The translations under genes were made by a program, and so were the position numbers. A stretch of DNA of 64,000 nucleotides from Desulfobacteraceae bacterium (GTDB lineage Bacteria; Desulfobacterota; Desulfobacteria; Desulfobacterales; RPRI01), in contig JAABQB010000007.1 of the NCBI GenBank assembly GCA_011391695.1, positions 1-64,000 of the forward strand, read 5' to 3'. Of the stretch, positions 1-64,000 are shown piece after piece. The notes beneath the pieces are model-generated. The model had not been told where the DNA came from. It searched no databases and saw only the letters and a list, made by a program, of their open reading frames with translations. Each line of letters starts with the position of its first letter. Within the stretch, counting starts at the first letter, position 1.

Positions 1-2
1 AG

Positions 3-1727
3 ATGAATAACACTAAAAGCACATTTGACCCGATTACCCTTGAAATTCTCTGGAGGCGCCTTGTTTCCATCGTGGATGAGGCAGATGCATCTGTTGCCAG
101 AACCGCGTTTTCAAGTCTTTTAAGGGATGCCCATGATTACACCTGCATGTTTACGGACAGCAGGGGACAGGAACTGGTCCAGGGTACTTTCTGCACACCA
201 GGCCAGGCCGGCGCCATGGCCCTTGGGGTAAAAAAGATCGTCACTTCCATTCCTCTCAAAGATTATAAGGAAGGGGATGTTTTTATTGTCAATGACCCCT
301 GGCTTCTGGCCGGGCACCTCAATGATGTCTGTGTCTTGAGCCCCATCTTTTTCAAGGGGAACCCCGTGGCCTTCACAGCCTGTGTGTTCCATCACTCAGA
401 TATCGGGGGACGCGTCTCTTCCGACAACCGGGAAGTGTTTGAAGAAGGCATCTATATCCCAGTGGTAAAGCTTTATGATGCAGGAACGCTTAACCGGGAT
501 CTTTTAAACATGATCCGGTGGAATGTGAGAACCCCTGAAGAGGTCACAGGAGACATCCGTTCCCAGGTTGCGGCCAACCATGTCTGTGCCCGGAAAATCA
601 TCGAGATGATGACGGACGAAGGCCTTGACAGCCTGGATGATCTGGCCGATGAAATCATCAGCCGGACTGAAATCAGCATGCGCGCAGCCATTGAAGAGAT
701 TCCCGACGGCACCTATACCCATGAAGGCATTATCGAAGGGGCCGGGAAAAGACCGGATATTAAAATCAAACTCACGGTTAAAGTAGATGGATCAGACATC
801 CATGTGGATTTTGACGGCACCTCAGACCAGGTGGACTGGGGGGTGAATGTGGTTTACAATTTCACCTATGCCTATGTATTTATGGCCATCAAATCCGCCT
901 TTGACCCGGATATTCCCATCAATGAAGGGGCAATTCGGCCCATTAAGATGACCGCGCCGGAAGGCTCGATCATCAATTGCAGATTTCCGGCAGCCGTGGC
1001 AGCCAGGATGCAGGTGGGCCATTTCATGACTGAAATGGTGTTTAATGCCCTGTCAAAAGCAACACCGGATAATATCATTGCCGGTTCCGGCGGGACTCCG
1101 GCCCAGACCAATATCTTTTACGGAAAACGCGCCAATGGCAAACCCTGGCATACCATGATTATCCGGGGTGGCGGCATGGGTGCTTCTTCCAGGTTTGACG
1201 GCCATCACTGCGCCATCTTCCCGGCCAACGGCGCGAATACACCGGTTGAAATCCTTGAAAGCGACACACCCCTGATCATTGAAGAAAGAGGACTTGTCAT
1301 GGATTCCGGAGGGCCTGGAAAACAACGCGGCGGTATTGGCCGGCAGATGATAATCCGATCTCCTGAAGATGGTGAACACTCCCCCAAGCGGACCACCATT
1401 GCCGTACAAGCCGGCCGGTTTGTCTATCCGCCCAACGGTATGTTCAATGGTAAAAACGGATCAAAAGCCAAATTTCTGAAAAATGATGAAAATGCAGACC
1501 CCAGCGGACTCACCTTCCTTGATCCAGGAGACCGGATTTCATTTGTCAGCGCAGGCGGTGGCGGATACGGGGACCCCTTTGAGCGGGACCCGGAAGCTGT
1601 TGAAAAAGACGTACTATACGGGTATGTCAGTATTGAAAAAGCAAAACAGGATTACGGTGTTGTGATTGACCCTGAAACGCTTGCACTCAACCTCACTGCG
1701 ACCCTGCAACTTCGTGAAAAAAGATAA
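3..1727 (+). CDS. Hydantoinase B / oxoprolinase family protein (HyuB-like)
   Basis: 574-aa ORF; N-terminal DPITLEILWRRLVSIVDEAD and internal NDPWLLAGHLNDVCVLSPIF and GGPGKQRGGIGR match the HyuB family. Starts at the window edge, so a HyuA partner may lie upstream. Confidence 0.9.
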   Translation: MNNTKSTFDPITLEILWRRLVSIVDEADASVARTAFSSLLRDAHDYTCMFTDSRGQELVQGTFCTPGQAGAMALGVKKIVTSIPLKDYKEGDVFIVNDPWLLAGHLNDVCVLSPIFFKGNPVAFTACVFHHSDIGGRVSSDNREVFEEGIYIPVVKLYDAGTLNRDLLNMIRWNVRTPEEVTGDIRSQVAANHVCARKIIEMMTDEGLDSLDDLADEIISRTEISMRAAIEEIPDGTYTHEGIIEGAGKRPDIKIKLTVKVDGSDIHVDFDGTSDQVDWGVNVVYNFTYAYVFMAIKSAFDPDIPINEGAIRPIKMTAPEGSIINCRFPAAVAARMQVGHFMTEMVFNALSKATPDNIIAGSGGTPAQTNIFYGKRANGKPWHTMIIRGGGMGASSRFDGHHCAIFPANGANTPVEILESDTPLIIEERGLVMDSGGPGKQRGGIGRQMIIRSPEDGEHSPKRTTIAVQAGRFVYPPNGMFNGKNGSKAKFLKNDENADPSGLTFLDPGDRISFVSAGGGGYGDPFERDPEAVEKDVLYGYVSIEKAKQDYGVVIDPETLALNLTATLQLREKR

Positions 1728-1729
1728 GG

Positions 1730-3028
1730 ATGATGAAGATGAAAAAAACCTTTATGCCGCAGTTCACCGATATCGGGCAACTTTTTGATCATCAACTGGA
1801 GGGGCTTAAATGGACGGTTGCCCACGCTTTCAACGGATCACCCTTTTACAGGAAACAATTTGAAGAGGCCGGTGTAGCACCTTCGGATATCTCATCCCTT
1901 AATGATCTCACGCGTCTTCCCTTTACAACCGGAACGCATCTTAAGGAAGGATATCCTTTGCCCCTTTTATCCGTACCTCAAAAAGATGTGGTCCGTATTC
2001 ATGCCTCATCCGGCACCACGGGAAAACGAAAAATCCTCTCCTATACCCAGAATGATCTGGATGTATGGTTTGACATGTTTGCCAGGTGTTATGAAATGGC
2101 AGGCCTGACAGAAGAAGACCGGGTTCAGATAGCCGTCGGATATGGCGTCTGGACCGCGGGCATGGGCTTCCAGCTGGGATGTGAGCGCCTGGGCGCCATG
2201 GCGATTCCCGTGGGTCCGGGCAACATTGACATGCAATGCCAGTTCCTGGTGGATCTGCAGCCCACGGTATTTTGCTGCACCGCATCCATGGCTCTTCTCA
2301 TGGCCGAAGAAATCAACAAGCGGGGTCTTAAGGAGAAAATCAATCTGAAGAAAATTATCTTTGGCTCGGAACGGAGCAGTTCTGCCATGCGGTCAAAAAT
2401 AAAGGATCTTTTGGGATTAGAAGACATGTTTGACATCACCGGCATGACGGAACTTTACGGTCCGGGAACCGGGCTTGACTGCCCTAGGCATGAAGGGATT
2501 CACTATTGGGCAGACAAGTATATCCTTGAAATTCTGAACCCGGATACACTGGAACCGGTGGAGGATGGCGAAGTCGGTGAAATGGTGGTCACCACCCTGT
2601 GCAAGGAAGCTGCGCCCTTGATACGCTACAGGACCCGTGATCTCACCCGGAAAATCACCAAACCCTGTTCCTGTGGAAATATCCTTTTCATGCATGACAA
2701 AATCCTGGGCCGGTCCGATGACATGATTATCTTAAGAGGCGTCAACATCTATCCCGGACAGATCGATGAAATCTTATCCTCCATTCCTGAAGTGGGAAGC
2801 GAGTACCAGTTGCATCTTGAAAGAAAGGATGGTGGAAAGGATTACATGACCATCAAGGCAGAAGTGCGGCAGGGAATTGATCCGATAAATGCAAACCAGA
2901 TTAAAGATAAGATAAAGAAAACTGTTCAGTCAAAGATTATGGTCAGTTGTGACGCACACATCTGTGCCCATGGCGAACTGCCCCGGTTTGAGGGAAAGGC
3001 CAAGCGTATCTTTGATAACAGAGGGTAA
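1730..3028 (+). CDS. Phenylacetate-CoA ligase (PaaK) family AMP-forming CoA ligase
   Basis: 432 aa; HASSGTTGKRKILSYTQNDLDVW P-loop and GRSDDMIILRGVNIYPGQIDEIL C-terminal motif of PaaK-type ligases. Confidence 0.9.
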   Translation: MMKMKKTFMPQFTDIGQLFDHQLEGLKWTVAHAFNGSPFYRKQFEEAGVAPSDISSLNDLTRLPFTTGTHLKEGYPLPLLSVPQKDVVRIHASSGTTGKRKILSYTQNDLDVWFDMFARCYEMAGLTEEDRVQIAVGYGVWTAGMGFQLGCERLGAMAIPVGPGNIDMQCQFLVDLQPTVFCCTASMALLMAEEINKRGLKEKINLKKIIFGSERSSSAMRSKIKDLLGLEDMFDITGMTELYGPGTGLDCPRHEGIHYWADKYILEILNPDTLEPVEDGEVGEMVVTTLCKEAAPLIRYRTRDLTRKITKPCSCGNILFMHDKILGRSDDMIILRGVNIYPGQIDEILSSIPEVGSEYQLHLERKDGGKDYMTIKAEVRQGIDPINANQIKDKIKKTVQSKIMVSCDAHICAHGELPRFEGKAKRIFDNRG

Positions 3029-3924
3029 TGAAAGGAAATAGTATGAAACCATTTAAGTACTTATCCCCTACCACGGTTGAAGAGGCCATCTCTTTTTATG
3101 GCCAGCACAGCGAGACAGCCAAGTATGTCGCCGGGGGGACAGATGTGATTGTGAAGGTCAAAGAAGGCTGGATAGAGCCGGACTTTCTGATTTCCTTGAA
3201 AAAGATAACCGAACTTTCTGACTTGCACAAGAATGAGGCCACCGGAGAACTTTCCATCGGGGCTGCAGTCACCCACGCAACCCTTGAAAAGTCTCTGATG
3301 ATCCGAAACGAATACCCCATTATTTATGATGCCGTGTCCAATATCGGGTCTTTGCAGATCAGAAATGTCGGAACCATCGGCGGAAACCTGATCAATGCCG
3401 TACCATCGGCTGACGGCGCCATCCCCATGATTGCCCTTGACGGTGTAGTCCTTCTTCATGGCCCGGACGGGGAAAGGTCCTGCGCGGTAAAGGATCTGTT
3501 TGTCTCTCCTTATAAAACCATTTTAAAACCCGGCGAAATCCTGAAAAAAATCACGATCCCGCCCCAGAGACCCCATACCGGCAGCGCCTATATTAAATTC
3601 GGCCGCCGGGCTGCCATGGAATTACCGTTGATCGGTATCGGGGTTCTGTTGACAGTGGAAGATGATCTTGAGACCTGCACCAAAGCAAGGATCTGTTTAG
3701 GGGTTGCCGCACCTACCCCCATGAGGGCATTTGAGGCGGAAAAACTCCTGGTAGGAAAGAAAATCAATGAAGATATCTTAAGACAGGCAGGCGAAACAGC
3801 CGCCGATGAATCCAAGGTCAGGGACAGTGTCAGGGGAAAAGCCTGGCACAGGAAGGAAATGATCCGGGTACAGGTGAGACGAATGGGCCTTGCATGTATG
3901 GAAATAATATGGAATAATAATTAG
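3028..3924 (+). CDS. Molybdenum hydroxylase FAD-binding subunit (CoxM/XDH-B type, set 1)
   Basis: 298 aa; AGGTDVIVKVKEG and NVGTIGGNLINAVPSADGA FAD-binding motifs; no extra Cys loop. Confidence 0.92.
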   Translation: MKGNSMKPFKYLSPTTVEEAISFYGQHSETAKYVAGGTDVIVKVKEGWIEPDFLISLKKITELSDLHKNEATGELSIGAAVTHATLEKSLMIRNEYPIIYDAVSNIGSLQIRNVGTIGGNLINAVPSADGAIPMIALDGVVLLHGPDGERSCAVKDLFVSPYKTILKPGEILKKITIPPQRPHTGSAYIKFGRRAAMELPLIGIGVLLTVEDDLETCTKARICLGVAAPTPMRAFEAEKLLVGKKINEDILRQAGETAADESKVRDSVRGKAWHRKEMIRVQVRRMGLACMEIIWNNN

Positions 3925-3938
3925 GAGAAACTTTACCC

Positions 3939-4418
3939 ATGACGACAAACATATCTTTTTTATTAAATGGTGATCAGATCTCTTATGAAATCAAGGACCA
4001 TTGGACCCTGTTGCACCTTTTAAGGGAAGAAATGGGCCTGATCGGAACAAAAGAGGGATGCGGCAATGGTGAATGCGGCGCCTGCACTGTTATTGTTGAT
4101 AAGCTTGCTGTCAATTCCTGTCTGTATCTGGCAATAGACGCCGACAAAAAAACCATTGAAACCATTGAAGGTCTTGCCTCAACCGACGGAACCCTGCATC
4201 CGTTACAGCAGTCTTTTGTAGATAACGGCGGTATCCAGTGCGGGTTCTGTACACCTGGAATGATCATGTCTTCCAAGGCATTGCTGGATGAAAACCCAAA
4301 TGCAGGCCGAGAAGAAATAAAGCATGCCCTTGCCGGAAATATCTGCAGGTGTACAGGATATATACAGATATTTGAATCTGTTGAAGCAGCAAAAAAGATG
4401 GGGGGGCAAAATGAGTAA
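3939..4418 (+). CDS. Molybdenum hydroxylase [2Fe-2S] subunit (CoxS type, set 1)
   Basis: 159 aa; GCGNGECGACTV and CGFCTPGMIM...CRCTGY double [2Fe-2S] motifs. Confidence 0.95.
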   Translation: MTTNISFLLNGDQISYEIKDHWTLLHLLREEMGLIGTKEGCGNGECGACTVIVDKLAVNSCLYLAIDADKKTIETIEGLASTDGTLHPLQQSFVDNGGIQCGFCTPGMIMSSKALLDENPNAGREEIKHALAGNICRCTGYIQIFESVEAAKKMGGQNE

Positions 4419-6693
4419 CTATAATGTAGTCGGAAAACGAATTCCCAAACTGGATGCCGCCCAAAAAGCCATGGGCAGGGCAGAGTATATTCAGGATATC
4501 AAATTGCCGGGCATGCTCTACGGAAAAATTCTTTACAGCAAATATGCCCATGCAAAAATTATCAAAATAGACATCTCAAAAGCGAAAGCACTGCCTGGGG
4601 TTCATGCGGTTCTGACAGGCAATGATGTGCCTGAAAAAATGAAAATGGGGTTTTACAAGGACAATCCCCCCATCAAAAAGGGAAAAGTTTGCTCTTTCCG
4701 AGATGAGGTCGCTGCTGTGGCAGCCAAAACCCCTGAAATTGCCAAGAAGGCCTTAGGCCTCATCGAAATCGAATATGAAGAACTTGAAGGAATATTTGAT
4801 CCTGAAAAAGCCATGGAAAAAGAGAGCCCCCTGGTACATGAACATTCTAAATCCAATGTTCTCAATCTGCCCTGGAAACTGCATTACGGAGATGTGGAAA
4901 AAGCTCAAGAAGAAGCCGCTTTTGTGGTTGAAGACAGGTTTACAACCACATGGGTTACCCATTGCTGCATGGGAACCAGTGGTGCAGTTGCTCTCTTTGA
5001 TGCCTCTGACAACCTGACCATATACACCAATACGCAGATCCCCTCTCTGGCCCAGAAGGATTTCTTAGAATCCTTAAAAGCCATGGGGCTTAAAAATAAG
5101 AGGGTCAGGGTCATTAAACCGATTATCGGCGGCGGATTCGGCAGTAAGCTGGACACCTACGCGTATGAACATATTGCCATTCTTCTGGCACACAAATGCC
5201 GGAAGCCGGTTAAATTAATATTTGACAGGATGGAAGAATTCACGGCAACCTCAACCCGGCAGCCTGCCATTATTGATATCAAGCAAGGCTGTGACAAAGA
5301 TGGAAAACTGTTATTCAGGGATATCAAAATGATTCTGGATAACGGCGCACATACCTCCTGGGGAGCCACCACACCGTCTGTCATGATGATGCCCATCACC
5401 TCTCTTTACCGGGTGGATAATGTCCGGTACGATGCCAAGTGTGTCTATACCAACAACACGTATTCCCAGGCCATGAGAGGGTACGGAAATCCCCAGGCCA
5501 CATTTGCCATTGAAAGCAGTATCGACATGCTGGCGGAAAAAGCAGGCATTGACCCGATTGAGTTCCGAAGGATCAACCGCAACCATCCGGGAGATATAAC
5601 GCCACAGGGTTTTAAAATAACCACCTGTGGTATGGATCTGTGTCTAGACACGGTTGAAAAAGAACTGCGAAAAACAGCTTCAAATGAAAAATCCGTTGGC
5701 ATCGGCATTGCATCATTGATCCATGTGGGTGGTGGTGCCCGTATTTACAAATCTGACGGATGCGGCGCTATTTTAAAAATAGATGACTACGGCAAGGTGG
5801 ATGTCTTTACCGGCGGAACAGACATGGGCCAGGGACTCGACAATATCACTGCCCAGATCGTAGCAGAAGAGCTGGGGCTTTTGGTCGAAGACATTAATGT
5901 GGTACATTCCGACACAGATGTCTGTCCATGGGATGTGGGTGCCCATGCCAGCCGGAGCACCTTTGTGGCTGGAAATGCAGCGCTTGGGGCGGCTAAAAAA
6001 GTAAAAGCAAAACTTCTGGAATTTGGTTCTGAAATCCTTGATACACCGGCTGAGAGCCTTGTGTTGAGAGACAGATTAATATTTGTCCCGAATGATCCTG
6101 AAAAAAGTATGCCCATTGACAAACTGTTAAGGAAAGCCCATTTTTCACCCGGCGGCACCATGCTCATGGCCGATCATTTTTATGACCCTGCCAATGAGAA
6201 TCTGGGCAAGGACTTTAAGGGAAATATGTCCATGACATATACATTTGGTGTCCATGGCGTAAGAGTCAAAGTAGATGAAGAAACTGGTAAGGTCCAGGTG
6301 CTGGAATATGTGGCCGCCCATGATGTGGGACAAGCCATTAATCCGCTGCTCCTTGAAGGCCAGGTCTACGGCGGCGTGGTAATGGGTCTTGGCTATGCTC
6401 TTTCCGAAGAAGTGGTGCATCAAAATGGAAAAAACATGAACGCCAATTTCAGAGACTACAAACTTTTTACGGCCAAGGATGCCGTAAAGATCACAGCGTA
6501 TGTCTTTGAAACCCCTGATGAGGAGGGCCCATTCGGGGCCAAGGGGATTGGAGAGCCGGGATGTGTCCCCACAGCGCCTGCCATTGCAAATGCGATTTAT
6601 GATGCTGTCGGCGTCAGAATTACCAATCTGCCCATCACACCTGAAAAAGTTTTGGCTGCAATTAAAGAAAAAAAGAAGAGACCATTAAATTAA
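4411..6693 (+). CDS. Molybdenum hydroxylase molybdopterin-binding subunit (CoxL/XdhA type, set 1)
   Basis: Likely start ATGAGTAACTATAAT at 4411 (the track ORF starts at 4324), overlapping the upstream stop as ATGAGTAA. IIGGGFGSKLD, GGTDMGQGLDN and GAKGIGEPG motifs. Confidence 0.93.
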   Translation: MSNYNVVGKRIPKLDAAQKAMGRAEYIQDIKLPGMLYGKILYSKYAHAKIIKIDISKAKALPGVHAVLTGNDVPEKMKMGFYKDNPPIKKGKVCSFRDEVAAVAAKTPEIAKKALGLIEIEYEELEGIFDPEKAMEKESPLVHEHSKSNVLNLPWKLHYGDVEKAQEEAAFVVEDRFTTTWVTHCCMGTSGAVALFDASDNLTIYTNTQIPSLAQKDFLESLKAMGLKNKRVRVIKPIIGGGFGSKLDTYAYEHIAILLAHKCRKPVKLIFDRMEEFTATSTRQPAIIDIKQGCDKDGKLLFRDIKMILDNGAHTSWGATTPSVMMMPITSLYRVDNVRYDAKCVYTNNTYSQAMRGYGNPQATFAIESSIDMLAEKAGIDPIEFRRINRNHPGDITPQGFKITTCGMDLCLDTVEKELRKTASNEKSVGIGIASLIHVGGGARIYKSDGCGAILKIDDYGKVDVFTGGTDMGQGLDNITAQIVAEELGLLVEDINVVHSDTDVCPWDVGAHASRSTFVAGNAALGAAKKVKAKLLEFGSEILDTPAESLVLRDRLIFVPNDPEKSMPIDKLLRKAHFSPGGTMLMADHFYDPANENLGKDFKGNMSMTYTFGVHGVRVKVDEETGKVQVLEYVAAHDVGQAINPLLLEGQVYGGVVMGLGYALSEEVVHQNGKNMNANFRDYKLFTAKDAVKITAYVFETPDEEGPFGAKGIGEPGCVPTAPAIANAIYDAVGVRITNLPITPEKVLAAIKEKKKRPLN

Positions 6694-6754
6694 CACTATT
6701 TAACCGGGGAGAGAAAAATCATCCACAAAACGCTAATTAACAGGAGGTAAAACC

Positions 6755-7780
6755 ATGGGAAAACGATTGATTTTTTCAACAACCTTATTTCTATTTGCAT
6801 TCGCCGCCTGCCTGATGATATTTCAGGCGCCCGTAATGGCAGACACAATCAAACTTACATATGCCAATTTCCCGCCGGCTCCAACATTTCCGTGTGTTCA
6901 GATGGAGAGATGGAAAACGGAAGTTGAAAAAAGAACAAACGGCAAGGTTGAAGTCAAGACTTTTCCGGGCGGCACTCTTCTCGGCGATAAGGAGATGATG
7001 GACGGGGTTATCGCCGGGCAGGCAAATATAGGTAATCTCTGCATGGCTTATCAGCCGGGCCGCTTTATTGTCACTAATGCCACAAGTCTTCATCTCGGAA
7101 TACCGGATGCGAGGGTCGGAAGCCTTGTCCTGTTGGATCTTTACAATAAATATAAACCTGAGGAATTTGCCAAGGTCAAGGTTCTAACAATGTTCACGAC
7201 AGCTCCGGCCAACATCATGTCCAAGACCCCTGTCAGGAATCTGAACGACATAAAGGGAATGGATCTGAGGGCATCCGGAGGAGCTGCCGAGATTCTTAAG
7301 GCCTGGGGCGCAAATCCCGTAGGAATGCCCATGCCCGCAACCGTTGAAGCCCTGCAGAAGGGCACGGTCAAGGGTCTCATATCGTCTCTTGAGGCGATGA
7401 AGGATTTCAAGTTTGCTGAGCTATGCCGGTATATCACGATGACCGAGACCTCGATTTATCCTTTTGCCGTTGTTATGAACATGGAAACCTGGAATTCACT
7501 TCCAAAGGATGTCCAGAAAGTCATGGATGACCTTGCCGTCGAGCAGGCCGAATGGACCGGCAATTACATGGATAACCATGTGAAGGAATCGGTGGAATGG
7601 TCAAAGCAGAATTATAAGGTGGAAGTCATAACCCTCCCGCCTGCCGAAAAGGCCGAATGGGACAAGAGGCTTCAGCCGATGAACGACAAGTGGGTGACAG
7701 ATGCCAAAGCGAAAGGCCTTCCCGCTGAAGCGATAATTTCGGATATCAAAGCTTTGATCAAGAAGTATTCGAAGAAATAG
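6755..7780 (+). CDS. TRAP transporter substrate-binding protein (DctP family)
   Basis: 341 aa with signal peptide; DctP-like fold sequence; followed by DctQ and DctM genes. Confidence 0.9.
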   Translation: MGKRLIFSTTLFLFAFAACLMIFQAPVMADTIKLTYANFPPAPTFPCVQMERWKTEVEKRTNGKVEVKTFPGGTLLGDKEMMDGVIAGQANIGNLCMAYQPGRFIVTNATSLHLGIPDARVGSLVLLDLYNKYKPEEFAKVKVLTMFTTAPANIMSKTPVRNLNDIKGMDLRASGGAAEILKAWGANPVGMPMPATVEALQKGTVKGLISSLEAMKDFKFAELCRYITMTETSIYPFAVVMNMETWNSLPKDVQKVMDDLAVEQAEWTGNYMDNHVKESVEWSKQNYKVEVITLPPAEKAEWDKRLQPMNDKWVTDAKAKGLPAEAIISDIKALIKKYSKK

Positions 7781-7790
7781 TTAATAGTGG

Positions 7791-7938
7791 CGGCTTTGTA
7801 AAAAGTCATTCTGCTGTGTTGCACTTCATCTTTCGTCATTGCAGCGTACGAAAAGTACGCTTCATTCCTCAAGATTTGTGCGCCTTGCATAATGAGCTTT
7901 TTACTTTGCCGTCTAAAAGGTGATTTTTTACAAAGCCG
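7791..7938. repeat. Intergenic inverted-repeat element (family 1, copy A) between dctP and dctQ
   Basis: CGGCTTTGTAAAAAGTCA (7791-7808) is the inverted partner of TGATTTTTTACAAAGCCG (7921-7938), 1 mismatch. Shares TCATTCTGC.GTGTT and CATAATGAGCTTTTTACTTTGCCGTC with the copy at 56305-56374. Confidence 0.8.
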
Positions 7939-7941
7939 TAT

Positions 7942-8433
7942 GTGGAGATTATGGATAAAATAAACGGGTTGTTAAATCGTGTGCTGACTTTTATCGGCGG
8001 AATTTTTCTTGTTGCCATGATTGTTCTGACTTGCAGCAACATCCTTTTCCGCATTGTCTGGGTACCGGTTCCGGGAACCTATGAGCTGATGGGACTTTTT
8101 GGCGCGCTGGCTACGGCTTTTGCCATGGGGCAGACACAGGCAAGAAGGGGGCATGTTGCAGTTGATGTCCTGATAAACACCTTTCCGGCAAAAACAAAAA
8201 AAGCGTTGCAAGTGGCCGGAGATCTGATTTGCATGGCTTTTTTTATTATTGTCACATGGCAGCTGACAGTCAAAGGGAATACTTTATGGGGAACGGGAGA
8301 ACTTACCGAAACTTTAAAAATTATATATTATCCTTTTATTTATGCCGTAGCATTCGGATGCGCGGTTCTTACGCTTGTTTGTTTCGGTGATCTGCTCGGG
8401 GCTCTTTCCCCTGGAAAGGACGGCGGCAAATGA
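7942..8433 (+). CDS. TRAP transporter small permease (DctQ family)
   Basis: 163 aa, four hydrophobic segments, between dctP- and dctM-like genes. Confidence 0.88.
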   Translation: MEIMDKINGLLNRVLTFIGGIFLVAMIVLTCSNILFRIVWVPVPGTYELMGLFGALATAFAMGQTQARRGHVAVDVLINTFPAKTKKALQVAGDLICMAFFIIVTWQLTVKGNTLWGTGELTETLKIIYYPFIYAVAFGCAVLTLVCFGDLLGALSPGKDGGK

Positions 8434-9734
8434 ACCTTGCTGTTGAAGGAATCATCGGAATCACCGTCCTCATGCTTGTAATTTTTTTCCTCGGCATTCC
8501 TGTCGGATTTGCGATGGGAATAGTCGGATTTATAGGCTTTTGCCATGTGGTTTCCGTCAAGGCCGGGATTAACATGGTAAGCTCGGTCGTATGGTCTACA
8601 TTCTCCCAGCAGGGTCTTACCGTTATTCCGCTTTTTATTTTCATGGGGCAGATAGCTTTTTATTCCGGCGTGAATGAAAAACTATATAATGCCGCCTATA
8701 AGTGGGTCGGGCATATCCGCGGCGGGTTGGCTATGGCGACCGTTGTGGCATGCGCGGCTTTTTCCGCCATATGCGGCTCAAATGCAGCAACGGCTGCCAC
8801 GATGTCCACAGTTGCATTGCCGGAGATGAAAAAATACAATTATGATCCGAAGCTGAGCACGGGGACTGTTGCATGCGGATCGACCCTCGGAGTTGTAATC
8901 CCTCCCAGTGTAGTATTGATCGTAATAGGCCTCTCCACAGAACAGTCTATAGCAAAGCTTTTTTACGGAAGCATTTTTCCGGGACTTGTTCTTGCGTTTC
9001 TTTTCATGATAACCATTTACTTTATATGCAGTGTGCATCCTGAATGGGGTCCCGTTGGCCCAAAAACAGGTTTTGCAGAAAAAATAAAAGCTCTTTCCGG
9101 AGCGCTTGAAATGGTGATTCTTTTCCTGCTCGTGATGTTCGGACTCTTTTTCGGGATTTTCACCCCGACCGAAGCCGGAGCAGTCGGCTCCTTTTTTGCA
9201 ACAGTGATAGGCATTATCCGGCGGGGGTTAAGCTGGAAAGGTTTTCTTGCATCAATATCCGATACGTTAAGGGTATCCTGCATGGTCATCGTAATCATTA
9301 CAGGAGCGTTGATATTCGGGCGCTTTCTTGCCGTTACAAGAATACCCTATGATATTGCGGACTGGGTTGTGGTGCTTCCGGTTCCGAAGACTGTCATAAT
9401 GCTTATAATCTTTGTTATTTATATGATCGGCGGGATGTTCATGGATGCCCTTGCTCTTTTATTGATAACCATCTCAATTTTCTTTCCTGTGGCAATCCAG
9501 CTCGGGTACGATCCGCTCTGGTTCGGTGTTACGATAACGGTCATCACGACGCTGGGCGCTGTCACGCCTCCTGTCGGAGCTACGGCTTATGTTGTAGCCG
9601 GGATGGCAGGGAATATATCTCTGAATGATGTTTTCAGAGGAGTAACATATTTTCTGCCGGCATATATCATATGCGTATTTTTATTGATGTTGTTTCCAAA
9701 AGTGGTCCTGTTTTTACCGGGCCTCTTGGATTAA
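8430..9734 (+). CDS. TRAP transporter large permease (DctM family)
   Basis: 434 aa; GSNAATAATMSTVALPEMKKYNYDPKLSTGTVACGSTLGVVIPPS signature of DctM. Confidence 0.93.
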   Translation: MNLAVEGIIGITVLMLVIFFLGIPVGFAMGIVGFIGFCHVVSVKAGINMVSSVVWSTFSQQGLTVIPLFIFMGQIAFYSGVNEKLYNAAYKWVGHIRGGLAMATVVACAAFSAICGSNAATAATMSTVALPEMKKYNYDPKLSTGTVACGSTLGVVIPPSVVLIVIGLSTEQSIAKLFYGSIFPGLVLAFLFMITIYFICSVHPEWGPVGPKTGFAEKIKALSGALEMVILFLLVMFGLFFGIFTPTEAGAVGSFFATVIGIIRRGLSWKGFLASISDTLRVSCMVIVIITGALIFGRFLAVTRIPYDIADWVVVLPVPKTVIMLIIFVIYMIGGMFMDALALLLITISIFFPVAIQLGYDPLWFGVTITVITTLGAVTPPVGATAYVVAGMAGNISLNDVFRGVTYFLPAYIICVFLLMLFPKVVLFLPGLLD

Positions 9735-9762
9735 TTGTTATAAAATCTGAGGAGAAATTAAC

Positions 9763-10767
9763 GTGCGCTTACCAAGGTTTGATTATTTAGGACCCGATAC
9801 GCTTGACGAGGCGCTTGACCTTTTAGCCACCCACAGGGAGGAGGCAAAGATTCTTGCCGGGGGAACAGATCTTCTGGTCAGAATGAAAAAGGGACTTTTA
9901 ACCCCGAAGTTTCTCATCAGCCTCAAAGCCTTGAATGAATTGTCCTATATTAAAAAAGAAAATGATTGTATTAAAATCGGCGCCAGAACTTCCATTGCAG
10001 ATATCATTGCCTCGGATCTGATTCAAAAACAGGCCCGGGCGCTATCTCAGGCATGCGAAAAAATTGGCGCCGTCACCATCCAGCACTACCGCGGCACCAT
10101 TGGCGGAAACATCCTCCAGAATAACCGGTGCCATCACTACAACCAGTCCGATTTCCACAGGTCGGGCCGCCAGGCCTGCCACAAGGATGGTGGGAAAATC
10201 TGTTATGCAAGAGACGCGTCAGATCGGTGTAACTCCACCTGCCAGTCAGACGGCGCCACAGCCCTTATGGCTTTAGGAGCAAAAATAGTTCTTGCAAGCA
10301 AAGGCCATGAGAGAACTGTGGATCTGGCCAATTTTTATACCACTGACGGCATTATGCCCTTTGCAATTGAATCCTATGAACTTCTCAAGGAGATCATCGT
10401 CCCCGCAGAAGGAGGCTCAAGCGCGTATCAACGCCTGGCCTACCGGTCTGCCATTGATTACCCCATTGTCTGTGCGGGTGTCCTTTTAAAATTATCTGCT
10501 TCACAGAAAAATATAATAGATGACGCCAGGATCGTTGTCGGCGCCATGAGCAGGTCCCCTCTCTTCCTTGCCCGGGAAGCCTCTTCTTTAAAAGGAAAAA
10601 AACTTACCGATACAGAAGCCTTTAAAAAAGCTGCTGACGCATCAATGAACAGTGCAGCCGCTTTTGCAGTTCACAATGTGGGCGCCACCCTTGAATACAG
10701 GTGTGTCATGGTTTCTGAAATGGTGTTCCGGGCCCTTAAAAGTGCAGCACAGGATGCAAAAGCATAA
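9763..10767 (+). CDS. Aryl-CoA reductase-type FAD subunit with an extra [4Fe-4S] loop (HcrB-like, set 2)
   Basis: 334 aa; FAD motifs AGGTDLLVRMKKG and GTIGGNILQNNRC, followed by CHHYNQSDFHRSGRQACHKDGGKICYARDASDRC. Cys at residues 123, 139, 147 and 156. Confidence 0.9.
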   Translation: MRLPRFDYLGPDTLDEALDLLATHREEAKILAGGTDLLVRMKKGLLTPKFLISLKALNELSYIKKENDCIKIGARTSIADIIASDLIQKQARALSQACEKIGAVTIQHYRGTIGGNILQNNRCHHYNQSDFHRSGRQACHKDGGKICYARDASDRCNSTCQSDGATALMALGAKIVLASKGHERTVDLANFYTTDGIMPFAIESYELLKEIIVPAEGGSSAYQRLAYRSAIDYPIVCAGVLLKLSASQKNIIDDARIVVGAMSRSPLFLAREASSLKGKKLTDTEAFKKAADASMNSAAAFAVHNVGATLEYRCVMVSEMVFRALKSAAQDAKA

Positions 10768-10791
10768 CATGAGAAATAAGGAGTTTTAAAA

Positions 10792-11301
10792 ATGGATAAA
10801 ATAGACATCTCCTTGAATATAAATGATAAGCCCTTTGAGGTCCGGGTTGCCCCCAATGATACCCTTCTGGAAGTATTGCGGGACCAACTTGACCTGACCG
10901 GATCAAAAGAGAGCTGCGGTGAGGGCGTGTGCGGGTCCTGCACCGTCCACATGGACGACAAACCGGTCCGCTCCTGCCTGACCCTGGCCCTTGAAGCTCA
11001 GGGGTGTAATATCAAAACCGTTGAAGGCCTTGCCAATGGAGATGATCTGTCAGATCTTCAGCAGTCCTTTATTGATCACGGCGCTGTCCAATGCGGGTTC
11101 TGCACCCCCGGCATGCTCATGTCCGCGGATGCTCTGCTTAAAAGCAACCCCTCGCCCAATGAAGAAACTACCCGAAAAGCCCTTTCCGGTAACATCTGCA
11201 GGTGTACCGGATATGCAAAAATCGTTGAGGCGGTTTGCCATGCGGCCAATCCGCATGACCGTTGTCCGGATTGTAAAACCGATAATAATAGCGGGGAGTA
11301 A
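10792..11301 (+). CDS. Molybdenum hydroxylase/aryl-CoA reductase [2Fe-2S] subunit (HcrC/CoxS type, set 2)
   Basis: 169 aa; SCGEGVCGSCTV and CGFCTPGMLM...CRCTGY motifs. Confidence 0.94.
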   Translation: MDKIDISLNINDKPFEVRVAPNDTLLEVLRDQLDLTGSKESCGEGVCGSCTVHMDDKPVRSCLTLALEAQGCNIKTVEGLANGDDLSDLQQSFIDHGAVQCGFCTPGMLMSADALLKSNPSPNEETTRKALSGNICRCTGYAKIVEAVCHAANPHDRCPDCKTDNNSGE

Positions 11302-11304
11302 TAC

Positions 11305-13587
11305 ATGTCAGATTATACCATCATCGGAAAACGAATGCCCAGGGTTGATTCAAGGGCCAAGGTTATGGGAAAGGCAAAATTTACCGCTGACCTGAAACTG
11401 CCCGGCATGCTGGTGGGGAAAATAAAACGAAGCCCCTATGCCCATGCCCGCATCTTAAATATTGATACCTCAAAAGCCCTGGCACTTCCCGGCGTCAAGG
11501 CAATTGTCACTGGAAAAGATACTGAAGGCGTAAAATGGGGAGTATTTGCCTATACCCGCGATCAGCAGTTTATTCAAACGGAAAAGGCAAGATACATCGG
11601 TGATGAAGTGGCAGGCGTGGCTGCAGTTGATGAAGAGACCGCACTCAAAGCCCTTGATCTCATTAATGTGACTTACGAGGAACTGCCGGCCGTGTTTGAT
11701 CCCATGGCAGCCATGGCATCTCAGACCGAGCTCATCCATGAGGAATTTCCAAATAATATCAATATCCATGTCAATATTGATACGGGCCATGTGGATGAGA
11801 ACTTCGAAAAATCCTATTATATCAGAGAAGACACCTTTGTGGCCCCTGAAGAATCCTATTTCCAGGCCGAACCCTATGCAGTTTTGGCAAGATTTGATCA
11901 TGACGACTGCCTGGAGGTCTGGTGCCCCAATGGCGGCCCCCACATGAAATCCAAACCCCTTTCCAATTCCTTCAAGATTCCCCTTCACAAGGTAAAGATA
12001 AGGAAAATTGCCATTGGCGGTGCTTTTGGCGGACGGAGCGAGATCTGCCCGGCTGACTATATCTGTGCCCTTCTGGCCAAAAAAACCAATTGCCCTGTCA
12101 AGATTGTGTTTACAAGAGAAGAAAATACCATTGCCACCCGCCAGGGACATGCCATGATCACCACCCACAAAACCGGAGTGGACAAGGAAGGAAGAGTTCT
12201 TGCACGAGAAACCACCTGCTATATGGACGGTGGCGCCTATTCTTCCACAGGGCCCATTGCCACCAGCGTGCCCTTTCTTTCCATGGAACAGGCCTATCGG
12301 ATGGGAAGCGTTCGCTACAACGGGTACCGCGTTTATACCAACAAACCCATCCGGGGGATGATCCGGGTCCATGGACGGGGATTTGCCTGCGGGTTGGACA
12401 CACAATTAGACATGATAGCTGAACACCTGGGCATTGATCCTGTAGAAATGCGCCTGAGAAACTCCCGGCAGCCGGGGGAATATACCAGCACCAAATCCTA
12501 TGTCGATTCATGTGCCATGGATGAAACCATCCACAAGGCAGTTGAGGCTTCGGGCTGGAAAGAAAAATGGGGCAAACTCCCCCCCTTCCATGGCATCGGT
12601 ATAGGGACTAATTCTGTTCAGACAGGATTTCCCATGGGGATTCGCGGCGGTTCCCAATCCTTTATCAAATTCAATGAGGACGGAGAAGCAACTGTCATGT
12701 CCGGCGTTGTGGACAATGGCCAGGGAAATGACAACATGCTGGTCCAGATTGCGGCTGAAGAGCTGGGACTTTTGCCTGAAGATATCCATCTGGTGTCGGC
12801 CGACACCGAGACCACCTCTTCTGATCCAGGGTCCTATTCCCAGGTCTCAACTTTTGTGGGGGGGCATGCGGTCAAGATCGCGGCAGCAAACTGCCGGGAA
12901 AAACTCTTTGAGGTGGCTTCTAAAATATTAAAAGTTGATCCTGGAAATCTTGCAGCAAAAAACCGGATGATTTTTGTCAAAGACAACCCTGAAAAATGTG
13001 TTCCCATTAAAAAGGTCGTTCGCGTCAGTCTTTTGAACTTTAATTCCGTTAACGCGGAGGGTGGATACTGGCCGAAGGTGGATATGAAACGCGAATGGGT
13101 CTCCAACCCCTATGGTCAGATGTGTGAAGCTTTTTCATTCGGGACCACCATTGTCGAGGTCAAGGTGGACCCTGACACAGGACAGGTTGAGGTGCTCCAG
13201 GCCACTGCTGCCCAGGATGTGGGATATGCCTTGAATCCCCTGGTGTTAGAGGGCCAGTTTGAAGGCTCCGTTGCCATGGGCGGACAAGGCGGCATGCTCA
13301 CCGAATACCATGAGTGGAAGGATGGCAGATGCCTCAACCCCACCATGCTGGATTACAAACTGCCCCTGGCCTGTGACATGCCGAAAATTAAGAATATCAT
13401 TGTGGAGTCCCTTGACCCTAAAGGACCTTACGGGGCCAAAGAAGCCGGCATGTCAATCGCCATGTCCGCGGCTCAAGGCTACAGTGCGGCAGTCAGTAAT
13501 GCCATCGGCGTCCATATGGATTCTTTTCCCCTGACTCCTGACAAGATCCTTGCTGCCATTAAGAAGAAAAAATCGAAGGCTGATTGA
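11305..13587 (+). CDS. Molybdopterin-binding subunit (HcrA/CoxL type, set 2)
   Basis: 760 aa; GGAFGGRSEI, GVVDNGQGNDNM and YGAKEAGMS motifs. Confidence 0.92.
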   Translation: MSDYTIIGKRMPRVDSRAKVMGKAKFTADLKLPGMLVGKIKRSPYAHARILNIDTSKALALPGVKAIVTGKDTEGVKWGVFAYTRDQQFIQTEKARYIGDEVAGVAAVDEETALKALDLINVTYEELPAVFDPMAAMASQTELIHEEFPNNINIHVNIDTGHVDENFEKSYYIREDTFVAPEESYFQAEPYAVLARFDHDDCLEVWCPNGGPHMKSKPLSNSFKIPLHKVKIRKIAIGGAFGGRSEICPADYICALLAKKTNCPVKIVFTREENTIATRQGHAMITTHKTGVDKEGRVLARETTCYMDGGAYSSTGPIATSVPFLSMEQAYRMGSVRYNGYRVYTNKPIRGMIRVHGRGFACGLDTQLDMIAEHLGIDPVEMRLRNSRQPGEYTSTKSYVDSCAMDETIHKAVEASGWKEKWGKLPPFHGIGIGTNSVQTGFPMGIRGGSQSFIKFNEDGEATVMSGVVDNGQGNDNMLVQIAAEELGLLPEDIHLVSADTETTSSDPGSYSQVSTFVGGHAVKIAAANCREKLFEVASKILKVDPGNLAAKNRMIFVKDNPEKCVPIKKVVRVSLLNFNSVNAEGGYWPKVDMKREWVSNPYGQMCEAFSFGTTIVEVKVDPDTGQVEVLQATAAQDVGYALNPLVLEGQFEGSVAMGGQGGMLTEYHEWKDGRCLNPTMLDYKLPLACDMPKIKNIIVESLDPKGPYGAKEAGMSIAMSAAQGYSAAVSNAIGVHMDSFPLTPDKILAAIKKKKSKAD

Positions 13588-13752
13588 TCAAACCCGGGAT
13601 GGAATGAATGCATAAGCTCAGGGTTGAATATTCAGCAGGAACCGTTTTCGCCTACGACCTGACATGGATTGCCAGGGAGAAATCGTTGTTGCCCCGGTGC
13701 TTAAAATTTAACAGTTAAAAAACTTTTTAATATATTTAAAGGAGAGAAAAAC

Positions 13753-14901
13753 ATGCGTGCATTAATCATAGGCGGCGTCGGCGGTATGGGCCAGGGCGTT
13801 GCAAGGGACTTGATAAAACAGGAACAGGTTACATCCGTTATTTTAGCTGATCTGTATCCGGACCCGGAAAGACTGTCCGCAAAATTGCGCGAAAGTGAAA
13901 AAACAACCCTGATCAAAATGGATGTCAATGACCATGCCGCCATGGTCAAGGCCTTCAAGGAAGTCAATGTGGTCATCAACACAGCCGGGCCGTTTTATAA
14001 GACCGCCGTGCCGGTTGCCAGGGCAGCCGTGGCGGCAAAAGTCAATTACATTGATATCTGTGATGATTATGAGGGCACCCAGATTCTGTTTAACTCTGAA
14101 ATTGATAAAATGGCCAAAGAAGCAGGCATCACCGTTCTCACAGGAATGGGATCAGATCCCGGCACCAACAATGTTCTGGTTAAATGGTATGCAGACCGGC
14201 TGGACAGTGTTGACGAGATATATCTTTATTGGGTTGTCAGCATAGCCGAGCTTGCAGGGGCAGCATGGGACCACAGCCTTCATATGACCCTCGGGAAAAT
14301 CCCCCAATATATTGACGGAGAACTTGTCTATGTGGAAGGCGGAACAGAAGAGGTGGCAGAACAATTCCTTGAACCTCTTGGTACTTGCCATGTCCGTTAT
14401 GTGGGTCATCCCCAGCCTTTGACCCTCCCAAGATACATTAAAGGAATTAAAAATGTAATCATCAAGGGAGCCCTTATCCCCTTGTGGGTGGATGAACTGA
14501 TAAAAGAGCAGAAAGAAACTGGCCTTTTAAGTACAGACCCCATTGATATCAAAGGAACCCGCGTCACTCCCTATGACCTTGCCTTAAAACTTTGGGAGAC
14601 CATTCCCCAAGGAAGGGATAACGGTCCCCAGTCTTCCGGCCTCAAAGTCATTGTCAAAGGAAAAAAGGACGGCAAAAAAATCACCTACACCGCCGATATG
14701 GTGGGCAGGATGGCACCGGGAACAGGGCTTCCCGCCTCTATTGCATCGCTCATGATGGATGCAGGCGATGTGACCGTAAAAGGTGTGGTGGCACCGGAAG
14801 GCTGTATTGACCCTGATAAATTCCTTGGCGCATTCTTAAAGAGAGGTGCAAAGATTCACCAGACCAAAAAGATTTCGTCCATGTTTGAAGTGAACAAATG
14901 A
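13753..14901 (+). CDS. Saccharopine dehydrogenase-like NAD(P)-binding protein
   Basis: 382 aa; N-terminal Rossmann motif MRALIIGGVGGMGQGVARDL and NTAGPFYKTAVPVARAAVAAKVNYIDICDD. Confidence 0.85.
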   Translation: MRALIIGGVGGMGQGVARDLIKQEQVTSVILADLYPDPERLSAKLRESEKTTLIKMDVNDHAAMVKAFKEVNVVINTAGPFYKTAVPVARAAVAAKVNYIDICDDYEGTQILFNSEIDKMAKEAGITVLTGMGSDPGTNNVLVKWYADRLDSVDEIYLYWVVSIAELAGAAWDHSLHMTLGKIPQYIDGELVYVEGGTEEVAEQFLEPLGTCHVRYVGHPQPLTLPRYIKGIKNVIIKGALIPLWVDELIKEQKETGLLSTDPIDIKGTRVTPYDLALKLWETIPQGRDNGPQSSGLKVIVKGKKDGKKITYTADMVGRMAPGTGLPASIASLMMDAGDVTVKGVVAPEGCIDPDKFLGAFLKRGAKIHQTKKISSMFEVNK

Positions 14902-14917
14902 GGTAAGGAGGCATTCC

Positions 14918-16171
14918 ATGAAAGAGACTGAAAAATTGAATATTACGAAAAGCCTTCAACTTTTTGAAGAGGCGTTAACACTCGTCCCCGGTGGGGTCTT
15001 AGGCGCCAGAAAACCCACCGATTTTATTGTTGGAGAATACCCCATCTTTCTTGAAAGCGGGAAAGGCTGCCGCCTGACTGATGTGGACGGCAACGAATTC
15101 ATTGATTTTCTTTGCGGTTACGGTCCCATCATCCTGGGGTACCGTGAGACTGAAGTAGATGACGCGGTTTACCAACAGATAAAAGACAAGGGGTTCTGTT
15201 TTACCCTGACCCAAAAATACCAGAACCTTCTGTCGAAAAAACTTAAAACGCTCGTGCCCTGTTCTGAAATGAGCATTTTCCTGAAAACAGGTTCTGATGC
15301 CACCACCGCCAGTATAAGGATTGCAAGAGCCCATACCAATAAACTTAAAGTCATGCGCTGTGGTTACCATGGCTGGCATGACTGGTGTGTGGAGATGAAA
15401 GGCGGGATTCCATCCAAATTTTTTGAAGATGTTTTTGAATTCCAGTACAACAACCTGAAGCAACTTGAAGACCTCATGGCTGCCCATGGCAATGAAACCG
15501 CCGCCATCATCATGACACCCTTTGGTCATCCCAATCACCAGAAAATGCAGATTCCTGCGCCCGGGTTCCTTGAAGGGGTGAGAAAACTCGCCGACCAGTA
15601 CGGGACCGTCCTGATCTATGACGAAATTCGTACCGGCTTTCGGGTATCCATGGGCGCTGCCCAGAAATATTACGGCGTCACGCCGGACCTCACGGTCCTC
15701 GGAAAAGCCATTGCAAACGGATATCCCATCTCGGTCGTCACCGGGAAAAAAGAGATCATGATGGCAGCGGCCCAGAAACTCTTTATCTCTTCAACCTTTT
15801 TCCCCAACAGTGAGGCCTTTGTCGCAGCCCTTAAAACCATTGAAATCCTAGAACGGGACAAGGTGCTGGAAAATATCTGGGAAAAGGGGGAAGGATTTAT
15901 GAAAAGAATTCAGGTCCTGATTGACAAATATGATGTGGGGGCAGAACTCACCGGCATCCCGCCCATGTTCTACATCACCTTCAAGGCCGATGACACCGGC
16001 GCATACAAAGGCAAACGCAAGGATTTTTACACCCAGCTCATCCGGAAAGGATTCTTTTTCACCCCCTTTCATCATGCCTATATCAGTTATCGGCATACTG
16101 AAAAAGACCTGGATCTCACCCTGAACGCCATTGACGAATCTCTTGCCTTTATCAAGGGCAAATATAAATAA
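14918..16171 (+). CDS. Class III (glutamate-1-semialdehyde aminomutase-like) PLP aminotransferase
   Basis: 417 aa; FLKTGSDATTASIRIARAHT, LIYDEIRTGFRV and VLGKAIANGYPISVV (PLP Lys). Confidence 0.9.
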   Translation: MKETEKLNITKSLQLFEEALTLVPGGVLGARKPTDFIVGEYPIFLESGKGCRLTDVDGNEFIDFLCGYGPIILGYRETEVDDAVYQQIKDKGFCFTLTQKYQNLLSKKLKTLVPCSEMSIFLKTGSDATTASIRIARAHTNKLKVMRCGYHGWHDWCVEMKGGIPSKFFEDVFEFQYNNLKQLEDLMAAHGNETAAIIMTPFGHPNHQKMQIPAPGFLEGVRKLADQYGTVLIYDEIRTGFRVSMGAAQKYYGVTPDLTVLGKAIANGYPISVVTGKKEIMMAAAQKLFISSTFFPNSEAFVAALKTIEILERDKVLENIWEKGEGFMKRIQVLIDKYDVGAELTGIPPMFYITFKADDTGAYKGKRKDFYTQLIRKGFFFTPFHHAYISYRHTEKDLDLTLNAIDESLAFIKGKYK

Positions 16172-16205
16172 TCGGTAATATCCAAGTTGACCAAAATGAG
16201 AAAAA

Positions 16206-16787
16206 TTGATGCCGTTGTCCTTCAGATCTGAAAATCATGGAATCATCGCCTTCGGGTTTTTTAATATTGAGTCGGATATGCTGCTGCTTCAAAACCTTTT
16301 CTTTTTTGCGGACAGGTTCTGTGAATGGATGGGGGATCTGGCACAGGAAGAGGATACTGAATCCATAAAATATGAACCTCAAGTTTATGTAATTGAAAAT
16401 CCGGATGATATCGGGGATCTCATGGGTGCGATTCACGGGGTCAGGTTCAACGGGTTTATCGGCAGGCTCTACGGGCTTTTCCCTTTTCCTGAGGATCCGG
16501 AACGTTTTAAACAAAATACGGATGGCGTCAACACACAGGCAATTGTCAGAAAGGAAATCGAACCGTTTTCAACAATGAGCAATATGCCCATTCTGTTTCA
16601 CAAAGACCGTACGATTCATATCGGACCTTATCTGTTTGATTTGAGGGTGTTTCATGAATTGATCCGCTATGTATGGCAGGGAGGGTATCCGCGGTGGAAA
16701 AACGGGGTGAGGCCGTCTTATGTTATGAAAATGAAAGACAGGATAGAGAATAATTGCAACGACTTTTTTAAAGGAATATATTTATGA
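16206..16787 (+). CDS. Conserved-looking hypothetical protein
   Basis: 193-aa ORF with coherent composition downstream of the aminotransferase; no family recognised. Confidence 0.55.
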   Translation: MMPLSFRSENHGIIAFGFFNIESDMLLLQNLFFFADRFCEWMGDLAQEEDTESIKYEPQVYVIENPDDIGDLMGAIHGVRFNGFIGRLYGLFPFPEDPERFKQNTDGVNTQAIVRKEIEPFSTMSNMPILFHKDRTIHIGPYLFDLRVFHELIRYVWQGGYPRWKNGVRPSYVMKMKDRIENNCNDFFKGIYL

Positions 16788-16897
16788 CAATTACTATATG
16801 TGTCCTTATTTAAAAAGCTGGTTCAGACAGGTTCCGGAAAGTTCTTTCAGACAGAGGAGAACAGAATGTTTGATATTAACCAGAATATTTTCCTTGT

Positions 16898-17638
16898 CTA
16901 ACTTTGTGAGCCGTTTGATTCATTGTTGATGAAGCGGTCAGGAGTATTCATGAAGGTTTTATATATATGGTAATAGGTGGTATCTTTGTATTTTACGGGC
17001 GCGATCTTATGGTTGTCAAAGCTGTAGATCAAGGCATCCGGGCAGGCCAGCAGAAGGGGGGAATGGGTGGCAATGATGAACTGGGCATGGCCTCGTTGGG
17101 CGGTTTTGATCAGAAGATTGAGCAATTCGATCAAGGAAGAAGGCGACAGGGCGGTTTCCGGTTCATCAAGGAAGTATAACCCCTTGATGGTATAGCGGGA
17201 TTGGAAATATGACATGAGCGACTGGCCATGGGACTGGGCGATCAAGGATTTTCCCCCGAAATACTTGAGCATCCCTGCATCGCTGATGGCCCATTCTTCA
17301 AGGTTTTGGGCAAAATGGGAAAAGATCTGGGACCCGAAAAATGAACCGGGAACCGGTCCATTTTCCCATTCAACGGAAATGGTTTTATAAAGATCATTCT
17401 CATAGGGGTTGTGCTCATATCTCAAATTGAATTCGTTCTGCCAGATATGGATACCGCACCGGATGGCAAGAGCGTTCAGCAGGGTTGATTTGCCCGTACC
17501 ATTTTCACCAATGAAAAATGTAATGGGGGTTTTGAAAGAAACAGCCGTTGTCTGCCGGAACAGGTCCATGCTGAAGGGATAAAAATCCCGATCAGGAAAT
17601 TTTTCCGAATGAATGTGGACCTGCTTTAAAAAAATCAC
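16898..17638 (-). CDS. AAA/ABC-type ATPase (AAA_21-like)
   Basis: 246 aa; Walker A GENGTGKSTLL, Walker B GLYFLDEPETALSP, and FIIATHSPLLLA. Confidence 0.85.
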   Translation of the reverse strand: MIFLKQVHIHSEKFPDRDFYPFSMDLFRQTTAVSFKTPITFFIGENGTGKSTLLNALAIRCGIHIWQNEFNLRYEHNPYENDLYKTISVEWENGPVPGSFFGSQIFSHFAQNLEEWAISDAGMLKYFGGKSLIAQSHGQSLMSYFQSRYTIKGLYFLDEPETALSPSSLIELLNLLIKTAQRGHAQFIIATHSPLLLACPDALIYSFDNHKIAPVKYKDTTYYHIYKTFMNTPDRFINNESNGSQS

Positions 17639-17943
17639 TCTTTATTGTCCTTTCTTTCCTTAGCCTGTTCAATCAGGCCCATCAATGAAAATATTTTTGG
17701 TTTTACCGTACAAAGGAAGATTTTTTTAAAGTCCTCTTCCGTCAGTTTTTCCTTGAGATGGGCATGGACATCAAAATAAGAGAACCAGCAGTCAAGGGTT
17801 TTGAAACAGGGAAGACCTAAATTTTCAGAACGGCAATAGGCAAAATTGATCTGATGCCCGAGTCTCGGGCACCGGATGGTGAACTCATTTTCGGGAGGGG
17901 CAGCCTTCAGGGCATTGTTTTTTTGATCCATATCCGGATACAT
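17635..17943 (-). CDS. Hypothetical protein overlapping the ATPase gene by 4 bp
   Basis: ORF track gives 17635-17973 with a TTG start inside a hairpin; an ATG at 17943 is more likely. Cys-containing small protein coupled to the ATPase. Confidence 0.5.
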   Translation of the reverse strand: MYPDMDQKNNALKAAPPENEFTIRCPRLGHQINFAYCRSENLGLPCFKTLDCWFSYFDVHAHLKEKLTEEDFKKIFLCTVKPKIFSLMGLIEQAKERKDNKE

Positions 17944-17964
17944 TTCATGTGTGGAGCATTGATC

Positions 17965-18007
17965 GATCCGCAACCGTCATGAAAACCATCAAGGACGGTT
18001 GCGGATC
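17965..18007. terminator. Perfect 14-bp inverted repeat downstream of the trpB2-like gene
   Basis: GATCCGCAACCGTC (17965-17978) / GACGGTTGCGGATC (17994-18007), 15-nt loop, 13 bp past the minus-strand stop at 18021. Confidence 0.6.
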
Positions 18008-18020
18008 TGTTTTAGCGGGT

Positions 18021-19394
18021 TCAGGTTGCCTGTCTGGGTTTGGGTAATGATTCAAGATCTTTTAATGCTGCGTCAATCTGTGCCTGGGGCAGATCATGGT
18101 CAGACAACTTGCCTCCGAAATAAGATTCATAGGCTCCCATGTCCACAAGTCCGTGACCGCTCCAGTTAAAGAGGATGACTTTTTCCTTGCCTTCTTCTTT
18201 GGCTTTAAGGGCTTCCCTGATTGTCATGGCAACGGCATGGTTGCATTCAGGAGCACTGATAAATCCCTCGGACCGGGCAAAGGTAACACCTGCCTTAAAG
18301 GTTTCCATCTGATGGACAGATTCCGCCCGGATAATTTTATCCAGTATGAGCTGGCTGACAATGGGCGCCATGCCGTGATATCTCAGGCCGCCGGCATGGA
18401 TGGGGGCCGGCACAAAATTATGTCCCAGGGTATGCATGGGAAGCAGGGGTGTCATCTGGACCGTATCGCCAAAATCATAGGCAAAAGGCCCTCTTGTCAT
18501 GGTGGGGCAGGAAGTGGGTTCCACAGCGATAATATCAATATTTTTCCCGTTAATCTTATCTCTTGCAAAGGGCATGGCAAGGCCTGCAAAATTGCTGCCA
18601 CCGCCGGCACTGCCGATGATCACATCCGGGTAATCGCCGGCCATCTCCATCTGTTTGATGGCCTCAAGGCCGATGATGCTCTGATGGATCATGACATGAT
18701 TCAATACACTGCCCAGGGCGTACTTGGTGTCCTTATCGCCTACGGCCACTTCAACCGCTTCACTGATGGCCATGCCAAGGCTGCCAGGAGAATCGGGATC
18801 TTTTTCCAGGATGCTGCGGCCGGATTTTGTTTCATTACTCGGGCTTGCCGTACATTTGGCTCCCCAGGTTTCCATCATCAAGCGGCGGTAGGGTTTTTGG
18901 TTATAGGAAATCTTCACCATAAACACCTTGCATTCAATCCCGAAAAACGAACAGCACATGGCAAGAGCGCTGCCCCACTGGCCGGCTCCTGTTTCCGTCG
19001 TGATCCGTTTTGTTCCCGCCATCTTATTATAATAAGCCTGGGCAATGGCGGTGTTGGGCTTGTGACTTCCGGCAGGAGACACGCCCTCATTCTTATAATA
19101 GATTTTTGCAGGAGTACCCAGGGCTTTCTCAAGTTCGTACGCTCTGTATAGAGGAGAAGGCCGCCATATGGTATATTTGTCCAGAACTTCTTCCGGGATG
19201 TCAATCCATCTTTGGGTGCTCACTTCCTGCTCAATCAGGTTCATGGGGAAAATGGGGGCAAGATCTTCAGGTCCGCAGGGCTGTCCGGTTCCGGGGTGAA
19301 GTGGCGGTTCCATTGGGGTCGGCATATCTGCCATAATGTTGTACCATTTCCGAGGCATGTCTTCTTCTTTTAATACATACTTCTTAGCTCTCAT
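18021..19394 (-). CDS. TrpB-like pyridoxal-phosphate-dependent enzyme (TrpB2 type)
   Basis: 457 aa; GSHKPNTAIAQAYYNK (PLP Lys), TETGAGQWGSALA and GSAGGGSNFAGLA. Confidence 0.9.
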   Translation of the reverse strand: MRAKKYVLKEEDMPRKWYNIMADMPTPMEPPLHPGTGQPCGPEDLAPIFPMNLIEQEVSTQRWIDIPEEVLDKYTIWRPSPLYRAYELEKALGTPAKIYYKNEGVSPAGSHKPNTAIAQAYYNKMAGTKRITTETGAGQWGSALAMCCSFFGIECKVFMVKISYNQKPYRRLMMETWGAKCTASPSNETKSGRSILEKDPDSPGSLGMAISEAVEVAVGDKDTKYALGSVLNHVMIHQSIIGLEAIKQMEMAGDYPDVIIGSAGGGSNFAGLAMPFARDKINGKNIDIIAVEPTSCPTMTRGPFAYDFGDTVQMTPLLPMHTLGHNFVPAPIHAGGLRYHGMAPIVSQLILDKIIRAESVHQMETFKAGVTFARSEGFISAPECNHAVAMTIREALKAKEEGKEKVILFNWSGHGLVDMGAYESYFGGKLSDHDLPQAQIDAALKDLESLPKPRQAT

Positions 19395-19745
19395 GGGTCC
19401 TCCTTGTCATGGGTTAGAGTTATGGGTCAAAACTCACAGACTATTCCAATTAATAGTTATTAATGAGAATTCCATTTTGGGAATGGTGTGTATCGAAAAC
19501 TTATGGTTGTGTGCTAACATCTATCGTGAATGCTGTCAAGGACATTTGGGTGACGTGCAGGAATTACTGGACAGCCAGTTAAAAAGATGTATACTTTCCA
19601 GAAAAATTTAAAATTACACTACCGAACTGTAAAAGATCGGCACAATCAGAACCCTAATCCGAGCAGCAATGCTGCGAATTGAAAGAGGATCCGGAGAAAG
19701 GCCGGTTAAGTGCGTGCGGCCTTTGATCAGCGATTCAACTGACTC

Positions 19746-20366
19746 ATGAAAAATAAAAGTATTACCGTTGACGGCGTTATTCTTGCGGCTGGTTCCGCCT
19801 CTCGGATGGGAGAGGCAAAACAACTCCTTTTTTTTCGGGGTAAGCGGCTGCTGGAGTGGGTGCTGGAGCACGCTCAGAACTCAACACTCCGGCAGGTAAT
19901 TGTGGTGCTTGGGTACGAAGGGCAGCAGATTCGCCGGAAAATCAATTTTCGCAATGCACGTGTTATTGTGAATGCAGATTATGCCATGGGACAAAGCACT
20001 TCGGTCTGTTGCGGTCTCTCGCTGGTATCTGCCACCTGTGATGCAGCGATGTTTCTTTTGGGAGATCAGCCGCTGATAAGTAGCTCGGTCATCGACAGCC
20101 TGATCGACGCCTACGAGCGGGAGAAAGCCCCCATTACCATTCCCGTTTATCGCGGCAAAAGGGGAAATCCGGTCATCATAGATCGATCACTGTTTCCGGC
20201 TCTGGAAACACTTGCCGGGGATACCGGTGCCAAGCAATTGTTTGGGGCCTATGAGGGCCGGATTCATTATGTCGAAGTGCTATCGCCGGAAATCCTATTG
20301 GACATCGATACCCAGGCCGATTATCTGCGGCTGAAGCAACTGGAGGAAAATGCCGATGAACCATGA
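19746..20366 (+). CDS. mocA: Molybdenum cofactor cytidylyltransferase-like NTP transferase (MocA family)
   Basis: 206 aa; GVILAAGSASRMGEAKQLLFFRGKRLLE and LLGDQPLISSSVIDSL motifs. Confidence 0.85.
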   Translation: MKNKSITVDGVILAAGSASRMGEAKQLLFFRGKRLLEWVLEHAQNSTLRQVIVVLGYEGQQIRRKINFRNARVIVNADYAMGQSTSVCCGLSLVSATCDAAMFLLGDQPLISSSVIDSLIDAYEREKAPITIPVYRGKRGNPVIIDRSLFPALETLAGDTGAKQLFGAYEGRIHYVEVLSPEILLDIDTQADYLRLKQLEENADEP

Positions 20367-21195
20367 TAACAGGGCCGGTGAAGATCCGGAAAAAATCTCA
20401 CTGCACCACGCGTTGTTGCTTGAGAATGGAGGCGTAATCACCATCGTGGGGGCCGGCGGCAAGACCAGCCTGATGTTTCAACTCGCCAAGGTGCTTTCAT
20501 CGGCAGGAGATACGGTGCTAACCACAACGACCACGAAAATCAGCGAGCCCCATGCCGATCAATCGCCGTGCACGATCGTTTCTGAAAATGTCAGCGCCAT
20601 TATCCGGGAAGCGACTCATCGGATCCCCGAACAATTGCATATTACCGCGGCCCATGCCAGGAGTCGGAGTCAGGACATCTCTCAAGGCAAACTGATCGGC
20701 TTTATGCCCGGAGACATTGATCGGTTGTGGCAATCGGGTCTTTTTCGGTGGATTCTTGTCGAAGCCGATGGCGCAGCCGGCAGACCGCTTAAAGTTCCCT
20801 CAATCCATGAGCCGGTGATACCGGCTTGCAGCGATTGGGTAATCGGGGTGGTGGGGTTGAGCGCCTGTGGAAATCCTTTGACGGATAAATGGGTGTTTCG
20901 GTTGAAATTGGTTTCCATGCTCACGGGGATCAGACCCGGAGAGACTATAACGGATGCCGCTATTGTGACCACTTTATGTCATGACAGCGGTATTTTAAAG
21001 GGTTCCCCTCTTGGTGCCAAACGCATTGCCTTCTTAAATCAAGCCGATACGCCGGAGCGGATAGCCGCCGGCAGGCGCATCATTGCACACATGGCTGACC
21101 GGAACCAAGCTTGTCGGTATCAACGGGTTGTCCTGGGGCAGCTTCTGTTTGATCCGCTGGTGGTGGATTTCGCAGACTTGCGTTCGCCGGAATGA
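20350..21195 (+). CDS. yqeC: Selenium-dependent molybdenum hydroxylase accessory protein YqeC
   Basis: 281 aa; ITIVGAGGKTSLMFQLAKVL P-loop and ILVEADGAAGRPLKVPSIHEPVIP match YqeC; overlaps mocA by 17 nt. Confidence 0.85.
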   Translation: MPMNHDNRAGEDPEKISLHHALLLENGGVITIVGAGGKTSLMFQLAKVLSSAGDTVLTTTTTKISEPHADQSPCTIVSENVSAIIREATHRIPEQLHITAAHARSRSQDISQGKLIGFMPGDIDRLWQSGLFRWILVEADGAAGRPLKVPSIHEPVIPACSDWVIGVVGLSACGNPLTDKWVFRLKLVSMLTGIRPGETITDAAIVTTLCHDSGILKGSPLGAKRIAFLNQADTPERIAAGRRIIAHMADRNQACRYQRVVLGQLLFDPLVVDFADLRSPE

Positions 21196-22234
21196 AGCCG
21201 GCAGCTCTTGTCTTGATCAATTCTCCGACAATGCTCACCGCTATTTCTTCAGGGGTCTGGGCATCAATTTTAGTGCCAATGGGAGAATAAACTGTTGATA
21301 ATTTTTCTTGTGAAGCGCCTTCTTTGATGAGAGCATCATAAAGAGTGTCTCTTTTTCTAATGCTTCCAATCATTCCGATATACGCTGGATCTCTATCCAG
21401 CACGGTTTTTAACACAGCCTTATCAAAAGCATGTCCCCGGGTGACAATAACAATGTAAGATGATTTTGTAATGCTGATCTCCCCTAAAGTTTGAGAAAAA
21501 GGCCCCACGCAGATCCTTTCGGCCATAGGAAACCTTTCCCTGTTGGCAAATTCCTTGCGGTCATCCAACACAATCACCTTGAATCCTACCATTTTTGCCA
21601 ACGGTGCGACACAGGCGGAAACATGTCCGGCACCACAAAGAATGACAATAGGGGCAGGTGCAATGGGTTCTACAAATGCATACTCATCGCTATCATCACA
21701 CTTCAAAAGCACCGGTCTTTTTATCTCCCCAAGCTTTATTTTCCCCTTTCCCAGTGCAACAATATTAGAGATGAGCGGATGGTCAATAGATACTAAGTTT
21801 CTGCAATTTACATCCATGGGGTCAATCCCATGGCTGATCAGGGTCAAAAGAATTCCACTTTGACCTTTTTCCAGCAGATTGTTTATGGAATGAAATATCT
21901 CGAGAAGAGCCTTGTTTTTTGGAAACAGCGGCTCAAGATAACAGGTAACCTCTCCTCCACAGATCATTCCTTCCCGGGCTGATTCATCCTGAGATAGTTG
22001 AAAATGATAAATCCAAGAAACTTTTGTGTGAAATAATTCCTTTGCCTTGGCACTGACTTTGTATTCCAGAAGTCCTCCGCCGATGGTTCCTGTGATGACA
22101 CCATCTTCATCAATGAAACAGATGCTGCCGATACCGCGGGGAGTCGACCCTGAACTTTTTATTATTCTTGCCAGAACAAGGGCCCTGCCTTTTTGCAAGG
22201 TGTCATAAACCTGTGAATATAAATTTTTCTCCAT
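21080..22234 (-). CDS. xdhC: XdhC/CoxI family molybdenum hydroxylase maturation protein
   Basis: 384 aa; SSGSTPRGIGSICFIDEDGVITGTIGGGLLE and ILCGAGHVSACVAPLAKMVGFKVIVLDDR. Confidence 0.9.
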   Translation of the reverse strand: MEKNLYSQVYDTLQKGRALVLARIIKSSGSTPRGIGSICFIDEDGVITGTIGGGLLEYKVSAKAKELFHTKVSWIYHFQLSQDESAREGMICGGEVTCYLEPLFPKNKALLEIFHSINNLLEKGQSGILLTLISHGIDPMDVNCRNLVSIDHPLISNIVALGKGKIKLGEIKRPVLLKCDDSDEYAFVEPIAPAPIVILCGAGHVSACVAPLAKMVGFKVIVLDDRKEFANRERFPMAERICVGPFSQTLGEISITKSSYIVIVTRGHAFDKAVLKTVLDRDPAYIGMIGSIRKRDTLYDALIKEGASQEKLSTVYSPIGTKIDAQTPEEIAVSIVGELIKTRAAGFIPANASLRNPPPADQTEAAPGQPVDTDKLGSGQPCVQ

Positions 22235-22257
22235 TTAATCACACCCGGCAGTTAAAA

Positions 22258-23106
22258 TCACTTTGTATCGCAAAAAGACGGGTTGTTAAATCTTCGTAAT
22301 ACCGCCTCAAGCACCCCGCCTCCAACAGCCCTGGATTTATCTGAAATAGTGTAGCAGTACTCCCTGTCATCCCTGGGATCAATGTCGCCTATTTTCAGTC
22401 CTTTCTTTACCATGGTGCCCGGTTTGATAAGACCCCTTAATACACCGGAAATTTCAGCAGTCACATTTTTTTTATAAACACCGCCTATGACGTCACCGGT
22501 CCTGACAGTCACACCGATGTGAAGATTCGAGTTAAAAGGACCTTCTGCCGGGGCACGCAATACCCGCTCCGAGGTAAAGCCATTAATGCTTCCGGGTATA
22601 CCGGTGTTCTTTTCAGCCGGACCCGACACAATAACCCTGCCCAAGTTATGCCCCCGGTTTGTTTCAATCACCATGTGGACATCCCGTCCTGCTTCAAACC
22701 CTGGGCCGAGACCGATTACAAGTGGAGCTTCATCCATGGTGGTCCCGAGATTCTTTTTTGCAATGGTGGCATCAATTATAATATCCGGTTTGATTTTGCC
22801 GGTTGTTTTCCAACAGGGATCGGCAATCACTGCTATTTGATGCCTTTCCCAAGCTTGGTAAATGCAGTTTTCATCCTCTGTTCTGACAGCTTCAACCCCT
22901 TCAACAGTCTTTTTTTGGATATAAACGGCATCACAAAAACAGACTTCCCTTCTCACGGCCAGGGGGGATTCGACCTCCATCATAAAAATTTTACGGATGT
23001 TTGATTGATAAAGACGCCAAGCAATGCCGGTGGCCAATTCTCCTGCTCCCTTGATTCCTATTTTGAGATGGCTCATAGACACGCTGTCCATTAAAATACT
23101 CCGCAA
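22258..23106 (-). CDS. yqeB: Selenium-dependent molybdenum hydroxylase accessory protein YqeB (EF2563 family)
   Basis: 282 aa; IGIKGAGELATGIAWRLYQSNIRKIFMMEVESPLAVRREVCFCDAVY is characteristic of YqeB/EF2563. Confidence 0.85.
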   Translation of the reverse strand: MRSILMDSVSMSHLKIGIKGAGELATGIAWRLYQSNIRKIFMMEVESPLAVRREVCFCDAVYIQKKTVEGVEAVRTEDENCIYQAWERHQIAVIADPCWKTTGKIKPDIIIDATIAKKNLGTTMDEAPLVIGLGPGFEAGRDVHMVIETNRGHNLGRVIVSGPAEKNTGIPGSINGFTSERVLRAPAEGPFNSNLHIGVTVRTGDVIGGVYKKNVTAEISGVLRGLIKPGTMVKKGLKIGDIDPRDDREYCYTISDKSRAVGGGVLEAVLRRFNNPSFCDTK

Positions 23107-23133
23107 TTCTTATAAAGATTTCCTTTGCACCTG

Positions 23134-24153
23134 CTATCTGCCGAAAGAACATATGGGGAAATGACAAACTTCACAGTCCATGCATAATCCGCCGTGGCCC
23201 ATCTGGACGATATCTTCTTCAACAATTATTTCACCTGCAAGGATCCGGGGCAAAAGAAGATCAAATACCGTACGTTTTGAATGAAAAACACAAGCTGGCA
23301 GTCCAAGAATTTGTACGTCGCCCAGGAGCGCGTACATGAACATGGCTCCCGGAAGGACAGGACTGCCGTAGAAAGAAATATCAGCCCCTGCCCTGGCAAC
23401 ACCCTGCAGGGTCACATCATCAGGATCAACAGACAGTCCTCCGGTTGTTACGATAAGTTCACACCCGAAGTCCTTCAGTTCCAAGATAGCATTTGAAATA
23501 GACTCAATGTCATCCGAAACAATGATTTTCTTTACAATGTCACAGCCGGAATCTTTAATCTTCCTGCCAACGCTAGGATCAAAACCATCCGTAATCATGC
23601 CGTTATAGATTTCCGATCCTGTGATCACTGCACCAACTTTCATTTTTTTAAACTGTTTAACTTGTAGAATCGGCTCTTTTTGATATGTTAACTTTTCTAA
23701 TCGCTCAATTATTTTTGCAGGTATAACCAATGGTATGATTCTCGTAGAGGCGATAATTTGTCCTTTTTTACAGGGAAAATTATTTTTCAGGGTGGCAAGA
23801 ATAATACTGTCCAGCTTGTTTACTTTAAGAAGATTCTGAATGTCTACTTTAAGCAATCCATCGACTTTGCTGATAATATTTATTTTACCTTCACGAGGTT
23901 CAGTCCATTCCAAATGGTTTCCGGAAACTGCCCGTGCAATTCTCAGTGCAGCATCATCTTCATGGAGCTGATTTTTTGAAAGATTAAGGACATACAGGGA
24001 CCGCTTCCCGATTTTCAACAGTTCGGGAATATCTTCCTTGCGTACAACATGACCTTTTTTAAACCCTACACCCTTGAACTTCCCGGGAATGATCCGGGTC
24101 ATATCATGGGCCAGAACTGTTCCCACAGCATCTTCGACGTTAATTTTTTTCAT
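23134..24153 (-). CDS. Molybdopterin-binding protein (MoeA/MogA-domain, SDMH-associated)
   Basis: 339 aa; VGAVITGSEIYNG and ELIVTTGGLSVDPDDVT of the MoCF_biosynth domain. Confidence 0.85.
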   Translation of the reverse strand: MKKINVEDAVGTVLAHDMTRIIPGKFKGVGFKKGHVVRKEDIPELLKIGKRSLYVLNLSKNQLHEDDAALRIARAVSGNHLEWTEPREGKINIISKVDGLLKVDIQNLLKVNKLDSIILATLKNNFPCKKGQIIASTRIIPLVIPAKIIERLEKLTYQKEPILQVKQFKKMKVGAVITGSEIYNGMITDGFDPSVGRKIKDSGCDIVKKIIVSDDIESISNAILELKDFGCELIVTTGGLSVDPDDVTLQGVARAGADISFYGSPVLPGAMFMYALLGDVQILGLPACVFHSKRTVFDLLLPRILAGEIIVEEDIVQMGHGGLCMDCEVCHFPICSFGR

Positions 24154-24656
24154 CAGTTACCGCTCCAGACGTCATTTGCTGTTATCAAGATTCCACATTC
24201 ACATCCAATGTATGTTTTACTGCCTAATCAAGTTGTCCTGCACGGAATCCCTTTGATTTGCAAATTCACCATTTTGCTCCTCCTCCTAAAACGCATCCTT
24301 TCGTGAAAAAATACGGCGAATTCATGAAAAAGTCAAGATTTGCGAAAACTGATGTCAGAAGAAAGTAAACCGTCCAAAAAGGGGAGAAGTATCGGAGATG
24401 TTCGTCAATAAATAAGTACAGCATAAAACAACTGAAATATTGGCATATTATTTAAAAGCAAAACGCGATTTCGGTCAACATAATTGACTGATGAGGAAAA
24501 TTTATCAAATTCGGCTACTTTAATCAATTTGACTATTTCCAACAGGATAAGGTATTAAAATAAACGATAGAACCTGCACATTCGGTATGCGTCTGTGCAT
24601 TTATTCCTGACCCGGGAAAGGGCGGTTTATTCCAGCGAAGCAGAGGAGGTGTTCCA

Positions 24657-25163
24657 ATGATTTCCAGTTATATGATAATATCAATGATTGCGTTATCGGC
24701 ACTTGCAACCGGTGTGGCCGCACCTGAGTTTGAAGCGGTTTCACATGATGGCCGGAAAATAACCCTCACTGCGTTGCAGCAGCAGGGTCCGGTAATGCTT
24801 GTCTTCCTGCGCGGGTTCGGCTGACCTTACGCCCGAAAACATCTGGGCCAGATGAAAAAGGATTTCAAGGAATTCACGTCAAGAAACACCACGATTGTCG
24901 CTGTCGCACCGCATACAACGGAGCAGGTCGCGGAGTACTGGAAGAAAGAGGAACTACCCATGATCGGTATTCCCGACGAGGACGGAAAACTCGCCAACCT
25001 TTACGGCCAGGAATGGAAGCTGCTGAAACTTGGCAGGATGCCCGCGCTTTTCGTGATTGACCGGAAGGGCGCTCTTGCATTCACCCAGTACGGAACAAGC
25101 ATGTCAGATATACCGGATAACAGCGAGATGCTGAAGGTGCTGGACGGGTTGAGCGGATTATAG
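24657..25163 (+). CDS. Peroxiredoxin-like (AhpC/TSA) selenoprotein with in-frame TGA = Sec56
   Basis: ATG at 24657 with AGGAGGT RBS; reads MISSYMIISMIALSALATGVAAPEFEAVSHDGRKITLTALQQQGPVMLVFLRGFG-U-PYARKHLGQMKKDFKEF... TGA at 24822-24824 is in frame with the ORF-track fragment 24852-25163. Confidence 0.88.
24840..24854 (+). promoter_or_regulatory. Candidate bacterial SECIS hairpin for the Prx-like selenoprotein
   Basis: CATCTG-GGC-CAGATG perfect 6-bp stem; apical loop begins GG, 21 nt after the UGA. Confidence 0.7.
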
Positions 25164-25378
25164 GGCGGACCTGGGGGGATACAATTTACTCATCTGCTTC
25201 ACCGGCCCTGCTGGTAGTGTTTATTGAAGCCTTCCCGGAGGTCAATAAGACAGAAGCTGAAATAAGACGCCGGGCTAATCACATTCTATTCAAGGAGAGG
25301 GGTCTGGTTGAGAAAATTCTGTTTTAAGGCTCCTTCTGAGGCGTTTTCCGGTCACGAAAGGACCTGCTTTTTTTTCAA

Positions 25379-26572
25379 TCAGCAGATAAAAACTTCAGAG
25401 GGAACTCTGCTTATCAGACGCGCTCCGGTTTCTGTTACCATGAAAACGCTTTCGATACCTGCCGAAAATTCGTTCTGAAACAACATTTTGGGTTCAAGCG
25501 CGAATACCATTCCCGGTTCCAGCCGCTCCTTTTTTCCCCTGGCAATTACGGGCTGCTCTATAAGCTCCAGCCCGACTCCGTGTCCTATAAAAGAGACCTT
25601 GTATCCAGGCGGCCCCAGAAAATATTCGGCATAGCCGAGTGAGCCGGCCAGAGATTCGGCGTGCAGGAAGAGTTCACCGGCAGTTATCCCCGGCCTTGCC
25701 TTTTCCAGAACGGAGTCATGAATTTCAATGGCAGCCCGGCAGGCCTTCAAAGCTTTGTCAGACATCGAACCGATTGCAAACATTCTGGTCTCATCCATAT
25801 GGTAGCCGTTCATTACGGTTGATAGGTCGACCATTATCGGTTCATCTGCTGCGAGGAGCTTGTTTCCGGCGCCGCAGGGAAAAGCGGCAGACGTGCCCTC
25901 ACCGCTGGCCGGTGAGTCAAGGAGTCCGACCATACCGCCGCTTTTGCCGCTCAAGACATGCCAGGTATATGCTTCCGTCAGATAATCCCGGATTCTGAGT
26001 CCGGCGCCGTGACCCAGCTTTCTTGCAAAGGTTTCATACATGCCGGCAAATTCCATTTCCGTCAGGCCCGGACGGATAATTGTTTTCATATATTCAAAAG
26101 TCAGGTTCGACATTTCGGCAGTCCTCTCCATTTGTTCTATCTCCCAGCTTGACTTTATCATTCTTACGGCAAGGATCGATGGAGAGGCGTCAACGAAATC
26201 TCTTGCCGAAAAGATACTTCTGTAAAAATTGAATGATTTAACCGGTAATACATCAAACTCAAACGCTAATGCATCAGGAAGACGTCCGTAAAAATCGATA
26301 ATACGCCCGGGAACTTCCCTAATAGAATTGATTCCAATAATATTTTTTAAAGAAGATTCTTCCTGTGCCCTCGGGAGATATTTTTTAATGAATAGAAGAG
26401 CTTCTCCTTCGGCAGGTATATAGAGATAGCCGTTCTGAGCCGTACCTGTAAAATAGAATTGATCGACTCGCTGACTGATGAAGGTTCCATCAATGTTACT
26501 TAGCTGCATTTCCTTCTGTATTGCTTTCCTTCGGCCAACTATTTCGCTTTCCGGCACCTTGAATTTTTCCAT
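25379..26572 (-). CDS. M24 family Xaa-Pro peptidase / creatinase-like protein
   Basis: 397 aa; IMVDLSTVMNGYHMDETRMFAIG, GHGVGLELIEQPVIARG and EPGMVFALEPKM metal-ligand motifs. Confidence 0.9.
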   Translation of the reverse strand: MEKFKVPESEIVGRRKAIQKEMQLSNIDGTFISQRVDQFYFTGTAQNGYLYIPAEGEALLFIKKYLPRAQEESSLKNIIGINSIREVPGRIIDFYGRLPDALAFEFDVLPVKSFNFYRSIFSARDFVDASPSILAVRMIKSSWEIEQMERTAEMSNLTFEYMKTIIRPGLTEMEFAGMYETFARKLGHGAGLRIRDYLTEAYTWHVLSGKSGGMVGLLDSPASGEGTSAAFPCGAGNKLLAADEPIMVDLSTVMNGYHMDETRMFAIGSMSDKALKACRAAIEIHDSVLEKARPGITAGELFLHAESLAGSLGYAEYFLGPPGYKVSFIGHGVGLELIEQPVIARGKKERLEPGMVFALEPKMLFQNEFSAGIESVFMVTETGARLISRVPSEVFIC

Positions 26573-26611
26573 TTGCTTTCCTTCCGGGACATTTATGTTG
26601 TGGTTAGAATA

Positions 26612-27469
26612 TTACACAATACCGAGAAGATTGGCAATGTTTCGGTGAAAGACTTTTTCTTTTTCTTCGCTATTGTATCCGGCCAGATCAAGCAGCCTTC
26701 CGATAATATCGATTTCTATTTTATGGTCAAACCACGGCCAGTCGGTTCCGAAGAGAATATGTTCCGGTCCGTGAGTTTCAAGAAGGCGGATAAATTCCTT
26801 CCCTGATAATGTATGTGCGGCATTTGATGTGTCGAGATAGAGGTTTTTTGAGGGTAAGAGGTGTTTGAATATTTCTTCAGGGGGAGCGGTCAGCCCTCCC
26901 ATGTGTGCTGCGACAAAATCAATATCCGGATATTTTCTTGCGATATCTCCCAGAAGTAGAGGTGTGGTGGTATGAAGGCGAGGAGTCCCGAAATATTCAT
27001 GCGCAAAAGAGAAGGTGTCGAGAATCACAAAAAATCTTCCGCTTCCCGAAACATTTAATGTTTCGATGAGTTTGAAAAGGTTGAGTGTTTCCGGCGCTGA
27101 TAAAGAAAAACCCTGGGAAAAAGAACAAAGTTTTATCGCCCGGACCCCTTGTGTCTGCAAACGCAAAAGCTCTTGCCTGTTGTCTTTTGAGAACGGGTGG
27201 AGGGTGCCGGCGGTAAAAAGGAAGTCTGATCCTGCGGCTAGTTCAATAAATGACGAATTAATTTTTCTTATATCTGCCACGTTTGCCGTAGGAAGGATAA
27301 GGCAGGAATCAACACCTGATGACCTGCAGTCTTTCTCCAGTGCGGAAATATTTGTACGTCCTTTGGCAAATGAGGTATGCAGCTTAATTTTTTTCACCAT
27401 CGCGGATTTAGCAGAGACGTTTGCAATAATCCTGGAGGAAAATATGTGAGTGTGGCAGTCGATGATCAT
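26612..27469 (-). CDS. Amidohydrolase family (TIM-barrel metal-dependent hydrolase)
   Basis: 285 aa; MIIDCHTHIF, FVAAHMGG and ILFGTDWPWFDH motifs. Confidence 0.88.
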   Translation of the reverse strand: MIIDCHTHIFSSRIIANVSAKSAMVKKIKLHTSFAKGRTNISALEKDCRSSGVDSCLILPTANVADIRKINSSFIELAAGSDFLFTAGTLHPFSKDNRQELLRLQTQGVRAIKLCSFSQGFSLSAPETLNLFKLIETLNVSGSGRFFVILDTFSFAHEYFGTPRLHTTTPLLLGDIARKYPDIDFVAAHMGGLTAPPEEIFKHLLPSKNLYLDTSNAAHTLSGKEFIRLLETHGPEHILFGTDWPWFDHKIEIDIIGRLLDLAGYNSEEKEKVFHRNIANLLGIV

Positions 27470-27588
27470 TTATGTACCGGTTCCGGCTCGCGTTCTATTC
27501 ATTTGATATACTATATGGTTATAATAACCTGCTTTTGGGTCGCGGGAGTATATGAAAACAGTATTTGTGTGTCAATATAATTACAATC

Positions 27589-27945
27589 TCAAACCAGCTT
27601 CTTTTTAGCGAAGCGCTCCAGTCCCATTTCCTCTCCAAAGGCTTCCGCCAGTTGTCCGGCCAGGCTTGTCATCTCTGCCTCGCCCGTCGTTTCTACAACC
27701 AGGTGATAGTCGTCGAGTAATTTAAGTTTTCCGTGCTGCTTTACGATTTCTGTTACCTTACGGACATCGACGGTGAACCAGCCCTTCATGCGGGACAGCA
27801 GTTCCTCTCCTTTCAGTGGCCGCTCTATGACCAGATCGATCCGGCGAAACTTAGCCTCCCACCCGATAGCTGAATGTCTTTTCAGTACCGGCCGCACAGG
27901 ATCATGCATGGCGGCGCACTTAAACCATAAGAAAGCTCTTTCCAT
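27589..27945 (-). CDS. Hypothetical protein
   Basis: 118-aa ORF, no recognised domain. Confidence 0.5.
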   Translation of the reverse strand: MERAFLWFKCAAMHDPVRPVLKRHSAIGWEAKFRRIDLVIERPLKGEELLSRMKGWFTVDVRKVTEIVKQHGKLKLLDDYHLVVETTGEAEMTSLAGQLAEAFGEEMGLERFAKKKLV

Positions 27946-28177
27946 AATTCCTCCAGGATGTTAAATTAGTTTCCATCCGGAAATGGCCCTTTTGTGCGAT
28001 CTCTGTGTCAATCTGCGGGATTGCTTGTGCGACATACAATGCGTATGTCTCCGCGCAATCCCCTGATTTTCTTGAGCCTGCCCAAAATTGCCTATTTCCG
28101 AATTGGAAACTTGCATGTGTCCAAATTTGGTTTCAGGATGGACACTAAAATAAAACTTTTTACAGGAGAAATAATAT

Positions 28178-28831
28178 ATGGATATTCTTGAAGCTATGCA
28201 ACAGAGAAAAAGTGCCCGGGCTTATCTGGCTAAAGCGGTTTCCCGGCGTGATATCGAAGAGATCCTGGCCTGTGCTTCTTTTGCACCTTCGGCGATAAAT
28301 CTCCAGCCCTGGGAATTTATCATTACCTATGGAGAGGAGAAGGATCGTCTGGTGAGGAGACTGCTTAAGGCCAGGTCAGAAAAAATGGTCAAGTGCGGAC
28401 CGGGTACGGAGAAGCCCTTGCCTGAAAAAATCAGTAGGCGCGCGGCGGAGGCAATGGCCGTCATGGAACCGGAAATATCCACCCTCGGGCTGACGTTCAA
28501 CCAGTTTATCGAAGAGGGAAGCTGTTCATTTTATGGCGCGCCTGTAGCCATAATTGTGGCTATTGATAAACTTTTTCCGGTAGTTCGCTATCTGGATATC
28601 GGGCTGGCGGTTTCCTACCTGCTTTTGGCGGCACAGGCCAAAGGTCTGTCAACCTGCCCTATCGGACTGATTACGGCCTATAAAGAGGATATTGCGCGGG
28701 TACTCAATATATCAGAGGAAAAAGAAATTCTTCTGGGTATATCCTTAGGATATGCTGATGAGTCTTCTCCGGCAAACGCTTTCCGGACGAGGAGGGTGGA
28801 TTTGCAGGAAATCGTTACCTGGTATGAATGA
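28178..28831 (+). CDS. Nitroreductase family protein
   Basis: 217 aa; MDILEAMQQRKSARAYLAKAVSRRDIEEILACASFAPSAINLQPWEF. Confidence 0.9.
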   Translation: MDILEAMQQRKSARAYLAKAVSRRDIEEILACASFAPSAINLQPWEFIITYGEEKDRLVRRLLKARSEKMVKCGPGTEKPLPEKISRRAAEAMAVMEPEISTLGLTFNQFIEEGSCSFYGAPVAIIVAIDKLFPVVRYLDIGLAVSYLLLAAQAKGLSTCPIGLITAYKEDIARVLNISEEKEILLGISLGYADESSPANAFRTRRVDLQEIVTWYE

Positions 28832-28895
28832 ATACAGAAAACCGGCAGCATGAAATAACTAAAACCGGATCGGGATTAGTATGGCATGTTTTTTC

Positions 28896-28924
28896 TTGAC
28901 ACCCAATTACGATGTGGCTATATT
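28896..28924 (+). promoter_or_regulatory. Candidate sigma70-type promoter upstream of bamB
   Basis: TTGACA (28896-28901), 17-nt spacer, TATATT (28919-28924), within a longer TATATTATAAT. Confidence 0.5.
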
Positions 28925-29115
28925 ATAATCACATTGTATAGGACATAATAATCATTTTTTATCATTAAGGGTAATTTTCTGATTGAAGCTTCCCGCCGCA
29001 AACAGCGGGGGATGTGTTTGTTGTTGGTGAGGGATTTTTTTAGTTAAGTATTTGTAACCCATGATTAATCAAAAAACATGCCACGTATTGAGGTAATCTA
29101 TAAGAGGTAAATAAA

Positions 29116-31122
29116 ATGCGATACGCAGAGACGGGGTTTAATTTAGAAGTTGACCTAACCCGGGGAAACATTGAGAGGATAGCAACTGACCCAAGAGACA
29201 CCGAACTTTATCTTGGTGGCTTAGGTACTAATGCCAAGATATTATGGGATAGGGTTCCCCCCGAAACTGAACCCTTTTCTCCTGATAATCTACTGATATT
29301 CGGAACCGGTCTTTTATGTGGTACGCCTGCTACCGGTTGTAATCGTACTATTGTTTCTACCATTTCGCCTCAGACCAGGTTAATGGCATATTCAATGATG
29401 GGGGGCTTTTTTGCCCCTGAATTGAAGTATGCCGGTTATGACAAAGTGATCCTTCGGGGCAAATCCCCCAGTCTGGTTTATTTGTGGATAAATAATGATA
29501 AAGTAGAGCTGCGTGATGCTTCACATTTGCAGGGTAAAGGAGCCGTTGAAACTGCAGAACTTATTCGACAGGAGTTGAAGGAGCCGAAAGCCCAGGTGGC
29601 TGCTATCGGCCTTGCCGGTGAAAACAGGGTCTATTTTGCTTCTATTGAGCAAGGCAGATCGAGTGCCAGCCGGGGCGGGATAGGGGCTGTTATGGGAGAC
29701 AAAGGCTTAAAGGCGATAGTCGTTCGCGGAACAAAGGATGTCAATATAGCCCGGCCTGATGAATTCATGGGGCTTTGCAAAGAAGTGCTGGAATATATAA
29801 AATTCCGAAATGAAAATCCGGTTCCGGGGGTTATGCCCATTTTAGCGGGACTTGGGTCGCCGCAGGAGATGAAAGTGCATGATGAGAAGTGGCACACAGA
29901 GAATTTCATGTGGGGAAATTCCCGAACACGCAGAAAAGATTTTTGGAATGAGGAAGTCGCAGCGGAGTGGATGAAGACCATGGATAGTATGCGGAAGCGT
30001 CTGATCAGTTGCTATAACTGTCCGATGACGTGCGGAGCAACAATTCAGCCCCCAGGATTTCCAACATATATGATGAAATGCTTCTCAAAACTGACTTATA
30101 CAATGGCGGCCTATTCAGACCTGGAATTTGGTTTGGGTATCGCTCAAAGCGCTACCGAGTACGGGGTGGATGGATTCTCAACTCCTCAAGTGATGGCCTT
30201 TGCTCTTGAGCTTTATGAAAACGGCATTTTGACTGATAAAGACTTTCCGGGAATGCCGTCTGATAACAATGGGAGATTTTACTGGTTACTCGACAGAATT
30301 GTTCGGCGGGAAGGAATAGGAAATGTTCTGGCCAATGGTACTTATTGGGCGGCCCAAGAGATAGGTAACGGCGCAGAAGCATATGCGCATAATAATATTA
30401 AGAAACATGAACAGCTGCCTCTCAAGTTATCCATGCTGAATCCTATTTATTTCCTTATGTATTGCACCGGTGAGAAGATAAACATCACCCAGATTGAAGG
30501 GCAGTTTCCCCAGGCGCCTTTTCCCACGAGAGAGGAAAGAGAAGAGTTTGTAAAGGATTGGTTCCAGGTTCCTGATGAAAAGTTCAAGCAGATCTTTCTG
30601 GACTGGGAACTGCGCGGCGATAAGTCCCTGCCTTTTTATCCGACTGTTCAAATGTGTTGTGACATTGTTGACTGGCAGGAAAGGATGCATTACATCGACG
30701 ACGCCCTCGGGATGTGTGCCGGTTTATCCTCATTCCCCTTAAAACCCCCGTACCATATGCACAATTATCCAAAATTCATCTCATCGGGCGCCGGGATCGA
30801 TATGAATGAGGAAAAACTGACACAAGCAACAAAAAGGTACCGGACTTTAGTCAGGGCTATTAATATAAGCAGAGGCATGAGGAGAAAAGATGAGAAGCCC
30901 CCAGAGGACCACTGGAAGAAAAGATTTCCCGAGCTTGAAGAGAAGCTCTTAGATGATTACTACAAATTGAAGGGGTGGAATGATCAGGGTATTCCTACTA
31001 AAGAGTCCTTGCATGAGCTGGGTTTGGATTATGTGGGGAAAGATTTTTTAGAGCGGGGAATCTTGACGGATAGTGAAGATGCTCCTTTCAAAGAGGCTGC
31101 GACAGAAAAAGAGAAGAAATAA
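29116..31122 (+). CDS. bamB: Class II benzoyl-CoA reductase W-cofactor subunit BamB (aldehyde:ferredoxin oxidoreductase family)
   Basis: 668 aa AOR-family protein (EVDLTRGNIERIATDPRDTELYLGGLGTNAKILWDRV; MMGGFFAPELKYAGYDKVILRGKSP), first of a bamBCDEFGHI-ordered cluster. Confidence 0.9.
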   Translation: MRYAETGFNLEVDLTRGNIERIATDPRDTELYLGGLGTNAKILWDRVPPETEPFSPDNLLIFGTGLLCGTPATGCNRTIVSTISPQTRLMAYSMMGGFFAPELKYAGYDKVILRGKSPSLVYLWINNDKVELRDASHLQGKGAVETAELIRQELKEPKAQVAAIGLAGENRVYFASIEQGRSSASRGGIGAVMGDKGLKAIVVRGTKDVNIARPDEFMGLCKEVLEYIKFRNENPVPGVMPILAGLGSPQEMKVHDEKWHTENFMWGNSRTRRKDFWNEEVAAEWMKTMDSMRKRLISCYNCPMTCGATIQPPGFPTYMMKCFSKLTYTMAAYSDLEFGLGIAQSATEYGVDGFSTPQVMAFALELYENGILTDKDFPGMPSDNNGRFYWLLDRIVRREGIGNVLANGTYWAAQEIGNGAEAYAHNNIKKHEQLPLKLSMLNPIYFLMYCTGEKINITQIEGQFPQAPFPTREEREEFVKDWFQVPDEKFKQIFLDWELRGDKSLPFYPTVQMCCDIVDWQERMHYIDDALGMCAGLSSFPLKPPYHMHNYPKFISSGAGIDMNEEKLTQATKRYRTLVRAINISRGMRRKDEKPPEDHWKKRFPELEEKLLDDYYKLKGWNDQGIPTKESLHELGLDYVGKDFLERGILTDSEDAPFKEAATEKEKK

Positions 31123-31134
31123 AGCGAGGGTGTT

Positions 31135-31677
31135 ATGACAGTGAAGGGTGAGAAAAAAAAGAAAACAATTAAAACTATAAAAATTGATGTTGATAAATGC
31201 AATGGCTGCCGGGCATGTGAGATGATCTGCTCCGCCTTTCACGCCGCACCGAAATACAGCAGTAATAATCCGGCGAGGTCTCGTATCCGGGTGATTCGTG
31301 AACCGCTAAAAGATGTGTATGTTCCTGTATATGCGGGTGAGTACACGCAAGCCGAATGTGCCGGCAGAGACAAATACACGATTGACGGAAAGGAATACGA
31401 CGAGTGTGCCTTCTGCAGGGCTTCCTGCCCGTCCAGGTCCGAGTTCAAAGAACCCGATTCCGGCCTTCCTCTAAAATGCGATATGTGTGAAGGCGAAGAA
31501 GAGCCATTGTGTGTCAAGTGGTGCTCAGTTGATGCCCTGAGCTACGAAGAAAGGGAAGAGGAAGTCGAAGAAGCGGTGGAGCAGGAGCAGTTGGAGACCG
31601 GATTGGAATCACTGGCAAACAAATATGGATTACAGCAAATAATGGATACTGTTGCCCGAATGTCACAGAAGGACTAA
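31135..31677 (+). CDS. bamC: BamC-like iron-sulfur protein
   Basis: 180 aa; VDKCNGCRACEMICSAFH plus CAFCRASCP and CDMCEGEEEPLCVKWC; directly downstream of bamB. Confidence 0.87.
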   Translation: MTVKGEKKKKTIKTIKIDVDKCNGCRACEMICSAFHAAPKYSSNNPARSRIRVIREPLKDVYVPVYAGEYTQAECAGRDKYTIDGKEYDECAFCRASCPSRSEFKEPDSGLPLKCDMCEGEEEPLCVKWCSVDALSYEEREEEVEEAVEQEQLETGLESLANKYGLQQIMDTVARMSQKD

Positions 31678-31712
31678 ATATCTAAGGCGAAAGAAGAGGA
31701 TTAATAAAAAGA

Positions 31713-32864
31713 GTGGAAACAGTTGCCCCCTTCAAGGAAGTAGTGCTTGAGATAAAAGAGGCTGGCGGAGGAGCCTTCAGACATTGTTTTCAGTGTGGAT
31801 TATGCGATGCCGTTTGTCCGTGGAACAGGGTCAGACAGTTCAGCATTCGCAAGATAATCCGGCAAGCCACGTTCGGTTTGACTGAGATAGATGGTGAAGA
31901 TATATGGAGATGTACGACCTGCGGAAGATGCCCTCAGCATTGCCCGAGAGGCGTTAAACAGATAGAAGTCGGGGTATCCTTACGCAGGGTTGCCTCAAAT
32001 TATGAAGTTTTTCCCGCTTCAGTCCGCTCCGCCCGTACCGCGAGAGCAAGCCTTATTTCTGAAGGCAACCCCTTACAGTTCGAACGGAAAAAGCGGGCGG
32101 ATTGGGCAAAAGATCTGTCTGTAAAAACCTTCACCGAGGGGATGGAGGTTTTATATTTTGTCGGCTGTTACCTCAGCTATGATCCGAGAATGAAAAAGAC
32201 AGCCACCGCCACCGCCAATATTCTCAAAAAAGCAGGGGTCGATTTCGGGATATTGGGCACCAAAGAAAACTGCTGTGGAGAAAGCATACGAAAGACGGGC
32301 AGTGAGGAAGTTTTCAGGAGTCTCGCCAAGGAAAACATCAAGACTTTTATTGATAATGGTGTAAAGAAAATTCTTGTTTCATCCCCTCATTGCTACCACA
32401 CCTTCAAAAACGAGTACCCAGAATTCATGGTGAACTTTGAGGTTATTCATATCTCCCAGTATTTATTAGAACTTATTAATAAGGGAAGGCTGAAACTCAC
32501 CAAGGAGTATGATAAGAAAGTGACATATCATGACCCATGCTACATGGGCCGTCATAATGGCATATACGATGAACCCCGTGACGTTTTAAAGAAGATAGCG
32601 GGTTTGGAGCTCGTTGAGATGGCTGATTCACGCAAAGAGAGTCTCTGTTGCGGCGGGGGAGGCGGCAGGATCTGGATGGATACGCCGAAGAGTGAAAGGT
32701 TTTCCGATCTGAGATTAAAACAAGCCAACGAGATCGGTGCGCAGGTGCTGGTTACTGCCTGTCCGTACTGCATCACTAATTTTGAGGAGAGCAGGTTAAA
32801 CCTGGAGTATGGAGATGTCATAGAGGTTAAGGACATCACGGAAATTGTCAATGATGTGTTTTAG
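31713..32864 (+). CDS. bamD: BamD-like HdrD/CCG-domain FeS protein
   Basis: 383 aa (GTG start); CGLCDAVCPWNR, CTTCGRCPQHCPRG and two CCG-type domains (ENCCGES, SLCCGGGGGRIWMDT). Confidence 0.87.
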   Translation: METVAPFKEVVLEIKEAGGGAFRHCFQCGLCDAVCPWNRVRQFSIRKIIRQATFGLTEIDGEDIWRCTTCGRCPQHCPRGVKQIEVGVSLRRVASNYEVFPASVRSARTARASLISEGNPLQFERKKRADWAKDLSVKTFTEGMEVLYFVGCYLSYDPRMKKTATATANILKKAGVDFGILGTKENCCGESIRKTGSEEVFRSLAKENIKTFIDNGVKKILVSSPHCYHTFKNEYPEFMVNFEVIHISQYLLELINKGRLKLTKEYDKKVTYHDPCYMGRHNGIYDEPRDVLKKIAGLELVEMADSRKESLCCGGGGGRIWMDTPKSERFSDLRLKQANEIGAQVLVTACPYCITNFEESRLNLEYGDVIEVKDITEIVNDVF

Positions 32865-32944
32865 GGAAGTGATTTAGGGTTAGCACCTCTTCGCCGGCCG
32901 ACGAGGGCGCTACGGACACATAATATATGATGAGGGGATAGAAA

Positions 32945-35900
32945 GTGGGAAACGAAGTATTGCCAAAAGAAATAATTCAGCAATTTTCTGCAAGTCTTGG
33001 CGACAATGAAATTGGAGACGTATTGGTTGTGGGGGGTGGGATCAGCGGTATTCAAGCCTCTCTTGATCTTGCCACTGCCGGCTTTAAGGTGTACCTGGTT
33101 GAGAAAGCACCCAGTATCGGCGGCCATATGGCCCAGCTTGATAAGACCTTTCCAACCAATGACTGCTCGATGTGAATTCTTTCACCCAAACTGGTCGAGG
33201 TCGGCCGGCATCCAAATATTGAGGTTTTGACGTTTACAGAAGTTGATCGAGTGGAAGGGGAAGCTGGTAACTATAAAGTAACCCTGGTTAAAACTCCCCG
33301 ATACATAAGAGAAGATAAATGCACGGGTTGTACGACCTGTGTAAAATACTGCCCGGTTCAATATCCTGATAAATTTAATCAGGAAATATCGGAGAATAAA
33401 GCCGTACATGTTTACTTTTCTCAAGCCATTCCCCTTGTCGCATATATTGATGAGAGCTGTCTTTACCTTAAAGAGAAAAAATGTGATATCTGCAGGAGCG
33501 TATGTCAGACAGGCGCCATAGATTTCAAACAGGTTAAGGAAAAAATAGAAATAAATGTGGGAGCGATAATTCTGTCTTCCGGAATCAAGCCGTTTGATCC
33601 CAGGGTGAAGGATGAATATGGCTACGGTATAATGCAGAATGTGGTCACCAGTATGGATTATGAACGCCTGTTATCCTCTACCGGTCCTTACGGCGGTGAA
33701 GTACTGCGCGCTTCCAGCCGTAAGCATCCAAAAAAAATAGCCTGGATTCAATGCGTCGGTTCCAGGCGGGTTACCCCCGGCGATAACAGCTATTGTTCCG
33801 GCGTATGCTGCACTTACACCCAGAAGCAGGTGATTTTGACAAAAGATCATGATGCTGAGACAGAGTGTAAGATATTCCATAACGATATTCGCTCCCATGG
33901 CAAGGATTTTGAGCGATACTACCAAAGAGCGGAAAAACTTCCCGGAGTTGAATTCATTAGAAGCTACGCATCAATCGTAAGAGAGATCCCGGAAAGCAGG
34001 AATGTAGTCGTAAGATACGCAACGACCGACGATGGCGTAAAAGAAGAAGAATTCGAAATGGTGGTATTATCCGTTGGATTGAATCCTCCCGCCGATTATA
34101 GGGTGCTGGCGGAAAAGTTCGGAATCGAGCTCAATTCTCACGGATTCTGTAAGGGAACTCATTGCAATCCGATCGAGACCTCTCGCCCCGGGATCTTTGT
34201 CAGCGGAGCCTTCCAGGGGCCAACGGATATCCCCGAGTCAGTTTTTAGCGCCAGCGGGGCCGGCGCACAATGTGGTGAATTCCTGGATTATAGGCGCGGG
34301 AAGCTGGCCAAACAGCGGATATATCCACCGGAAAAGGATGTCTCAAAAGAGGATCCGAAGATCGGTGTTTTTGTATGTCATTGCGGGGCAAATATCTCAA
34401 GTGTGGTAAATGTTCCTTCCACCGTTGAATATGCCCTAACTCTACCCAATGTCGTTTATGCTCAGCAGCAGCTTTTTTCATGTGCTACAAATTCAGCCAA
34501 GGAAATAACGGACCTGGCCATGGCAAAAGGGCTCAATCGTGTGGTGATTGCGGCATGCTCTCCCAGGACCCTTGAACCGTTATTCCGCGACACCCTTCGG
34601 GAAGCGGGACTTAACCAATATTACTGCGAAATGGCGAATATCCGGGAACATTGCTCTTGGGTCCACTCAAAACAAAAAGAAGAGGCAACTGAAAAGGCAA
34701 AGGATCTTATCAGAATGTCGGTAGCACGCGCCCGCTTTTTGGCACCATTACAGGAATTTGATCTGCCGGTAAACAAGAACGCCTTAGTGGTGGGTGGCGG
34801 TATCGCCGGTATGACCTGTGCGCTTTCCATCGCCAACCAGGGGCATGAAGTTTACCTGGTGGAAAAGGATAAAGATCTGGGAGGGATGGCGCGGAGAATT
34901 CACACCACCATCGAAGGGATGGATGTTCAAGCTTATTTGAATGATCTGAGACGCTCGGTTTATAAAAATCCCTTGATACATGTAGAACATGAAGCCATTA
35001 TTTCGGACGTTTCAGGTTATGTGGGCAATTTTATCACCACGGTGATAACGGAAGGAAGGGTCAAGGAGATAAAACATGGCGCCTCCGTCATTGCCATAGG
35101 TGCTGATGTATATAAGCCCACTGAATATCTTTATGGAAAAGACGACAGGGTGATGACCCACCTCGAGTTGGGAGAAAAGATAGCCGAAGGAGAAGAAAAG
35201 GTTATTAATGCCGGGAGCCTGGTGATGATCCAATGCGTCGGCTGCAGAAATGAGGACAGAAATTACTGCAGCAGGGTTTGTTGCAGTCATGCAGTGAAAA
35301 ATGCGTTGAAACTTAAGGAGAAAAAACCCGAGATGGATATTCACATTCTCTTTCGGGATATGAGAACGTATGGGTTCAAAGAGGATTATTACCGCGAAGC
35401 CTCAGAGAAAGATGTAAAGTTCATCCGATATGAGCCGGATGATAAGCCTCTGGTGGAAGCTGCCGTGGAGGAAGGGAAATCTGTCTTAAGAATTACCGTT
35501 GCCGACACCATATTAGGTCAGAAGCTTGCTATTGATGCAGATTTTCTTTCATTGGCTGCCGCAGTGATTCCCTCCGCATCAACCAGGGGAATAGCCTCAT
35601 TATTCAAGGTGACGTTGAGTCCGGATGCTTTTTTCAAAGAAGCCCATGTTAAATTGAAACCGGTAGAGTTCGCAACCGATGGCGTTTATCTTTGTGGCAC
35701 GGCTCACTACCCGAAACATATAACTGAAACGATCAACCAGGCCTATGGCGCTGCCGGTCGGGTCTTAACACTTCTCTCCAAAGATACCGTTGTTGCCTCA
35801 GGTTCTGTCTGTGAGGTAACAGAAAACGATTGTGTCTCGTGCGGGGCCTGTATTACAGCTTGTACGTACGGTGCGATAGAATTTATTGAAACGCCAAAAG

Positions 35901-36085
35901 GAAGAAAAGCCCGGGTTAATCCTATCCTCTGCAAGGGAGACGGTGTTTGTAACGCAAAATGTCCGACAAACGCGATCGTGCTGAAGCATTATACTGATGA
36001 AGAGATCTTTCACCAAATTGAGGCGGCGGGTACAGACGAAGAGATCCTGAAACAAATCGATGCAGTGATAGAGACTTGCTTATAG
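32945..36085 (+). CDS. bamE: BamE-like HdrA selenoprotein (FAD/FeS), in-frame TGA = Sec77
   Basis: Track ORFs 32945-33175 and 33227-36085 are in the same frame. Junction [60 protein letters not shown] is contiguous HdrA sequence; 1046 aa; TGA at 33173-33175. Confidence 0.93.
33191..33208 (+). promoter_or_regulatory. Candidate bacterial SECIS hairpin in bamE
   Basis: CUGGUC-GAGGUC-GGCCGG, 6 bp including two G-U pairs; apical loop begins with G, 21 nt after the UGA. Confidence 0.65.
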
Positions 36086-36219
36086 AAGACTACTAATTGA
36101 GAATTAAGGAGTCAGAATCCAGGAGTCAGAATAAAAAAGGATTTATTTCCGATTTTACATTATGATTTCCGGTTTTATGAACACTCTCTGTATGAATTCA
36201 ACAAACGAGGTAAGAGCAA

Positions 36220-36987
36220 ATGAGTACAGGTCTTGAATTTAAACCCAGAATATTAGGTTTTGTATGCCATTGGTGAGCATACGGCGCTGCTGACCTGGCT
36301 GGAGTTTCCAGACTGCAATATACAAATGAAATCAGGCTGATTCGCGTCATGTGTTCCGGCAGAGTCGACCTGGAATTTATCCTCAGGGCCTTCCTAAAAG
36401 GACAAGACGGAGTATTGATTGGAGGCTGTAAGTTAAATGAATGTAATTACGTAACTCATGGTAATTTCGATGCGCTGAGCAATACGTACCTTTTCAAAAA
36501 AATAATGGAACTGACAGGCCTGAACCCTGAAAGGCTGAGAATAGAATTTATGTCAGGTGCTGATGGAAACCTCCTGGCCGAAGTTATTAATGATTTTGTT
36601 AAGAAGATAAAAGAGATAGGCCCCATTGGCAAAGGAGAAGGAATAGACGGAAAGGGATTAAAGTTCAAACTTGAGGCGGTTAAAAAATTAATCCCCTATA
36701 TCAAGCTGGTGGAAAGGGAGCGGCTGAGAGTACCTGTTAAATCGGAAGAAGCTTATCATCATTATTTCAAAGGTGATGAGGCAGACCGGTTACTTGATGA
36801 ATTAATCGGCGACAAGTTGGTGATGAGCCAAATTATGTCCCTGCTTCGGGAAAAACCGCTTTCAACGGGTAATATCTCCGAGCTCTTGGGCTTAAGTCCG
36901 TCTGAAGTTTCGAGGCACATTAATATTTCATCAAGACACGGATTGATAAGGTACGATGAAGGCAGAAAGTGCTATGCTCTCGCATAG
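36220..36987 (+). CDS. bamF: BamF-like MvhD-family selenoprotein with C-terminal winged-helix domain, in-frame TGA = Sec19
   Basis: ATG at 36220, in frame with track ORF 36349-36987; MSTGLEFKPRILGFVCHW-U-AYGAADLAGVSRLQYTNEIRLIRVMCSGRVDLEFILRAF...; TGA at 36274-36276; 255 aa. Confidence 0.93.
36299..36311 (+). promoter_or_regulatory. Candidate bacterial SECIS hairpin in bamF
   Basis: CTGGA-GTT-TCCAG; apical loop begins with G, 27 nt after the UGA. Confidence 0.55.
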
Positions 36988-37058
36988 GGTGAATATGGGG
37001 GCACAACACATCGTGTTCTGCTCAGGAACGGATTAAGGGAACATAAGATCAGGACAGT

Positions 37059-37511
37059 ATGGATAAAAATAGAATCGATCAGATCATTGACAAACATCAT
37101 GGAGAGGCCAGTTCACTGATTCAGGTATTACTGGAGATTCAGAGTGAAAACAATTGGCTTCCCAAGGAGGCATTAGAGAGGGTAAGCAAAAAAATACAGG
37201 TTCCTCTAACCAGGATACAGCATATCGCTACCTTCTATAAAGCTTTTAGTTTAGTTCCCAAAGGACGCCATGGCATTCACATTTGTGTGGGGACTGCCTG
37301 TCATGTCCGTGGCGCAACGCGTATCCTTGACACAGTGAAAGAAGCGACTGGAATTAAACCCGGCGAAACGGACCTGGATATGAAGTTCAGCCTGGAAACT
37401 GTTAACTGCCTGGGCTGCTGTGCGTTAGGACCGGTGATGGAAGTCAATGGAAAGGTCCACGGTAAGATGTCACCTGTCAAGACGGCAGAAGTGTTAAAAA
37501 TCTACGAGTAG
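37059..37511 (+). CDS. bamG: BamG-like NuoE-family [2Fe-2S] protein
   Basis: 150 aa; HICVGTACHVRGATRIL and VNCLGCCALGPVM. Confidence 0.9.
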   Translation: MDKNRIDQIIDKHHGEASSLIQVLLEIQSENNWLPKEALERVSKKIQVPLTRIQHIATFYKAFSLVPKGRHGIHICVGTACHVRGATRILDTVKEATGIKPGETDLDMKFSLETVNCLGCCALGPVMEVNGKVHGKMSPVKTAEVLKIYE

Positions 37512-37520
37512 GGGAAAATT

Positions 37521-39449
37521 ATGCCGCGGTTAAATTCGCCTGAAGAATTAAAGAGCTTCAGACAAGATTTATTATCCAAAAGAGATCCAAACAAGCCTTG
37601 CGTTTCAATATGTGCCGGCGCGGGTTGTATCGCCTCCGGTGCGGATGAAGTAATAGCCGCTTTTAAAGCAGAGATTGAAAAACAGGGTTTAACGACCGGG
37701 GTGGACACCAAAGGCACCGGGTGTCCGGGATTTTGTGAGAGAGGACCCGTTGTGGTGATTTATCCAGAGGAGATATGTTATCTTCAGGTAACGGCCGAAG
37801 ACGTTCCCGAGATTGTCTCACAGACCATAAAGGAGAAAAAGGTCGTCGATCGTCTGCTCTATGTTGACCCAGCTACCGGCGAAAAAGCAATCCATGAATC
37901 CGACATTCCCTTCTATAAAAACCAGCAACGGACCCTCCTTTGTAAAAATATCAAGATCGATTCGAAGAGCATCGATGATTATCTGGCGATCGATGGGTAT
38001 TCGGCGTTAACCAAAGCATTTACCGAGATGACCGACGTGGAGGTTTTGGCGGAAGTCAAAAAATCCAACCTGAGAGGAAGAGGCGGAGCCGGCTTTCCTG
38101 CGGGAAGCAAGTGGGAAGGATCCCGAAATGCTCCGGAAAAAATAAAATATGTGATCGTTAATGCCGATGAGGGCGACCCAGGGGCGTTTATGGATAGAGC
38201 GCTTCTTGAAGGAAATCCTCATTCCATCCTCGAAGGGTTGATCATCGGCGCCTATGCCGTCGGCTCCCATGAGGGCTATATTTATGTCCGGCAGGAATAC
38301 CCCCTTGCCGTAGAGAATATAACGCTCGCGATCAGGCAGGCAGAGGCGTACGGGTTGCTGGGGGAAAATATCCTTGGCTCCGGGTTTGATTTCAAGGTGT
38401 TTGTGCACCAGGGGGCCGGCGCATTCGTATGTGGTGAGTCAACAGCGCTTATGACGGCACTGGAAGGAAGAGTTGGAGAGCCCAGACCTAAGTATATCCG
38501 CTCCAACATCGTGGGCCTCTGGGGTAGACCCAGCGTTCTCAACAATGTTGAAACGTGGGCGAATGTGCCGCTCATCATCAATAAAGGAGCTGACTGGTTT
38601 ACTCAGGTTGGAACCGAAGGAAGCAAGGGCACGAAGATTTTCTCACTGGTCGGCAAAATAACCAACACCGGTCTGGTTGAAGTCCCCATGGGCATCACGC
38701 TCAGAGATATTATTTACAAGATCGGAGGCGGAATCCCTGAAGGCAAGAAGTTTAAAGCCGTGCAGACAGGAGGACCTTCCGGAGGATGTATCCCGGAAGA
38801 GATGCTGGCTCTGGAGGTTGGTTTTGATGAACTCACCAAGGTCGGCTCGATGATGGGCTCCGGCGGGATGATCGTCATGGATGAAGATACCTGTATGGTG
38901 GATGTCGCAAGGTACTTCATTAACTTCCTCACGGATGAATCATGCGGCAAATGCGTCCCCTGCCGTGAAGGCCTGAGACAGATGCACAAAACGCTTACTA
39001 ACATCACTGAAGGAAGAGGGAAAGAAGGGGACATCGAGCTTCTGGAAGCATTGTCCGAGACCGCGATCGAAGCCTCCCTGTGTGCTCTGGGCAAGAGCGC
39101 ACCGAACCCGTTTTTAAGCACCGTGCGCTATTTCAGGAACGAATATGAGGCACACATCAAGGAGAAGCGCTGCCCGGCGTTGTCCTGCAAGGAGCTGATC
39201 TCGTACTATATAGATCCTGCTAAATGCCAGGCCTGTTTGATTTGCGCAAGGAAGTGCCCTGCCGATGCGATTGAAGGCAGCAAGAACAAGATCCATGTCG
39301 TTGACCAGAACAAATGCACAAAATGCGGAACTTGCTTTGAGGTCTGCCCCTCCCGATTTGCAGCGGTGAAGAAGATTTCCGGCGTACCTGTTCCGTCCCC
39401 CATCCCTGAAGAAGAAAGAAATATAACCAGAAAGAGCAAAGAAAAATGA
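37521..39449 (+). CDS. bamH: BamH-like NuoF-family FMN/FeS protein
   Basis: 642 aa; RGRGGAGFPAGSKWE, VCGESTALMTALEGRVGEPRPK, CGKCVPCREG, and C-terminal ferredoxin domains. Confidence 0.92.
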   Translation: MPRLNSPEELKSFRQDLLSKRDPNKPCVSICAGAGCIASGADEVIAAFKAEIEKQGLTTGVDTKGTGCPGFCERGPVVVIYPEEICYLQVTAEDVPEIVSQTIKEKKVVDRLLYVDPATGEKAIHESDIPFYKNQQRTLLCKNIKIDSKSIDDYLAIDGYSALTKAFTEMTDVEVLAEVKKSNLRGRGGAGFPAGSKWEGSRNAPEKIKYVIVNADEGDPGAFMDRALLEGNPHSILEGLIIGAYAVGSHEGYIYVRQEYPLAVENITLAIRQAEAYGLLGENILGSGFDFKVFVHQGAGAFVCGESTALMTALEGRVGEPRPKYIRSNIVGLWGRPSVLNNVETWANVPLIINKGADWFTQVGTEGSKGTKIFSLVGKITNTGLVEVPMGITLRDIIYKIGGGIPEGKKFKAVQTGGPSGGCIPEEMLALEVGFDELTKVGSMMGSGGMIVMDEDTCMVDVARYFINFLTDESCGKCVPCREGLRQMHKTLTNITEGRGKEGDIELLEALSETAIEASLCALGKSAPNPFLSTVRYFRNEYEAHIKEKRCPALSCKELISYYIDPAKCQACLICARKCPADAIEGSKNKIHVVDQNKCTKCGTCFEVCPSRFAAVKKISGVPVPSPIPEEERNITRKSKEK

Positions 39450-40030
39450 GTGAAATCCTTTTACAGATTGATGGAAAAGAAGTTAAAGCAACGGCCGGGA
39501 TGACCCTTTTGGAAGCAGCCCGAAGTGCGGGAATATCCATCCCCACACTCTGTCATCACGAAAAATTGGAACCGTTTGGCGGGTGCCGGCTTTGCATCGT
39601 GGAAGTAGAAGAGCGTGGCTGGACAAGGCTCGTTGTTTCGTGCGTTTACCCGGTTGGGAAAAATCTGATCATAAGAACCAGATCCGAGAAGGTGGACAGA
39701 ATCCGCAAAATGATTATAGAGCTGTTGATGGCTCATGCACCGGATGCTTTCGAATTGCTGGATTTGGCTCAAGAGTACGGCGCAAACAGGGACCGTTTTG
39801 AAAAAGAGGCCTCATTTTGCATTCATTGTGGTCTATGTGTAAGATACTGCGCTGAGGTCAAGAAGAAGAACGCTGTTGGATTCGTTGACAGAGGAATAAG
39901 AAAAGAGATCAGTTTTATTCCGGAAATCGCTTCTAAAGAGTGCAATAACTGCAAGGAATGTTTTCAGCTCTGCCCGACATCGTATCTACAGGCAGCTTTT
40001 GTTTTAACCCAATCCCTCGCGTTTCCTTAA
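39446..40030 (+). CDS. bamI: BamI-like NuoG N-terminal-type ferredoxin protein
   Basis: 194 aa; [2Fe-2S] motif TLCHHEKLEPFGGCRLCIVEV and two [4Fe-4S] motifs. Confidence 0.87.
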   Translation: MSEILLQIDGKEVKATAGMTLLEAARSAGISIPTLCHHEKLEPFGGCRLCIVEVEERGWTRLVVSCVYPVGKNLIIRTRSEKVDRIRKMIIELLMAHAPDAFELLDLAQEYGANRDRFEKEASFCIHCGLCVRYCAEVKKKNAVGFVDRGIRKEISFIPEIASKECNNCKECFQLCPTSYLQAAFVLTQSLAFP

Positions 40031-40085
40031 TATGACGCTCACTTTTAAACGGCCGAACATAAAAAGCAATATATAGGAGGATAAT

Positions 40086-40868
40086 TTGAAAATTCTCACA
40101 ACAGTAAAAAAAGTAGTTGATGTGGAATTAAATATCCATTTGAAGGATGGCGTTATTGTTGAAGACGGGTTGCAATATGTTATAAACGCCTGGGATGAAA
40201 GCGCCGTTGAAGCCTCTGTCCGACTTAAGGAGAATAAAGGCGCTGAAACGACATTGGTGAGCATCGGCGGCGGAGACAACTCGGATATGATCCGAAGATG
40301 CTATGCCATGGGAATTGAAAAGGGGATTCATATTGATGATCCGGCGCTGGCTAAAGCCGATTCATCAATCTTTGCCAAGGTGTTGCAAAAGGTTTACGAA
40401 AAGGGAAATTATGATCTTGTCATCACCGGCAAACAAGCCCAGGATACGGATAGCGGACAAACCGGAATCATATTGGCGGAGTATTTGGGATTACCGTGCG
40501 TCAGCAATGTAATTGCCATCGAAGTGATGGACGATAAACACATTAAAGTATCCCGATCAGGGGATGACGGAACCGAAATTGTTGAACTGGAGTTACCCGC
40601 CGTGATTACGGTTGATGTCAGTATTAATGAACCTCGACTGCCCCAAATGCGCGGCATCATGATGGCAAAGAAAAAGGCCATTGATGTAATGGATCTGGCG
40701 GCATTAGGGACTTCACCTGATGATGTCGGATGCGCTACTCCGAAATCGGGAATTGTTGAATTTATGGCATCGAAAATGCGTAAAGCCGGGAAAAAATTTG
40801 AAGGCGATGCCGCTGAAATCACCGCCCAGGTCGTTAATCTTTTGGCCAATGAAGCAAAGGTTTTATAG
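40086..40868 (+). CDS. etfB: Electron transfer flavoprotein beta subunit
   Basis: 260 aa; TGKQAQDTDSGQTGIILAEYLGLPCVSNV. Confidence 0.93.
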   Translation: MKILTTVKKVVDVELNIHLKDGVIVEDGLQYVINAWDESAVEASVRLKENKGAETTLVSIGGGDNSDMIRRCYAMGIEKGIHIDDPALAKADSSIFAKVLQKVYEKGNYDLVITGKQAQDTDSGQTGIILAEYLGLPCVSNVIAIEVMDDKHIKVSRSGDDGTEIVELELPAVITVDVSINEPRLPQMRGIMMAKKKAIDVMDLAALGTSPDDVGCATPKSGIVEFMASKMRKAGKKFEGDAAEITAQVVNLLANEAKVL

Positions 40869-40919
40869 CCAACTGTCATAATTTGACAATAACCGGATAA
40901 CTACAAGGAAAACAATATT

Positions 40920-41879
40920 ATGGCTAAAGTACTCGTAATTGCAGACATCAAACAAGGTGTACTAAAAGGCAGTACTGCCGAGCTTTTATCAAAAGCCAAA
41001 TCCATTGGTGCGGAAACCGCAGTGGTGGCGATTGGCTGTAATATCAATATGTTAATTCCAAACTTGGTAAGCGCAGGTTCAGATACTCAATATGTAGCCG
41101 ATGATCCGGGACTGGAGCTTTTTTCGGCTGGTCCATATGCATCCTGTGTGGTTGACGCCGCCAAAAAATTTGATGCCAATCTGATCTGGTTCGGTTTTTC
41201 CGAAAACAGCAAAGCCTTGGCCCCAAGGGTTGCAGCTCGGCTGGATGCAGCATGTGCCACTGAAATTACCGACGTGATGCTTTCCGGAGATCAAATCGAA
41301 GTAATAAGACCCGCCATCACAAATAAAGTGATTCAACGCGTCAAAGTTAATACCAAAAAACTGGTGGCAGTTGTCAGAGCGGGCGCTTTCGAGGCTACTA
41401 AAGGAATCGCAGGAACTGAAAACGTAGTCAAACTCTCTCCTCCGGAGCAAGATTTAAAGGCCTTGATCAAGAAAATTCTGACTGATGCAAGCGGTGAAAT
41501 AGATCTTGCCGATGCCGACATCGTCGTTTCAGTGGGGCGAGGAGCTAAAGATCTGGCCGGAGTCAATCTCGTAAAAGAACTGGCCACAGATCTAAAAGCC
41601 GGATTTGGCTCATCCCGCGCTATGGTAGATGCCGGTTTAATGGCACATAATAAGCAAGTCGGGCAAACCGGTAAAATTGTAGCGCCTACCCTTTATGTGG
41701 CAATCGGTATCTCCGGAGCCATTCAGCACCTTGCGGGAATGAACGGCTCAAAAGTGATTCTGGCTGTTAATAAAGATCCAGAAGCACCCATCTTCAACGT
41801 GGCTGACTATGGTATCGTCGGAGATCTCTTCGAGGTGGTTCCGATTCTCCGTGAAGAGATCAAAAAGATTAGACATTAG
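40920..41879 (+). CDS. etfA: Electron transfer flavoprotein alpha subunit
   Basis: 319 aa; VSVGRGAKDLAGVNLVKELATDLKAGFGSSRAMVDAGL and QVGQTGKIVAPTLYVAIGISGAIQHLAGM. Confidence 0.94.
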   Translation: MAKVLVIADIKQGVLKGSTAELLSKAKSIGAETAVVAIGCNINMLIPNLVSAGSDTQYVADDPGLELFSAGPYASCVVDAAKKFDANLIWFGFSENSKALAPRVAARLDAACATEITDVMLSGDQIEVIRPAITNKVIQRVKVNTKKLVAVVRAGAFEATKGIAGTENVVKLSPPEQDLKALIKKILTDASGEIDLADADIVVSVGRGAKDLAGVNLVKELATDLKAGFGSSRAMVDAGLMAHNKQVGQTGKIVAPTLYVAIGISGAIQHLAGMNGSKVILAVNKDPEAPIFNVADYGIVGDLFEVVPILREEIKKIRH

Positions 41880-42034
41880 GAGCCAATTGCAAAAGTCGTC
41901 ATTCCCGTGCAAACGGGAATCCAGGAATTTTTGCAGCATATTGAAAAGGCTGGATAGCGCTGGTGCTTCGCTATGTGCCCCACTTTCGTGGGAATGACAA
42001 ATTCTTCTCTTTTTAGGGCTTTTGTAATTGGCTC
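41880..42034. repeat. Intergenic TIR element (family 2, copy E) abutting the etfA stop
   Basis: GAGCCAATTGCAAAAGT (41880-41896) / GCTTTTGTAATTGGCTC (42018-42034); the core aligns with the reverse complement of 54271-54404. Confidence 0.85.
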
Positions 42035-42143
42035 GTTAGTCCAAGATTTCTAATTTCGATTTGTACCAAGCCTGTATTTACAGGAAACGCTGCGATGAGG
42101 CAATTCCAAGACCATAAAACAGAGCTTTGATTTCCTCGCATAT

Positions 42144-44285
42144 TTGCGACAAATTCAGTATATGGATGAGGTATTTATGAATCCACTTTTGATGTCTTTA
42201 CTTCTCATTGTAGGGCTGGGGCTTTTCGGCCGCACAATGTATCATAAAATCCTGTTGCTGACGGCTCTTGAACCCGCTGACCGGGCCGGTCATATCAAAG
42301 AACGACTTAAGAATATGGTGATTCTGGCAATTGGTCAGAAACGTCTCGTAGGAAGGAAAAAAGAGTGGGCATCGGGTATCATGCACGCTTTAATATTTTG
42401 GGGATTCTGCATTCTGTTAATTCGTAGCCTGAATTTATATGGAGAAGGATTCATAAAAGGATATCAGCTGCCTTTTTTTGGCGATGATTATATGCTGGGT
42501 TATCTCTATATCGCCCTGAAAGACATCATGGAATGCATTGTTTTGCTGATGGTTATTTATGCCATCTTTCGCCGTGCGGTTCTTAAACCGGAACGATTGC
42601 ACAATACATGGGAGGCGTATTTTGTTTTGGCCATGATTGGGGTCTTGATGATTTCCGATCTCTTGCACGATGGCGCCCGGTATAACTTAATTATGTTACA
42701 CAACAACCCTGAGCAGCTTCATTTTTTTAATAACCCGCGGTATGGTTCTGAATTTCTTTGGACACCTGTTTCCGTGGGAGCAGCGGCACTCATATCCGGG
42801 GTGAGCGCGGATGCCTCCGGCAATATCATGGTCAGTATGTTTTGGTTGCATATCATGACACAATTGACCTTTCTTAATTTTCTGCCCTTGGGAAAACACT
42901 TTCATGTCATTACCTCGCTTCCCAATGTGTTTTTTAAGAACCTGGGATATCCCCATGAGAAGCCGAGGCTTTTGGATTTGGAAGATGAATCGGCCTGGGA
43001 AAACGAATCGCTGGGAATCAAACACATCCACCAGCTTAACTGGAAACAGGGATTGGATCTTTACACCTGTACCGAGTGCGGCCGATGTAAAGAGGTTTGC
43101 CCCGCTTATACCACCGACAAACCGTTAAATCTGCATGACTTCAATGATAAACTGAAATTTGAACTATTCGATAATGCGGACAACATTATTAAAAGAGCGA
43201 AGCTATCCGCCACCAAGAAAGAAAATGGGAACACCGACCTGACTGACAAAATTAAAGCTGAGAAGGCCGAGCTTAACAGTAAAAAGCAGCTTATTGGTGA
43301 CGTGATCGCCGAAGAGACGCTTTGGGCCTGTACCACCTGCCGCGCCTGTGAAGAAGTCTGTCCTGTGACCATCGAACATGTTCCCCGCATAATCGCCATG
43401 AGACAGGGGCAGACGACTATGGCGGAAGCCTATCCCAAAGAATTGAACAAGGCACTTAAAGGACTGGAGCGGAATGGCAATCCCTGGGGAATCGGATATG
43501 ATAAACGCGCCGATTGGGCGGACGGGTCAGGCGTTAAAATCATGGTGGATGATGCTGACGTCGAATATTTATTATGGGTTGGCTGTGCCGGTTCATTCGA
43601 TGATCGAACAAAAAAAGTATCAACCAGCCTGGTCAAAATTCTGCAAAAGGCGGATATCAGCTTTGCGATTCTGGGGGTGGAAGAAAAATGCACCGGCGAC
43701 TTTGCCAGACGTGTCGGCAATGAGATGTTGTACCAAATGATGGCAAAAGAAAACATCGAAATCCTGAATAATTACAAGGTAAAAAAAATTATCACGGCAT
43801 GCCCCCATTGTTTCAATACGCTTAAGCATGAATACCCGCAAATGGGAGGGAATTATAAAGTAATCCATCATACGGAGTTAATCGATCAGCTCGTAAAAAC
43901 AGGCAAAATCACCTTAAACAAATCATTGGAAGGATCTCTGACATACCACGATCCATGCTATTTGGGACGATACAATTCGGTTTATGATCAACCCAGATCG
44001 ATTTTGCAGTCCATATCAAAAGATGGACTAAAAGAACTCGGCCGGCATGGGCGGGAAAGTTTTTGTTGCGGTGCCGGTGGGGGAAGAATGTGGATGGAAG
44101 AGACCATTGGTAAAAGAATCAATCTGGAACGAGCGGAAGAAATCGTCGGCAGGAAGATTGCGAATGTGGCGGTGGGTTGCCCGTTCTGCTTAACCATGCT
44201 CGAAGACGGTATGAAAGAACTGAATAAAGAAGAGGAAATCAAAACACAGGATATCGCCGAACTCGTGGCGAAGAATATGGCGTGA
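42144..44285 (+). CDS. Membrane FeS oxidoreductase, candidate ETF:(mena)quinone oxidoreductase (EMO-like; NarI-like membrane domain + HdrD-like CCG domains)
   Basis: 713 aa (start may be ATG 42177); several N-terminal TM segments, CTECGRCKEVCPAY, CTTCRACEEVCPV and SFCCGAGGGRMWMEE; immediately after etfBA. Confidence 0.85.
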   Translation: MRQIQYMDEVFMNPLLMSLLLIVGLGLFGRTMYHKILLLTALEPADRAGHIKERLKNMVILAIGQKRLVGRKKEWASGIMHALIFWGFCILLIRSLNLYGEGFIKGYQLPFFGDDYMLGYLYIALKDIMECIVLLMVIYAIFRRAVLKPERLHNTWEAYFVLAMIGVLMISDLLHDGARYNLIMLHNNPEQLHFFNNPRYGSEFLWTPVSVGAAALISGVSADASGNIMVSMFWLHIMTQLTFLNFLPLGKHFHVITSLPNVFFKNLGYPHEKPRLLDLEDESAWENESLGIKHIHQLNWKQGLDLYTCTECGRCKEVCPAYTTDKPLNLHDFNDKLKFELFDNADNIIKRAKLSATKKENGNTDLTDKIKAEKAELNSKKQLIGDVIAEETLWACTTCRACEEVCPVTIEHVPRIIAMRQGQTTMAEAYPKELNKALKGLERNGNPWGIGYDKRADWADGSGVKIMVDDADVEYLLWVGCAGSFDDRTKKVSTSLVKILQKADISFAILGVEEKCTGDFARRVGNEMLYQMMAKENIEILNNYKVKKIITACPHCFNTLKHEYPQMGGNYKVIHHTELIDQLVKTGKITLNKSLEGSLTYHDPCYLGRYNSVYDQPRSILQSISKDGLKELGRHGRESFCCGAGGGRMWMEETIGKRINLERAEEIVGRKIANVAVGCPFCLTMLEDGMKELNKEEEIKTQDIAELVAKNMA

Positions 44286-44326
44286 GTCTAACCCAAACCG
44301 GAAAAGCCGGGAATCTTTGAACAGTT

Positions 44327-44764
44327 CTACTCAAGATTCTTTTTGAGATTTATGAATTCGCTCCTGTCGAAACCCAGGGTTTTGAAAAAAGAGAGAAGAT
44401 CGGTGGAGTCCCACTTGACGGAAGTATAAATATACTTGATTTTTTTATTCTTGTAATACTTAAAAATTTCCCTGGCCATTTTTTCGCCGATTCCCCTGCC
44501 CATGAATTTTGGGTTGACGCCGAGGTTGGCTATCCATGCGCTTTTAGCTATGCCGAATCCCCCTGTTAGTGTGTAGCTTATCAGATAACCGACTAATTTC
44601 CCATTCAGTTCGGCCACAAAACTGGCATCTTCTTTCCTCTGGGCCTGTTTCGCAACAATGTTTTTAAAACCGCCGACGCTGGCTGTTTTTGTTATGGAGA
44701 GGTATATTTTGCTGATTTCTCCAGCATCTTCACTTTTAAGTTTTCTGATGAGTATTTTATCCAC
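44327..44764 (-). CDS. GNAT family N-acetyltransferase
   Basis: 145 aa; AWIANLGVNPKFMGRGIGEKMAREIFKYYKNKKIKYIYTSVKWDS. Confidence 0.85.
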   Translation of the reverse strand: MDKILIRKLKSEDAGEISKIYLSITKTASVGGFKNIVAKQAQRKEDASFVAELNGKLVGYLISYTLTGGFGIAKSAWIANLGVNPKFMGRGIGEKMAREIFKYYKNKKIKYIYTSVKWDSTDLLSFFKTLGFDRSEFINLKKNLE

Positions 44765-44782
44765 AAGCTGTTTCCTCTGAAA

Positions 44783-44989
44783 TTAATCTGTCCTGATTAT
44801 TTTAACCTGATGGCCGACCCAGTCGGGTGGAAGATAGACCCTTCCGCTGTTACCACTGAGCTTGACCTCTTTTTCGATCATCTCTTCGCCGTAAATTTCG
44901 AATTTCACCTTTGTTTTTGCTGATACGGGAACGCTATCGTCGGTTTTGGAGTTTCTTTCGGTAAGCACTATTAAACAACCCTTTTTCAA
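44783..44989 (-). CDS. Small DUF2080-like (transposon-associated) protein
   Basis: 68 aa; IEKEVKLSGNSGRVYLPPDWVGHQVKIIR resembles DUF2080. Confidence 0.5.
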   Translation of the reverse strand: MKKGCLIVLTERNSKTDDSVPVSAKTKVKFEIYGEEMIEKEVKLSGNSGRVYLPPDWVGHQVKIIRTD

Positions 44990-45269
44990 TGTAAATATAA
45001 CAGTTTAAATTGATAATTCCTTTAGATAACCTGATTTCAATAGATAGGTAAAACAAAAAACAACCTGATAAAAGAAATCATGCTATCATTATGCTATATC
45101 GATATCATCCAGTCAGATTTTGGTCAAGATGTAATTTATACAAAGGTCTCTTTTGAGAATCAGTTGATTTTTTAAGCGGTATGATTTAAGTCACCCGCAT
45201 GAAAACAGATCTTCATTGCCACGGCGGATATTTGAACAATAAATCACATGTACCGGGAGAATTTCTTAA

Positions 45270-46382
45270 ATGAATAACTTGGCCCTGTTCCACCGGATAG
45301 CAAAAAACCCCGATGAATATGGAAGAGAACTGAAGAAGAGCGGCAGGAAAATAGTCGGTTATTTTTGTTCTTACACGCCCGAGGAGATAATATTGGCCGC
45401 GGGAGCCGTTCCTTTCAGGATTTTTGGGAAAGGAGATGTTTCCCTTGCGGATGCTCATTTGCAGGCCTATAGTTGCAGTCTTATCCGCGGAGCCCTTGAA
45501 GATGCTTTATCCGGAGGGCTTGATTTTCTTGACGGGGCGGTTTTTCCACATACCTGCGATTCAATCCAGAGGCTTTCCGATATATGGCGGATAAATGCAA
45601 ATACAGGATTTCATATCGATGTTGTGCTGCCGGTCAAACTTGATACGAAAAGTTCGAAAGAATACATGGCCGATGTTATAAAAAAATTCATTCGCGATAT
45701 TGAAAAAAGCCTCGGGATAGAGATTTCGGCTGACGACCTCAGGGCTTCAGCAGGTAAATATAACCAGATAAGGGCATATCTTAAAAAGATATATGAGATA
45801 AGAAGTAAAAACCCCGCTGTTATACGAAGCAGTGATGTTCACGCCATAATCAAGGCTTCCATGTTTATGGACAGGGATCTGCTCTTAAAAGAACTCGCCT
45901 CGTTCACCGAAGATCTGCAGATAGAAGGAGAGAAGATGAAGCAGGGCGGCAAAAGAGTTGTTCTTGCCGGCGGGGTCTGCAACCTGCCTGATATTTACAC
46001 GCTTATTGAAGATTCGGGCGGAGCTGTTGTCTGGGATGATTTTTGCACCGGCTCACGATATATTGAAGGGGAAATAGATTTAAGCGCTGATATTCTTGAA
46101 TCAACAGCCGGAAGGTATTCGGAGCGCATTGTTTGTCCGGCTAAGCATTCGGGACTTTTCCCAAGGGGTGAGCATCTTGTGAAAATCGCAAAAGAAAATA
46201 ATGCAAAAGGAGTAATATTCCTGTTCCTGAAATTTTGCGATCCCCACTCTTTTGATTATCCGTACATGAAAGAGATGCTGGATAAAGAAGGGATACCGAG
46301 CATGCTGTTTGAAGTTGAAGATCAGTTGCCGTCAGAAGGACAATTTAAGACAAGGTGCGAGGCGTTCCTTGAAATGATATAA
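45270..46382 (+). CDS. 2-hydroxyacyl-CoA dehydratase / benzoyl-CoA reductase BcrC-like subunit
   Basis: 370 aa HgdB-family protein (GRKIVGYFCSYTPEEIILAAGAVPFRIFG; HTCDSIQRLSDIWR). Confidence 0.87.
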   Translation: MNNLALFHRIAKNPDEYGRELKKSGRKIVGYFCSYTPEEIILAAGAVPFRIFGKGDVSLADAHLQAYSCSLIRGALEDALSGGLDFLDGAVFPHTCDSIQRLSDIWRINANTGFHIDVVLPVKLDTKSSKEYMADVIKKFIRDIEKSLGIEISADDLRASAGKYNQIRAYLKKIYEIRSKNPAVIRSSDVHAIIKASMFMDRDLLLKELASFTEDLQIEGEKMKQGGKRVVLAGGVCNLPDIYTLIEDSGGAVVWDDFCTGSRYIEGEIDLSADILESTAGRYSERIVCPAKHSGLFPRGEHLVKIAKENNAKGVIFLFLKFCDPHSFDYPYMKEMLDKEGIPSMLFEVEDQLPSEGQFKTRCEAFLEMI

Positions 46383-46410
46383 TAAAAGAGTTCGATAAAG
46401 GGAGAAGATA

Positions 46411-47652
46411 ATGACCACTGAAGGCCAGGCCCCGGATCCGGAAAAAGAAAAACGAAAGATAAAATCGGTCAAAAAAATGAAAGAGATCATGACAAATTAC
46501 TACATCGAGGCAAAATCGGCCGAACAGACGGGAAAGAAAGTCGCATGGATTACAAGCGGCGGCCCCGTCGAGCCTCTTATAGTAATGGATATAATTCCGG
46601 TATATCCCGAAAACCACGGGGCGATGATAGGAGCGTCCAAGATGGGAGTTGACCTGTGCGAAAAATCCGAACAGATGGGCTATTCGAGAGACCTCTGTTC
46701 TTACGCCCGGTCGGATATAGCCTGCGCTCCTGTAAATGGCGGTCCTATCGGAGGGCTCCCAAGGCCTGACATGCTTGTATGCTGCAACAATATATGCGGA
46801 ACAGTGCTGAAATGGTATGAGGTCCAGGCAAGATATTTCAATGTGCCGCTTTTTATTCTCGACACGCCTTTCTGTCATACTGAATTTTCGGATGAGGCAA
46901 GAAAATATGTCAGAAAGCAGGTTGACGAATACATTGAGTTTCTGGAAATGGTGTGCGGGAAGAAATGTGATTTTGACAGGATGGCTGAAGTTGGAAAACT
47001 TTCTGTAAGAGGGCAGCGACTCTGGCAGGAAGTGCTGGATACGGCAGCGCATAAACCGGCGCCCATGAGCGCTTTTGACGCGTTTTTTCATCTTGCGCTG
47101 ATTGTAACACTTCGCGGGACGCAGACCGTTATTGATTACTATACCGGGTTGCTTGAGGAGATGAGGGAGCGGATAACATCAGGAATCAGCGCTGTCCCTG
47201 ATGAAAAATACAGGCTCCTGTGGGATAATCTGCCCGTATGGTATAAGACAAAATGGCTTTCAGAAAAGTTTGCCGCACACGATGCCTGCCTGGTGGCTGA
47301 TACCTACACATCAGCATGGTGCGGCTCTTTGAAATACATAGACGAAAACGATTTTCTGGGTACCATGGCCGAAGGGTATTCGAGGATATACCTTAATATC
47401 GGTGTTGATGAAATGGCAGAGACAGTAATAGAGATGGTAGATAAATATGATGCGGATGGAGTTGTCATGCATTCGAACAGAAGCTGCAAACCCTACTCCC
47501 TTGGCCAGTATGACATCCAGAGGATTGTGCAGGAAAAAAGAGAAATTCCCACTCTGATGATAGAGGCTGACATGGTTGATGAAAGAAGCTTTTCTGAAAG
47601 CCAGATCGAAACAAGAATAGATGCATTCATGGAAGTATTAAAGGCAAGGTGA
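46411..47652 (+). CDS. 2-hydroxyacyl-CoA dehydratase / benzoyl-CoA reductase BcrB-like subunit
   Basis: 413 aa HgdB-family (GKKVAWITSGGPVEPLIVMDIIPVYPENHGAMIGA; MHSNRSCKPYSLGQYDIQRIV). Confidence 0.87.
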   Translation: MTTEGQAPDPEKEKRKIKSVKKMKEIMTNYYIEAKSAEQTGKKVAWITSGGPVEPLIVMDIIPVYPENHGAMIGASKMGVDLCEKSEQMGYSRDLCSYARSDIACAPVNGGPIGGLPRPDMLVCCNNICGTVLKWYEVQARYFNVPLFILDTPFCHTEFSDEARKYVRKQVDEYIEFLEMVCGKKCDFDRMAEVGKLSVRGQRLWQEVLDTAAHKPAPMSAFDAFFHLALIVTLRGTQTVIDYYTGLLEEMRERITSGISAVPDEKYRLLWDNLPVWYKTKWLSEKFAAHDACLVADTYTSAWCGSLKYIDENDFLGTMAEGYSRIYLNIGVDEMAETVIEMVDKYDADGVVMHSNRSCKPYSLGQYDIQRIVQEKREIPTLMIEADMVDERSFSESQIETRIDAFMEVLKAR

Positions 47653-47658
47653 AAAGAG

Positions 47659-48426
47659 ATGGTTACTTTGGGGATTGATGTAGGATCTATTACTGCCAAG
47701 GCCGCCCTGGTCAAGGATGGAAAGCTTTTGTCAACCGCGGTTATTGTTACGGGCTATAACTCGAAAAATGCGGGGGAGGCTGTTTTTGAAAAGATCCTTT
47801 CGGAAGCGGGTGTCAACCGGGCCGAAATTAAAGGAATTGTTGCCACAGGCTACGGCAGAAACAGCGTATCTTTTGCGGGAAAAAGCATAACCGAGATAAC
47901 GTGTCATGCAGCCGGAGCACATTTCCTGAATCCTGCTGTTCGCTCTGTGATAGACATAGGAGGGCAGGACAGCAAGGCGATAGTCATGGATGAAGCGGGA
48001 AAAGTGAAGGATTTCGCCATGAATGACAAGTGTGCCGCAGGGACGGGCAGATTCCTCGAAGTGATGGCAAGAGCGCTTGAAGTTGATATAAATGATTTTG
48101 GATCAATGTCCCTTAAGGCCGACAATCCGGCAAAGATAAGCAGCCTTTGCACGGTATTTGCCGAATCTGAAGTGATATCGCTTATCGCGAAAGGCGAAAA
48201 ACGGAAGAACATAATAGCAGGAATTCATGAATCTATCGGCTCAAGGGTCGCAGCAATGGCGGGAAGGCTTGGCCTGACTTCTCCTGTCATGATGACTGGC
48301 GGAGTTGCGAAGAATATAGGGGTTGTAAAAGCGCTCGAGGGCAAGACAGGCAAATCGATAGAGGTTTCAGACATGGCGCAGTTAACCGGAGCAATAGGCG
48401 CCGCGCTTATTGCTATGACACTTTGA
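47659..48426 (+). CDS. BadF/BadG/BcrA/BcrD/HgdC-type ATPase (dehydratase/reductase activase)
   Basis: 255 aa; GIDVGSITAKAALVKDG, DIGGQDSKAIVMD and NDKCAAGTGRFLEVMARALEVD. Confidence 0.92.
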   Translation: MVTLGIDVGSITAKAALVKDGKLLSTAVIVTGYNSKNAGEAVFEKILSEAGVNRAEIKGIVATGYGRNSVSFAGKSITEITCHAAGAHFLNPAVRSVIDIGGQDSKAIVMDEAGKVKDFAMNDKCAAGTGRFLEVMARALEVDINDFGSMSLKADNPAKISSLCTVFAESEVISLIAKGEKRKNIIAGIHESIGSRVAAMAGRLGLTSPVMMTGGVAKNIGVVKALEGKTGKSIEVSDMAQLTGAIGAALIAMTL

Positions 48427-48523
48427 GACCATGATGCCTTTGCATAACAACTGATTGAGGGGTCCGGAATTACCCCGCCAGACTTAAATTGGTAAAGGGC
48501 TCACCATATTAAGGGAATAACGA

Positions 48524-49753
48524 ATGGCGCTGTTTGAGCGATCCAACCGCTGGTTTTTCTGGATGTGTGCTGGCCGTGTGGCCCAGTCGATGATCTTTCC
48601 CGCCTATTCGGCCGTCCTGCCCTTCGTAGCCGTGGACTGGAAGATGAGCAGCGCCCAGGCCGGCAGCGTGCAGAGCGCGTGGCACGCGTGTTACCTTGTT
48701 TCCCTTTTTGTCGCAGGCTTTCTGGCCGACCGTTTTGGCGCCAAGAAGACCATGGTGCGCATGAGCGGGTTTGCCGCGGCAGCCGCAATGTTGTTTGCCG
48801 TTTTTTCGCACAGTCACCTGTCAGCGGTGCTTCTTTATGGCCTGGCCGGTTTGCTGTCCGGGGGCTCTTATACGCCGGGGCTCAAGCTGATTTTCCAGCG
48901 TACCGGGCCTGCCTCCAGCGGGGCTGCGATGGGGCTGTTTCTGGCCGCCGGATCCATCGGGTACGCCCTGTCTCTTATGGTGTCATCGATCGTAGTGCCC
49001 ATGGCCGGCTGGCGCATGGCCCTGGTTTTATGCGCCGGGGGAGCCGCCCTGGGTTCCGCAGCGGTAGCGCTGGCCCTGAAAGGTGTGCCGGAAACCACTA
49101 CGGAAAGCCAGGCTGTTCCGTCCCCAAAAGACTGGTCGGAACTTTTTGCCAACCGGGGTGCCATGGCCTGCATTCTCGCATACACATTCCACTGCTGGGA
49201 ACTGCTGGGCATGTGGGCCTGGTTGCCGGGATTTGTAGTGCAGACTCAGGTGGGGGGCGCCGGCAGAGCCGCTTCTTACGGCCTTATGGTCGTGGGGGTT
49301 TCGCACCTGCTGTCCAGTCTGGGTTCGGTGTTCGGTGGCCGGCTCTCGGACAGTCTCGGCCGGCCCCTCGTCATGCTGGCCATGACAGGAGCCAGCCTCA
49401 CCTGCTCGTTTACCATCGGCTGGCTGGTCGGGGCTCCGGCCGCGTTGATTTTTACCATTGTTATGGTTTACAACCTGTTTGCCATCGCCGATTCGGCGGT
49501 CTACTCAACCGCCCTGGCCGAAGTCGTTCCGGCCGGACGCCAGGGCGCGGCCTATTCGATCCGCTCGGTTCTGGGCTTTGGGGCCGGGGCATTGAGTCCA
49601 TGGGTGTTCGGAATGGTGCTTGACCTTGGCCGCTCAGGATCGATAACCCAGTCTACGGCATGGGGGCTGGCCTGGACTTCGCTGGCCGTGGGCGGCCTGC
49701 CGGGAATCGCCATGATCCTGTGGTTTAAGAAGCTGGCTCCGCGCCGCCACTGA
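48524..49753 (+). CDS. Major facilitator superfamily transporter
   Basis: 409 aa polytopic protein; GFLADRFGAKKTMVRMSG MFS loop motif. Confidence 0.88.
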   Translation: MALFERSNRWFFWMCAGRVAQSMIFPAYSAVLPFVAVDWKMSSAQAGSVQSAWHACYLVSLFVAGFLADRFGAKKTMVRMSGFAAAAAMLFAVFSHSHLSAVLLYGLAGLLSGGSYTPGLKLIFQRTGPASSGAAMGLFLAAGSIGYALSLMVSSIVVPMAGWRMALVLCAGGAALGSAAVALALKGVPETTTESQAVPSPKDWSELFANRGAMACILAYTFHCWELLGMWAWLPGFVVQTQVGGAGRAASYGLMVVGVSHLLSSLGSVFGGRLSDSLGRPLVMLAMTGASLTCSFTIGWLVGAPAALIFTIVMVYNLFAIADSAVYSTALAEVVPAGRQGAAYSIRSVLGFGAGALSPWVFGMVLDLGRSGSITQSTAWGLAWTSLAVGGLPGIAMILWFKKLAPRRH

Positions 49754-49834
49754 AGGGGAATCATATTAAATAATACGACAATATATCAAATATATAACGA
49801 GATAGAGATTAATGCTGACAGGAGTTCGAATAAA

Positions 49835-50842
49835 ATGAATATTTCCGGTTTTTCGGCAGAGCAGCTTGCGGGCCAGCGACTGATGGTTGGTTTTGACGGC
49901 ACAGAATTTTCGGACGGGGTGAAGTTTCTCATTGATACCGTCAAGGTGGGGGGCGTAATACTGTTTGCCGGCAACGTTAAAACTCCCGGCCAGATAAAGA
50001 ACCTCTGTGAATCCATACAGGACTACGCCGGATCATGCGGACAGCCTCCTCTTATCATTGCGATTGACCAGGAAGGAGGACAGGTTGCAAGACTTAAAGA
50101 ACCCTTCACCCAGTTCCCCGGAAATCCTGCGATTAAAAGCGAAGAGGATGCCTCGGTATTTGCGACAATAACAGCATCGGAACTGCTCGGGGTCGGCATA
50201 AACATGAACATGGCGCCTGTTATGGATATTGCGCCTGAAGGTACCGGAAGTGTTATGTCCGGAAGAGTTTTCGGTTCCGACCCGTACCGGGTTTCGAAAA
50301 TGGGCGTTGTGGTTATAGAACGCTTCCAATCAAGAAAGTTAATGGCCGTTGCCAAGCACTTTCCAGGAATTGGCCACACGATACTTGATTCACACATTGA
50401 ACTTCCTTCCTTTGATGCGGAACTGAATGAAATGGACTCATTTGATCTCATACCTTTTGAGGCTGCAATACGGCATAATGTTGCCGGAGTGATGCTCTCT
50501 CACATTCTTTATTCGAAAATCGACAATAAATGGCCGGCAAGCCTTTCAAAGAGAATAGCAAAAGAGCTTTTGCGGGATCGCATGGGATACGAGGGAATTG
50601 TTATTACTGATGATCTTGACATGGGAGCCATAAAGAATCATTACGGAATAGAGACTTCAATCGGACAAATTCTTTCTGCAGGAATTGACATGGCTCTGAT
50701 ATGCCATGCCGGGCCGAACATTGAACTCGCCTTCGGGGAAATTATGAAGAATATGCTTGATTCGGTAAGCTTACGAGCTGATGCAGAAAAATCGGTCCGC
50801 CGGATCATGGGGGTTAAAGAAAAGTATCTGCCGAGGTGGTGA
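49835..50842 (+). CDS. nagZ: Glycoside hydrolase family 3 beta-N-acetylhexosaminidase (NagZ-like)
   Basis: 335 aa; AIDQEGGQVARLKEPFTQFPG, KHFPGIGHTILDSH and IVITDDLDMGAIKNHYG. Confidence 0.9.
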   Translation: MNISGFSAEQLAGQRLMVGFDGTEFSDGVKFLIDTVKVGGVILFAGNVKTPGQIKNLCESIQDYAGSCGQPPLIIAIDQEGGQVARLKEPFTQFPGNPAIKSEEDASVFATITASELLGVGINMNMAPVMDIAPEGTGSVMSGRVFGSDPYRVSKMGVVVIERFQSRKLMAVAKHFPGIGHTILDSHIELPSFDAELNEMDSFDLIPFEAAIRHNVAGVMLSHILYSKIDNKWPASLSKRIAKELLRDRMGYEGIVITDDLDMGAIKNHYGIETSIGQILSAGIDMALICHAGPNIELAFGEIMKNMLDSVSLRADAEKSVRRIMGVKEKYLPRW

Positions 50843-50852
50843 TTTTGCGGGA

Positions 50853-50911
50853 GGCTGAAAGACTGAAGGCCGACGGGAATCTGACAGTCTTCAGTCTATC
50901 CTCCTTCAGCC
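50853..50911. terminator. Inverted repeat between convergent nagZ and lipoprotein genes (candidate bidirectional terminator)
   Basis: GGCTGAA..GACTGAAG pairs with CTTCAGTC..TTCAGCC. Confidence 0.45.
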
Positions 50912-50919
50912 TGTCTTCT

Positions 50920-51660
50920 TTAAAGTGATGATGCCCCAAGAGCCGCCTTGAGAGATTCCATGGCAGCCGGCATCTTCTCTGCCAGAATATTTGAAAAATT
51001 GTAAGAGAGAATATTCTTTTCATCTTTTCCCAACATAAGCTGGTAAATGTTATAATACCTGTCAGTCCTTGATCCTTTCAATTCATGGGTCCATATGATT
51101 TTATCATCACTTATTCGCCTTAAGCGCAGCAGTATATCAAGGTCTAATTCATAAGAAACATAAGGAAGGCCGATTATGCGGGTGCACCAGGCATAAAATC
51201 CCGACCCGTAATAATAACATCTTTCTTTAAGCGTGGTTTGCCTGAGGATCCCTTCAAGGCGCCAGGCTGTCTTTGCATACCTGTCCTCCGGAAGATAGAC
51301 CGTTTTTTCAAAGAGGTCATTTTCGCCGATATTTCTGTATATGGCTCTAGCAAAGGAAGTTTTGAACGGGAAAGAATTATATGAAGAGAAACCGGTGAAG
51401 GTGTCAGGAATCTCTGAAACAAAATCGATCCATAAAACTCCCGGAATAAAGCCTATCCATTTTTTCGCGTCGCTTGTTGTTCCCTGCGGCCTCAAATCTA
51501 TGAATTCATCTACTCCAAGCGTTCCTGCAAAAGGTTTTGAAGGAGCATACCCGCCTGTCCTGTAATCAAGTGAATTGTCCAGCTTGTTGACGGCGCATGA
51601 TGCTAACACAAAATAGGCGCATAATATTACTGCCACCCGGAAAGCTTTATTTATTGACAT
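50920..51660 (-). CDS. Putative lipoprotein
   Basis: 246 aa; signal peptide with lipobox-like LASC; no recognised domain. Confidence 0.65.
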   Translation of the reverse strand: MSINKAFRVAVILCAYFVLASCAVNKLDNSLDYRTGGYAPSKPFAGTLGVDEFIDLRPQGTTSDAKKWIGFIPGVLWIDFVSEIPDTFTGFSSYNSFPFKTSFARAIYRNIGENDLFEKTVYLPEDRYAKTAWRLEGILRQTTLKERCYYYGSGFYAWCTRIIGLPYVSYELDLDILLRLRRISDDKIIWTHELKGSRTDRYYNIYQLMLGKDEKNILSYNFSNILAEKMPAAMESLKAALGASSL

Positions 51661-51733
51661 GTTATATATCTCCTTTCCAAACCTGCTGTTATATTCTTTG
51701 TGACTTTTCAGCCTTCATGTGAGAGATAATAGG

Positions 51734-52729
51734 CTAAAGAGTTCTTGAAAATACATCCAGATTCAAATCCTGAGTAATACCTTTTATCAGGCCGTGATAA
51801 CCTGCCGCAGCTATCATGGCCGCATTGTCCCCGCAAAGGGAAGGGGCGGGGATATGTGCTTTCATGCCGAATAACCCTGCTTCAATATTTATCTTTTCCC
51901 TTAACCTTTTATTTGCGGCAACTCCTCCTGCTATTGAAATATGCTCACATCCTCTCTGCTTAGCGGCATTGATAAGTTTGTATGATAAAACATCAGTGAC
52001 AGCTTCCTGGAATCCAGCCGCAATATCGGGAATCATATCTTTGTACTCATCCGCATGGGTTTGGATAAAGCGGCTGACCGAAGTCTTTATCCCGCTGAAA
52101 CTGAAATCAAAACCTGACTTATCGAGATAGGTTCGCGGGAAATTTATTTTAAGAGGATCCCCTTTTTCTGCCGTTTTTCCTATAATGCTTCCACCCGGGT
52201 ATCCGAGTCCAAGCATTTTGGCAACCTTGTCAAAAGCTTCGCCTGCAGCATCATCGCGGGTTTGTCCCATCAGTTCCATTTTTGTGTAAGAATCAACATA
52301 ATAAATGCCGGTATGTCCTCCTGAAGCAAGAAGTGAAATAAAAGGAAAAGGAGGCGGATCAGGTTCAAGGAAAACGGAATTGATGTGTCCTTCCAGATGA
52401 TTTACGCCCGTCCACGGAATGCCGAGCGCAAAGGCATATGCTTTTGCGAATGAAAAACCGACCAGAAGAGAGCCTATAAGACCGGGCCCCCTCGTGACCG
52501 CTATTGCATCAAGACGGTCAGATCCGATATCAGAACTCTTTATGGCTTCTTTTACAACAGGGACTATGGCTTCGATATGTTTTCTGGAGGCCAGTTCCGG
52601 GACAACGCCACCGTATGGGTGGTGAACTTCAGTCTGAGATAATACTACTGAAGATAATATTCTTCTTCCGTTTTCTACTACTGCGGCAGCTGTTTCATCG
52701 CAGGATGTTTCAATTCCTAGAATTATCAT
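51734..52729 (-). CDS. tsaD: tRNA N6-adenosine threonylcarbamoyltransferase TsaD
   Basis: 331 aa; ILGIETSCDETAAAVV, GLIGSLLVG, NHLEGH and GGVAANKRLRE. Confidence 0.96.
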   Translation of the reverse strand: MIILGIETSCDETAAAVVENGRRILSSVVLSQTEVHHPYGGVVPELASRKHIEAIVPVVKEAIKSSDIGSDRLDAIAVTRGPGLIGSLLVGFSFAKAYAFALGIPWTGVNHLEGHINSVFLEPDPPPFPFISLLASGGHTGIYYVDSYTKMELMGQTRDDAAGEAFDKVAKMLGLGYPGGSIIGKTAEKGDPLKINFPRTYLDKSGFDFSFSGIKTSVSRFIQTHADEYKDMIPDIAAGFQEAVTDVLSYKLINAAKQRGCEHISIAGGVAANKRLREKINIEAGLFGMKAHIPAPSLCGDNAAMIAAAGYHGLIKGITQDLNLDVFSRTL

Positions 52730-52897
52730 GAGAAAATCAGGGCGCCTTCCTGGCGCCGGTTGAACCGGGAGCTCAGGCTTTGCAAAGTGTCTGTCCTTTT
52801 TGTCCTTTTGAGATCCAGTTCAAAAACTTAAAAATGTTCTTTTTAACCGGATTGACTTTTATTGCTTCGCGGTTGTCCTGATTAATGTTTTTGTCTG

Positions 52898-53941
52898 TTA
52901 AATCCATTTTATCTGTTCGTGTGAAGTTTTTCTTTCTGCAATATCTCCTATGATAAAGGCCTTTTCATTTATGGCGCTAAAGCGTTCCATTATTTCCTGC
53001 GCCGATTTTTCAGGGACGATTGCCACCATGCCGATTCCGTTATTAAATGTTTTCATCATCTCTTCTCCTGAGATATTTCCGGCCTCTTGCAGAAAATGGA
53101 AGACAGGGGGTATCTCCCAGCTCCCCTTCACGATTCTTACCATGCACGTTTCGGGAATTATACGGATAATATTTTCCGACAACCCTCCTCCCGTGATGTG
53201 GGCAAGGCCGTGAATTGGCAACTCCTTTAAAAAGCTCAAGATTATTTCCGAATATATCCGTGTGGGAGTGAGAAGCTCTTCTCCTATGGTTTTCCCGAGT
53301 TCAGGCACGTATGAGTCTGTTTTTAATTTCAGAACATCAAAACATATCTTCCGGGCAAGCGAATATCCATTGCTGTGAAGCCCGCTTGATGAGATTCCTA
53401 TAAGTTTGTGCCCCATGCGAATGCCGGAACCGTCAATAATTTTGTTATAGTCAACAATTCCAACGGCAAATCCGGCAAGATCATACTCGTTCTTCTTGTA
53501 AAATCCGGGCATTTCTGCTGTTTCACCGCCTAAAAGCGCGCACTTGGCCTGTTTGCATCCTTCTGCAATACCCGTAATAACATCAGCGGCGATTCCTGTA
53601 TCAAGCTCTCCCGTGGCAAAGTAATCAAGGAAGAAGAGAGGTTCAGCGCCCTGAACTATGATGTCATTAACACTCATGGCAACAAGATCGATGCCAACAG
53701 TATCGTGTTTGCCCATCATGAAGGCTACTTTAAGTTTTGTGCCGACTCCGTCGGTTGAGCTGACAAGAACTGGTTTCTGCAGGTTAGTCGTGTTGATTGA
53801 AAAAAGTCCGCCAAATCCTCCGATTTCACCTATTACACCGGGCCTCATTGTCTTTTTGGCAATTTCCCTTATTGATTCAACCAGCTTGTTTGCTTTTTCA
53901 ATGTTTACGCCCGCATCTGCGTAAGTGAGCGAATCGGTCAT
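52898..53941 (-). CDS. purM: Phosphoribosylformylglycinamidine cyclo-ligase PurM
   Basis: 347 aa; LTYADAGVNIEKANKLVE, STDGVGTKLKVA and HITGGGLSENIIRI. Confidence 0.96.
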   Translation of the reverse strand: MTDSLTYADAGVNIEKANKLVESIREIAKKTMRPGVIGEIGGFGGLFSINTTNLQKPVLVSSTDGVGTKLKVAFMMGKHDTVGIDLVAMSVNDIIVQGAEPLFFLDYFATGELDTGIAADVITGIAEGCKQAKCALLGGETAEMPGFYKKNEYDLAGFAVGIVDYNKIIDGSGIRMGHKLIGISSSGLHSNGYSLARKICFDVLKLKTDSYVPELGKTIGEELLTPTRIYSEIILSFLKELPIHGLAHITGGGLSENIIRIIPETCMVRIVKGSWEIPPVFHFLQEAGNISGEEMMKTFNNGIGMVAIVPEKSAQEIMERFSAINEKAFIIGDIAERKTSHEQIKWI

Positions 53942-54207
53942 TTAAAACTCCATTTCGTTTATAAAATAAGCAAGCCTGAAAAGAGGTTGCCGTAACTGCA
54001 ATGCCTTACAATATTCAACCTTGCATCCACCGCGCAAAATAGCTGTCCAACAGGAATATGCAAGGTGAACCGGCTTGTTTGGGTATGCATTATTAAGGTA
54101 AGCATATCAGACTTGCTTGTTGAAAGTTGCGGAAATCTAAAACGATTCGTAATAAAAGTCAAAACAATTTTTTTGACTTGTTATGCAGGATATTGTAACT
54201 AAACCTA

Positions 54208-54483
54208 ACGGCTTCGTAAAAGGTCAGGATCTCACACCAAGCCACAAAGATCACAAAGTTAACATATTTGGAGGTAATTGCAAAAGTGATAAAAAGGAAA
54301 AAGCTTGTCATTCCCACGGAAGTGGGAATCCAGTTTTTATCAATATGTTGCAAAAATTTCTGGATTCCCGTTTGCACGGGAATGACGACTTTTGCAATTA
54401 CCTCTTTGTGTTAAAAGTTTTTTTCTTAGTGCCCTTCGTGCCTTTGTGAGAAAAAGGCAAATTTTGACTTGTTACGAAGCCGT
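54208..54483. repeat. Large intergenic inverted repeat (family 1-like, element C), interrupted by element D
   Basis: ACGGCTTCGTAAAAGGTCA (54208-54226) / TGACTTGTTACGAAGCCGT (54465-54483), 17/19 match; arms carry CACAAAG-type repeats. Confidence 0.8.
54271..54404. repeat. Intergenic TIR element (family 2, copy D) nested in element C
   Basis: Perfect 17-bp TIR GAGGTAATTGCAAAAGT (54271-54287) / ACTTTTGCAATTACCTC (54388-54404), flanked by TTTG on both sides. Confidence 0.85.
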
Positions 54484-54518
54484 CAACTTTAACAATATGA
54501 AACAGATGAGGCTGTGAT

Positions 54519-55688
54519 ATGAAGAGTAACTTTGCCAGGCTTGACCGTTTACCCCCGTATGTTTTTGCAACCGTCAACAGGATTAAAATGGATGCGAGAC
54601 ATGCCGGAGAGGACATAATAGATCTTGGAATGGGAAATCCGGATCTCGGAACCCCGCAGCATATTGTTGAAAAGCTTACCGAGGCTGCCCAGAAGGCGCA
54701 CAACCACCGTTATTCCGCTTCAATGGGCATCACCAAGCTCAGAATGGCCATAGCGGGATGGTACAAGAGAAGGTTTGATGTCGATATCGACCCTGACAAT
54801 GAGGCGATTGTTACAATAGGAGTTAAGGAGGGATTATCGCATCTTATTCTTGTCACAATACGCCCCGGCGATGTTATATTCACCCCCACGCCGACTTATC
54901 CTATTCATCCTTACTCGGCGATCATTGCAGGAGGAGATGTCCGGGGAATTCCGGTCGGACCCGGTTGCGATTTTTTTGAGAACCTTATAACTGCCACAAG
55001 GCAAACATGGCCTAAGCCAAAGGTTCTCATCATAAGCTATCCCCATAACCCGACCACCGAAGTTGTGAATATCGAATTTTTCGAGAAGATAGTCGATTAC
55101 GCGAAGGAGCATAATATAATGGTCATTCATGATTTCGCGTATGCTGACCTTATATTTGACGGTTATAAAGCTCCGAGCTTTCTTCAGGTGAAAGGCGCGA
55201 AAGATGTTGGAGTAGAATTCTTCTCTCTTTCAAAAAGCTACAGTATGCCGGGCTGGCGTGTAGGTTTCTGTGTCGGAAATCCGGATATCGTTGCAGCTTT
55301 GCGCAGGATCAAAAGCTACCTTGATTATGGTGTATTTCAGCCGATACAGATAGCCTCCATTATTGCACTAAACGGGCCCCAGGATTGCGTTCAGGAAATA
55401 TGCGACACCTATAAGGAGCGAAGAGACGCCCTTATAAACGGTCTCGGCCGGGTTGGCTGGGACATTAAAAGCCCGAAAGGGACAATGTTCGTGTGGGGGA
55501 AAATTCCTGATAAACATCTCAAGATGGGGTCGGTCGAATTTTCAAAGTTTCTTATCAAGGAGGCGCAGGTGGCTGTTGCACCGGGTCTCGGTTTCGGCGA
55601 GTACGGGGATGAATACGTCCGCTTTGCTCTCATAGAAAATACAATGCGCATTAATCAGGCAGTGCGCGGAATCAAAAAGATTCTATAG
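54519..55688 (+). CDS. Class I/II PLP aminotransferase (LL-DAP-aminotransferase/AlaC-like)
   Basis: 389 aa; [19 protein letters not shown] and [19 protein letters not shown] (PLP Lys). Confidence 0.92.
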
Positions 55689-55840
55689 AGCCAATTGCGA
55701 AAGTATGTTTCCCCTCCCTTGATGGGAGGGGATTAAGGGGAGGGTGAGATAAAACTCATTGATAATTATTGTTTTTCCCCCTCACCCTAACCCTCTCCCG
55801 CAAGGGGAGAGGGGATTATTGAGACTTTTGCAATTGGCTC
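55688..55840. repeat. Intergenic TIR element (family 2 ends, different core; copy F) abutting the aminotransferase stop
   Basis: GAGCCAATTGCGAAAGT (55688-55704) / ACTTTTGCAATTGGCTC (55824-55840); core is a CCCTCACCCTAACCCTCTCCC-type palindrome. Confidence 0.85.
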
Positions 55841-55980
55841 TTAATGTATTAAAAAATTCAATAATTATGAATGACATGTGAAATTACATGTATCTTTTAA
55901 TAACCGCAAGAAAAAAATAAGCTCGTGATGTAACTGAGTTTAAGGGGAAAAGCAGGATGTTAACAGGTGAAAAGAGGAAT

Positions 55981-56010
55981 TCCCCCGCCCTTTTAAAAAC
56001 GGGCAGGGGA
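55981..56010. terminator. Hairpin downstream of acpP (candidate terminator)
   Basis: TCCCCCGCCC-TTTTAAAAAC-GGGCAGGGGA, one mismatch in a 10-bp stem. Confidence 0.55.
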
Positions 56011-56021
56011 TGAAAACAACA

Positions 56022-56249
56022 TCAGTGAGAGTTTATGAAATCAATTGCATTTTTTACCGTAATAAGTTTTTCCGCATCCTCATCAGTGATTTCCATTTCG
56101 AATTCTTCTTCCATGGTCATGATAAGTTCAACCAAATCAAGGGAATCTGCTCCAAGGTCATTCACAAAAGAGGCCTCGGGCACAACTTCTGTAATATCGA
56201 CTCCCAGTTTCTCTGCAATAATTTTTTTTACCCTTTCTTCAACAGACAT
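56022..56249 (-). CDS. acpP: Acyl carrier protein
   Basis: 75 aa; [23 protein letters not shown] with the DSL phosphopantetheine site. Confidence 0.97.
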
Positions 56250-56304
56250 AAATTCAATTCTCCTTTCAATTCACATAAAACCAGATATATAAATCCGAAA
56301 TCCA

Positions 56305-56374
56305 GACGGCAAAGTAAAAAGCTCATTATGATAGGTGTGCGAAACACCGCAGAATGACTTTTTGCGAAGCCGTC
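56305..56374. repeat. Intergenic inverted-repeat element (family 1, copy B)
   Basis: GACGGCAAAGTAAAAAGCTCATT...AATGACTTTTTGCGAAGCCGTC; reverse complement aligns with both ends of copy A at 7791; right end overlaps the fabG stop. Confidence 0.8.
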
Positions 56375-57137
56375 ATATATACATTCCACCGCTTACATGA
56401 ATAACCTGGCCGGTAATATAGCAGGCTCCTTCGGAAGCGAGGAAAAGAACCGCTGCCGCCACATCTTCCGGTTTACCGGCCCGCCCCAGCGGCACTTGTC
56501 CCAGCATGGCTTCTCTGGTCTTGTCCGAAAGAACGGCCGTCATATCCGTCTCAATAAAACCTGGGGCAACCGCATTGACGGTGATATTCCGTGGGGCAAG
56601 TTCTTTTGCCGCAGTTTTTGTGAGCCCGATGATTCCGGCCTTGGATGCCGCGTAGTTTGCCTGCCCGGCATTTCCGGTGACGCCGACAACGGACGCGATG
56701 TTGATGATACGGCCGTATCGTTGTTTCATCATGGTCTTGGCGGCAATTTTTGTGCAATAAAATGTTCCCTTTAAATTGACGGAGATGACGTCATCCCAGT
56801 CCTTTTCATTCATGCGAACCAAAAGCCCGTCTTTGGTAATGCCGGCATTGTTTACGAGAACATCTATTCGATCGGTTTCCCCTGTTATTTTTTCAAAAAA
56901 TGCTGTGACCTCCTCTTTCGAGGCTACATTGACGCTGATTCCAGCTGCCGATCCACCGGCGGCGGCAACGAGTTTTTCGGTTTCGTCTGCCGCTGCTTTT
57001 TCGACTGCCTCATTGCCGGGGGAGAAATAATTAAAATATATCCGGGCGTCCGGCCCGGCCAGCGCCAGACAAATGGCTCGTCCGATTCCTCTTGAACCGC
57101 CGGTTATCACTACTGTGCGTTTTATATTATCCGCCAT
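56373..57137 (-). CDS. fabG: 3-oxoacyl-ACP reductase FabG
   Basis: 254 aa SDR; TGGSRGIGRAI, NNAGITKDGLLVRM, YAASKAGIIGLTK and VAPGFIETDMT. Confidence 0.93.
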   Translation of the reverse strand: MADNIKRTVVITGGSRGIGRAICLALAGPDARIYFNYFSPGNEAVEKAAADETEKLVAAAGGSAAGISVNVASKEEVTAFFEKITGETDRIDVLVNNAGITKDGLLVRMNEKDWDDVISVNLKGTFYCTKIAAKTMMKQRYGRIINIASVVGVTGNAGQANYAASKAGIIGLTKTAAKELAPRNITVNAVAPGFIETDMTAVLSDKTREAMLGQVPLGRAGKPEDVAAAVLFLASEGACYITGQVIHVSGGMYI

Positions 57138-58804
57138 TACGGCCTCTCAAATAAAATGTCTGCAACTCTATCCATATCGACTAAAATATTTGTGTAACTC
57201 ATAATAAGCGTCTCATATGAAATGTTTTGCATGAAGTCATTTATCTTTTTCTTTTCAAAAATCCCCGAGCCAAACAAGATCCTGTTGACGTTATTTATTA
57301 CAAGCTGTGCCGTTTCATTTGCAAAAATTCTTGACATGATCCTTATTTTTTCGGATTCATTTCCGCCGTTTTTCATGAGCACGGAGCATTTTCTGGCAAG
57401 GCTTGCGCCGACCTCGACATGGGTCATCATATCGGCAAGGAGAAACATTACATACTGCTGCCTGGTGAGCTTGTTTTCATGAACAAGCGCTATGGTGTCA
57501 TTAAGCGCTTTTGCAGCAAGACCATAATACATGCATCCTGCATCTTTCACAGAAGAATCCAGTTTTTCCATCTCTCTGCTGATGGAAAGGTAAAATTCGC
57601 CCTTCGTTTTCCGGGTTTTTTTCCAGCGGAAAGTGCTTATGATATTCTGCTGAATTTCACTTGTTCCCTCATATATGGTTGTTATTCTTACATCCCGCCT
57701 GATCTTCTCGACCTCATATTCGGCAATGTATCCGTATCCGCCAAGGCCCTGGATCGCATGATCGGCTGCCTGATTTGCGGCTTCACTCGCAAAGAGCTTT
57801 GCTATTGATCCTTCCACCTGGAGATCTTCTTCTCCATAATCAAGCCTTTCTGCAATCTCGTCGATATATGCCGCGGCAGCTTCAAGTCTTACCGCATCCG
57901 AAACAATAAGTTTATGCGTATAACCCTGTTTTTCGGAAAGAGGAGATCCGAATTGAATCCTTTGTCCGGCATACGGGATAAGAATGTTAAGGGATGCTTC
58001 TCCGGCTCCGAGCGCCATTGCGGCAACCATAACCCTTGTATATCCGAAAACCTTGTTAGACTGTTTTAATCCCTGCCCCGGGATTCCGCCGATCAGGTTT
58101 TCAACAGGCACAAATACATCCGTAAATGAAAGAGGTGAGGTATTGGATGCGCGTATGCCGTGTTTTTCCTCGCCTTTGCCCCGTATAAAACCTTTTGCCT
58201 CTTTCTCGACAACAAAAAAAGCGGGGCCCTCCGGGGTATCGGCTAAAAGTGTAATAAAATCGGCATATCCTCCGGTAGAGATGAACTGCTTCGCGCCGTT
58301 AATTATATATCCCGTAATTTTTCCTTCATTATTTACTACGGGGTCGGCTTTTGTTTTTATTGCCGCAACATTGCTTCCTGCATCAGGCTCTGTAACGGCG
58401 TATGCAACAAGAGAGGATCCGTCTGCGATTGCGCCGAGCCATTTCTTTTTTTGCTCTTCAGTACCCCCTACAATCAGAGGATCTGCGCCAAGCTGAATGG
58501 CAAAAAAGGCCGTGGTTATACCGAGACAAATCTTTGACATTTCGCGTGTCAAAACACAGATATCACGGGCGCCCCCTCCTATCCCGCCATAAACTTCAGG
58601 AATTCCAAGAAGCTGGAGTCCTATTTCGGGACTGAGCATATGCCTGATGGTCTCTTCAGGGAAAATTTCTTTTTTATCGTATTCGAGAATTTTCTCCCTG
58701 GTAAGAAGCCTCTTTCTGAGCCTGTCAACAGTCTCCAGAACCATCTCTCTTGACTCGGCATCAAGCCCCTTCAGTCTGTTTTTTTCTGCTTCCGGAAAGG
58801 CCAT
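57137..58804 (-). CDS. Acyl-CoA dehydrogenase family protein
   Basis: 555 aa; VAYAVTEPDAGSNVAAIKTKA, ASNTSPLSFTDVFVPVENLIGG and IQGLGGYGYIAEYEVEKIRRDVRITTIYEGTSEIQQNII. Confidence 0.93.
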   Translation of the reverse strand: MAFPEAEKNRLKGLDAESREMVLETVDRLRKRLLTREKILEYDKKEIFPEETIRHMLSPEIGLQLLGIPEVYGGIGGGARDICVLTREMSKICLGITTAFFAIQLGADPLIVGGTEEQKKKWLGAIADGSSLVAYAVTEPDAGSNVAAIKTKADPVVNNEGKITGYIINGAKQFISTGGYADFITLLADTPEGPAFFVVEKEAKGFIRGKGEEKHGIRASNTSPLSFTDVFVPVENLIGGIPGQGLKQSNKVFGYTRVMVAAMALGAGEASLNILIPYAGQRIQFGSPLSEKQGYTHKLIVSDAVRLEAAAAYIDEIAERLDYGEEDLQVEGSIAKLFASEAANQAADHAIQGLGGYGYIAEYEVEKIRRDVRITTIYEGTSEIQQNIISTFRWKKTRKTKGEFYLSISREMEKLDSSVKDAGCMYYGLAAKALNDTIALVHENKLTRQQYVMFLLADMMTHVEVGASLARKCSVLMKNGGNESEKIRIMSRIFANETAQLVINNVNRILFGSGIFEKKKINDFMQNISYETLIMSYTNILVDMDRVADILFERP

Positions 58805-58810
58805 AAGACC

Positions 58811-58993
58811 TTATTCCTCTTTGCTTACAACAACAGCCCGACCTTTATAGTATCCGCAACTTGGGCAGGCATTATGGGGAAGCTTTGCCTCTCCACACTG
58901 TGAACATGTCGACAAATTGAGAGGTTCAACCTTTTGATGAGTCCGCCTTTTATCTCTTTTTGACTTAGATGTTTTATGTTTAGGTACAGCCAT
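58811..58993 (-). CDS. rpmF: 50S ribosomal protein L32
   Basis: [23 protein letters not shown]...[23 protein letters not shown]; start taken two codons inside the track ORF. Confidence 0.97.
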
Positions 58994-59387
58994 TAGCAAT
59001 CTCCTAACCTATTGATATAAATTAAATAACTATTAAATCGCTTTTATAGCAAATTTTTTGCGTTCTAGTAATTTAAATAAGCCGGAATGTCAAGAAATTT
59101 TGAACGTTGTTTTGTGTTTTGTAATCTTGTACTATTGTTTATTATATGATATTCGGCCACATTGAATAAGGGTTTGATAATTACATCGATTTTATATGCC
59201 TGATAATATAGAATTATAATTAATTCACGATTTGTTTTTGAATTAACATTTCTATTCTGAAGACAAGTACCGACATAATTTGTATTATTCTATTATCCGT
59301 GCCGGCAATGATGCAATACTTATGTTTTTTGCTCATTGCTAATACTTATTTTGTAGTAAAAATGATTAAAAACAATAAAGGTGAATT

Positions 59388-60794
59388 ATGGACACGATTA
59401 TAACCCGCTTTCCGCCAAGCCCTACAGGCTTTCTCCATGTCGGCGGCGCCAGAACCGCTCTCTTCAACTGGCTTTATGCCCGCCATATGAATGGGCGTTT
59501 CATATTAAGAATTGAAGATACCGATACCGAACGATCAACACAGGCATCGGTTGACGCCATATTTGAAGCCCTGGAATGGCTTGGCATTGACTGGGATGAA
59601 GGTCCCTATTTTCAATCAAAACGATTTGATATTTATATTGAATACATTCAAAAGCTTATAGATTCAGGGAATGCCTATTACTGCACGTGTTCACCCGAAA
59701 AACTCGAAGAGATGAGGAAGGTTGCCATGGCAACCGGCAAAAAACCCAAATATGACGGGACATGCAGGGAAAAAGGGCTGAAAAATCCGGATAATGCCGT
59801 AGTCCGCATTAAAGCCCCCCTCATAGGCACAACAGTTGTGCATGACGTTATAAAAGGCGATATAGTCTTTCAGAATACGGAGCTTGATGATTTTGTCTTA
59901 AGAAGAAGCGACGGAACCCCCACTTATAATCTGGCCGTTGTTATTGATGATATTACAATGAGCATCAATACCATTATAAGAGGCGACGATCACGTCAACA
60001 ACACGCCTAAGCAGATAATGATATACAACGCTCTCGGCGCTTCCCTGCCTTCCTTCGGACACGTTCCTATGGTGCTCGGTGGGGACCGCACCCGTTTGAG
60101 TAAACGGCACGGGGCAATGTCCGTAACCGAATACAGGGACATGGGATATCTACCTGATGCCTTTATCAATTATATAGTACGGCTCGGGTGGTCTTACGGC
60201 GACCAGGAGTTTTTTACGCGGGAAGAGCTTATTGAGAAATTCTCGCTTGAAAACATCGGGAGATCGGCAGGAATTTTCGACATCGATAAACTTCTGGCCT
60301 TGAATGCCGACCACATAAAAATGACCCAGCCGGCAAAAATGATAAAGCATCTCGCCCCGTTTTTAAACAAGCTCGGTTTTGAAACTCAAGAAGGGCCTTT
60401 TATTGAAGGAGTTATAAAAACATTAAACGCCCGCAGCAAGACTTTAAAGGAGATGGCCGAAAGCGCCGCATTCTACTTCCAGGATACTGTTTCATACGAC
60501 AAGGACGCGACAGCCAAATTTTTTACCTCAGATTCTCTCAAACTTATGAAAATGCTTATCGAATCCCTTGAATCCGCTCAATTATTTGATGAAAAAAGTC
60601 TCGAAAACGTCTTTATGAAAATAATGGAAGCCACAGGGCTCAAGCTCGGAAAAATAGCACAGCCGGTTCGTCTGGCATTAACCGGAAAAACAGCAAGCCC
60701 AGGAATTTTTGAAATAATAAATGTGCTCGGAAAAGAAAAATCGCTTGACAGGTTGAAGCAGGCCGTTTCCTTCATTGAGGAGAAGATGAGCTGA
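59388..60794 (+). CDS. gltX: Glutamyl-tRNA synthetase
   Basis: 468 aa; RFPPSPTGFLHVGGARTALFNWLYAR (HIGH-like) and RLSKRHGAMSV (KMSKS-like). Confidence 0.96.
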   Translation: MDTIITRFPPSPTGFLHVGGARTALFNWLYARHMNGRFILRIEDTDTERSTQASVDAIFEALEWLGIDWDEGPYFQSKRFDIYIEYIQKLIDSGNAYYCTCSPEKLEEMRKVAMATGKKPKYDGTCREKGLKNPDNAVVRIKAPLIGTTVVHDVIKGDIVFQNTELDDFVLRRSDGTPTYNLAVVIDDITMSINTIIRGDDHVNNTPKQIMIYNALGASLPSFGHVPMVLGGDRTRLSKRHGAMSVTEYRDMGYLPDAFINYIVRLGWSYGDQEFFTREELIEKFSLENIGRSAGIFDIDKLLALNADHIKMTQPAKMIKHLAPFLNKLGFETQEGPFIEGVIKTLNARSKTLKEMAESAAFYFQDTVSYDKDATAKFFTSDSLKLMKMLIESLESAQLFDEKSLENVFMKIMEATGLKLGKIAQPVRLALTGKTASPGIFEIINVLGKEKSLDRLKQAVSFIEEKMS

Positions 60795-60864
60795 TTTTGC
60801 CCTTATTACAGCCAGAATTATCTTGACTATAATTTTCCCATTCAATAGAATTGAACAACTTTGC

Positions 60865-60938
60865 TGGGGGATCGTCTAGTGGTAGGACGACGGGTTCTGG
60901 CCCCGTTAACCGAGGTTCGAATCCTCGTCCCTCAGCCA
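60865..60938 (+). tRNA. tRNA-Gln (anticodon CTG), CCA encoded
   Basis: TGGGGGATCGTCTAGTGGTAGGACGACGGGTTCTGGCCCCGTTAACCGAGGTTCGAATCCTCGTCCCTCAGCCA; anticodon loop TTCTGGC; U1-A72 pair. Confidence 0.93.
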
Positions 60939-61176
60939 TTTCAGATTTGCAACAAAACCATCCGTCCGGCGAATTTCAGATGCCCGGATATTCTTTCCCT
61001 GAAATCTATTTGCTTAAACAATCTATTTGCTTAAACGAGGAGTTGCTCAAGCTTTACCGAATCAGGTATTCGTGAAGCCGCAGGAGAGGTGGAGGGCACA
61101 ATCAAGAGAGTGTATCAGGAGGCAAAACGCAGCCGAAAGATTCCCGAAAGTAAGTTTAAATAATGAAAACGCTATG

Positions 61177-61566
61177 TTATTTGCAAAATGTGCTGACAGC
61201 TTCGATGAATTTGTTTAACTCGACTTTATCAAGGACTCCCAACCACTTGAATTTTATTCCACGGCGCCGGAATTCATCCAATGGTTGCTCGCTTCCGGGT
61301 GCCGGTGTGTCTGAAACCGTATCAAATTCCAATTTTTCCAGGGTTGTATCTTCTGTGAGCATTTTAATGACGCCCGACTCCTCAAGCTCTTCGGGACGTC
61401 CATTGTAGATGAAGGCAGCGCCCCCCAGACTGATGTCAACAATCTGAACCTTCCGCTCCCCGTCGGTTCCGGGAGACACGAGGACAAAGGTGCCGCTCTT
61501 TACATTGTAACGCTTGTGCTTCCGGCGTTTGAATAACATCCTGCAGAAGTTAAAAATATCAACCAT
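61177..61566 (-). CDS. PilZ-domain protein (paralog 1)
   Basis: 129 aa; KRRKHKRYNVKSGTFVLVSP...VQIVDISLGGAAFIYNG matches PilZ motifs (RxxxR..., D.S.GG). Confidence 0.85.
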   Translation of the reverse strand: MVDIFNFCRMLFKRRKHKRYNVKSGTFVLVSPGTDGERKVQIVDISLGGAAFIYNGRPEELEESGVIKMLTEDTTLEKLEFDTVSDTPAPGSEQPLDEFRRRGIKFKWLGVLDKVELNKFIEAVSTFCK

Positions 61567-61758
61567 ATTCCTGTTTCCATTTCAGGGTAACAAAAAATCA
61601 GATCAGTCTGCTGCCGATGAAGCTGCGATTTCAGCCATAATTGGGGTGAATTGATTATTCTTGGAATTAGATATAACGGCGGGCTCTTATATGTCAAGTA
61701 AAATTGGTTGCCGGAAAAAGTTCCTGTCAGCCCTTAAATCGTTAAAATAACTATCGGT

Positions 61759-62148
61759 TTATTTAGGAAATGTGCCGATATCGTCAATGGCTTTAGTCAA
61801 CTCCGATTTATCGAGGACCCCAAGCCACTTGAATTTCACACCACGTCGCCGGAATTCTTCAGATGGTTGCGCGCTTTCGGGCACCGAAACGTCGGAAACC
61901 GTTTCAAATTCCAACTTTTCCAGTTTCGCCTTTTCTGTGAGCATTTTAATAATGCCACATTCCTCAAGCTCCTCGGGACGCCCATTATAGATGAAGGCAG
62001 CGCCTCCCATGCTGATGTCAACAATCTGAACCTTCCTCTCCCCGTCGGTGCCGGGCGACACAATTACGAAGGTGCCGCTCTTGACACTATAACGCTTGTG
62101 CTCACGATGTTTGAATAACATCCTGCAGTAGTTCAAAATGTCGGCCAT
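61759..62148 (-). CDS. PilZ-domain protein (paralog 2)
   Basis: 129 aa; near-identical arrangement to 61177-61566 (KHREHKRYSVKSGTFVIVSPGTDGERKVQIVDISMGGAAFIYNG). Confidence 0.85.
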   Translation of the reverse strand: MADILNYCRMLFKHREHKRYSVKSGTFVIVSPGTDGERKVQIVDISMGGAAFIYNGRPEELEECGIIKMLTEKAKLEKLEFETVSDVSVPESAQPSEEFRRRGVKFKWLGVLDKSELTKAIDDIGTFPK

Positions 62149-62348
62149 ATACCGCCTCTCCTTTCAGGATGAAAAAATCAGATCAGTTTCCAAAGCCAGA
62201 GAATCTGATAGTCATATATAACGATTTAAAATTGTTTTGCAATAGAAAAAATATTCAGGCCCAGTTTATTTTTTTTGCTTTGACTTGCGGAGCAATCAGG
62301 TGTTATCTGCATAAAAGCTTGCAACCATTCACAGGTATGCGGTTTCCC

Positions 62349-62897
62349 ATGACCCCGATCGAAGAAAATCAAATTGTTGAGAACGTTCTTAAGGGCGAGT
62401 GCGGGGCGTTCGCGGCCCTTGTTGACGCCTACAAGGGGATGATTTTCAACCTCGCCTTCCGCATGACGGGCAGCCGTCAGGATGCCGACGATCTGTCGCA
62501 GGAAATATTCATCAGTGCCTATAGAAACCTCCGCCAATTCGATCCGCGGAAGCGGTTTTTCACCTGGATTTATACAATCGGCCTGAATATCTTAAGAAAT
62601 CACCTGAAAAAACAGGGACGTGAGATGACCCGGGAAAACGCGGCGAGGAGCTCATCCAAAGAGGGGATCGATCAGGGCGCCCAGGCGGAGCGGGATGTCA
62701 TGCAGGCGCAGGAAATCCGCCGTCTGGAAATCTGTCTGCAGAAACTGCCGACCGACCTGCGCGAAGCCGTTGTCCTGAGATTTTATCAGGACCTTTCCTT
62801 CGAGGAGATCGCTGCGATATCTGACGCCTCCCTGAGCGCCGTCAAGATGCGGGTGTACCGAGGTTTCGAGCAGTTAAAACAATTAATGAATAAGTAA
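62349..62897 (+). CDS. RNA polymerase sigma-70 family (ECF-type) sigma factor
   Basis: Region 2 FNLAFRMTGSRQDADDLSQEIFISAYRNL and region 4 LREAVVLRFYQDLSFEEIAAISDASLSAVKMRVYRG; likely start 62349 inside track ORF 62169-62897. Confidence 0.9.
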   Translation: MTPIEENQIVENVLKGECGAFAALVDAYKGMIFNLAFRMTGSRQDADDLSQEIFISAYRNLRQFDPRKRFFTWIYTIGLNILRNHLKKQGREMTRENAARSSSKEGIDQGAQAERDVMQAQEIRRLEICLQKLPTDLREAVVLRFYQDLSFEEIAAISDASLSAVKMRVYRGFEQLKQLMNK

Positions 62898-63047
62898 GGC
62901 TTTTTATGAAGCCGATATAATATTGGTTGCGTTTTCCAAGGACAAAGTATAAACAAACTTACACTTCGGGTCATTGCGAAATGCATTATACCGCAGTAAT
63001 CTTTTTCGGGTTTTAAACAAAACTCTTTGAATCGGAGGGTAGATAAC

Positions 63048-64000
63048 ATGGCAGATGTAATGAAACGTTTCGAAACTATAATAAGCAGCGCCCTCAAGGA
63101 AGCGATGTCTGATGTCTATATCACAGGCGGGCATCCGATGGTGTCACGAAAGAACGGCATCATTCAATTCCATACGGCATCGAGTTGGGCACACAAGGAT
63201 GTCGATGCCCTTGTGAGAGCGCTTCTCAATCGAAGACAGCTTGCAGACCTCAGGGAGAGAAAGTCTGTTGATTATGCCATATCCATAGGCGGCGCCCGGC
63301 TCAGAACCAATGTTTTTACAACAGAGCGTGGAATGAGCCTTGCGATTCGTATTCTTCCTGGCCAGATACCTACGATCGAGGCGCTCAATCTACACCCTTC
63401 TCTCCATGAAATATCCAAGATGTCATCCGGCCTTGTTCTGTTCTGCGGAGCCACAGGATCAGGCAAAACAACAACTATTGCATCCGTCATCAACGATATC
63501 AACAACAGTCGGAAGGCGCACATAGTCATGCTCGAAAATCCAATCGAGTACAGGTTTTTTTCCCGTCAATCCTTCATACAGCAGCGTGAACTCGGCTCGC
63601 AGATGTCTTCCTTTGAGCAGGGGCTCCTCGATGTGCTGAGAGAAAATCCCGACGTTATCGTCGTGGGTGAGCTCAGGGAACCGAAGACGATGCAGCTCAC
63701 TCTCAATGCCGCGGAGTCGGGCCATCTGGTTATCGCAACGATGCACGCGTCCAGTCCGGAAGAGGCCATATACCGCCTATGCTCTGCCGCCCCCCTGGAA
63801 GCCCAAAACGAGATCCGCTTTCAGCTTGCTGAAACCCTGAACTGGATCATCGTTCAACAACTGGTCTATATAGAAAGAGCCGGATACCGCGTTCCCCTTC
63901 TGACCATTCTCAAGGCAACCCTTGCCGTGAAGAATATCATACGCGAGAACAAGCTGAATCAGATGAACAGCGTCATGCAGATCGGAAAAAACGAAGGCAT
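63048..64000 (+). CDS. PilT-like type II/IV secretion ATPase (partial, runs off the window)
   Basis: MADVMKRFETIISSALKEAMSDVYITGGHPMV...LVLFCGATGSGKTTTIASVINDIN...ENPDVIVVGELREPKTMQLTLNAAESGHLVIATMHASSPEEAI: Walker A/B and PilT motifs. Confidence 0.9.
   Translation, partial: MADVMKRFETIISSALKEAMSDVYITGGHPMVSRKNGIIQFHTASSWAHKDVDALVRALLNRRQLADLRERKSVDYAISIGGARLRTNVFTTERGMSLAIRILPGQIPTIEALNLHPSLHEISKMSSGLVLFCGATGSGKTTTIASVINDINNSRKAHIVMLENPIEYRFFSRQSFIQQRELGSQMSSFEQGLLDVLRENPDVIVVGELREPKTMQLTLNAAESGHLVIATMHASSPEEAIYRLCSAAPLEAQNEIRFQLAETLNWIIVQQLVYIERAGYRVPLLTILKATLAVKNIIRENKLNQMNSVMQIGKNEG

Follow-up and report, generated by a model that had tools for sequence, protein, structure and literature searches.

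MITEs, REPs and related repeats in bacteria

The closest known counterparts of the element described here, referred to as D, are the bacterial MITEs, including Chunjie of Geobacter uraniireducens, Nezha, Correia/NEMIS and RUP (PMC10969869, PMC3733652), to which it is likened by general features, being short (mostly 60–200 bp here), non-coding, hairpin-forming and multi-copy, with TIRs and TSDs. It differs from these named elements in that its interior is often a pair of REP units and in that the same interior occurs in two TIR shells. The BOX, RUP and SPRITE repeats of pneumococci (PMC3049150) represent a comparable system whose host group is not that of D. Also relevant are the CGTC-tagged REPs, named dRS3 in Neisseria, which carry the tag, an 8–9 bp stem opening with complementary A-T, a 4–5 nt loop and a CCA tail, and form head-to-head dimers (PMC3733652). 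These REPs seem to have no transposase dedicated to them, and transposases of many kinds may mobilise them (PMC3733652). Among complete insertion sequences, ISPse1 of the IS1182 family combines 16/16 (16-bp) IRs with a 4-bp duplication (PMC3281130).

Element D and its insertion site

The locus lies within a 64,000-nucleotide stretch of DNA (the window, contig C94) of a Desulfobacteraceae genome (G000; 2.8 Mb, 116 contigs, 98% complete) that is fragmented and apparently a MAG; genome-wide counts rest on pattern matching, DNA searches and individual stretches retrieved from this assembly. Direct reading confirmed exactly the coordinates, perfect TIRs and flanking TTTG reported for D in the first-pass annotation. 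Briefly, the 134-bp element (54271–54404, forward strand) is bounded by the 17-bp TIR GAGGTAATTGCAAAAGT at 54271–54287 on the forward and 54388–54404 on the reverse strand (complementarity 17/17), the ends being given as GAGSYAATTGCAAAAGT and the TIR query as GAGCCAATTGCAAAAGT, and a copy of TTTG adjoins it on each side (54267–54270 and 54405–54408). D is nested in the apical loop of a second hairpin element, C, whose outer arms pair 54200–54226 with 54465–54491; the 292-nt strand from 54200 to 54491 gave a single-strand fold z of -9.2, and 0/200 shuffles were equally stable. A search against Rfam returned sub-threshold matches only, the best being a similarity of 54288–54415 to Wolbachia sRNA 46 (28 of 65 bits), which possibly reflects common CGTC-REP palindromes.

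This arrangement is very probably explained by D being a MITE that inserted with a 4-bp TSD into the AT-rich loop of C and was moved in trans by an IS1182/IS5-like transposase. C, as a 4-bp-TSD MITE, would already have been present between a divergent AIR-synthase-related gene (52898–53941, reverse strand; PF00586/PF02769) and an aminotransferase class I/II gene (54519–55688, forward strand; PF00155, E 1.3e-57), and D would then have entered its AT-rich apical loop, duplicating TTTG. Catalysis would have been provided in trans by a DUF772 + DDE_Tnp_1 transposase recognising the ends of D, and the landing at a hairpin tip would reflect an AT-rich intergenic site, not recognition of the hairpin.

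The D family in its own genome

About 50–60 copies of D are present in G000, where the TIR at up to two mismatches was matched 57 times forward and 54 times in reverse (control, 3 and 3). The curated paired copies number 49 and measure 70–187 bp; exact 4-bp direct repeats flank 20 of them, whereas 2000 shufflings of the right flanks gave 1.05 on average and never more than 6; the other 29 are without an exact TSD. Only the 4-bp register is enriched, per-position flank identity being 0.66 there and 0.24–0.36 in the other registers, and TSD length is consistent across copies. The proposal of a transposition-like insertion with a 4-bp target duplication, made in the first-pass annotation from the window copy, therefore agrees with both the TTTG flanks and the family-wide statistic, and the MITE-like nature claimed for D is equally borne out by a short, non-coding element with TIRs, fixed-length TSDs, dispersed copies and element-free sites, the latter represented by D-free copies of C and D-free orthologous loci. 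The duplicated targets follow no single motif (TATC, AAAT, CTAT, TCAA, CAGA, TTTG and others) and are AT-rich, the AT content being 75% over 12 bp to either side, 59% at a distance of 100–200 bp and 53% in the window.

Two further family members lie in the window on the forward strand, namely a 155-bp copy with a REP-pair core placed after a gene stop codon (41880–42034) and a 153-bp copy at 55688–55840, which exemplifies a second core type (CCCTCTCCC), has no TSD and probably carries swapped flanks. The idea that the insertion is recent and D perhaps still mobile is supported only in part: the window copy is 81–93% identical to the other 133/134-bp copies, and present mobility in this genome is unproven because no matching transposase was found there. 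D-type elements flanked by 4-bp TSDs, their TIRs identical or nearly so, also occur in genus mates, and the eleven 133-bp copies of one of these (G008, L133–L149), with a mean mutual identity of 98%, point to a more recent burst than that of G000.

Host element C and the orthologous locus

The window copy of C consists of a left arm (GGATCTCACACCAAGCCACAAAGATCACAAAGTTAACATAT, 54226–54266, forward strand) with 90–98% identity to about 20 D-free C copies, a right arm (54409–54454, forward strand) likewise recognised from these copies, and the outer TIRs of what is termed the C/B shell, TAACGGCTTCGTAAAAGGTC at 54206–54225 on the forward and TGACGGCTTCGTAACAAGTC at 54466–54485 on the reverse strand. 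The D-free copies, which the first-pass annotation had suggested looking for, were retrieved by DNA search at about 20 loci of G000, so that C does not invariably contain D. In most of them the tip is GTTAACATATTAATATTAAA or near it, and the aligned copies read ...CACAAAGTTAACATATTAATATTAAATG...CTTTGTGAGAAAATATAG... Removal of D and one TTTG from the window copy gives the tip GTTAACATATTTGTGTTAAA, which in the same alignment region reads GTTAACATATTTGTGTTAAAAG. The claim that this removal restores the tip of C was accordingly upheld for its length, which equals that of the D-free copies; in sequence it differs from them by three substitutions, all clustered at the junction, which are attributed, short of proof, to earlier divergence of the window copy. 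A pattern search of G000 for empty C as CACAAAGTTAAC...TGTTA gave no match because the real C tips differ from it.

The inverted-repeat ends of C (TGAYGGNNTCGTAAAAA), together with 4-bp duplications at several copies (L057 ATTC, L056 ATCC, L082 GTTT, L084 AGTA, L085 ATTT and L088 TTTT), identify C as a second MITE, likewise with 4-bp TSDs. Two further elements with a C/B-type outer repeat (TGACGGCTTCGTAAAAAGTC) are found in the window at 7788–7914 and 56304–56375, with one match to the repeat each (7788–7807 and 56356–56375) and a different interior (CATTCTGCTGTGTT...).

Comparison with the orthologous locus in genus mates revealed the same gene pair separated by a short intergenic region with neither C nor D in G002, G007, G008 and G009. 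In G003, whose flanking DNA is 91–93% identical to the window, the site is occupied by another hairpin element, and its right junction (TACGAAGCCGTCAACTTTAACAATATGAAACAGA) is that of the window copy. Since the right end of the window copy (TTTTGACTTGTTACGAAGCCGTCAACTTTAACA) departs from the C consensus and matches this G003 element, the window copy is a hybrid between C and an element that was at the locus beforehand. A further MITE-like insert in the same gene interval was also seen in G003 (L112, G003:C160), with the ends GAGACCTCTGC...GCAAAGGTCTC and an apparent 5-bp duplication, AAACA. A block TTTGAC...ATATTGTAACTAA just upstream is conserved in most orthologous loci; it was not among the results of a simple promoter scan. 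If this block is, as its conservation may suggest, the aminotransferase promoter, the nested hairpins would sit in the aminotransferase leader.

Target choice and exchange between copies

The first-pass annotation had also raised the possibility that D targets hairpins, recognising cruciforms or hairpin tips and hence the apex of C. The position of the window copy within a hairpin tip fits this reading, as do three further copies (L011, L066 and L024) that adjoin a C half-arm at its apex, which is above random expectation. However, an intact hairpin surrounds the window copy only, and the left flank of L066 (..CTATTA) and the right flank of L024 (ATTAAAATAATATTTTC..) resemble halves of a single C and fit as one filled copy with the TSD ATTA, so that there were probably fewer events than apparent, maybe one. 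Complementarity of the left flank to the reverse-complemented right flank over the 49 sites was at the null level (mean 6.67 versus 7.01 when shuffled), and the C tip is AT-rich like the other targets of D (75% AT), which makes hairpin recognition unlikely and leaves insertion into AT-rich DNA as the preferred explanation.

Homologous recombination between D copies (gene conversion) would offer another way of placing D in C without transposition, and flanks that look exchanged are seen in some copies, as between 55688 and contig C70 and between L066 and L024. In the former case, G003 has a homoserine-dehydrogenase-like gene (a name given by eye from sequence) immediately after the aminotransferase gene, but in G000 the end of the aminotransferase gene meets the TSD-less D copy at 55688–55840, and the homoserine-dehydrogenase-like gene is found on contig C70, which begins inside a D copy (C70:1–64; the two loci are L062/L322) and continues with TATA, which is also the 4-bp sequence in front of the 55688 copy. 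Either the flanks were relocated by D–D recombination or a misjoin arose at D during assembly, and the window to the right of 55840 may therefore be misjoined; more generally, misjoins or rearrangements in this genome may be due to MITEs of about 150 bp. The nested locus itself is unaffected, because its TSD, both C arms and the synteny of its flanks with G003 on both sides are intact. A TSD is not created by exchange between copies, and the matching TSDs of the window copy, held between both arms of C, render recombination a very improbable origin of the nesting. That C and D form a single composite moving as a unit, with D as its centre, accords with the position of D near the middle of C and is otherwise refuted, to the point of being negligible, by about 20 C copies without D, by nearly all 49 D copies lying outside C and by the TSD that D carries of its own inside C.

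Candidate parent transposase

A transposase with matching ends was sought, as the first-pass annotation had proposed; none was found in G000, and such enzymes were found elsewhere. A parent IS in the same genome is usual for a MITE and not strictly required. G000 (98% complete) yielded no PF01609, PF13751 (DDE_Tnp_1, DDE_Tnp_1_6 or related) or L214-like transposase (L214 being described below), no parent IS with TIRs matching those of D, and no transposase with D ends between distant unpaired TIRs; the one transposase fragment near such TIRs (L078, IS3-type by eye) was rejected as it is not bracketed by D TIRs.

An exact search with GAGCCAATTGCAAAAGT, covering one genome per species, revealed, among the matches listed, D-type TIR pairs with 4-bp TSDs in MAGs of Kiritimatiellota, Lentisphaeria, Calditrichaeota, Mariprofundus, Syntrophus and Spirochaetaceae. 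In a Chlamydiae MAG, a 1455-bp element with D-type TIRs (L214) encodes a 381-aa transposase with DUF772 (PF05598) and DDE_Tnp_1 (PF01609), whose best NCBIfam models are IS1182 and IS5, both below curated cut-offs; its IS1182 score, though the best match, is 96.7 bits against a cut-off of 270, below the threshold for the IS1182 family proper. An intact 384-aa homologue lies between GAGCTTCTTGCAAAATT and AATTTTGCAAGAGGCTC in a genome of the same order (L289, G076), and a decayed one between GAGGTAATTTCAAAAGT and AGTTTTGAAATTAGCTC in a genus mate (L291, G002), both with TIRs that are divergent from those of D but recognisable. A clean 4-bp TSD is absent from all three of these transposase-bearing elements, and no homologue of the L214 transposase was found in G008. 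The bracketing of such a transposase by D-type TIRs, intact in L214 and L289 and decayed in L291, suggests that an IS1182/IS5-like (DUF772 + DDE_Tnp_1) enzyme is the likely mobiliser of D, which differs from these insertion sequences in having no coding region. As a mechanism, mobilisation of a MITE in trans by such an enzyme has good support, which does not extend to present activity in G000.

Among DDE_Tnp_1 loci of the genus, the only pair of D TIRs (L176) was rejected as belonging to another hairpin family (GAGCCACTTTCAAAACG) without TSD. This other family has related ends and a long palindromic core, and was observed at L176, L177 and L186 (G006, G002). A domain search of the genus additionally detected Y1_Tnp (RAYT-type) transposases.

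The REP-pair core as cargo

The interior of D contains two CGTC-type (dRS3-like) REP units as described in PMC3733652, GTCATTCCCACGGAAGTGGGAATCCAG at 54307–54333 on the forward strand and GTCATTCCCGTGCAAACGGGAATCCAG at 54360–54386 on the reverse strand, arranged head-to-head. They form GTC-ATTCCC...GGGAAT-CCAG pairs, with stem and loop lengths judged by eye, and resemble the CGTC-tagged REPs in their head-to-head GTCATTCCC...GGGAATCCAG units with CCA-type tails; unlike those, the D-family pairs sit within TIR shells with TSDs. The interior being such a pair, the ends of D form a shell and the REPs its cargo.

G000 holds 84 CGTC-type REPs by pattern search (control, 1). Thirty-three REP pairs could be classified, of which 18 lie in a D shell, both TIRs being present in 15, 13 lie in a C/B shell, both TIRs being present in 8, and 2 lie in neither; the resulting fraction of 31/33 inside either MITE shell, against a background of about 2% per flank, is provisional, as some of the loci came from the searches for D and C and the patterns that define the shells are loose. 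Comparison of L311, L314–L316, L340, L358, L362 and L367 with D copies shows one CGTC-REP core in two unrelated shells, with 4-bp TSDs in several cases. Pairs that look CGTC-type are also enclosed by D shells in Syntrophus and Smithella (L253, L258, L217, L232 and L242), and those of Lentisphaeria and Kiritimatiellota contain other palindromes.

A nested MITE as such is an ordinary case; the value of this one lies in a clean insertion accompanied by a set of empty sites in the same genome, and the D TIR provides a handle for locating the parent IS. We tentatively consider it quite possible that CGTC-REP pairs spread as cargo of MITE shells (D, GAGCCAATTGCAAAAGT; C/B, TGAYGGNNTCGTAAAAA; 4-bp TSDs each) that move when ordinary transposases act on the ends of the shell, and the D and C/B shells are thus a candidate route for the spread of REPs that have no transposase of their own.
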